29,669 bases of DNA, from the IMG/VR virus record IMGVR_UViG_3300035145_000727, positions 1-29,669 of that record. One strand, 5' to 3'. This document shows, piece by piece, positions 1 to 29,669 of the stretch. The stretch is from a virus. The position numbers were made by a program, and so were the translations under genes. The stretch's first letter is position 1, and each line of letters opens with the position of its first letter. Below the pieces are notes generated by a model, which worked only from the letters and a program-made list of their open reading frames with translations, did no database searches and was not told the DNA's origin.

Positions 1-19
1 CGGTGGTCGCCGTATCATT
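1..19. other. Illumina P5 adapter remnant (artefact)
   Basis: These 19 bases are the exact reverse complement of the first 19 bases of the Illumina P5/TruSeq universal adapter. They read into the partial gp22 frame without a stop but give residues unlike a scaffold protein (RWSPYH). They are sequencing contamination at a contig end, not phage DNA. Confidence 0.93.
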
Positions 20-342
20 CTAAGAATATGGAAGTTGTCGAAGAGAACGAAAATCTTAAAAGACAAAATGTGATAAGAGAGGCCTGTGAAGACCTATCTG
101 AATCACAAAAAGAGAAAATGGTATCATTATCTGAGGGTGTAGACTTTTCAGATTCAGAAGATTTCGCTGAGAAAGTTTCTGAGTTAAAAGAAGCATACTT
201 CCCTGTAGAAGGTGAAACCATATCAGAAGAAACTGTAATTGAAGAAGGTATCGGTGAATTATCAGAAGATAAAGAACCTGTACTTGACCCTTCAATTGCA
301 AGATATTCTGATGCATTAAGTAAACTAAAACCATTAGGTTAA
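20..342 (+). CDS. 22: Prohead core scaffold protein gp22, C-terminal part
   Basis: C-terminal fragment of the T4-type internal scaffold, which fills the prohead during capsid assembly and is degraded by the gp21 protease. The frame is open to the left edge, so the gene is cut by the contig end; the ATG at 28 is internal. About 106 residues remain of a family usually near 270-300. The visible part is strongly charged and helical, rich in Glu and Ser. It carries a QKEKMVSLSEGVDF segment and an EKVSELKEAYFP segment of the kind seen in marine T4-like gp22 proteins, and ends SKLKPLG. It lies 18 bases before gp23, the standard 21-22-23 order. The exact first phage codon is uncertain because of the adapter. 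Confidence 0.85.
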
Positions 343-360
343 ATTTAAAGGAAGAAAGAA

Positions 361-1671
361 ATGTTCTTATCAGAAAATTTACAAGAAAAGTGGTCGCCAA
401 TTCTAGAACACTCCGATTTACCACAAATCGAAGATAACTACAAGAAGGCTGTCACTGCTGTAATTCTTGAAAACCAAGAGAAAGCTCTACAAGAAGAGAG
501 AGTATCACTTGAAGAAGCAGCGCCTTTAAATGCTACTGGTAGCTCAGCTATCTCAAATTGGGACCCAATCCTAATTTCATTAGTTAGAAGAGCTATGCCA
601 AATCTCGTTGCTTACGACATTTGCGGTGTTCAACCAATGACTGGTCCTACAGGACTTATCTTCGCTATGAAAGCAAGATATCAAGACTACCCAAGTGGTG
701 GTCGTGAAGCTCAATCTGAGGCGTTAGGAATCAACGAACCAAGAACTGCATATTCAGCATCTGCTGGACCAAATGCAACTGATGATGTTGATGCTAACCC
801 AGAGGGTGACCCATTTGCTGGTTCATCTGCTTATCAGAATCAGACTTCATCTGGAATGAGCACAGCTTCAGCAGAATCTTTAGGTGATGGTGCCGCTAAC
901 CATTTCCAAGAGATGTCATTCACTATTGAGAAATCAACTGTGACTGCTGTATCCAGAGCATTAAAAGCAGAGTACACACTCGAACTTGCACAAGACTTAA
1001 AAGCAATCCACGGTCTTGACGCTGAATCAGAATTAGCAAACATTCTGTCATCAGAAATCCTTGCAGAAATCAACAGAGAAGTTGTAAGAGAAGTAAACAA
1101 CCAGGCTAAAACTGGTGCTTCAACAACTGCTTCTGCTGGTACATTCAACTTAGATGTTGATGCAAATGGTAGATGGTCTGTTGAAAAATTCAAAGGATTG
1201 TTATTCCAAATCGAAAGAGAATCAAATGTAATCGCAAAAGAAACAAGAAGAGGAAAAGGTAACTTTATCCTTTGTTCTTCTGATGTTGCATCTGCTCTTT
1301 CAATGGCAGGCGTATTAGACTACGCTCCAGCACTATCAACTAACTTGAATGTTGATGACACAGGTAATACATTTGCTGGTGTTCTTAACGGAAGAGTTAA
1401 AGTATACATTGACCCATATGCTGGTTCAAACTACTTAACAGTTGGTTACAGAGGGTCTAACCCTTATGATGCTGGTATGTTCTATTGCCCATATGTTCCA
1501 CTTCAAATGGTGAGAGCAGTTGGCGAGAACACTTTCCAACCAAAAATCGGGTTCAAAACAAGATACGGAATGGTATCTAACCCATTTGTTGGAGACACAC
1601 CTGCTAACGGTTTAGCATCTGATGGTTCAAACCAATACTACAGAAAAATGGCAGTGTCCAACATTCTGTAA
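361..1671 (+). CDS. 23: Major capsid protein gp23
   Basis: 436-residue precursor of the main capsid shell protein (HK97 fold), which forms the hexamers of the T4-type head. The N-terminal region to about residue 52 is a charged helical delta domain. A likely gp21 protease site is LEE|A at residues 50-53 (the family cuts after hydrophobic-X-Glu), leaving a mature protein of about 384 residues. The following NWDPILISLVRR stretch and the VAYDICGVQPMTGPTGLIFA stretch are hallmark gp23 sequence. The start has a good ribosome site (AAGGAAG). A strong terminator follows, fitting a highly expressed late gene. No gp24 vertex paralogue is visible in this window. Confidence 0.97.
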   Translation: MFLSENLQEKWSPILEHSDLPQIEDNYKKAVTAVILENQEKALQEERVSLEEAAPLNATGSSAISNWDPILISLVRRAMPNLVAYDICGVQPMTGPTGLIFAMKARYQDYPSGGREAQSEALGINEPRTAYSASAGPNATDDVDANPEGDPFAGSSAYQNQTSSGMSTASAESLGDGAANHFQEMSFTIEKSTVTAVSRALKAEYTLELAQDLKAIHGLDAESELANILSSEILAEINREVVREVNNQAKTGASTTASAGTFNLDVDANGRWSVEKFKGLLFQIERESNVIAKETRRGKGNFILCSSDVASALSMAGVLDYAPALSTNLNVDDTGNTFAGVLNGRVKVYIDPYAGSNYLTVGYRGSNPYDAGMFYCPYVPLQMVRAVGENTFQPKIGFKTRYGMVSNPFVGDTPANGLASDGSNQYYRKMAVSNIL

Positions 1672-1693
1672 ACAAAAGTTCAGAACTTTTAAG

Positions 1694-1720
1694 AGGGGTC
1701 TTTTTAGACCCCTTTTTTTT
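1694..1720 (+). terminator. Rho-independent terminator after gp23
   Basis: Perfect stem AGGGGTC / GACCCCT around a TTTTA-type loop, followed by a run of T. It closes the capsid gene block. The next gene, at 1787, therefore needs its own promoter or read-through. Confidence 0.92.
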
Positions 1721-1786
1721 CGCCTATATATTTTAGTATCAATCAAGATACAAGTCATATAACACACATACACACAGGAGGAAAAT

Positions 1787-2005
1787 ATGGCAAATCAACA
1801 AAAATCAGGTTACGAAATTCGTGCCGACTTACTATCTCTCGCCGAGAGTGTTATTATCAACAACATCGAGAATGAAAGACAGACCATTTATTCATGGAAT
1901 GAAAATCATTCTGAGACCAAAAAGGAAATTCCTTTAAGGACTTACACTGCTCAAGATGTTATTGAGACTGCGAAGCAGTTTAATGACTTCGTAAACGAGA
2001 AGTAA
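1787..2005 (+). CDS. Small conserved-type protein of unknown function
   Basis: 72 residues, starting after an excellent ribosome site (CAGGAGG, 6-7 bases before ATG). I do not recognise a domain. The sequence is soluble, with mixed charge and predicted helix, and has no signal peptide or membrane span. It lies 115 bases after gp23; the gap holds the gp23 terminator, an AT-rich TATATATT box near 1725 that could be a degenerate late promoter, and a short inverted repeat GTATC/GATAC (about 1736-1751). Its position between the capsid gene and a tail-tube-like gene suggests a late gene, but no role can be assigned. Confidence 0.8.
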   Translation: MANQQKSGYEIRADLLSLAESVIINNIENERQTIYSWNENHSETKKEIPLRTYTAQDVIETAKQFNDFVNEK

Positions 2006-2007
2006 TG

Positions 2008-2015
2008 CATAAATA
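2008..2015 (+). promoter_or_regulatory. Probable gp55-type late promoter (CATAAATA)
   Basis: One mismatch from the T4 late box TATAAATA. It lies 5 bases before the ATG at 2021. Late transcription normally starts about 6 bases after the box, so the message would begin at or next to the start codon. Confidence 0.55.
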
Positions 2016-2020
2016 GTAGT

Positions 2021-2566
2021 ATGGCATATAAATCAGATATCAATAAATCTATTCTAAACAGAAATAACTTTCGTCTGTTGATTGATAAAGTTCCAACTGT
2101 AGAATACTATGTGAGAACAGTTAATGTTCCAGGTGTTCAATTCAGTGAAACTCAACAAGCGGCAGGTGTTGGTCTAGATGCATTCTTCCCAGGCGACAAA
2201 GCAACCTTTGATACCCTAGAAGTTTCGTTTCTAGTAGATGAAGATTTAGAGAATTTTACAGAGATATACAATTGGATGGATTCTATTGTACCTCTCAGTA
2301 ATCCTGAATTATACGGAACATACACTGAAACTGCAACAACTCAGACTAATGTGGTGGCAAGTGTTGACAATGATTTGAATCAATACAGTGACATCACATT
2401 AGTCACTAATACTAACAAAAATATACCCAATAGATTCTTTAGATTCCATGATGCATTCCCTATATCATTAAGTGGGATTGACTTAGAATCAGGTGCAGAT
2501 GCTGAACCAGCAATCTGTACAGTATCATTTAGATTTACATATTACGAGATTAAAACCACTTCATAA
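2021..2566 (+). CDS. Tail-tube-like virion structural protein
   Basis: 181 residues. The N-terminal pattern NRNNFRLLIDKVP, then YYVRTVNVPGVQFSE, then a PGD motif and a LEVSFLVDEDLENFTEIYNWM segment, is typical of the gp19/gp54-type tail tube and tube-end proteins of marine T4-like phages. These stack on or cap the rigid tube through which DNA passes. Which member it is cannot be decided here; gp19 normally lies left of gp20, outside this window, so a tube terminator or initiator (gp3- or gp54-like) is as likely as the tube itself. There is no Shine-Dalgarno sequence before the ATG, and the late box lies immediately upstream. It is followed by uvsY. Confidence 0.7.
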   Translation: MAYKSDINKSILNRNNFRLLIDKVPTVEYYVRTVNVPGVQFSETQQAAGVGLDAFFPGDKATFDTLEVSFLVDEDLENFTEIYNWMDSIVPLSNPELYGTYTETATTQTNVVASVDNDLNQYSDITLVTNTNKNIPNRFFRFHDAFPISLSGIDLESGADAEPAICTVSFRFTYYEIKTTS

Positions 2567-2569
2567 ATA
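2562..2569 (+). promoter_or_regulatory. Probable late promoter overlapping a stop codon
   Basis: A CATAAATA box spans the TAA stop of the tail-tube-like gene, 25 bases before the uvsY start. A second AT-rich box (TATAATTA, 2583-2590) lies 4 bases before that start, so the true promoter could be either. Confidence 0.4.
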
Positions 2570-2594
2570 CTATAAAGTATAGTATAATTACAGT

Positions 2595-3038
2595 ATGACA
2601 TTGGATGAAATAAAAGCGATGTGGTCTAACGATTGCGAAATCGATGACATAGAATTAGATAAATCTAGTTTAGATGTACCTCGATTACATGCAAAATATT
2701 CAGACTTACTAACAGATAACATTCTTAGATTAAAGAATGCTCAGATGCAATACAATCTACTTAGAAAAGATAAGTGGTTATGGTTCAATGGTAAAATGGA
2801 TGAATCCAGAATCAAAGAACTAGGTTGGTCAGATGACCCATTCGATGGTCTAAAGATAATGAAAAATGACATGGATGTTTTCTTCAATTCAGATGAAGAC
2901 CTTACAAAACTAAAAGCAAAGATTGATTATCTACAAGAGGTTGTAGAGTATATCAAAAGATGTATGGATAACATTACATGGCGACACCAGACAATTAAAA
3001 ATACAATTGAATGGCGTAAATTTATGGCAGGACAATAA
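2595..3038 (+). CDS. uvsY: UvsY recombination mediator protein
   Basis: 147 residues, close to the 137 of T4 UvsY. The family helps load the UvsX recombinase onto single-stranded DNA coated by gp32 during recombination-dependent replication. Recognisable features are the N-terminal DEIKAMWSNDCEID segment, a central basic helix around LRKDKWLWFNGKM (residues about 56-68), and a C-terminal helical region ending IEWRKFMAGQ, comparable with the MRAFEAGK end of T4. It is followed with a 1-base overlap by the oxygenase gene, then uvsW, the uvsY-uvsW neighbourhood of T4-like phages. There is no clear ribosome site at the ATG. Confidence 0.9.
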   Translation: MTLDEIKAMWSNDCEIDDIELDKSSLDVPRLHAKYSDLLTDNILRLKNAQMQYNLLRKDKWLWFNGKMDESRIKELGWSDDPFDGLKIMKNDMDVFFNSDEDLTKLKAKIDYLQEVVEYIKRCMDNITWRHQTIKNTIEWRKFMAGQ

Positions 3039-3706
3039 TGATTTTACAAAGACATTGTATGATATATCCAGAATACTTCGACAGAGATGAATGTATGAGG
3101 ATACATGCAGAAGCAAATAAGGTCGAAGAGATACAGGGTCGTACAGGTATGGGTGTAGACCCCGATGAGAATCCAGAACAGATAGCACAAGATTTTTCAG
3201 TAAGACAATCATCACAAAAATGGTTGCGACATCATTCATTCCCTAAAGATATACAAGAAAAAATATCTAGTGGTATTAGAATGGCACAAGAAGAAGCAAA
3301 TTGGTTGCATGATTGGAATTATATCGAAGACCATCAGTACACTATCTATAGACATCAACCTGATAAACCAACAGGAGATTTTTATACATGGCATACAGAT
3401 GCTAGTGAAGCATTACAAAGTAAAGACGGAATTAGAAAAATAAGTTCGACAATTCAGTTGTCGGATCCAGAAGAATATGAAGGTGGACATTTTCAATGGT
3501 TAGAACCAGCGAAGATGTTTGATAATATCAGAACAGGGTCAGTCGGAGTAGATATTGAACCCTTTATTCAGACAGCACCCTTCAGCGCCAAAGCAATGGG
3601 AACTCTCATAGTATTCCCTTCTTTTGTTTGGCATCAAGTGACACCAGTGACCTCAGGTACAAGAACTTCTTTGGTTAGTTGGTATCACGGTCCTCGTTAT
3701 GTCTAA
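3038..3706 (+). CDS. 2OG-Fe(II) oxygenase, prolyl-4-hydroxylase-like
   Basis: 222 residues. A double-stranded beta-helix dioxygenase of the P4H superfamily, using 2-oxoglutarate, O2 and Fe(II). The iron triad is visible as H119-x-D121 (WHTD) and H199 (FVWHQVTPV), with R209 placed to bind 2-oxoglutarate. All key residues are present, so it should be active. The substrate is unknown; such enzymes are frequent in marine T4-like phages and may hydroxylate protein side chains or modify nucleotides or sugars. It overlaps uvsY by 1 base and uvsW by 8 bases, so it is co-transcribed with recombination genes. A second, divergent oxygenase lies at 10870-11520. Confidence 0.92.
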   Translation: MILQRHCMIYPEYFDRDECMRIHAEANKVEEIQGRTGMGVDPDENPEQIAQDFSVRQSSQKWLRHHSFPKDIQEKISSGIRMAQEEANWLHDWNYIEDHQYTIYRHQPDKPTGDFYTWHTDASEALQSKDGIRKISSTIQLSDPEEYEGGHFQWLEPAKMFDNIRTGSVGVDIEPFIQTAPFSAKAMGTLIVFPSFVWHQVTPVTSGTRTSLVSWYHGPRYV

Positions 3707-5117
3707 AGTAATAGTATCTAAAGTCAATGATGTCTTTATGAAAGTCGATTGTGATGATGGACTTGCAAGAGACCTCTATGACTTCTTTTCTTTTACAGTG
3801 CCAGGTGCAAAGTTCATGCCTTCTGTTAAGAACAGATATTGGGACGGCAAAGTCAGACTCTTCTCTTTAAAAACTAAAAGAATCTATATAGGGTTATTAC
3901 CTTATGTTGACGAATTTTGTAGAGAACGAGGTTTTGATTTTGATGGCATATCAGATGTAATCGGAGAGAAGACTGATATAAAATTCGACTTGAAGAAGTA
4001 CTTTATGAAAGAGTATAATCTTCCATTTGAACCTAGAGATTATCAAATGGAGGCAGTAGAAACTGCAATCAAGTATGGCAGACAATTACTATTATCACCC
4101 ACAGCATCAGGTAAATCTCTAATCATATACCTACTCGCAAGATGGTATAATAAGAAAACAGTTATTATTGTTCCTACTACTTCATTAGTAGAACAAATGT
4201 CAAAGGATTTTATAGAGTATGGATATGATAAAGAAATTTGTAAAATTTATTCGGGTCAGCCTGTTTTTAATTCGGACATCACCATTACCACTTGGCAGTC
4301 ATTTGCTAAGGCACCTAAAGATGTCTTGGAGAGTTTCGATGTTGTCATCGGAGACGAAGCCCACCTCTTCAAAGCACAAACATTAAAAGGCATCTTAGAA
4401 AAGATGAAGAGTACTGCAATCAGAATCGGTACTACAGGTACACTAGATGGCAGTGAAGTACATAGATTACAACTAGAAGGTCTGTTTGGTCCTGTAAAGA
4501 AAGTAGTCACTTCATCACAATTAATTGAAGAAGGTACTATCGCAAAGATTGACATTGATTGTATAATACTTAAGCATCAAAAGTGTCATAAAATGTCATA
4601 CCAAGAAGAAATGGATTATCTAGTTTCTAATCAAGAGAGAAATCAGTTCATTACAAATCTAGTCGCAAACCTTAAAGGCAATACCCTTGTACTGTTTCAA
4701 TATATTGAGAAACATGGACAACCACTTTGGGAGATGTTCAACCCTAGAATCTCAGGAGTATTACACTATGTCTATGGTGAAACTGATACAGAAGATAGAG
4801 AAAAGGTAAGAGAAATTGTAGAGAAGTCAGACGATAATGTCATACTAGCGTCATACGGAACATTCTCTACAGGTATTAATATTAAGAGAATTGATAATAT
4901 TGTTTTTGCAAGTCCGTCTAAATCTCGTATACGAAATCTACAGTCTATTGGTAGAGGTCTTCGTAAAGCAGACGGCAAAGATAGTATGAGATTGTTTGAT
5001 ATCGCAGACGACTTACAATGCGATAATTACACCCTTGCTCACTTAAAAGAACGCATAAATATCTATAGTGAGGAGAATTTTCCATACGAAATAAAACAAT
5101 TCAATCTAAATGGCTAA
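3699..5117 (+). CDS. uvsW: UvsW DNA/RNA helicase
   Basis: 472-residue superfamily 2 helicase. In T4, UvsW unwinds branched DNA and R-loops and helps switch replication from origin-dependent to recombination-dependent mode. Visible motifs: Q-type EPRDYQ at 111-116, Walker A SPTASGKS at 133-140, DEAH at 219-222, TGT at about 246-248, and motif VI SIGRGLRK near the C-terminus. The N-terminal ~100 residues hold the small substrate-binding domain of the family (a KNRYWDGKVRLF stretch). Length is near the usual 500. It overlaps the oxygenase by 8 and the next gene by 8 bases. Confidence 0.96.
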   Translation: MSKVIVSKVNDVFMKVDCDDGLARDLYDFFSFTVPGAKFMPSVKNRYWDGKVRLFSLKTKRIYIGLLPYVDEFCRERGFDFDGISDVIGEKTDIKFDLKKYFMKEYNLPFEPRDYQMEAVETAIKYGRQLLLSPTASGKSLIIYLLARWYNKKTVIIVPTTSLVEQMSKDFIEYGYDKEICKIYSGQPVFNSDITITTWQSFAKAPKDVLESFDVVIGDEAHLFKAQTLKGILEKMKSTAIRIGTTGTLDGSEVHRLQLEGLFGPVKKVVTSSQLIEEGTIAKIDIDCIILKHQKCHKMSYQEEMDYLVSNQERNQFITNLVANLKGNTLVLFQYIEKHGQPLWEMFNPRISGVLHYVYGETDTEDREKVREIVEKSDDNVILASYGTFSTGINIKRIDNIVFASPSKSRIRNLQSIGRGLRKADGKDSMRLFDIADDLQCDNYTLAHLKERINIYSEENFPYEIKQFNLNG

Positions 5118-5610
5118 AGCATCAGATTTAATACCTTCAAGATACGAAGTAATCAAACTAAAGACAGGCACTGAGATAGTCGGTATGACTAGAGATGTAG
5201 GTGCTTCATTAGAGGTTACTTTGCCAATGATATGTCAGTTATCTTTGATACCTGGCACTCCTCGAACACAAGCAGTTTTTTATCCTTACTCACCTTTGAG
5301 TGCCGATGAGAGAGTAAACATACCAAAAGAACAAGTGATGCATAGACAACTTATGAATGACCAATTCATACCTTTCTATGATAACGCATCATCTAAATGG
5401 TTTGACATGATAGAGAATCAATCTATACCTCTTGCTAATGATGAAGACAAAAGAATCGGTGAGATGATGAGAAACTCATTACAAAGAATCATGCAAAGAG
5501 GCGAAGCATTTGATGAAGATGATTTGATAGATGAGATTTTCGAAGAAGCATCAGACATCTCAGACTTCGAATCAGCGCTTCCGCCGAAAGATAAAAAAAA
5601 GATTCACTAA
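5110..5610 (+). CDS. Unknown protein with possible Sm-like N-terminal barrel
   Basis: 166 residues. The N-terminal half (YEVIKLKTGTEIVGMTRDV, then alternating hydrophobic strands) resembles the start of Sm-like small beta-barrels, where a KLKTG-type turn is common; this is inference from pattern only. The C-terminal half is acidic and helical (EAFDEDDLIDEIFEEASD) and ends in a basic KDKKKIH tail. It follows uvsW with an 8-base overlap and no separate ribosome site, so translation is probably coupled. I recall unnamed genes of similar size after uvsW in cyanophages. No function can be assigned. Confidence 0.75.
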   Translation: MAKASDLIPSRYEVIKLKTGTEIVGMTRDVGASLEVTLPMICQLSLIPGTPRTQAVFYPYSPLSADERVNIPKEQVMHRQLMNDQFIPFYDNASSKWFDMIENQSIPLANDEDKRIGEMMRNSLQRIMQRGEAFDEDDLIDEIFEEASDISDFESALPPKDKKKIH

Positions 5611-5699
5611 TTTATTTCCTGAGCAAACAATTCATATATATACTTGCGTATAATTTTTAATTATATTTAATTATTAATTTTGTTTATAACTGGAGAACC
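5611..5699 (+). promoter_or_regulatory. AT-rich intergenic leader, candidate promoter
   Basis: This 89-base gap is almost pure A/T from 5630 to 5690. It contains a TATAAT box at 5649-5654, but I see no convincing -35 element. It separates the uvsW operon from the small-membrane-protein cluster and is the only spacer from which that cluster could be started locally. Confidence 0.3.
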
Positions 5700-5870
5700 A
5701 TGACCACAGCAATTTTAGGTATTGCGAAGAGCATGGCAAGTGGATTCGAAAACCTGAGAGCAGCAGAGATTACATCAAAGATAATCGATGGACTAGAGTT
5801 TGTCTTTCTATTGACTCTTCCATTTTTATTACCATTTTCAATAATGTTTTTTACTAAGTTCGGAATTTAG
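5700..5870 (+). CDS. Small single-span membrane protein (56 aa)
   Basis: The ATG follows a GGAG ribosome site by 4 bases. The 56 residues consist of an amphipathic, charged N-terminal half (about 1-31) and a hydrophobic span (about 32-52, EFVFLLTLPFLLPFSIMFF) ending near TKFGI. No domain is recognised. It opens a run of eight small genes, mostly membrane-associated. Function unknown; small membrane proteins of T4-like phages often act on host envelope, lysis timing or superinfection, but nothing here selects among these. Confidence 0.7.
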   Translation: MTTAILGIAKSMASGFENLRAAEITSKIIDGLEFVFLLTLPFLLPFSIMFFTKFGI

Positions 5871-5899
5871 TAAAGTGATTTGCCGTGGCATAAAGGAAT

Positions 5900-5995
5900 A
5901 TGTCACAGAAAAAAGTTCAACAAATCAGAGATAGTTTAGAGGTTACATGCCTTATGGCAATCTTTTGCCTATCTTGTTTGAGTTTGGTCCAATGA
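5900..5995 (+). CDS. Tiny membrane protein (31 aa)
   Basis: A 31-codon ORF beginning ATGTCACAG after an AAAGGA ribosome site. It has a basic N-terminus (SQKKVQQIRDS) and a hydrophobic C-terminal half with three cysteines (CLMAIFCLSCLSLV). Its stop overlaps the next ATG in an ATGA arrangement. Short length alone would make it doubtful; the ribosome site, overlap and membrane-span pattern shared with its neighbours support it. Confidence 0.5.
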   Translation: MSQKKVQQIRDSLEVTCLMAIFCLSCLSLVQ

Positions 5996-6096
5996 AGGAC
6001 TATCTCGACAGAATCATGTGGTTTTGTCGAGAGTTTCCTGGATGGGCAGTAGCCTTTTTCTTTTGCGGATATATTATGGGGACTGTATATTTTTAG
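5992..6096 (+). CDS. Tiny membrane protein (34 aa)
   Basis: A 34-codon ORF starting inside the stop of the preceding one (ATGA). Charged N-terminal half (KDYLDRIMWFCREFP), then a hydrophobic span (GWAVAFFFCGYIMGTVYF). It is probably translated by coupling to the upstream ORF, since there is no separate ribosome site. Unknown function. Confidence 0.5.
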   Translation: MKDYLDRIMWFCREFPGWAVAFFFCGYIMGTVYF

Positions 6097-6105
6097 GGGA
6101 AAAAA

Positions 6106-6357
6106 ATGAAACAGATATTTTTAGCAATCACAATGTTGTTTTTTGCAACAGATTCATTCGCCGATGATTGGAGAATGAGAAAATTTGACATGAACATGGA
6201 CGGTTTTGTCGAAAAAGAAGAACTACTTATGAACGGTTGTACTGTTAAAGTAGGTCTTTGGAAACATGCTGATAAGAACAAAGATGGTAAACTATCTAAG
6301 GGTGAACTTAGAAAAGCATCTGAGTACATTATCAGAAACAGGTGTCCAAGAGGATGA
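6106..6357 (+). CDS. Secreted EF-hand calcium-binding protein
   Basis: 83 residues with an AGGGG ribosome site. Residues 1-19 form a clear Sec signal peptide ending SFA, cleaved before DDW. The mature ~64 residues hold two EF-hand loops: DMNMDGFVEKEE (about 29-40) and DKNKDGKLSKGE (about 56-67), both with Asp at positions 1, 3/5, Gly at 6 and Glu at 12. Two cysteines, one between the loops and one near the C-terminus (NRCPRG), could form a disulphide in the periplasm. It should bind Ca2+ in the host periplasm. The role is unknown; it lies among membrane-protein ORFs and overlaps the next start by 4 bases. Confidence 0.88.
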   Translation: MKQIFLAITMLFFATDSFADDWRMRKFDMNMDGFVEKEELLMNGCTVKVGLWKHADKNKDGKLSKGELRKASEYIIRNRCPRG

Positions 6358-6425
6358 GAAAAGTATTCAACATATTTTTCAAATATTGGGTTGCCCCATG
6401 GCACCCTAAGGGTTGTATTAGATAA
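6354..6425 (+). CDS. Possible 23-aa ORF linking two genes
   Basis: A 23-codon ORF starting in the stop of the EF-hand gene (ATGA) and ending one base into the next ATG. It has aromatic, basic residues (VFNIFFKYWVAPWHPKGC). An AGAGG ribosome site precedes it. It could be a real peptide or only a coupling leader. Support is arrangement only. Confidence 0.35.
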   Translation: MRKVFNIFFKYWVAPWHPKGCIR

Positions 6426-6544
6426 TGGAAGTATTAATCATTTCACTATTTGGAATAACTATTACTTATTTGTATCTTAAACATGCACCGATGCACGAAA
6501 TCAGAGGTGCGATTTATCATGCAAAACATATCGCAAAAAAATGA
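6425..6544 (+). CDS. Small membrane protein (39 aa)
   Basis: 39 residues: an N-terminal hydrophobic span (about 3-18, VLIISLFGITITYLYL) followed by a basic His-rich tail with five histidines (KHAPMHEIRGAIYHAKHIAKK). The start overlaps the previous stop by 1 base and the end overlaps the next ATG by 4 bases. The orientation predicted by the positive-inside rule puts the His/Lys tail in the cytoplasm. Unknown function. Confidence 0.55.
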   Translation: MEVLIISLFGITITYLYLKHAPMHEIRGAIYHAKHIAKK

Positions 6545-6747
6545 GATACGGACAACAACTAGAATTACTACTAAATAAACCGAGAGATGCAACTCCAGAG
6601 GAGTGTGCTGAATGGGAAAAGACAGATTATTTTCGAAGCGGAAATTTCGATGCAATGAAGTTATTTGTAGTAGTTCCAACATTGATACAGTTGGTTATGT
6701 TCTTCTCGATGCTTGGCATCTTTGCGTTAAATGAAAAATTATTTTAA
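6541..6747 (+). CDS. Small single-span membrane protein (68 aa)
   Basis: 68 residues: a soluble charged N-terminal part (about 1-38) and one hydrophobic span (about 40-62, KLFVVVPTLIQLVMFFSMLG). It begins in the stop of the 39-residue ORF (ATGA) and overlaps the following ORF by 17 bases. No family recognised. Confidence 0.65.
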   Translation: MRYGQQLELLLNKPRDATPEECAEWEKTDYFRSGNFDAMKLFVVVPTLIQLVMFFSMLGIFALNEKLF

Positions 6748-6895
6748 TATTATTGTCAAATTGATTTTAGGGTTGGGTAAAGACGAAGAGTTTTTGCCCA
6801 CCCCATTTAATATAATGATTGTCTGTATGGGACTAACATTACTCTTTTTTGGTACAGTTGCGGTGTTATTAGGTACCTTGGCGCTGGCAACATAG
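6731..6895 (+). CDS. Small membrane protein (54 aa)
   Basis: 54 residues read from an ATG inside the 3' end of the previous gene. It has an N-terminal amphipathic segment, a short polar stretch (GKDEEFLPTPF), and a long hydrophobic C-terminal span (about 28-54). It ends the small-gene cluster. The 121 bases that follow contain no gene but hold the promoter region of gp55 and a weak hairpin near 6917-6931 (ACCTC/GGGGT) that could be a poor terminator. Confidence 0.55.
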   Translation: MKNYFNIIVKLILGLGKDEEFLPTPFNIMIVCMGLTLLFFGTVAVLLGTLALAT

Positions 6896-6972
6896 TTATC
6901 ATATCATATGAAATTGACCTCGCAAAGGGGTTTTCAAAAATAAATTTCAAAAATTCATTTAGAATAAATATT

Positions 6973-7011
6973 AAAAACCACTTACAAAATCAACGGTTTT
7001 ACTGTATTATA
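6973..7011 (+). promoter_or_regulatory. Candidate promoter for gp55
   Basis: An AAAAACC element (6973-6979) followed by CTTACA and, about 18 bases later, a TATTAT/ATTATA box at 7005-7011. The same AAAAACC-n-CTT arrangement occurs at the far end of the window (29621-29659). Predicted transcription start is at about 7017, the A of the gp55 ATG. Confidence 0.5.
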
Positions 7012-7016
7012 TACAC

Positions 7017-7574
7017 ATGACTAAGAAAAAAGACCCTAAAAAGGCAGAACACTATGTTAATAACAAAGAGTTCACAGAAGCAGTCGCCGAGTATAACGAA
7101 GCAGTAAAACTCGCCGAATCAAAAGGCAAAACGCCACCTAGGATGAACGACTACATAGGAGAGTGCATTTATAAGATTGCAACTCGACTATCTACTCGAC
7201 CTAACTTCATCAACTATACTTATAGAGATGAAATGATATGCGATGCAATTGAGAATTGTATTCAGTATATCGGTAACTTCAATAGAGAAAAGTCAAATAA
7301 CGCTTTCGCTTACATAACACAAATATGCTATTATGCATTTCTGAGAAGAATTCAAAAGGAGAAGAAACAAGTCTTCATAAAACAACAGATTATATCTGAA
7401 TCAGGAATAACAGAAGATAGCTTCACAACGATTGACGGTGACACTAGAGGTATGACTAATACCAATGTTGAATGGATGCAAGACAACATGAATCGTGTCG
7501 AATACGAACCTAGAAAAACTAAGAGAAAAACTACCACGACAAAGAAGAAGAACTTAGAAAACTTTACTGAATGA
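7017..7574 (+). CDS. 55: gp55 late-transcription sigma factor
   Basis: 185 residues, the size of T4 gp55. The family is a minimal sigma factor that directs host RNA polymerase to late boxes (TATAAATA), helped by the sliding clamp gp45. The core region (about 40-120) carries YIGECIYKIATRLSTRPNF, IENCIQYIGNFN and FAYITQICYYAFLRRIQKE, matching the sigma region-2-like part of gp55 proteins. The tail (about 155-185) is basic and Thr/Lys-rich. There is no ribosome site, and the promoter box lies directly upstream, so the message may be leaderless. It overlaps gp47 by 4 bases. Confidence 0.93.
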   Translation: MTKKKDPKKAEHYVNNKEFTEAVAEYNEAVKLAESKGKTPPRMNDYIGECIYKIATRLSTRPNFINYTYRDEMICDAIENCIQYIGNFNREKSNNAFAYITQICYYAFLRRIQKEKKQVFIKQQIISESGITEDSFTTIDGDTRGMTNTNVEWMQDNMNRVEYEPRKTKRKTTTTKKKNLENFTE

Positions 7575-8638
7575 AAATAGCAATCTTAAATGACACTCAC
7601 GCCGGTGTTAGAGGCGATATGGTGGAGATGGCAAAATATCAAGGTCGTTTTTACGAAGAGATATTTTTTCCATACTTAGAAGAACACGATATTAAACACA
7701 TCATACATTTGGGTGATTACTTTGATAGAAGAAAGTATGTAAACTTCTCTTCACTAAAATATAATAGAGAACACTTTATCGAACCAATGATAGAGAAAGG
7801 CATTACTATGGATTTGATTCTTGGTAATCATGATGTCTATTATAAGAATACAAACGAAGTAAATGCACCTGAGTTATTACTATTCAATGAGGCGAACATC
7901 AATGTTATTGATGAACCGATTGTCAAAGAATACGATGGCGTAAATCTAGCACTTGTACCTTGGATTAATAATGAGAACTATGCTGATAGTATAGACTTCT
8001 TGTTAAGCGCTAATGCAGATACCTGTATGGGTCACTTTGAAATCGAGGGCGCCTTGATGATGCCAGGTATGACATGTCAACATGGACTAGACCATACATA
8101 TTTAAAACGATTCGACAAAGTATACAGTGGTCACTTCCATCAGAAATCAGAAGTAAAGAATATCAGATATCTTGGTTCACAAATGCAGTTCACTTGGTCA
8201 GACTATGGTGATGAGAAATACTTTCATATCTTTGATACTGATACAAGAGAGATGTCACCGATACACAATCCACTAACAATGTTTGAAAAGTTATTCTATG
8301 ATGATGCAAAAGAAACTTTTGAAACATTATCAAACAAAGATTACACAAAATACACAAATAAATTTACAAAAGTAATAGTAGTAAACAAAGACAATCCTTA
8401 TTGGTTTGATACTGTTATTGATAAACTACATGAGGCAAATCCTTTACATGTATCAGTTGTCGATGACCATAAACATATGGACTTGATGGATGACGATGAT
8501 ATAGAAGGAGTTGAAGATACTTTAACTATACTAGAAAAGTATATCGATGGTTTAGAAATACAAGGTCAGAAAAAACCACTATTCGAACTAATGACTTCAC
8601 TGTATAATGAAGCGTTAGAAGAACACAACTATCTATGA
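7571..8638 (+). CDS. 47: gp47 recombination nuclease subunit (Mre11-like)
   Basis: 355 residues, a calcineurin-type metallophosphoesterase. With gp46 it forms the T4-type Mre11/Rad50 complex that resects DNA ends for recombination-dependent replication. Metal ligands are visible: D8 and H10 (NDTH), D49 (LGDYFDRR), N86-H87 (GNHDVY), H155, and H188/H190 (GHFH). The C-terminal ~120 residues are the capping and gp46-binding part. It overlaps gp55 and gp46 by 4 bases each (ATGA). Confidence 0.96.
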   Translation: MKIAILNDTHAGVRGDMVEMAKYQGRFYEEIFFPYLEEHDIKHIIHLGDYFDRRKYVNFSSLKYNREHFIEPMIEKGITMDLILGNHDVYYKNTNEVNAPELLLFNEANINVIDEPIVKEYDGVNLALVPWINNENYADSIDFLLSANADTCMGHFEIEGALMMPGMTCQHGLDHTYLKRFDKVYSGHFHQKSEVKNIRYLGSQMQFTWSDYGDEKYFHIFDTDTREMSPIHNPLTMFEKLFYDDAKETFETLSNKDYTKYTNKFTKVIVVNKDNPYWFDTVIDKLHEANPLHVSVVDDHKHMDLMDDDDIEGVEDTLTILEKYIDGLEIQGQKKPLFELMTSLYNEALEEHNYL

Positions 8639-10350
8639 TAAATTTTAAAAAGGTACGATACAAGAACTTGTTATCGTCCGGAAATAAATTCACTACTATC
8701 GAACTCGATAGGTCCCAAACGACCCTTATTGTGGGTGACAATGGTGCAGGTAAATCTACATTATTAGATGCATTGTGCTTTGGTCTATACGGTAAAGGGT
8801 TTCGTAATCTAAAGAAAGACTTACTTATCAATTCAATCAATCAGAAAGACCTCGTAGTCGAGGTTGAGTTTGAGATTGGTCGTAAGAAGTATAAAGTAAT
8901 TCGTGGGGCAAAACCAAACAAGTTTGAGTTGTATGTAAATGACACGCTAGTCAATCAAGATGCAACGATGAGAGATTATCAAGACCATTTAGAATCGAAC
9001 ATACTCAAAATGAGTTATCGTTCCTTTACACAGGTTGCGATATTAGGGTCTGCTAACTTTACACCTTTCATGCAGTTAAGAAGTGTAGAGAGAAGAAAGT
9101 TAGTTGAAGACTTATTAGACATTACTATTTTCTCTACTATGCAAGACATACTAAAGAAAAAGGTAACCAATCATAATGTTGAAGTGAGGGAAACAAATCA
9201 CGAAGTCGAACTGCTTGAAGAAAGAATTTCAGGTTTGAATGACCAGATGCAAGCACTTCAAAAGAATCGTGATAAGCGTATCAAAAAGTATGAATCTACA
9301 GTGACCGAAACGCAAGATAATATAAACAAAATCTTAGGGGAAGTAGATGAAAAGAAAAAAGATGTGGTGGAGAAAACACGACTTATCTCGGATAAAGATG
9401 CTGAAGCGAATAGACTTAATGAAGCAGTTGAATTGGAGAAACAACTCGAAACTGCTCGAAAGAAAGCAATTGCAGATGTCAAGTTCTATGAGGAAAATGA
9501 CGACTGCCCAACATGTAAGCAGGGTCTAGATGAGGAACATAAGAAGAAACACATTGCGGAGAGACAATCAAAGGCGAAGGAAATCCGTTCAGCGCTTAAT
9601 CAAATTGAAGGAACAATCGAAGGAGTTAGAACAAGACTCACTGAAATCGCCGACATTCAATCAGAAATAGATACAGTTCAACGAGAAATTGGGTTAGCAC
9701 AAACTGAAATTATATCAAACCAGAAGTATATTGATAAGATACAAAATGAAATCAAAGTATTACAAGGTGAGATACATGATGAAAATGTAAACGATAGATT
9801 GACTACTGCTGAAGATGATTTAGATAAATTACATTCTAAGAAGCAGAGTTTAACTGATAGACAACATTATTATGACCTTGCGACAACTCTATTAAGAGAC
9901 CAAGGCGTAAGACAAAGAATCATTAAACAATATGTTCCTGTAATGAATAAGATGATAAACAAGTATCTTGCTAGTTTAGAATTCTATGTTGGATTTGAAT
10001 TGAATGAATCATTCGAAGAAACAATCAAGTCTAGATTCAGAGATGTATTTAAGTATGATAACTTCTCGCAAGGAGAGAAGATGAGAATTGACCTTGCATT
10101 ACTCTTTACATGGAGAAGTGTTGCAAGATTGAAAAACTCAGTTAACACAAATCTATTGATACTCGATGAAGTGTTTGATAGTTCATTAGACTCGCAAGGT
10201 ACTGATGACTTTTTAAAACTATTGAATACACTATCTGAGAAAACAAATGCTTTCATCATATCACATAAAGGCGACCAGTTATATGATAAGTTTGAAGAAG
10301 TGATTAGATTTGAGAAGTATAAAAACTTTAGTCGCATTGCAATTTCATAA
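8635..10350 (+). CDS. 46: gp46 recombination nuclease subunit (Rad50-like ATPase)
   Basis: 571 residues, an SMC/Rad50-type ABC ATPase that works with gp47. Walker A GDNGAGKS is at 34-41. A long coiled coil (about 175-440) is broken by a zinc hook CPTC at C291-C294, which dimerises the coils. The ABC signature FSQGEK is at 477-482 and Walker B LLILDE ends at D511-E512. Length is close to T4 gp46 (560). It is coupled to gp47 by an ATGA overlap. Its last codons contain the late box proposed for the next gene. Confidence 0.97.
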   Translation: MINFKKVRYKNLLSSGNKFTTIELDRSQTTLIVGDNGAGKSTLLDALCFGLYGKGFRNLKKDLLINSINQKDLVVEVEFEIGRKKYKVIRGAKPNKFELYVNDTLVNQDATMRDYQDHLESNILKMSYRSFTQVAILGSANFTPFMQLRSVERRKLVEDLLDITIFSTMQDILKKKVTNHNVEVRETNHEVELLEERISGLNDQMQALQKNRDKRIKKYESTVTETQDNINKILGEVDEKKKDVVEKTRLISDKDAEANRLNEAVELEKQLETARKKAIADVKFYEENDDCPTCKQGLDEEHKKKHIAERQSKAKEIRSALNQIEGTIEGVRTRLTEIADIQSEIDTVQREIGLAQTEIISNQKYIDKIQNEIKVLQGEIHDENVNDRLTTAEDDLDKLHSKKQSLTDRQHYYDLATTLLRDQGVRQRIIKQYVPVMNKMINKYLASLEFYVGFELNESFEETIKSRFRDVFKYDNFSQGEKMRIDLALLFTWRSVARLKNSVNTNLLILDEVFDSSLDSQGTDDFLKLLNTLSEKTNAFIISHKGDQLYDKFEEVIRFEKYKNFSRIAIS

Positions 10351-10353
10351 ATA
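10346..10353 (+). promoter_or_regulatory. Probable late promoter (CATAAATA) before def
   Basis: The box overlaps the gp46 stop codon and lies 5 bases before the ATG at 10359, the same spacing as at 2008-2021. There is no ribosome site, so a leaderless late message is possible. Confidence 0.5.
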
Positions 10354-10358
10354 AGATT

Positions 10359-10997
10359 ATGTATAAATTAGTAGAAGAAGCATCAAAAGTTTTACGAACA
10401 CCACCAGAGGTGTTTGACTTTGAAAACCCACCTGAATCACCAGAGTTGATTGCAGAGAAAATGTCTGAAGCGATGGACAGATTTGGGGGTATGGGATTGT
10501 CTGCTAACCAAGTGGGTCTACCATATAGAATGTTCGTAATGAAAACAATGGTAGACGGAGAAGCAGTAAACAAACCTTATTTCAATCCTGAGTTATTAAG
10601 AGTATCACAGGAAACAGATTTAATGAAGGAAGGTTGTTTATCATTTCCAGACATGTACTTGATGATTAAAAGGTCATCAACAATTGAATTGAAATACCAA
10701 GATGTAGAAGGTAAAGAACATACTGTAATGTTAGACGGCATCGGTGCAAGATGTGTTCAACATGAAGTAGACCATCTGAATGGTATTATATTTCTACAAA
10801 GGGCATCTCGTCTAAAAATAGAGAGAGCATTGAAAGCACGCCCTAAAGAGAAAAGGAAAAGAGAAGAGTATGAAGCAAGAATTGCCTACGCCAGAGCTCT
10901 CCAAGAGCATATGCGAGCCAAGGATGCTGAATCTGCTGACACCGGAGAAGTGTCAGATGATGATTCAGTGGTTCAAGAATCACAGACATCTAATTAA
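10359..10997 (+). CDS. def: Peptide deformylase
   Basis: 212 residues. Removes the N-formyl group from new proteins using a bound metal ion. All three family motifs are intact: GMGLSANQ at 44-51, EGCLSFP at 91-97 (Cys93 a metal ligand), and HEVDH at 135-139 (both His metal ligands, Glu catalytic). The catalytic domain ends near residue 155; a highly charged tail of about 55 residues follows and ends in an acidic SDDDS stretch. Phage deformylases of marine T4-like viruses are usually shorter, so this tail is unusual. It overlaps the next gene's reading frame by 128 bases. Phage enzymes are thought to help process viral or host proteins during infection. Confidence 0.96.
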   Translation: MYKLVEEASKVLRTPPEVFDFENPPESPELIAEKMSEAMDRFGGMGLSANQVGLPYRMFVMKTMVDGEAVNKPYFNPELLRVSQETDLMKEGCLSFPDMYLMIKRSSTIELKYQDVEGKEHTVMLDGIGARCVQHEVDHLNGIIFLQRASRLKIERALKARPKEKRKREEYEARIAYARALQEHMRAKDAESADTGEVSDDDSVVQESQTSN

Positions 10998-11520
10998 TGT
11001 AGGAGACGGTTCTGATTACACAGGTATCAGAGCTATGCATATAAGAAATGCAGAGATTAGAAATAATCTCACTATGATTGGAACAAATATCATCGGCGAA
11101 ATTCGTAAGGCATCTGACCAGATAGTCTATCCAGAAATGGTTGCAATCAACGAATGGCCAATAGGGGGTGTTCAAACTCCTCATCTCGATACATATTCAA
11201 ATCAACAAATGACCGAAGATACAATGGAACAAACTCCTTCGAGGGAGTGGACTTGCATACTATATCTTAATTCTAACTATAGAGGCGGTCGTACTTATGT
11301 ACCTAACGAACAGGTATTCGAACCTATACAAGGTGCTGGACTATTGTTTCAAGGTATCTACATACCCCATGGCGTAGAGAAAGTAAGAAGACACCCACGA
11401 TATACTGTATCATTTTGGTTTACTACAGATTTTAGTAGATGTATGCCACTGAATCCTGTCGAAATATCAGATTACGACAACGAAGACCACTTTAGAAAAG
11501 AACACCCATTACAATACTAG
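10870..11520 (+). CDS. 2OG-Fe(II) oxygenase, second copy
   Basis: 216 residues, a P4H-like dioxygenase divergent from the one at 3038-3706. Iron ligands H105-x-D107 (TPHLD) and H167 (YIPHGVEKV), with R177 for 2-oxoglutarate, are all present. The start at 10870 is preferred because the LLTPEKCQMMIQWFKN segment (22-37), which looks like the normal first helix of the family, lies wholly inside the deformylase overlap, and an AAGAGAAGAG purine run precedes the ATG. The substrate is unknown. A sigma70-type promoter starts 4 bases after its stop. Confidence 0.9.
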   Translation: MKQELPTPELSKSICEPRMLNLLTPEKCQMMIQWFKNHRHLINVGDGSDYTGIRAMHIRNAEIRNNLTMIGTNIIGEIRKASDQIVYPEMVAINEWPIGGVQTPHLDTYSNQQMTEDTMEQTPSREWTCILYLNSNYRGGRTYVPNEQVFEPIQGAGLLFQGIYIPHGVEKVRRHPRYTVSFWFTTDFSRCMPLNPVEISDYDNEDHFRKEHPLQY

Positions 11521-11523
11521 GGG

Positions 11524-11553
11524 TTGACAATGACCTCCATTTTTTTGTACCAT
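11524..11553 (+). promoter_or_regulatory. Sigma70-type promoter, copy 1 of 3
   Basis: TTGACA (11524-11529), 18-base spacer with a T-run, TACCAT (11548-11553). The same layout and much of the spacer recur at 11840 and 16277. The TACCAT here is part of a 12-base palindrome GTACCATGGTAC, which the other copies lack. Expected start of transcription is about 11560, giving a short leader with a GGAG ribosome site. Confidence 0.8.
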
Positions 11554-11581
11554 GGTACAGAAATTACAAATGGAGAAAATT

Positions 11582-11836
11582 ATGGGACACCCTACGAATA
11601 CACATCTCTTTAAAGAGATAACAGGTGCCTTTGAACAGGTACTCAAAATAAACGAATCGCAATCAGAGATGAACGATAAGATAATCGGTCTCTTTGATAA
11701 AGTGGTTGAAATCAATGATAATTTAGAGAGTAAAATCAATGAGTTGCAATCGACCATTGATACTTTAGATTCAACAATCAGTTCATTAGAGTCAGATATA
11801 AGTTCATTACAATCAGATGTTAGCAGCCTTTCCTAA
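11582..11836 (+). CDS. Small coiled-coil protein of unknown function
   Basis: 84 residues from the ATG at 11582, which sits 6 bases after GGAG; the upstream in-frame ATG at 11552 lies inside the promoter and is rejected. The second half is a regular heptad repeat with Leu/Ile at a and d positions and repeated SSLESDISSLQSDVSSL-type units, predicting a parallel coiled-coil oligomer. There is no membrane span or catalytic motif. Being driven by an early-type promoter, it is probably made soon after infection. Function unknown. Confidence 0.75.
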   Translation: MGHPTNTHLFKEITGAFEQVLKINESQSEMNDKIIGLFDKVVEINDNLESKINELQSTIDTLDSTISSLESDISSLQSDVSSLS

Positions 11837-11839
11837 AGG

Positions 11840-11869
11840 TTGACAATAACCACAACTTTTTGATACCAT
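11840..11869 (+). promoter_or_regulatory. Sigma70-type promoter, copy 2 of 3
   Basis: TTGACA (11840-11845), 18-base spacer, TACCAT (11864-11869). Spacer bases AACCACAACTTTTT are shared with the copy at 16277. The predicted start of transcription coincides with the ATG at 11876, and there is no ribosome site, so the message is probably leaderless. Confidence 0.8.
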
Positions 11870-11875
11870 TATATT

Positions 11876-14290
11876 ATGACTGAGAGATTAAAAACACAAA
11901 AATCGGCACTTGCCAAATTGATGGCAACAGAAAATCTTACTGTTGTTCATAAGAAAATACCAACTGCATACTTCGACATTCAGAATAGGATACTTGCTTG
12001 TCCTACTTTCAAAGAAGATATGTCACCAGAACTTTATGACTTGTTTATGGGTCACGAAGTTGGTCATGCATTGAATACACCTTTCGAGGGTTTACATTCT
12101 ACTCTTAAAGAGAATAGAACTCTTAAAGGGTATCTTAATGTTGTTGAAGATGTCAGAATCGAAAAAGCAATCAAAAACAAATATGCAGGTCTTAGAAAGT
12201 CTTTCTACAAGGCATACAATGAACTTATGGAAAAAGACTTCTTCGGTATCAAAGGTAGAGACCTTCAAACACTTTCATTGATTGATAAAATCAACTTGAT
12301 TACTAAGTGTGGTTCAAGAGTTTCAATTGAACTTACTGATGTTGAACAATCTTACTTAGATATGGCAGAAGCATGTAAGACATGGGAAGATGTTGTTGCT
12401 TGTGCTGAGGCAATCTATGAGTATTCTAAAGAGAATGAAACTAGAGATGAGAATGATGAGAATCTAGTAAAGACTCTTATGGATGACCTTGACTTCGACA
12501 ATGATGAAAACGAAGAAGAAGATGATGATTTAGAATCTTCATTCAACGGTGGCGAACAAGAAGAAGACGATGAGTATGAACAAGAAGAAACTTATGGTGG
12601 CGACGCTCCTGGTGATTCTCTTCCTGATATAGAAGAAGAAGATGAAGAAGAAGGCGAACCAGAAGAAGAATCAGACGATGGCGATATCAAGTCAACAGGT
12701 TCAGTCGCTGGCAAAAAGGGTGGGGCATACGATGGTCAAGACGGTGCCAGAGAATCAATCACTGAACAAAATGCTCACAACAACGAAGAGATGTTTGTTG
12801 ATGAGAATGCTTGTGTTAACACAAACATCAATCTAAAAGAAGTTGACTTCACTAAGATTGCTAAGAATAGTTTGTACACTTACAAAGAAGTTCTTAACGA
12901 TTGGAGAAAGTATGCTTCAGAAGTGAAGATGTCAGAGTACTACAAAGACGGTGTACATGTTGAAGAGAATCTTAGACCACATAACATGATGTTAGGTGCT
13001 ACATTGAGAAAACATCTTCAAAACAAAAACAAAAAGATTGTTGCTCATATGGCAAAAGAGTTCGAGATGAGGCAGACTGCTCAGAGAAGTGCTAAAGCAT
13101 TCACTGGTAAGTCTGGTGAACTTGATATGAATAGACTTGCTAAGTACCAAATCATTGATGATGTTTTCAAAAGAGTGACTTACTTACCAGATGGCAAGAA
13201 CCATGGTGTCAATGTTTTACTTGACTGGTCAGGTTCTATCGCTAACGAGTTGTCAGACTTGATTGAACAATCAATGATACTTGCAGAGTTCTGTAAGAAA
13301 GTTCAAATACCTTTCAGAGTCTATGCTTTCTCAGATGTGATTAACAGAAAAGACAATGATGATAATTGGAACAGAGATTCAGGTATGCTTGTTGAGTTCT
13401 TATCTAACGAGATGTCTAATAGAGAATACACTGAGATGCTTGATTACATTTCTTGTATTCTTGTTTCTAAGATGCATGACGACCTCTTCGGTTGGAGAGA
13501 TGTTAAAGAGAAGCAGAGAAATGCTTACAATGCAATCTTCGGCGATGTCAACTACTTTGAAGTAGACCACAACTACTACGACCCAAGATTCGAAAAATGG
13601 GATATGTACCCAAGAGAATATGGTCTAGGGGGTACACCTCTTAACCATGCAATCGCTTGTCTAAGATACTGGTTGCCAGAGTTCAACAAGAAGTATGGCA
13701 TTGAGAAGTCAATACTAACAGTTATCACTGATGGTTTCAGTCACGAATCTCATCTCTTTAATACAAGTGATGCAGAACACGAAGACTTTAAATCTCAAAC
13801 AGAAGGTGAAGAATACACTTGGAGAATCAAAAACAGAAGAAACATAATCGACCCATACTTAAACAAAACATTCGAGTATGAAGTCAAAGAAGGTTATTCA
13901 GATAGAGATTACTTCGGCAAAACAGGTAATCTTCTAGAATGGATATCTTCTACTTGTAATGTGACAGTCACAGGTTACTTTGTCTTCTCTAAGAAAAGAG
14001 ATTTCGATAACCTTCTTTACAATGTTAAAGAGTTAGAAATGAAGGCATACAGTGTTTCAAAAGAATGGTGGGCAGAAGTCAGAAAGGTTGGCAAAGTTGT
14101 CAGTATAAAAGGGTATAACAAAATGTTCTTGACAGCTGCTACTAATTTGAGTACCATGGGTGACGATGAGTTAGATGATGAACTTATTGGCGCTAACAAA
14201 AACAGAGTGATGGCGGCCTTTAAGAGAAATCAAAAAGGTAAAACAACATCAAGATTTTTAACCAACGAGTTCATTAAGGAGATAGCATAA
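11876..14290 (+). CDS. HEXXH metallopeptidase-like / VWA domain protein (CobT-like)
   Basis: 804 residues in three parts. N-terminal (about 1-210): a zinc-peptidase-like domain with H60-E61-V-G-H64 and a second VVEDVRIE motif (E91 or D92 a likely third ligand). Middle (about 215-275): a very acidic linker with long Glu/Asp runs. C-terminal (about 370-804): a von Willebrand A domain with a complete MIDAS: D450-W-S-G-S454, the GGTPLNHA threonine and the TDGFSHES aspartate. Such proteins pair with MoxR/CobS-like AAA+ ATPases; that partner is at 16347 under the same promoter type. Likely role: a metal-dependent chaperone or remodelling complex, with or without proteolysis. Cobalt chelation is unlikely, since no other cobalamin genes are visible. 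Confidence 0.88.
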   Translation: MTERLKTQKSALAKLMATENLTVVHKKIPTAYFDIQNRILACPTFKEDMSPELYDLFMGHEVGHALNTPFEGLHSTLKENRTLKGYLNVVEDVRIEKAIKNKYAGLRKSFYKAYNELMEKDFFGIKGRDLQTLSLIDKINLITKCGSRVSIELTDVEQSYLDMAEACKTWEDVVACAEAIYEYSKENETRDENDENLVKTLMDDLDFDNDENEEEDDDLESSFNGGEQEEDDEYEQEETYGGDAPGDSLPDIEEEDEEEGEPEEESDDGDIKSTGSVAGKKGGAYDGQDGARESITEQNAHNNEEMFVDENACVNTNINLKEVDFTKIAKNSLYTYKEVLNDWRKYASEVKMSEYYKDGVHVEENLRPHNMMLGATLRKHLQNKNKKIVAHMAKEFEMRQTAQRSAKAFTGKSGELDMNRLAKYQIIDDVFKRVTYLPDGKNHGVNVLLDWSGSIANELSDLIEQSMILAEFCKKVQIPFRVYAFSDVINRKDNDDNWNRDSGMLVEFLSNEMSNREYTEMLDYISCILVSKMHDDLFGWRDVKEKQRNAYNAIFGDVNYFEVDHNYYDPRFEKWDMYPREYGLGGTPLNHAIACLRYWLPEFNKKYGIEKSILTVITDGFSHESHLFNTSDAEHEDFKSQTEGEEYTWRIKNRRNIIDPYLNKTFEYEVKEGYSDRDYFGKTGNLLEWISSTCNVTVTGYFVFSKKRDFDNLLYNVKELEMKAYSVSKEWWAEVRKVGKVVSIKGYNKMFLTAATNLSTMGDDELDDELIGANKNRVMAAFKRNQKGKTTSRFLTNEFIKEIA

Positions 14291-14535
14291 TGGCAATAAG
14301 AATGGAAATGATTGAAACTTTGAATGTAGATAAGTTCCAAGAGGCGATTCAACAAATCGGTGAAGGTCCTTGTACGAAGTTCAATTGTGATAGACAGGCA
14401 CTTTGTGCCGAAGAGCAAGTTGAATGTAAAGCATTCAGATATTGGGTTAACAATGATTCTTACACAACGATGAGAAAAGGTAAGAAGACGAGTATCAAGA
14501 TTGATATTCAAAGATTATTAAAGGAGATTGAGTAA
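14290..14535 (+). CDS. Small four-cysteine protein of unknown function
   Basis: 81 residues after an AAGGAG ribosome site; start and stop overlap both neighbours by 1 base. Four cysteines at about 28, 33, 40 and 47 (CTKFNC, then LC, then EC) are spaced as in small zinc or iron-sulphur sites. The tail is basic. Co-transcribed with the VWA protein and the 581-residue unknown, so it may be an accessory factor of the AAA+/VWA system. No family recognised. Confidence 0.75.
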   Translation: MAIRMEMIETLNVDKFQEAIQQIGEGPCTKFNCDRQALCAEEQVECKAFRYWVNNDSYTTMRKGKKTSIKIDIQRLLKEIE

Positions 14536-16280
14536 TGACTTTTAAAGAACATGTAGAAGAGAACTTTGCAAAACTAGAAGCAGTCAAGCAGGCGAATACA
14601 CCTGACTTGATGAATGGCGCTTCAATAAGATTCGGTGAATTATCTGAACTCTATACCAATCAAGATGCACCAGTTAGTTCAAAGGAACAAATTAAGAATA
14701 GTTATTCAAATAGACCTGTGATGTTATCAGAGGCAAAACCAAAGCAACAAAAGTTAGATAGAAAACTTGTTTATGCAATTCAGTTTTATTCTGGCGTATC
14801 ATCTATGAATTATTTGCCAATGGGTATTCTTCCAGATACTAATTGCTTGCAGTTAGAAGACAGAGGTCACTTTACAGGTTTGTTAATTGAGAGAGCTAAC
14901 CACGAGTGGAAAGTTGCAACATGGAAGAGAGTTTTAAAAAGACTCGAAGCATTAGATTACAATCCAATGATTAATGAATACATTGAGAGAATTCAACACA
15001 GGATTGATTATAGGTCCAAGAAGTTTTCTTTAGATAGTCTGAATACACCAGAAGACAAAAAGAGAATTAATGATTACATGATACCTTATGAGTTGAAAGT
15101 TTATCCTAATAGAGATATGCATGACAATGAAATAACAGGTATCAATAGTTTAGATGATAAGTGGACTACACACCAACTCGCCATGAAGGCAGTTGAAAAG
15201 AACACCAGAACGATTCATGGTGTCAATAACACTATCATCAAGGATAGATACGAACTTGTTAGAGATAATGATTTATTTTTAGGTAATAATAAATTCTCAA
15301 TGACAGGTAATGCCAAACAGGCAAGTAAGATGGAGAACCATGAAGAGGAACCAATGATGATTTTCGCAGGTGCTCTTGCTACTTCAAAGACTATGCATGA
15401 GATGTATAATGCTTTGGGTACTTCATCAGAAGATAAGAGAACAACGATGTATGAGAAAGCAATCGAACAATTCCAAACTTTAGAAGATTGGAAAGTTCTT
15501 GTTAAAAATGTCGAAACTGTTTTGATTAATGATGTTTATATGTCGATGCTTCAAAAGACTATCGATAAAACTTTCGATACAATTGAGAAGCAGAATATGA
15601 CTGGAACTAATGTCAAAGACTTGACACCTAGAAAAGTAGATGCTTCATTAATGATAGTATACACTGCTTTGAAATTATCAGAGGCAAGAAAGTTAAGACC
15701 GACTGAAAAGAATCTAAGAAGATGTGCTGAAGTTGTAATCAAGACAATGGAAAGTATGATTAAAGATACTGAAAAAATGAAAGAACTTTGTATGATGAGT
15801 TCAACTGCAAAGACCAGAGCATTGAATTTCTTTCAACCATTATTAGAAACCTGTATTCAGAACTCAGATGAAAATCAAGATGATAGTAAAGACCTTTTGA
15901 TTAGAACATCTTTAGAGATAGTCGAACAAGACGAAATACAAATTGTCACCGATAGACCAATCACAATATTAGATAGAGAAGAAAATGATAGAGATGGTTT
16001 CAGATTCGTTGAAGTTGTCATTGATGAAGGTAAGGGATTACACCTTGGTCACTGTAAGTCAGGTGATGATAGTGGTGGGTTCTTCTTACAACCTGCTGGT
16101 GACAATATCTTTTGGGACAATAAGAGAGATTTCGTTCCAAGTGAATATGCAGATGAGTATATGAGTGAAGTCGCTACCTATCTTGCAGGTGTTAGTTCAA
16201 CCTGGTTCTCAGATTCCAAGATGTTGCAGGCATATAATAATACTCAGAATTTAACAAATATTTGGAAACATGGTGGTTGA
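14535..16280 (+). CDS. Large protein of unknown function, AAA+/VWA operon
   Basis: 581 residues, preceded by AAAGGAGATT like its upstream neighbour. Mostly helical and charged, without signal peptide or membrane span. A C-terminal segment (about 490-530) rich in Gly, Asp and His (GLHLGHCKSGDDSGGFFLQP) looks like a separate compact domain. I do not recognise it; I recall large unnamed genes in similar positions in cyanophages. It lies between the VWA protein and the AAA+ ATPase, so it is a candidate third component or substrate adaptor. Its stop codon overlaps the next promoter. Confidence 0.8.
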   Translation: MTFKEHVEENFAKLEAVKQANTPDLMNGASIRFGELSELYTNQDAPVSSKEQIKNSYSNRPVMLSEAKPKQQKLDRKLVYAIQFYSGVSSMNYLPMGILPDTNCLQLEDRGHFTGLLIERANHEWKVATWKRVLKRLEALDYNPMINEYIERIQHRIDYRSKKFSLDSLNTPEDKKRINDYMIPYELKVYPNRDMHDNEITGINSLDDKWTTHQLAMKAVEKNTRTIHGVNNTIIKDRYELVRDNDLFLGNNKFSMTGNAKQASKMENHEEEPMMIFAGALATSKTMHEMYNALGTSSEDKRTTMYEKAIEQFQTLEDWKVLVKNVETVLINDVYMSMLQKTIDKTFDTIEKQNMTGTNVKDLTPRKVDASLMIVYTALKLSEARKLRPTEKNLRRCAEVVIKTMESMIKDTEKMKELCMMSSTAKTRALNFFQPLLETCIQNSDENQDDSKDLLIRTSLEIVEQDEIQIVTDRPITILDREENDRDGFRFVEVVIDEGKGLHLGHCKSGDDSGGFFLQPAGDNIFWDNKRDFVPSEYADEYMSEVATYLAGVSSTWFSDSKMLQAYNNTQNLTNIWKHGG

Positions 16281-16306
16281 CAATGACCACAACTTTTTAG
16301 TACCAT
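16277..16306 (+). promoter_or_regulatory. Sigma70-type promoter, copy 3 of 3
   Basis: TTGACA (16277-16282) overlapping the upstream stop, 18-base spacer, TACCAT (16301-16306). The spacer is nearly identical to that of the copy at 11840. Expected start about 16313, giving a leader of about 34 bases with AAAAAGGAGA before the ATG at 16347. Confidence 0.8.
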
Positions 16307-16346
16307 AATAACTGATGAGAAAAACTACTATTAAAAAGGAGACGAT

Positions 16347-17582
16347 ATGAGTAAGTGGACTTATGACCCTTCCGAGTCAATCGACATCGGAGGTAAAAAC
16401 TTTCATTTAACACCTGATAGAAAAGAATTTATCGAGGCGTTAAAATCAAAATACCCAAACAAGTTAGAGTTTTCGAAAGAAGACTTTGATGCTGTTGGTT
16501 ATTTTCCATACTGGTTGAAATCAAACAGATATAATTTCAAATCTGGTTCTGTTTTCAATCTTCAACCGATACTCGCTGTTTCAGATGCGCCCAAACCTGC
16601 ACCTGTTCCAGTGAATGTTGCACCTGCACCTGTTTATCAAACTACTCAGATGCCAGTTGCCGCTCAAACTGAAACTTTGAACATTATCGAAGACAATGTG
16701 AAAATCATTCCTGAGAAAATGGTCAACTATGTTCCTTTTGGGCATTTCAAAGATGTTAAGAACATCATCAAGTCTAAACTTTTCTTTCCTGTTTTCGTGA
16801 CAGGTCTTTCAGGAAACGGTAAGACTTTGATGATTGAACAAGTTTGTGCTCAGTTGAAGAGAGAACTTTACAGAGTCAACATCACCATCGAGACTGATGA
16901 AGATGATTTAATGGGTGGTCACACTCTACAAAATGGCAACATTACTTTCAGAGAAGGTCCTGTTGTTAAGGCGATGAGAAAAGGTGCTGTACTTCTTTTA
17001 GATGAAGTCGACCTTGGTTCTAACAAGTTAATGTGTTTACAGTCAGTTCTTGAAGGTAAAGGTTATCTGATTAAGAAGACTGGCGAGTGGGTGACACCTG
17101 CACCAGGTTTTACAGTTCTTGCGACTGCTAATACAAAAGGTCAAGGGTCAGAAGATGGCAAGTTCATCGGTACCCAAATCATGAATGAGGCGATGCTTGA
17201 GAGATTCGCTATCACAATGCAACAAGAATATCCTCCAGTGACTACTGAGAGAAACATTCTTAAAAAAGAAATGGCATTGAGTGGCGATGTCGATGAAGAG
17301 TTTTGTAAGAAACTTGTCGATTGGGCAGACATTATCAGAAAAACCTACTATGAAGGTGCGATTGATGATGTTATCACAACAAGAAGACTTGTTCACATTG
17401 TCAATGCATTCAGAATGTTCGGCGACAAGTTAAAGTCAATCGAGATGTGCATATCAAGGTTCGATGAAGAAACTAGAAATGCAGTTCTAGACCTTTACAG
17501 TAAAGTCGATGAGGGAGTTGATTTATCAGAAAACTCCCTAGACGAATCTTCTGATTCAGAGTATAATGATAACGATGAGTAA
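16347..17582 (+). CDS. MoxR/CobS-like AAA+ ATPase
   Basis: 411 residues. N-terminal domain (1-75), then a Pro/Ala-rich linker (about 79-106), then an AAA+ core: Walker A GLSGNGKT at 153-160, Walker B LLLDEVD at 216-222, sensor-1 ATANT at 259-263, and an ERF arginine-finger candidate near 285-287. The GHTLQNGNITFREGPVVKAMRKG-type region (about 191-213) is typical of the MoxR/CobS group. Marine T4-like phages usually have this gene labelled cobS. Its pairing with a VWA protein under a shared promoter type fits a MoxR-VWA remodelling machine better than cobaltochelatase. The C-terminus is acidic (DESSDSEYNDNDE). Confidence 0.93.
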   Translation: MSKWTYDPSESIDIGGKNFHLTPDRKEFIEALKSKYPNKLEFSKEDFDAVGYFPYWLKSNRYNFKSGSVFNLQPILAVSDAPKPAPVPVNVAPAPVYQTTQMPVAAQTETLNIIEDNVKIIPEKMVNYVPFGHFKDVKNIIKSKLFFPVFVTGLSGNGKTLMIEQVCAQLKRELYRVNITIETDEDDLMGGHTLQNGNITFREGPVVKAMRKGAVLLLDEVDLGSNKLMCLQSVLEGKGYLIKKTGEWVTPAPGFTVLATANTKGQGSEDGKFIGTQIMNEAMLERFAITMQQEYPPVTTERNILKKEMALSGDVDEEFCKKLVDWADIIRKTYYEGAIDDVITTRRLVHIVNAFRMFGDKLKSIEMCISRFDEETRNAVLDLYSKVDEGVDLSENSLDESSDSEYNDNDE

Positions 17583-17877
17583 GGAAATAGATTACAAATA
17601 CAACGAGAGGGCTCTTATAGAAGAGTTCTCTCAGTATATTGATAATACTTATGACCAACATTACTCACTAAACAAATACCAGTCCACTGAGTTCATTATC
17701 GACAGTGGTCATGGTGAGGGTTTCTGTATCGGCAATATTATGAAGTATGCCCAAAGATACGGTAAAAAAGGTGGCAGAAACAGAGCAGACTTATTGAAAG
17801 TCTTACATTATGCTTTGTTCATGCTACATGTTCACGACAAAAGCATAATGGAGGCAAACAGTGATGAAAATAAGTAA
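17575..17877 (+). CDS. DUF3310-like protein
   Basis: 100 residues from the ATG at 17575 (an upstream ATG at 17566 would add three residues). The core (about 45-90) reads SGHGEGFCIGNIMKYAQRYGKK, then a basic GGRNRADLLKVLHYALFML helix. This matches the pattern of the small DUF3310 proteins common in phages, which are often found near nucleotide-metabolism or replication genes and have no settled function. It overlaps the AAA+ gene by 8 and gp45 by 14 bases. Confidence 0.8.
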   Translation: MSKEIDYKYNERALIEEFSQYIDNTYDQHYSLNKYQSTEFIIDSGHGEGFCIGNIMKYAQRYGKKGGRNRADLLKVLHYALFMLHVHDKSIMEANSDENK

Positions 17878-18529
17878 TGAAACTAGGAGTATATTAAAAA
17901 ACTTCTCGACAATTAACAGTGGTATCAAAGTAGAGTCTGGTCAACAACTCAAAACGATATCGAATATGAAAAACATTCTTGCAGTTGCAAATGTATCAGA
18001 ATCATTTGGGCAAGAATTTAGTATCTATAACCTATCAGAATTTCTAGGTGCAACTTCTCTATTAGAGAATCCAGAGTTCAACTTCAATGAGAATTCAGTA
18101 TCTATTTCAGATACAGATTCATCAATGACTTATTTCTATGCATCAGAGGGTATGGTCGCTTCGCCAGAGAAGATGATTACAATGCCAGATGCAGAGATTA
18201 AGATTGATTTATCATCTTCATTGTTAGATGAACTACAGAAAGCAGCTAGTGTTCTCGGCGTAAACGATTTACAACTTGTTTCAGATGGCACTAAAGTAAG
18301 TTTAGTAGTCACTGATAAAAAGAATGCAACTTCCAATACATTCTCTAGGACTGTTGGCGAAGGCAATGGCGTGTCATTTACAATGAACTTTAAGATTGAG
18401 AACCTTAAAATTCTAGACGGCAACTATGAGGTGTTTGTATCATCAAAAGGAATCTCTAATTTCAAAAATAAAGATATCGATTTAGAATACTTTATTGCAT
18501 TAGAACCCGATTCTGTATACAATGCCTAA
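17864..18529 (+). CDS. 45: gp45 sliding clamp
   Basis: 221 residues, the size of T4 gp45 (228). The trimeric ring holds the DNA polymerase on DNA and, bound to gp55/gp33-modified RNA polymerase, activates late transcription. Recognisable parts are the N-terminal KISNETRSILKNFSTINSG, a middle ATSLLENPEF, and a C-terminal FKNKDIDLEYFIALE. GGAGG at 17850-17854 serves either a GTG at 17861 or, as chosen, the ATG at 17864. Its last 8 bases hold the start of a 41-codon ORF. Confidence 0.94.
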   Translation: MKISNETRSILKNFSTINSGIKVESGQQLKTISNMKNILAVANVSESFGQEFSIYNLSEFLGATSLLENPEFNFNENSVSISDTDSSMTYFYASEGMVASPEKMITMPDAEIKIDLSSSLLDELQKAASVLGVNDLQLVSDGTKVSLVVTDKKNATSNTFSRTVGEGNGVSFTMNFKIENLKILDGNYEVFVSSKGISNFKNKDIDLEYFIALEPDSVYNA

Positions 18530-18647
18530 ACTAAATATTTTTAGTGTGTCAGTTGTGCCAGTCTCCGCAACTTTCATGGGAGTATCGGAATCTCATCATC
18601 TATGGTCCGATGCACAAACAACAGGTGGGGGTTGTTCCTTATTATGA
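18522..18647 (+). CDS. 41-aa ORF bridging gp45 and gp44
   Basis: An open frame running from an ATG inside the end of gp45 (8-base overlap) to a TGA overlapping the gp44 ATG (ATGA). It fills the whole 114-base gap, so the gap is coding rather than a leader. The peptide begins MPKLNIFSVSVVPVS, with a middle SESHHLWSD and a Gly/Cys end (TTGGGCSLL). The gene-to-gene overlaps match the style of this genome. No relative is known to me. If real, it would couple clamp and clamp-loader translation. Confidence 0.6.
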   Translation: MPKLNIFSVSVVPVSATFMGVSESHHLWSDAQTTGGGCSLL

Positions 18648-19585
18648 AACAAGAATTTTTATATGTTGAAAAGTATCGTCCTCAAAACATTGGGGACACG
18701 ATACTACCCAAAGGGGTAAAAAAATCATTCGAAGAGTTCGTTCAGAACAAAGAAATACCTAATCTCTTACTATGTGGCACTGCCGGTACAGGTAAGACTA
18801 CAATCGCTAAGGCGATGTGTAATGAACTAGGTGCTGACTTCATTGTAATCAATGGGTCAGATGAGGGTCGTCTTATCGATACTCTAAGAACTAAAATCAA
18901 AAACTTTGCATCTACAGTATCACTTGCAGGTGGTCCTAAGGTTGTTATCTTAGATGAGGCAGATTACATATCTGCTGAGTCAGTTCAACCTGCATTGAGA
19001 AACTTTATCGAAGAGTTCTCATCTAACTGTAGATTCATATTCACTTGTAATTATAAGAATAGAATCATTGCACCTCTACATAGTAGATGTACAGTAATCG
19101 ATTTCAGTATACCCAAATCTGAGAAGTCTAAACTTGCAGGTGAATTCTTACAAAGACTTATACAAATCTGTAATGAAGAAGGTATCAAGTACGAAGAAAA
19201 AGTATTAGTAGAACTGATATTGAAATTCTTTCCAGATTTCAGACGATGTATCAACGAAGTACAGCGATATGGTGCCTCTGGTGTAATCGATAGTGGTCTA
19301 TTAGCGACACTTTCAGAAGAAAAACTTACACCATTGATTGATATGCTGGCGTCTAAAGATTGGTCTGGTATGAGAAAATGGGTGGGTCAGAATTCAGATA
19401 ATGATTTGAATACACTTTACAGAAAAGTATTCAATGCATTAGAACAAAGACTTGAACCAAGTTCTATACCTGCCGCTGTGTTATTCATTGCAGACTATCA
19501 ATACAAGTCTGCTTTTGCAATGGATTCAGAAATCAATTTCGTTGCATGTTTAACAGAAATTATGTCGGAGTGTAAATTCAAATGA
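18644..19585 (+). CDS. 44: gp44 clamp-loader large subunit
   Basis: 313 residues from the ATG at 18644 (T4 gp44 has 319). The longer in-frame start at 18602 is rejected because the family begins with a short leader followed by EKYRP, here at residues 9-13. AAA+ ATPase that opens and loads gp45 rings. Walker A GTAGTGKT at 45-52, Walker B VVILDEAD, and SRC arginine-finger motif (LHSRC) are present. With gp62 it forms the 4:1 loader. It ends in an ATGA overlap with a small ORF. Confidence 0.97.
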   Translation: MKQEFLYVEKYRPQNIGDTILPKGVKKSFEEFVQNKEIPNLLLCGTAGTGKTTIAKAMCNELGADFIVINGSDEGRLIDTLRTKIKNFASTVSLAGGPKVVILDEADYISAESVQPALRNFIEEFSSNCRFIFTCNYKNRIIAPLHSRCTVIDFSIPKSEKSKLAGEFLQRLIQICNEEGIKYEEKVLVELILKFFPDFRRCINEVQRYGASGVIDSGLLATLSEEKLTPLIDMLASKDWSGMRKWVGQNSDNDLNTLYRKVFNALEQRLEPSSIPAAVLFIADYQYKSAFAMDSEINFVACLTEIMSECKFK

Positions 19586-19707
19586 TTAAAAAGAAGAACA
19601 TTAAAGCAAGAAGACAAGGTGCTCTTGATAGATTACTTAAAGTTAAAGAACCCAACAAAAGACAGCAAGAAGAAATTGCTGTACTACAACAAAGAATAAA
19701 ACTATAA
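19582..19707 (+). CDS. 41-aa basic ORF after gp44
   Basis: 41 codons starting in the gp44 stop (ATGA) and ending one base into the next ATG. Strongly basic N-terminus (IKKKNIKARRQG) and a helical, Gln/Glu-rich C-terminus (RQQEEIAVLQQRIKL) with Leu/Val spacing of a short coiled coil. Could bind nucleic acid or the loader; this is inference from composition only. Confidence 0.6.
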   Translation: MIKKKNIKARRQGALDRLLKVKEPNKRQQEEIAVLQQRIKL

Positions 19708-19832
19708 TGGGTAAACTCAGACAATGGTTTAGAAGGTGGTTTGACAAACAAATTGAAAAGTCTTTTCAAAGACAAGCAAATAGATTGTTTGACAAGTCAA
19801 GGGTTAAATATCAAGACGGAGATAATACATAA
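19707..19832 (+). CDS. 41-aa amphipathic basic ORF
   Basis: 41 codons with 1-base overlaps at both ends. The peptide MGKLRQWFRRWFDKQIEKSF starts a strongly amphipathic, Arg/Trp/Phe-rich helix, followed by a polar tail ending GDNT. The pattern resembles membrane-surface or protein-binding peptides. Unknown function. Confidence 0.6.
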   Translation: MGKLRQWFRRWFDKQIEKSFQRQANRLFDKSRVKYQDGDNT

Positions 19833-20134
19833 TGGGTCAGTATAAAGATAAAGTAGAACGACAAAGACTTCTTTTAGAAGCAGAAGAATGGGCACAAGAA
19901 GTTCGAAGTTTACATGCTCATAGTTTAAACAGTATGTGGTATGATGATAGACCACAAGATACAGAAGATGGTAAGGGTGTTGTTGATAGACAATTCAACA
20001 GTGGTCTTATCGAAAGAACATTAGAAGATGGTTCAATAGTTCACTTTGGCGAAGTACTTAAAGGAGATGAACTCATTGATGCTTATACAAGAACAGCGAC
20101 ACCATCACCTTCACAGATTTTAATCAATGGGTAA
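19832..20134 (+). CDS. Small protein of unknown function (100 aa)
   Basis: 100 residues, overlapping its upstream neighbour by 1 base and gp62 by 8 bases. The N-terminal helix is charged (KDKVERQRLLLEAEEWAQEV). The C-terminal half has a DGSIVHFGEVLKGDELIDAY segment that looks like a small beta hairpin plus helix. No membrane span or signal. Sits inside the clamp-loader operon, which suggests early/middle expression. No family recognised. Confidence 0.75.
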   Translation: MGQYKDKVERQRLLLEAEEWAQEVRSLHAHSLNSMWYDDRPQDTEDGKGVVDRQFNSGLIERTLEDGSIVHFGEVLKGDELIDAYTRTATPSPSQILING

Positions 20135-20525
20135 AAGAAATCCATTTGATTTCGTAGCGTCGGTCTCTTACGACAAAAAAGATATCATGGTTGATGATAT
20201 CGAAGAGAAAGCATATCAACCATTCTTAATAAACAAGGCATTATCTTACCATCAAGATGCTGTCTTTCTAGTAAACGAGATGAATGTTCGACATGGTTCG
20301 GACAACCGTCTTCAATACTTGTTTTTCATAAATACTCTTAGAAAACGAAAACGATTTTCGAAATGGCAAAAACCTTACGAAAGTAAGAAATTAGATGCTA
20401 TCAAAGAATACTTCGGCGTTTCTACTCAAAAAGCAAAGGAGTACCTAGAGTTATTGACTGATAAGCAATATAACGACTTGAAAGATAGTATGAAAACCGG
20501 TGGAAAGAATAATGGAAGAAGATAA
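20127..20525 (+). CDS. 62: gp62 clamp-loader small subunit
   Basis: 132 residues, matching the shortened gp62 of marine T4-like phages (T4: 187). Recognised by the NPFDFVASVSYDKKDIMVD opening, the YQPFLINKALSYHQDAVFLV segment and the KKRKRFSKW-like basic motif (here RKRKRFSKW, about 72-80). It forms the clamp loader with gp44. Followed by regA, preserving the 45-44-62-regA order of T4. Confidence 0.92.
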   Translation: MGKRNPFDFVASVSYDKKDIMVDDIEEKAYQPFLINKALSYHQDAVFLVNEMNVRHGSDNRLQYLFFINTLRKRKRFSKWQKPYESKKLDAIKEYFGVSTQKAKEYLELLTDKQYNDLKDSMKTGGKNNGRR

Positions 20526-20916
20526 ACTTGTACAAGAATTAGTCGAAATAACATTTCCAGAAAAAGACGACTTCTTAAAGATAAGGGAAACCTTATCTCG
20601 TATTGGTGTGGCATCAAGAAAAGATAAAGAGTTATTTCAATCTTGCCATATTCTACACAAAAAAGGTAAGTACTATATCGTTCACTTCAAAGAACTATTC
20701 AAGTTAGATGGTAAACAAACTAATTTTGATGAATCAGATATGGGTAGAAGAAACACTATCATCGATTTATTGAAACAATGGAACTTGATATCAGTAGTCA
20801 ACAACTCTCAAATCGTTGAACCTAGAGCACCTCTGAGTCAAATAAAGGTCATTCCTTTCAAAGAAAAGACTGAATGGAAACTTACACAAAAATACTCAAT
20901 AGGGTCAAATAACTAA
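20512..20916 (+). CDS. regA: RegA translational repressor
   Basis: 134 residues from the ATG at 20512 (a GTG at 20500 is also in frame). RegA binds ribosome-start regions of early phage mRNAs and blocks their translation. Recognisable segments: FLKIRETLSRIGVASRKDK, SCHILHKKGKYYIVHFKELF, and PLSQIKVIPFKEKTEW. T4 RegA has 122 residues. Overlaps gp62 by 14 bases, so translation is probably coupled. In T4 the next gene is DNA polymerase 43; here a late promoter and the accessory region follow instead. Confidence 0.95.
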   Translation: MEEDKLVQELVEITFPEKDDFLKIRETLSRIGVASRKDKELFQSCHILHKKGKYYIVHFKELFKLDGKQTNFDESDMGRRNTIIDLLKQWNLISVVNNSQIVEPRAPLSQIKVIPFKEKTEWKLTQKYSIGSNN

Positions 20917-20924
20917 CATTACCT

Positions 20925-20932
20925 TATAAATA
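20925..20932 (+). promoter_or_regulatory. T4-type late promoter (TATAAATA, perfect)
   Basis: Exact match to the T4 late box recognised by gp55. Transcription should start at about 20938, giving a leader of about 28 bases with an AAAGGAGG ribosome site before the ATG at 20966. It marks the switch from early/middle to late genes. Confidence 0.85.
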
Positions 20933-20965
20933 CCTTAGTTAATATAACCAAGAAAGGAGGAACAT

Positions 20966-21172
20966 ATGTTCTCAGGAATTATTGACTTTATCATGGGTAT
21001 ATGGAACCTATTAATGATTATCCCTATAGTCATTTCAATCTGTAGTGTAATTGTCGCTTTGACACCTACACCTAAAGATGACAAACTATGGGCTAAGGTC
21101 TATACATACCTAGAAGTGCTAGCACTCGCTATTGGTAAAGCAAAAGATAAAAACCCCTTGTTAAAGAAGTAA
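20966..21172 (+). CDS. Small membrane protein (68 aa)
   Basis: 68 residues with a strong ribosome site (AGGAGG). One long hydrophobic segment (about 4-33) followed by a polar TPTPKDDKLWAKVYTYLE stretch and a Lys-rich tail (KAKDKNPLLKK). I recall similar short proteins with a TPTPxDD turn in marine phages and bacteria, but no settled function. Holin-like activity is possible from size and topology but not shown. Confidence 0.78.
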   Translation: MFSGIIDFIMGIWNLLMIIPIVISICSVIVALTPTPKDDKLWAKVYTYLEVLALAIGKAKDKNPLLKK

Positions 21173-21215
21173 GTATCTGATATACTAGACTTACATAATT
21201 AGTGAGGTAAATATT

Positions 21216-21494
21216 ATGGAATACTTTATTGCAATAGTAGTAGTGTTTGTTGTTGTTTACGCTTTTGTAAACAGAGGCAAAGGGAACGCAAGTTCTTCCT
21301 CAGTGCCAACACCTGCACCAGTATCAACGCCAGTTGTTGCCGATGCAAATAACAATGGTATCACTTCTAAAGCAGAGTTGAAAAAACTTACAAAGAATCA
21401 ATTATTTGATTTGGCGGAAAGACAATCTCTGAAAATTAAGAAGAGTGGCACCAAAGCACAAGTTATCAACGAGATACACTCACAGTTGAAATAA
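21216..21494 (+). CDS. Membrane-anchored protein with SAP/Rho-N-like helix-turn domain
   Basis: 92 residues: an N-terminal membrane span (about 3-19), a Ser/Pro/Ala/Val-rich flexible linker (about 24-45), and a compact C-terminal domain (about 50-92). That domain reads SKAELKKLTKNQLFDLAERQ, then GTKAQVINEIHSQL, the helix-extended-loop-helix pattern of SAP, HeH and Rho N-terminal domains, which often bind nucleic acid. Ribosome site GAGG. A strong terminator follows. A DNA- or RNA-binding head tied to the membrane is an unusual design. Function unknown. Confidence 0.8.
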   Translation: MEYFIAIVVVFVVVYAFVNRGKGNASSSSVPTPAPVSTPVVADANNNGITSKAELKKLTKNQLFDLAERQSLKIKKSGTKAQVINEIHSQLK

Positions 21495-21496
21495 AT

Positions 21497-21541
21497 CTGA
21501 TTTTCAATCAGTCAAAAAGGGACTTTAGGGTCCCTTTTTTT
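21497..21541 (+). terminator. Rho-independent terminator
   Basis: Two hairpins in series: CTGATT/AATCAG (21497-21511), then the main stem AAAAGGGAC/GTCCCTTTT (about 21515-21538) with a T-run to 21541. It isolates the two-gene unit above from the curli-like operon below. Confidence 0.9.
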
Positions 21542-21562
21542 GTGGGCAGACGAAACGAAAAG

Positions 21563-21570
21563 CATAAATA
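21563..21570 (+). promoter_or_regulatory. Probable late promoter of the curli-like operon
   Basis: A CATAAATA box 7 bases before the ATG at 21578 and 22 bases after the terminator. It is the only promoter candidate I see before the csgF/csgG genes. The predicted message starts about 2 bases before the ATG, and there is no ribosome site. Confidence 0.6.
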
Positions 21571-21577
21571 ATCGTGT

Positions 21578-21874
21578 ATGGAAGATTTGTTATTGTTAGT
21601 TGAAGAAGTCGGTATCCCAATTGCAGGTGCAATTGTGATGGCTTTCTTTATCTTCCTTACCTTGAAATACATCTTAGAAGGTGTAGCAGATGATGTGGAC
21701 ACGCTTACAGGTATGTCTTCGATGTTAGAAGATAGATGTAGAGCGATGAACAACGAAATCATTAAAATTGACTTACTAATATCTCAAGCATTAGAACTTG
21801 CACCAGATTTAGAACGAGTCGCAAGAGCAGAAAATTTTATCGAAGATGGTGGAATTGATGCTAGACGAGATTAA
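21578..21874 (+). CDS. Small membrane protein, holin/UviB-like layout (98 aa, copy A)
   Basis: 98 residues: short acidic N-terminus, a VGIPIAGAIVMAFFIFLTLK membrane span (about 11-30), then a soluble, partly coiled-coil C-terminal part. Length, span position and composition match the next gene, suggesting an old duplication. The layout (one span after a G-I/F-P motif, then a charged helix) resembles BhlA/UviB-type bacteriocin and holin-like proteins, but this is not proof of pore formation. First gene of the presumed curli-like operon. Confidence 0.75.
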   Translation: MEDLLLLVEEVGIPIAGAIVMAFFIFLTLKYILEGVADDVDTLTGMSSMLEDRCRAMNNEIIKIDLLISQALELAPDLERVARAENFIEDGGIDARRD

Positions 21875-21876
21875 TC

Positions 21877-22173
21877 ATGGAAGAAGTATCAATAGTCCAG
21901 GAGATTGTCAATGTAGTTAATGATTTTGGATTCCCTTTTGTTATGAGTTTAGGAATGGGGTACTTCATATATTTCATATGGAAGTATGTCACGGAAGAGC
22001 TTGAACCGAAAATAGACAAGCAAAGAGTCGCATTAATTAAACTTATCGACCAGATGAGAATGTTAGACCAAGACCAAATACGATTACAACAAAAACTGAA
22101 TACAGTTTTAGAATATCGTAAAGCAGAACGATTGAGGAGTCAGAATGTTAAAAAGAGGAATACTAAGTCTTAG
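21877..22173 (+). CDS. Small membrane protein, holin/UviB-like layout (98 aa, copy B)
   Basis: 98 residues, starting 2 bases after copy A. It has an FGFPFVMSLGMGYFIYFIWK span (about 17-36), followed by a charged coiled coil (about 45-85) with heptad Leu/Ile/Met, and a basic tail (KAERLRSQNVKKRNTKS). The GFP/GIP motif at the span start and the equal length link it to copy A. It overlaps csgF by 29 bases. The two may form a hetero-oligomer in the inner membrane, perhaps serving lysis or the secretion genes downstream. Confidence 0.75.
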   Translation: MEEVSIVQEIVNVVNDFGFPFVMSLGMGYFIYFIWKYVTEELEPKIDKQRVALIKLIDQMRMLDQDQIRLQQKLNTVLEYRKAERLRSQNVKKRNTKS

Positions 22174-22642
22174 TCTATTGATTGCATTACCAAGTAATGC
22201 TGATATAGTTCATAAATTTAAAAATCCAAGTTTCAGTGGAGTGGGTACAGGTGCTCATTATCTTACCATTGAAAACCAAGAACACTCTCGTAAGAAGGCA
22301 ATTGAAGACGCCTTAGAAGCAGCTCGTAAAGCGGCAGAGAGAGAAGCAGACAATACAGTTCTTGCCAAATTCATCAGGAACTTAGAGAGCAGAATCTATG
22401 CTCAGTTCGCAAAACAATTAGTAGAATCAATGTTCTCAAATGACAATCCAGGTTCATTTGGGTCATTCATGTTAGAAGGTAATAGTGTGACATGGGAAGT
22501 GATTACACTTGACGATGGTTCAGATGTTATCAGACTAACAGTTGTCAGCGAAGATGGAACAGAAACAGTTATAGAAATACCAGTTGGTACAGGCAACTTC
22601 GGTCAAGACCCCGATACAGGCGGTGGTGACGGCGATGGCTAA
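22145..22642 (+). CDS. csgF: CsgF-like curli secretion accessory protein
   Basis: 165 residues with a GAGGAG ribosome site. Signal peptide 1-19 (ending SNA). The mature N-terminus DIVHKFKNPSFSG carries the F-x-N-P-x-F motif with which CsgF plugs into the CsgG channel and forms its second constriction. A charged Ala/Arg/Glu helix (about 49-90), longer than in E. coli, follows. The C-terminal strands (TWEVITLDDGSDVIRLTVVS, then TETVIEIPVG) match the CsgF pattern of repeated polar/hydrophobic strands. It ends in an extra acidic Gly tail. It overlaps csgG by 8 bases, so the two are coupled. Acts at the outer membrane. Confidence 0.85.
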   Translation: MLKRGILSLSLLIALPSNADIVHKFKNPSFSGVGTGAHYLTIENQEHSRKKAIEDALEAARKAAEREADNTVLAKFIRNLESRIYAQFAKQLVESMFSNDNPGSFGSFMLEGNSVTWEVITLDDGSDVIRLTVVSEDGTETVIEIPVGTGNFGQDPDTGGGDGDG

Positions 22643-23549
22643 GTATCTACTTGCAATAGTTCTTTTATTACAAGGTTGTGCATCAGTACCTAGATGGTCT
22701 GATAATCCACAAGATTGTAATCCAGATATGTGGGGTGAAGAATACAACCACGATTTGTGGAACTATGCTAAAGCAGGTGGCAGAGTTTTTGAAAAAGCAA
22801 TGCCATATATTTGTGTAGAAGGTCCAGAAGTAGTTAAACTTCCTTCATACATCGAACTTATGAAATTGCCACCCGCTGAAGAAAAACCTGTAGTTGCAGT
22901 TTATAATTTTATAGACAAAACAGGTCAAAGAAAAAATAGAGAAGGTATTGCAGACTTCTCAACAGCAGTCACCCAAGGTGGTGTCGAAATGGTTATCGAT
23001 GCATTGAAGACTGCTGGTGACGGAACATGGTTCAGAGTAGTTGAACGAAATGGTATAGACGCCCTAGTTAGAGAAAGGCAAATCATTCGTTCTGCTAGAA
23101 CAGATTACGCAAAGGCAACTAACACTGAAGCAAAAGGTGTTCAACCTTTGCTATTCGCCGGAATGATTATTGAAGGCGGAATAATAGGTTACGATTCCAA
23201 TATTAAAACAGGTGGTCGAGGCGCTAGAACACTTGGGATTGGATTCGCAAGACGATATCAGCAAGATGTCGTCACAATCTCCATGAGAGCAGTTAGTGTT
23301 CTCACAGGAGAAGTTTTGTTAAATGTCCAAACTCGAAAAACTATTTTGAGTTATGGTTCTGGAGGCGATGTATTTAAGTTCATCGAACAAGGAACTCAAC
23401 TCGTAGAAATTGAGGACGGAGTGGGTAATAATGAGTCAGTGACATACGCAACACGAACAGCGATAGAAGCTGCCGTGTTGGAATTAATATACCAGGGACA
23501 CGATAGAGGTTTCTGGAAAATAGAGGGGTATAACGAAAATGAAAAATAA
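22635..23549 (+). CDS. csgG: CsgG-like outer-membrane secretion pore lipoprotein
   Basis: 304 residues from the ATG at 22635; the longer in-frame start at 22584 is rejected because the lipoprotein signal starts here. Lipobox LLQGC with Cys15. About 38 extra residues with two cysteines (28, 60) precede the CsgG domain. Family landmarks: VAVYNFIDKTGQ (87-98), DFSTAV (107-112), VERNGIDALVRERQIIR (136-152), EGGIIGYDSNIKTGGRGAR (180-198), LTGEVLLNVQTRKTILSY (223-240), and GHDRGFW (288-294). In E. coli this protein forms a nonameric 36-strand pore for curli subunits. Likely role: export of the curlin-like proteins encoded downstream. The CsgE plug and CsgC are not visible. The pore constriction loop differs from E. 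coli (see findings). Confidence 0.95.
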   Translation: MAKYLLAIVLLLQGCASVPRWSDNPQDCNPDMWGEEYNHDLWNYAKAGGRVFEKAMPYICVEGPEVVKLPSYIELMKLPPAEEKPVVAVYNFIDKTGQRKNREGIADFSTAVTQGGVEMVIDALKTAGDGTWFRVVERNGIDALVRERQIIRSARTDYAKATNTEAKGVQPLLFAGMIIEGGIIGYDSNIKTGGRGARTLGIGFARRYQQDVVTISMRAVSVLTGEVLLNVQTRKTILSYGSGGDVFKFIEQGTQLVEIEDGVGNNESVTYATRTAIEAAVLELIYQGHDRGFWKIEGYNENEK

Positions 23550-24288
23550 ACTATTAGCGATTTCGCTTGTAGCTATATTGTCGACAAATTTCCTTTTCGC
23601 ACAAGCCACTGATGATAACGAAGTAAAAATCACCCAAGTTGGTGATACATTGAAACTTTATATTGACCAAGTAGGTTTTGGAAACAAAATAGGAGGAAAT
23701 GATTTCTCATCTTCTTCAACTGCTATGACAATAACTGGTTCTACACTTGAATTAGATTTAGATTTCAACGGAAATCAGAACATCTTGTTCGGTCCTTTAG
23801 AAGCAGATAGTTCTTACTACAAGTTCAATGTGACAGGCGACTCTAACGAGTTTGATTGGGACATTGGTTCAACTGGTTCATCAGATAGTTCTAACATTAA
23901 CTTTGCTATAACAGGAAGTTCAAACACTTTTGATATAGACCAAGGTAAAGTTGGAGCAAGTGCAGAAAGATTAGACGCCGATTTAGTTTTACAATCAGGT
24001 TCGACTAGCAATGTCTTTGACATTGATTGGGAATCAGATGACATTGTTTGGAACCTAGACATCGATGGTTCATCAAACAACATCAACACTTTACAAAATG
24101 ATGGTGCTAACTCTTTGACTTTTACATTAGACGGTTCATCTGCTGATGTAGATATCAATCAGATTTCAGGTACATGTGCTGTTTCAGGCAATGGATGTGC
24201 TACACCAAATGCTATCATAACACTTGATGTTGATTCAGAAAATGCTATCATTCAAATCAATCAAAAAGATTCATCTAGCGATTCTTAA
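23539..24288 (+). CDS. Secreted curlin-like repeat protein A
   Basis: 249 residues. Signal peptide to about residue 21-23 (FLFAQA). The start of the mature chain, VKITQVGDTLKLYIDQVGFGN, is shared with protein B at 25548. Then come about seven degenerate units built as strand - (G/D)xSNxx - strand ending in Asp or Gln, for example FNVTGDSNEFDWDIG, FAITGSSNTFDIDQG and LDIDGSSNNINTLQN. This resembles the stacked strand-turn-strand units of curlins (Q-x-G-x-x-N...Q), but is more acidic and Ser/Asp-rich. Placement directly after csgG supports a secreted amyloid-like or beta-solenoid fibre subunit. A tail-fibre-like beta helix is an alternative, but a Sec signal argues against a virion part. Overlaps csgG by 11 bases. 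Confidence 0.78.
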   Translation: MKNKLLAISLVAILSTNFLFAQATDDNEVKITQVGDTLKLYIDQVGFGNKIGGNDFSSSSTAMTITGSTLELDLDFNGNQNILFGPLEADSSYYKFNVTGDSNEFDWDIGSTGSSDSSNINFAITGSSNTFDIDQGKVGASAERLDADLVLQSGSTSNVFDIDWESDDIVWNLDIDGSSNNINTLQNDGANSLTFTLDGSSADVDINQISGTCAVSGNGCATPNAIITLDVDSENAIIQINQKDSSSDS

Positions 24289-25390
24289 TACTTTGTTAAT
24301 CAGTGGGGTTGCATTCGCCAACCCCATTGGTGATATCCGAGAATCAAGCGGTTCAGGATTCCTTACCCGAAATTCAGAAAAAATTACAAACGAAGTAGGA
24401 AAAGATATCTTACTTAAAGACGAAGCGAAAACAGAAAGCGGTAGAATGAAAATCGTTTTCTTAGATGATGAAGTTCTCGACATGACTGAGAACACATATG
24501 CTTATATTGACGAAGCATACTACGACCCCAATCCAGATTTATCTCGTATGTCAATACGAATGGTTCAAGGCACTGCAAGATTCACATCTGGTAAAGGTGG
24601 CAAGATAAAGAAAAAGAATGTCAAAGTGTCAACACCTACGGCACAAATATCAATTAAAGGAACAGATTTCACAACAACCATCGATGAGTTAGGAAGGTCA
24701 CTCGTCATATTATTACCAGATGAGTTTGGTGATTCATCAGGAGAAATAGAAGTGACTAACGATGGTGGAACAATAACGCTTACTGAAGCGTATCAGGCGA
24801 CTATGGTGTCATCATACGATTCGCCACCTACTAAATCAGTCATCATAAACAACATAACAACTTCAATGATTGACAACATGTTCATTGTTAATCCACCTAA
24901 CGAAGTCAGACAAGCAATAGAAGAACAAGCACAAGATGACATGTATGATGACCAAGGTATCTTAGATGTAGATTTCTTAGAGTTCAATGAACTAGAAGGT
25001 GATGCTCTCGCAGATACAGAAGAAGACTTAGAGTTTTCTGAATTAGATATAGATTTATTAGATGTCGACTTTCTCGTAGACTTATTAGATGTCGTAGAAG
25101 AGTTAGAAAAAACTACAGTTAAACTTGCAGATGTTCAAGCATCAGCAGGAGGTGTGGGTGATGTCAATCTTAGAGGTGCAACATTAGGATTGAATAAAGA
25201 TTCACAATATAATATCTTTGTGCAAGACGGAGACTTATACTTCTATCGTAATGTGAATGGTGTCATAGAAATAATTGTCGCCGCTGGTGGTGCAGGTATA
25301 TTAGAAACAAATGTCGATGGTTATCAAGGTGTCATAGAATTTGGAAATGGCGACCCTTCAATCGAGATTATAATCAATCAATCTAACTAA
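24242..25390 (+). CDS. Secreted FecR-domain protein
   Basis: 382 residues from the ATG at 24242, chosen because it gives a compact signal peptide (1-26, ending VAFA before NP); an upstream ATG at 24227 is possible. FecR domain at about 30-150, with the signature VSTPTAQISIKGTDFTTTID. A long acidic stretch with repeated DVDFL/DIDLL units follows (about 230-280). The C-terminal region ends in a strand (SIEIIINQSN) like the curlin-like proteins. Classical FecR is a membrane anti-sigma regulator; this one has no membrane span and should be periplasmic or exported. Secreted FecR proteins often neighbour CHASE2 cyclases in bacteria, as here. It overlaps protein A by 47 bases. Confidence 0.85.
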   Translation: MLSFKSIKKIHLAILNTLLISGVAFANPIGDIRESSGSGFLTRNSEKITNEVGKDILLKDEAKTESGRMKIVFLDDEVLDMTENTYAYIDEAYYDPNPDLSRMSIRMVQGTARFTSGKGGKIKKKNVKVSTPTAQISIKGTDFTTTIDELGRSLVILLPDEFGDSSGEIEVTNDGGTITLTEAYQATMVSSYDSPPTKSVIINNITTSMIDNMFIVNPPNEVRQAIEEQAQDDMYDDQGILDVDFLEFNELEGDALADTEEDLEFSELDIDLLDVDFLVDLLDVVEELEKTTVKLADVQASAGGVGDVNLRGATLGLNKDSQYNIFVQDGDLYFYRNVNGVIEIIVAAGGAGILETNVDGYQGVIEFGNGDPSIEIIINQSN

Positions 25391-25413
25391 ATAAGAGACC
25401 AGGAGGAAATTCT

Positions 25414-25560
25414 ATGGATAAGATAAATTACTTATTAGAATGGCATGAAGACTTGGTATATAAATGGATAGAGCGATTACAAGTGTCAGAATATCAGGCA
25501 ATGTGGTTCGCTTTTATTAAAGGTGTAATAGTCACATTACTTTTACAATGGATATTTTAA
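25414..25560 (+). CDS. Small membrane protein (48 aa)
   Basis: 48 codons after a perfect AGGAGG ribosome site (7 bases before ATG). Charged, Trp-containing N-terminal half (INYLLEWHEDLVYKWIERL) and a hydrophobic C-terminal span (about 31-48, MWFAFIKGVIVTLLLQWIF). It overlaps the next gene by 13 bases. A CTAAATA box at 25387-25393, across the FecR stop codon, could be a weak late promoter. Unknown function; the strong ribosome site suggests high expression. Confidence 0.7.
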   Translation: MDKINYLLEWHEDLVYKWIERLQVSEYQAMWFAFIKGVIVTLLLQWIF

Positions 25561-26351
25561 AAAAATTAACAGTAATCTTTGGGGTGTTAATCACCCCAAT
25601 GATTTCTTTTGCCGATGACAATCATGTTCATGTAGAACAAGTCAACGGTGGTGATAACTTAGAATTACAAATAGACCAGATTGGTTTTAACAACTTGGTT
25701 CGATTTTCAACAGACCATCAAAACAATACAATAGAACTTTTACAACAAGGTAATAACATGTATTTCGGTTATACTGATGCATGGGGTTCAGGTTATAATT
25801 GGGGTGGCGACTTAGACGGATATAATAACGATGTCTTAGTCAAGCAGAAATGTTCTGCTTCAAGTTGTAATGAAAACGACTTTCAGTTTCACATATGGGG
25901 CAACTATAATGAGGTTGTCTTTGGTCAAGGTTTCGAAATAAACAACTCACTTACACCTACTTGGAGTTATGACGGAACGGAGCCTGGTGGAAACTTTGTT
26001 CGACTAGACATTCACGGTGATTACAATGACTTCAAAGGAAGTCAGAAACAAGATTCAGATACTATTGAACATAGTATGACTTGGAACATCTACGGTGATT
26101 ACAATAATGTCTTCTCAAAACAATTACAAAATGGTGATAAGACACTTACAGGAACAATCAATAACGATTACAATACAGTATCAACAATTCAGAAAAAAAC
26201 TGGTGCCCATACTGCAACGATTACATTAGATGGCACCTACGGAACAAATCTCACCTTAGTTCAAACAGGCACAACAGCACAATCATATACACTAACCCAA
26301 ACTTGTAATACAGTTGGGGGTTGTACAGTATCAGTAACCCAAGGTAATTAA
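25548..26351 (+). CDS. Secreted curlin-like repeat protein B
   Basis: 267 residues. Signal peptide to about residue 22 (ISFA). The mature start, VHVEQVNGGDNLELQIDQIG, parallels protein A (QV..D.L.L.IDQ.GF.N). About eight imperfect repeats follow, with Gln, Gly and Asn at curlin-like spacing: QIDQIGFNN, LLQQGNN, IWGNYNEVVFGQGF, IHGDYNDFKGSQKQ, IYGDYNNVFSKQ, INNDYNTVSTIQKK, LTLVQTGT, and a final VSVTQGN. Two Cys pairs (about residues 102/107 and 254/260) could cross-link. More Tyr/Asn/Gln-rich and closer to CsgA/CsgB than protein A. Likely a surface fibre subunit exported by the phage CsgG/CsgF pore. Confidence 0.8.
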   Translation: MDILKKLTVIFGVLITPMISFADDNHVHVEQVNGGDNLELQIDQIGFNNLVRFSTDHQNNTIELLQQGNNMYFGYTDAWGSGYNWGGDLDGYNNDVLVKQKCSASSCNENDFQFHIWGNYNEVVFGQGFEINNSLTPTWSYDGTEPGGNFVRLDIHGDYNDFKGSQKQDSDTIEHSMTWNIYGDYNNVFSKQLQNGDKTLTGTINNDYNTVSTIQKKTGAHTATITLDGTYGTNLTLVQTGTTAQSYTLTQTCNTVGGCTVSVTQGN

Positions 26352-28201
26352 TGTATAATTGGAAAATGGTTCTAGGGACTATTGGTCTCCTAGTTGGATT
26401 GAAAGTTTGGAATCCTTACTTCATAGAAAACATATCATGGTCATGGTTTGATTTTCTACATCAACAAAAAGAAGAAGTCTTAGTAGACAACATAGTTCTA
26501 GTTGACATAGATGAGAAGTCACTAGAGAAACACGGTCAGTTTCCTTTCCCTAGAAATGTATACGCAGATGTATTATGGGAAACAGACCCAACAAACACTC
26601 ACATCTTTACAATGGTGTTTAGTGAACCTGATAGATTCGGTGGAGATGATGAGTTCGCTGAAGCATTAGTCAATCGACTAACAATATTAGGTTCACAACC
26701 TACTACACAAAAACAAACAGGTCAGGCACCTTATGTGCCGACTACAACTTTTGGTGGGGGTGATATTGCTGATAGTATATGGGGTTATCCTGGAATCGCA
26801 ACACCAATTGAGATACTACAGTTGAACACCTATGGTGTCGGAATTACAAGTGCTACGCCATCGATTATGGGAACTGCCAACTTCGATAACACAATTCGTT
26901 CAGCACCTTTATTAGTATCTGCTAATGAACAAATATATCCTTCAATCGCATTAGAGTTTCTCAGAGCATGGACTGACCAACAATCGTATCAGACGAGAGT
27001 TGTACCTGAATTAGGCGTAGAGTGGATTAGAATGGGCAAACAACCTCCCATTTCGACAACTCCAACAAGTGATATTATGATATCTTATTGGAATAAATTT
27101 GACAGAGTTTCCTTTGCAGACTTACCAGAGTCTAATCTTAATAATAAGATTCTTGTTTATGGTCTGACTGCGGAAGGTCTGAATAATCCAATTTCAACCC
27201 CATTGGGTGCAAAGTATCCCCACGAAGTTCAATCCTCAATTCTCCATACCGTCTTGCAAGACATTCGTATACAACAATCCTACTATCTTGAATTGCTCGA
27301 AATTGCTCTTCTTCTGATAGTGCTTCTAGTAATATTGATTGTGGTCTACAATGTATCCACAGCGCTCTCGGCGATAGTGAGTCTAGGAATTGTTGGACTT
27401 CAATTGGGTGGGGGCTACTATGTTTGGACTTCTCAACTCGTTCTTTTCGATACCTTCTGGTCATCAATTAGTTCCTTAATAGTATTTGGACATGCTTCTT
27501 TCAATCAATACTATACAACTTATCAACTCAAAGAACAAATTAAGAAACAGTTCCAGAAATATTTATCTCCTGAGATGGTTGAAGAACTACAGAAAGACCC
27601 TAGTAAACTTAAACTAGGTGGTGAAAGAAAAGAGATGACATTCATGTTCATGGACATATGTGGATTCACCCCTATAAGCGAGGCGTATAAGAACAAAGAT
27701 GACCCCGAAGGTCTAGTAGAACTGATAAACAAGTTCTTAGATGTGCAAACTAAAATTATCATAAATAACCGTGGAACCATAGATAAGTATATGGGCGATT
27801 GTATCATGGCATTTTGGAATGCTCCACTTGATTGTGAAGACCACGCCGACCTTGCAGTGAAATCAGCTCTAGAAGTATTAGAAGCAACTAAAGAATTAAA
27901 TGAAGAATTATCTCCTCTCAATCTGCCTCCTATTAATGTCGGTATCGGCATTAGCACAGGAGAATGTATTGTCGGAAACATGGGGTCAGAAATTAGATTT
28001 GACTATTCCGTCATTGGAGATGCCGTCAACCTTGGCGCTAGACTCGAAGGTCAAACAAGGAATTATGAGGGGGTGGACTTGTTGTTATCGGAACGAACTT
28101 ATCAATGCTGTCCATCAAGAGCATTTGCAGAAGTCGACAGAATCCTTGTTAAGGGTAAATCCGAAAAGGTACGAATATACACACCGCTGGGAACTGATTG
28201 A
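26351..28201 (+). CDS. CHASE2-domain class III nucleotide cyclase
   Basis: 616 residues. N-terminal membrane anchor (about 5-20), periplasmic CHASE2 sensor domain (about 25-305), three membrane spans (about 313-335, 338-359, 362-382), a linker helix, and a class III cyclase domain (about 425-612). Catalytic residues are complete: metal Asp435 (FMDICGFT) and Asp483 (YMGDCIMAF), Lys479 for adenine recognition, Asn560 and Arg564 (NLGAR) for the transition state. The second specificity position is Ser553 (DYSVIGD), like the Thr-type class IIIb enzymes, so cAMP is the likely product. CHASE2 senses an unknown envelope signal. Starts 1 base inside the end of protein B. Its 3' end overlaps the next frame. 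Confidence 0.93.
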   Translation: MYNWKMVLGTIGLLVGLKVWNPYFIENISWSWFDFLHQQKEEVLVDNIVLVDIDEKSLEKHGQFPFPRNVYADVLWETDPTNTHIFTMVFSEPDRFGGDDEFAEALVNRLTILGSQPTTQKQTGQAPYVPTTTFGGGDIADSIWGYPGIATPIEILQLNTYGVGITSATPSIMGTANFDNTIRSAPLLVSANEQIYPSIALEFLRAWTDQQSYQTRVVPELGVEWIRMGKQPPISTTPTSDIMISYWNKFDRVSFADLPESNLNNKILVYGLTAEGLNNPISTPLGAKYPHEVQSSILHTVLQDIRIQQSYYLELLEIALLLIVLLVILIVVYNVSTALSAIVSLGIVGLQLGGGYYVWTSQLVLFDTFWSSISSLIVFGHASFNQYYTTYQLKEQIKKQFQKYLSPEMVEELQKDPSKLKLGGERKEMTFMFMDICGFTPISEAYKNKDDPEGLVELINKFLDVQTKIIINNRGTIDKYMGDCIMAFWNAPLDCEDHADLAVKSALEVLEATKELNEELSPLNLPPINVGIGISTGECIVGNMGSEIRFDYSVIGDAVNLGARLEGQTRNYEGVDLLLSERTYQCCPSRAFAEVDRILVKGKSEKVRIYTPLGTD

Positions 28202-28508
28202 CCCACCTGAACCTATAGATTGGACATTATTTGTCCTCTTACAGATTGCTGATGTATATACAACTTATCGTGGTCTTCAATATGATTGTGTTGAAGAAGC
28301 AAACCCATTGTTCGGTAGACGACCATCAGTCAGTGATATGGCGCTTACTAAGTTTGCAGTATTGACACCTGCAATTCGATACGATAGAAGACATGGTAAT
28401 CTAAACAAACGAACTATCAGGTCAACAAATGCCTTTATGGCAATTGTTATCGGTAATAATGTAAATGTGACTCACAGAGCAGAAAAGAGGTGTCAAAAAA
28501 TAAAATAA
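27900..28508 (+). CDS. EANPL-motif membrane protein (DUF5658-like), overlapping start
   Basis: The supported part is 28190-28508: IDWTLFVLLQIADVYTTYRG, then EEANPLFGRRPSVSDMALTK, matching small bacterial membrane proteins with a DxxTTxxxL...E(A/T)NPL(L/F)G pattern and unknown function. The start is unclear. The first in-frame ATG at 27900 gives 202 residues beginning with a textbook signal peptide (MKNYLLSICLLLMSVSALAQ), a feature the family usually has, but this means 302 bases of overlap with the cyclase catalytic region. No in-frame ATG exists near the cyclase stop; a TTG near 28156 is the main alternative. The downstream part is solid; the N-terminus is about even odds. Confidence 0.6.
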   Translation: MKNYLLSICLLLMSVSALAQENVLSETWGQKLDLTIPSLEMPSTLALDSKVKQGIMRGWTCCYRNELINAVHQEHLQKSTESLLRVNPKRYEYTHRWELIDPPEPIDWTLFVLLQIADVYTTYRGLQYDCVEEANPLFGRRPSVSDMALTKFAVLTPAIRYDRRHGNLNKRTIRSTNAFMAIVIGNNVNVTHRAEKRCQKIK

Positions 28509-28529
28509 TAATAATAATGAGGATATATC

Positions 28530-28739
28530 ATGCCAGTAAAATTTGGACCAACATCAAAAAACTATGACCGTGCAACTAAGAAGACAACTATAGTTCACGA
28601 TTATATGAAGTGTAAATCAAATGCTGAGTTAATTGAAGCATATAATAAACCAGTGAAACCTAAACTCAGACAAAAAGTTAAAAACGAAATCGTCAGAAGA
28701 AACAAAATAGGAAAAGCGTGTATCGTATTCGGAAGTTGA
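28530..28739 (+). CDS. Small conserved phage protein of unknown function (69 aa)
   Basis: 69 residues after a GAGG ribosome site; an (AAT)5-like run precedes it. The pattern MPVKFGPTSKNYDRATKKTT, then KLRQKVKNEIVRR, is familiar to me from small unnamed proteins conserved in cyanophage genomes. Strongly basic, soluble, probably helical. It overlaps the acetyltransferase start by 22 bases. No function known. Confidence 0.8.
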   Translation: MPVKFGPTSKNYDRATKKTTIVHDYMKCKSNAELIEAYNKPVKPKLRQKVKNEIVRRNKIGKACIVFGS

Positions 28740-29167
28740 AACTAGAGGACATGCAGGCATGTCATGATATTCAACACTCATCACACTTTGACAACAATGT
28801 CTGGAGTGAATACTTCTGGAAGAATGTTTGTCATCATTTCACCGATTCATGGGTTTCAATTAACGACAAAGATGAAGTAGTTGGTTATGTAGTAGGAGTC
28901 ATAAGACATGACGATGACTTAGAAGGTGAACTAGCATATCGCTGGTTAGATACTTGCTTTAAAGAAGATGTCAAGGGTACAGGTTGTGCTGATGAAATGT
29001 CAGATTTTCTTAAAGAAATATATCCAGTATGGTCATCTCATGTTCATTCTCAAAATGTAGTTTGTTTAAAATGGTTAGAAAAAAATGGTTGGCAAACTAT
29101 TAAGTATATCGAAAACTATTATGGTGATGGTACCCCAACGCCATTTCTAACATGGAGAAATCACTAA
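28718..29167 (+). CDS. GNAT-like acetyltransferase
   Basis: 149 residues from a GTG at 28718; this start is preferred because YRIRKLKLEDMQACHDI is the usual first strand and helix of the fold, and the next ATG (28751) would cut it. Central strands VVGYVVGVI (about 54-62) and the C-terminal ENGW/KNGW-type motif (WLEKNGWQTIKYI) fit the N-acetyltransferase fold. The acetyl-CoA loop (normally Q/RxxGxG/A) is degenerate here (EDVKGTGCADEM). Substrate unknown; phage GNATs can modify host proteins. Last gene before a 111-base spacer. Confidence 0.78.
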   Translation: MYRIRKLKLEDMQACHDIQHSSHFDNNVWSEYFWKNVCHHFTDSWVSINDKDEVVGYVVGVIRHDDDLEGELAYRWLDTCFKEDVKGTGCADEMSDFLKEIYPVWSSHVHSQNVVCLKWLEKNGWQTIKYIENYYGDGTPTPFLTWRNH

Positions 29168-29278
29168 ATACTATTGTGTCACACAAATGACACATAACTG
29201 AAACAATTAAGACACAAGAGTAAGTAGAGAAATCGAAGTCCAGTTGTCGGATAGTTTCAAACATAACAGGAGATAGAT
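29168..29278 (+). promoter_or_regulatory. Intergenic spacer with hairpin and possible late promoter
   Basis: Contains an ACTAAATA box (29163-29170, overlapping the upstream stop), which resembles the late box imperfectly. A perfect 7-base inverted repeat follows, TGTGTCA / TGACACA (29175-29181 and 29188-29194, 6-base loop). There is no T-run, so it is not an ordinary terminator. An ACAGGAGA ribosome site precedes the next ATG. No gene seen. Confidence 0.45.
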
Positions 29279-29560
29279 ATGCTAAAATATGCATTAGTGT
29301 CTGCCTTGTTTTTAGTCGGATTTGCACAGGCAGACCAACACATAAAGAAATCCGATGTGAACAAAGTATATGTGATGAAAGACAATTCACTTATCTTTGA
29401 ACTCAAAGACGAATCATATTACAGAGGTGATATCATAACACCTGATTGTCTGAGAGGTAGAATATACTTCCACGAGAAAGAAATCCATAACACTTTTAAA
29501 ATTGAAAACTCTTCAGGTTTTAAAACATGTAGGTTCTCACAACTAGAGAGGATTGCATGA
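29279..29560 (+). CDS. Small secreted protein of unknown function (93 aa)
   Basis: 93 residues after a good ribosome site. Signal peptide 1-18 (ending AQA before DQH). The mature ~75 residues are mainly beta (KVYVMKDNSLIFELKDESYY), with two cysteines (about 57 and 83: DCLRG, TCRFS) able to form one disulphide. Expected in the periplasm. Not recognised. Ends with an ATGA overlap to a tiny ORF. Confidence 0.78.
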   Translation: MLKYALVSALFLVGFAQADQHIKKSDVNKVYVMKDNSLIFELKDESYYRGDIITPDCLRGRIYFHEKEIHNTFKIENSSGFKTCRFSQLERIA

Positions 29561-29622
29561 AGACATTACATAAACTCATGAAGTCAGGTAGAATCAATAA
29601 AGTTTGGGCACTTTTTTTATAA
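29557..29622 (+). CDS. Possible 21-aa ORF
   Basis: 21 codons starting in the stop of the secreted protein (ATGA), with a GAGAGG ribosome site 6 bases before. Basic peptide (KTLHKLMKSGRINKVW) ending in LFL. Support is arrangement and ribosome site only. Confidence 0.35.
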   Translation: MKTLHKLMKSGRINKVWALFL

Positions 29623-29659
29623 AAACCCCTTGAAAAATTGGGTAAAAACACTATATAAT
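29621..29659 (+). promoter_or_regulatory. Sigma70-type promoter at the window end
   Basis: AAAAACC element (29621-29627), TTGAAA (29630-29635), 18-base spacer, TATAAT (29654-29659). It shares the AAAAACC-n-CTT layout with the gp55 promoter. Expected start is about 29666, so the gene it drives lies beyond the window. Confidence 0.7.
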
Positions 29660-29669
29660 AACCCTAAGT

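Follow-up and report, generated by a model that had tools for sequence, protein, structure and literature searches.

The locus at positions 21563–28508 is very probably the curli (type VIII secretion) cassette already known from pelagiphages, here in a T4-like marine phage, with a cyclase gene that holds two overprinted protein genes. It lies in a window of 29,669 nt (the whole stretch of DNA that was analyzed) from IMG/VR record IMGVR_UViG_3300035145_000727. The curli cassette itself is already published: Wittmers et al. 2022 (PMC9599517) describe pelagiphages with CsgF, CsgG, CsgA/B, FecR, a second CsgA/B and adenylate cyclase, and the records of HTVC008M and Melnitz annotate much or all of the set, so that the suggestion in a preliminary description of this DNA that the full set had gone unnoted was wrong. 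For two overprinted genes in the cyclase, we found no description in the literature. The features of the locus are:

21563–21570, + strand, late-promoter-like box CATAAATA before the operon
21578–21874, + strand, small single-TM protein a, 98 aa (phrog_18771, 5e-25)
21877–22173, + strand, small single-TM protein b, 98 aa (2e-26 to phrog_18771, the PHROG family of protein a)
22145–22642, + strand, CsgF (PF10614, 8.9e-12)
22635–23549, + strand, CsgG outer-membrane lipoprotein pore (PF03783, 6.9e-51)
23539–24288, + strand, curlin-like repeat protein 1, with signal peptide, homologous to repeat protein 2
24242–25390, + strand, secreted FecR-domain protein (PF04773, 4.7e-9), its start overlapping repeat protein 1
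25414–25560, + strand, possible 48-aa small TM protein, a candidate ORF only
25548–26351, + strand, curlin-like repeat protein 2, with signal peptide; its family profile matches CsgA structure 8c50
26351–28201, + strand, CHASE2-class III adenylate cyclase (Pfam: CHASE2 2.2e-29, Guanylate_cyc 7.4e-19)
27138–27464, − strand, predicted antisense overprinted gene, ∼108 aa, wholly within the cyclase gene
27473–27477, − strand, Shine-Dalgarno sequence AAGGA of the antisense gene (present in 74/74 copies)
27560–27567, − strand, antisense late-promoter-like box GATAAATA (61/61 carriers of the antisense gene versus 0/21 non-carriers)
27900–28508, + strand, predicted overprinted gene for a DUF5658 protein with Sec signal peptide; 27900–28201 overlaps the cyclase in the +1 frame

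Gene content and order of the cassette

The cassette encodes CsgF, CsgG, the two curlin-like proteins, the FecR protein, the CHASE2-adenylate cyclase and two small membrane proteins upstream. The genes for the latter two (21578–22173) belong to the set, although they were missing from the gene list of the preliminary description, and small TM protein a accompanies CsgF in 52/52 relatives. Gene order was kept in 20/20, 37/37 and 52/52 testable related contigs, and the cassette genes stood together in every testable relative rather than being scattered. The gene identities and their co-occurrence were borne out, and the curli-type export proposed at first sight for the gene set is supported. Pfam matches to both CsgF and CsgG, and the lipobox LLQGC in CsgG, agree with the earlier identification of both homologues by their hallmarks, and Pfam likewise bears out the secreted FecR-domain protein and the CHASE2-class III cyclase. 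Among the ORFs of the operon, no match was found to CsgE, CsgC or CsgD. In the cyclase, D435, K479, D483, R564 and K603 were invariant and N560 was present in 81 of 82 genes, so that the metal Asp pair, the Lys and the Asn/Arg catalytic residues of class III adenylate cyclases are intact. As for the small TM proteins, a histidine-kinase reading found no support: there was no kinase Pfam match in 32 members and no conserved His.

The two repeat proteins, first noticed as Sec-signal proteins with curlin-like repeats, were confirmed as curlin-like by comparison of families. Matches of the single sequences to the Curlin repeat (0.0043 and 0.028) fell under the curated Pfam cut-off for both proteins, and the family profile of repeat protein 2 matched CsgA structures (8c50, E 8.8e-11; 8enq, E 1.1e-5). 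The families of the two repeat proteins proved homologous to each other (hhalign 99.4%, E 3e-21). An AF2 model of repeat protein 1 was all-beta (pLDDT 77) and had no significant match among PDB folds.

A late box had been placed at the head of the operon. The box CATAAATA is present, and in 38 of 52 relatives an ATAAATA precedes the first gene by 8–17 nt; however, given how AT-rich this window is, one such box carries no significance, as 10 late boxes were found versus 10.6 expected. Because counts within the window are at chance level, only the positional conservation is informative. We infer late timing of the operon. The statement that no terminator interrupts the genes is not strictly true, since a terminator-like hairpin (25579–25599) lies inside the second fibre gene.

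Two probable genes overprinted on the cyclase gene

In prokaryotes and their phages, antisense protein genes are a matter of dispute, since selection on them is seldom well evidenced. In the present case, related phages are available in depth and include carriers, non-carriers and apparent losses, which made the antisense gene and its promoter testable by comparison. The antisense gene, which had been overlooked in the preliminary description, was open in 61/61 carriers, with 0 stops versus 205 expected, whereas the same frame in 21 non-carriers held 111 stops versus 107 expected; carrier status changes only a few times on the tree, and the carriers are therefore non-independent samples. Stops were missing from exactly one of the five alternative frames, across ∼90 codons. 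Over cyclase codons 264–371, synonymous variation (observed/expected) was 0.61 in carriers versus 1.05 in non-carriers; codon positions 1 and 2 were near the gene average, divergence falling mainly at position 3. A conserved ATG and Shine-Dalgarno sequence head the antisense frame in all carriers, and the region upstream is also conserved, as is the box, which in a wider set was found in 44/44 carriers versus 2/129. One non-carrier clade is nested among carriers and has lost both frame and box. All 76 viral-contig matches of the antisense protein lie under the cyclase (25 of these judged from match coordinates). Searches of folds, Pfam, PHROG, PDB and phage records gave no significant match to the protein, whose structural model has only moderate confidence (pLDDT 71). 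Similarity of the antisense frame relative to codon shuffles was dropped as a test because non-carriers exceed the shuffles too, owing to shared ancestry. A further ORF in antisense frame −2 (27523–27981) is uninformative because few stops are expected there anyway.

The second overprinted gene encodes the DUF5658 protein. A last gene ending at 28508 had been recognized at the outset and is indeed present, but its 302-nt overlap with the cyclase needed adding. Across this overlap, the +1 frame had 0 stops in 75/75 genes versus ∼480 expected, with the start ATG at cyclase codons 511–517, within the catalytic-domain codons, and a signal-peptide-like N-terminus in 74 of 75. The assignment to PF18902 is a marginal pass (25.4 bits versus a gathering cut-off of 25.2), and L039 has a DUF5658 orthologue without the cyclase overlap.

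Neither pattern appeared in the controls. In the seven other operon genes, observed stops were close to expected in all five alternative frames and no overlaps of this kind were found; in 80 bacterial cyclases, observed stops were likewise close to expected in alternative frames, with no overprint signal. The cyclase gene is thus under dual-frame selection, and we consider it very likely, judging from these sequence comparisons, that the antisense gene and the DUF5658 overprint are both real genes. Over the cyclase catalytic domain, the +1 frame would encode the DUF5658 signal peptide and linker, and the orphan antisense protein of ∼108 aa would come from the strand opposite the last part of CHASE2 and the TM helices, with a late-type box and a Shine-Dalgarno sequence of its own.

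Proposed export, signaling and role of the antisense unit

In the model that we prefer, CsgG and CsgF would form an outer-membrane pore that exports the two Sec-secreted curlin-like subunits, and FecR and the CHASE2-adenylate cyclase would act as an envelope-sensing, cAMP-producing pair, bacterial in origin. The antisense unit would yield a late-expressed protein, and its transcription may also oppose the cyclase transcript and so limit cAMP production, which is our preferred role for it. Tentatively, a single phage gene may give three proteins: the membrane adenylate cyclase, DUF5658 in the +1 frame as a secreted protein, and an antisense protein that would be of de novo origin and driven by a late promoter of its own. 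The antisense unit may then switch the module of cyclase and curli genes late in infection, via protein action, opposing transcription or both. Clumping, a block to superinfection, retention of progeny and lysis are purposes already proposed for the cassette (PMC7029224, PMC9004378, PMC9599517), and a literature search found no report of fibre formation by any phage curli cassette.

Although we think it rather unlikely, CsgG and CsgF may instead have been repurposed as a gated pore that times lysis, as suggested by Buchholz et al. 2022 (PMC9004378), who pointed to synteny with lysis genes and, for Melnitz, observed no clumping. The two small TM proteins, which are holin-like by weak YvrJ matches in 2 of 32 members, are consistent with such a pore. 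However, two conserved secreted curlin-like proteins always go with the pore, and the Melnitz record annotates both of them, though the paper calls the fibre genes missing.

Returning to the antisense gene, the conservation of the box and upstream region would also fit a conserved RNA or transcription element in place of a protein gene, such as a structured part of the cyclase mRNA or a regulatory RNA from the antisense strand; marine T4-like cyanophages are known to make an antisense RNA. We regard such an element as improbable, since RNA structure does not predict frame-specific avoidance of stops, which is confined to one alternative frame headed in every carrier by a start codon with its ribosome-binding sequence. 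Still less probable is a place for the repeat proteins in the virion, as fibres, instead of secretion as amyloid subunits: some tailspikes were among the non-significant matches (E 0.6 or worse) to the modelled fold of repeat protein 1, but both proteins have Sec signal peptides, the family of protein 2 matches CsgA fibre structures, protein 1 is homologous to protein 2, and both are always linked to csgG/csgF. That the open frames reflect chance or a low-divergence (recombination) stretch is in our view already refuted by the control comparisons, for although single genomes may show dual-frame openness by chance, and the antisense frame is open in an unrelated cyclase (L537) that has neither motif nor box, neither overprint contained a single stop, the controls lack the pattern, and divergence drops at codon position 3 and little at 1 and 2.

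Relation to known systems

The cassette has the same order, TM(s)-csgF-csgG-curlin-fecR-curlin-cyclase, as the published pelagiphage cassettes (PMC9599517; Zaragoza-Solas 2020, PMC7029224; HTVC008M, Melnitz). To these the window adds the DUF5658 overlap and the antisense gene in the cyclase, neither of which is found in HTVC008M and Melnitz, the cultured relatives found with the cassette. The published "histidine kinase" label on the gene(s) upstream of csgF finds no support in the small TM proteins here, which are probably the same gene(s). That label needs revision, as does the claim that Melnitz is without fibre genes, and annotations of this widespread marine phage module either omit two of its genes or give them wrong boundaries.

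CsgG, CsgF and curlin repeats are shared with the csg operons of E. coli, whereas the phage operon is without CsgE, CsgC and CsgD matches and adds FecR and the CHASE2-cyclase. Bacterial loci resemble the phage in that FecR lay within 2.5 kb of a CHASE2-cyclase in 18 of 80, but unlike the phage these 80 loci had no csg genes nearby and no overprinted genes. Protein genes embedded in an alternative frame are likewise found in E. coli pop/ompA (PMC7103648) and in the same-strand Rz/Rz1 pair; in comparison with these, the phage cyclase offers dozens of diverged homologues, a contrast between carriers and non-carriers, a co-lost promoter box, and two overprints in one host gene.

A conserved cassette for probable export and signalling

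All of the genes named in the preliminary description are present in the window, with Pfam matches to CsgF (8.9e-12), CsgG (6.9e-51), FecR (4.7e-9) and, in the cyclase, CHASE2 (2.2e-29) and a class III cyclase domain (7.4e-19). Two 98-aa single-TM proteins are encoded upstream of csgF. The curlin repeats gave weak Pfam matches when sequences were searched singly; the family profile of repeat protein 2 matched the solved CsgA-type fibres 8c50 (8.8e-11) and 8enq (1.1e-5), and repeat proteins 1 and 2 are homologous (hhalign 99.4%, E 3e-21). The AF2 model of repeat protein 1 is all-beta (pLDDT 77), and a fold search with it returned no significant match. The catalytic residues D435, K479, D483, R564 and K603 are intact in 82 of 82 aligned cyclases, and N560 in 81 of the 82; because Lys is conserved, the sequence suggests ATP as the substrate. 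The features referred to below, and others observed alongside them, are as follows.

Features of the window
14535-16280: 581-aa ORF among T4-type genes, without a PHROG match at 1e-3
21563-21578: late-type box, ending 8 nt short of the first ATG
24242-24288: overlap of fecR signal-peptide codons with C-terminal codons of repeat protein 1
25414-25560: 48-aa single-TM ORF, placed after fecR and before the repeat protein 2 gene, with profile matches in nine related loci
25579-25599: terminator-like hairpin (8 pairs) within signal-peptide codons of the repeat protein 2 gene
26351-28201 (+): CHASE2-cyclase gene
27138-27464 (-): antisense gene within the cyclase
27900-28508 (+): DUF5658 gene

The hairpin might serve as an attenuator of the distal genes, and the C-terminus of repeat protein 1, IQINQKDSxxDS, is strongly conserved. 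Elsewhere in the window are T4-type genes (major head protein, DNA helicase, SbcC/SbcD-like (46/47) proteins, sliding clamp and clamp loader).

The gene set is a conserved cassette. Among distinct related viral contigs, csgG is preceded by two small TM genes and csgF in 52 of 52; the order after csgG is repeat protein, fecR, second repeat protein and cyclase in 20 of 20; and csgG and fecR lie upstream of the cyclase in 37 of 37. In 38 of these 52 relatives an ATAAATA box stands 8-17 nt ahead of the initial TM gene, much as the late-type box does in the window; at this spacing the late mRNA would be leaderless or nearly so. FecR and the cyclase are likely an inherited signalling unit, given that 18 of 80 bacterial loci also have a FecR gene close to the cyclase. 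A csgG-like match of marine phage type (44% identity) also occurs in OR851715.1 (1,499 bases); this record bears a Salmonella phage label and is possibly mislabelled or contaminating sequence.

Genes overprinted on the cyclase

The cyclase is under dual-frame selection. The antisense gene was found by a scan of synonymous variation along the cyclase, in which a second dip, at codons 265-375, coincides with a minus-strand ORF of ~94-112 aa; 61 of 82 distinct cyclases keep this ORF open, together with its conserved ATG and an SD. A late-promoter-like box, GATAAATA, occupies a fixed site about 95 nt upstream of this ORF in 61 of 61 carriers (genes with the open frame) and 0 of 21 non-carriers. 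The antisense frame contains 0 stops versus 205 expected in the carriers, which are related by descent and not independent, and 111 versus 107 expected in the non-carriers. For carriers, the synonymous observed/expected ratio is 0.61, against a permutation mean of 0.99 (sd 0.045); for non-carriers it is 1.05. An artefact of low recombination is disfavoured, because divergence drops far more at the third codon position (0.54 to 0.29) than at positions 1 and 2 (0.30/0.19 to 0.24/0.16). As controls, seven other operon genes scanned in the same way had stops close to expectation in all alternative frames, and 80 bacterial CHASE2 cyclases had 299 versus 316 expected in the +1 frame and 342 versus 370 in the antisense frame.

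A larger collection of 174 distinct phage cyclases includes 44 with the antisense gene, all of which have the box; the box is present in 2 of 129 cyclases without an open antisense frame. The open frame of one further cyclase, L537, lacks both box and motif and was treated as chance. Trees place a non-carrier clade among carriers, with frame and box both lost. All viral-contig matches to the antisense protein (76 of 76) lie under a cyclase; searches found no match in 50,697 phage records, no family match and no fold match. Its AF2 model (44 homologues) is small and helical, with pLDDT 71 (core about 80-86).

DUF5658, the last gene of the interval first described, shares 302 nt with the cyclase in the +1 frame. 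A stop-free overlap (290-401 nt) is present in 75 of 75 distinct phage cyclases with DUF5658 downstream; across cyclase codons 521-600 these 75 genes have 0 stops in the +1 frame versus about 480 expected from cyclase-preserving codon shuffles. The same region has 4-9 stops in cyclases without a downstream DUF5658 (the cultured relatives HTVC008M and Melnitz, and the related loci L039 and L070). DUF5658 start codons concentrate at cyclase codons 511-517, and 74 of the 75 genes encode a signal-peptide-like N-terminus. L039 has an orthologue with its own signal peptide and no overlap; this gene (3561-4034) lies ahead of the cyclase, without a long overlap, and the arrangement is possibly ancestral. 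In two further loci, L156 and L157 (about 7553-7890), the overlapping part is open and the protein is truncated just past the cyclase stop; the truncation may be recent, or the overlapping part may serve a function by itself.

Proposed working of the cassette

By family, CsgG and CsgF are exporters of curlin subunits, FecR is a periplasmic domain and CHASE2 an extracytoplasmic sensor domain. We infer that, late in infection, the pore would export both curlin-like subunits and that FecR and CHASE2 would translate the state of the envelope into a cAMP signal. The antisense unit is predicted to fire from the late-type box inside the cyclase and to yield a small protein; its transcription would also oppose the cyclase transcript, the least certain step of the proposal.

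Comparison with described pelagiphage cassettes

The curli cassette is already published and is not new: csgF, csgG, csgA/B, fecR, a second csgA/B and adenylate cyclase were described in pelagiphages of both podo- and myovirus type, and the functions suggested there resemble those of the preliminary description (Wittmers et al. 2022, PMC9599517). 'Sibling capture' was proposed by Zaragoza-Solas et al. 2020 (PMC7029224) and a lysis role by Buchholz et al. 2022 (PMC9004378). The published 'histidine kinase' label upstream of csgF is not supported, the 98-aa TM protein(s) there having neither a kinase match nor a conserved His; from position and copy number, we infer that the label refers to the protein(s) seen here. 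The Melnitz record contains two curlin-repeat genes, though Melnitz was said to be without fibre genes, and in both HTVC008M and Melnitz the cassette has the same gene order as in the window.
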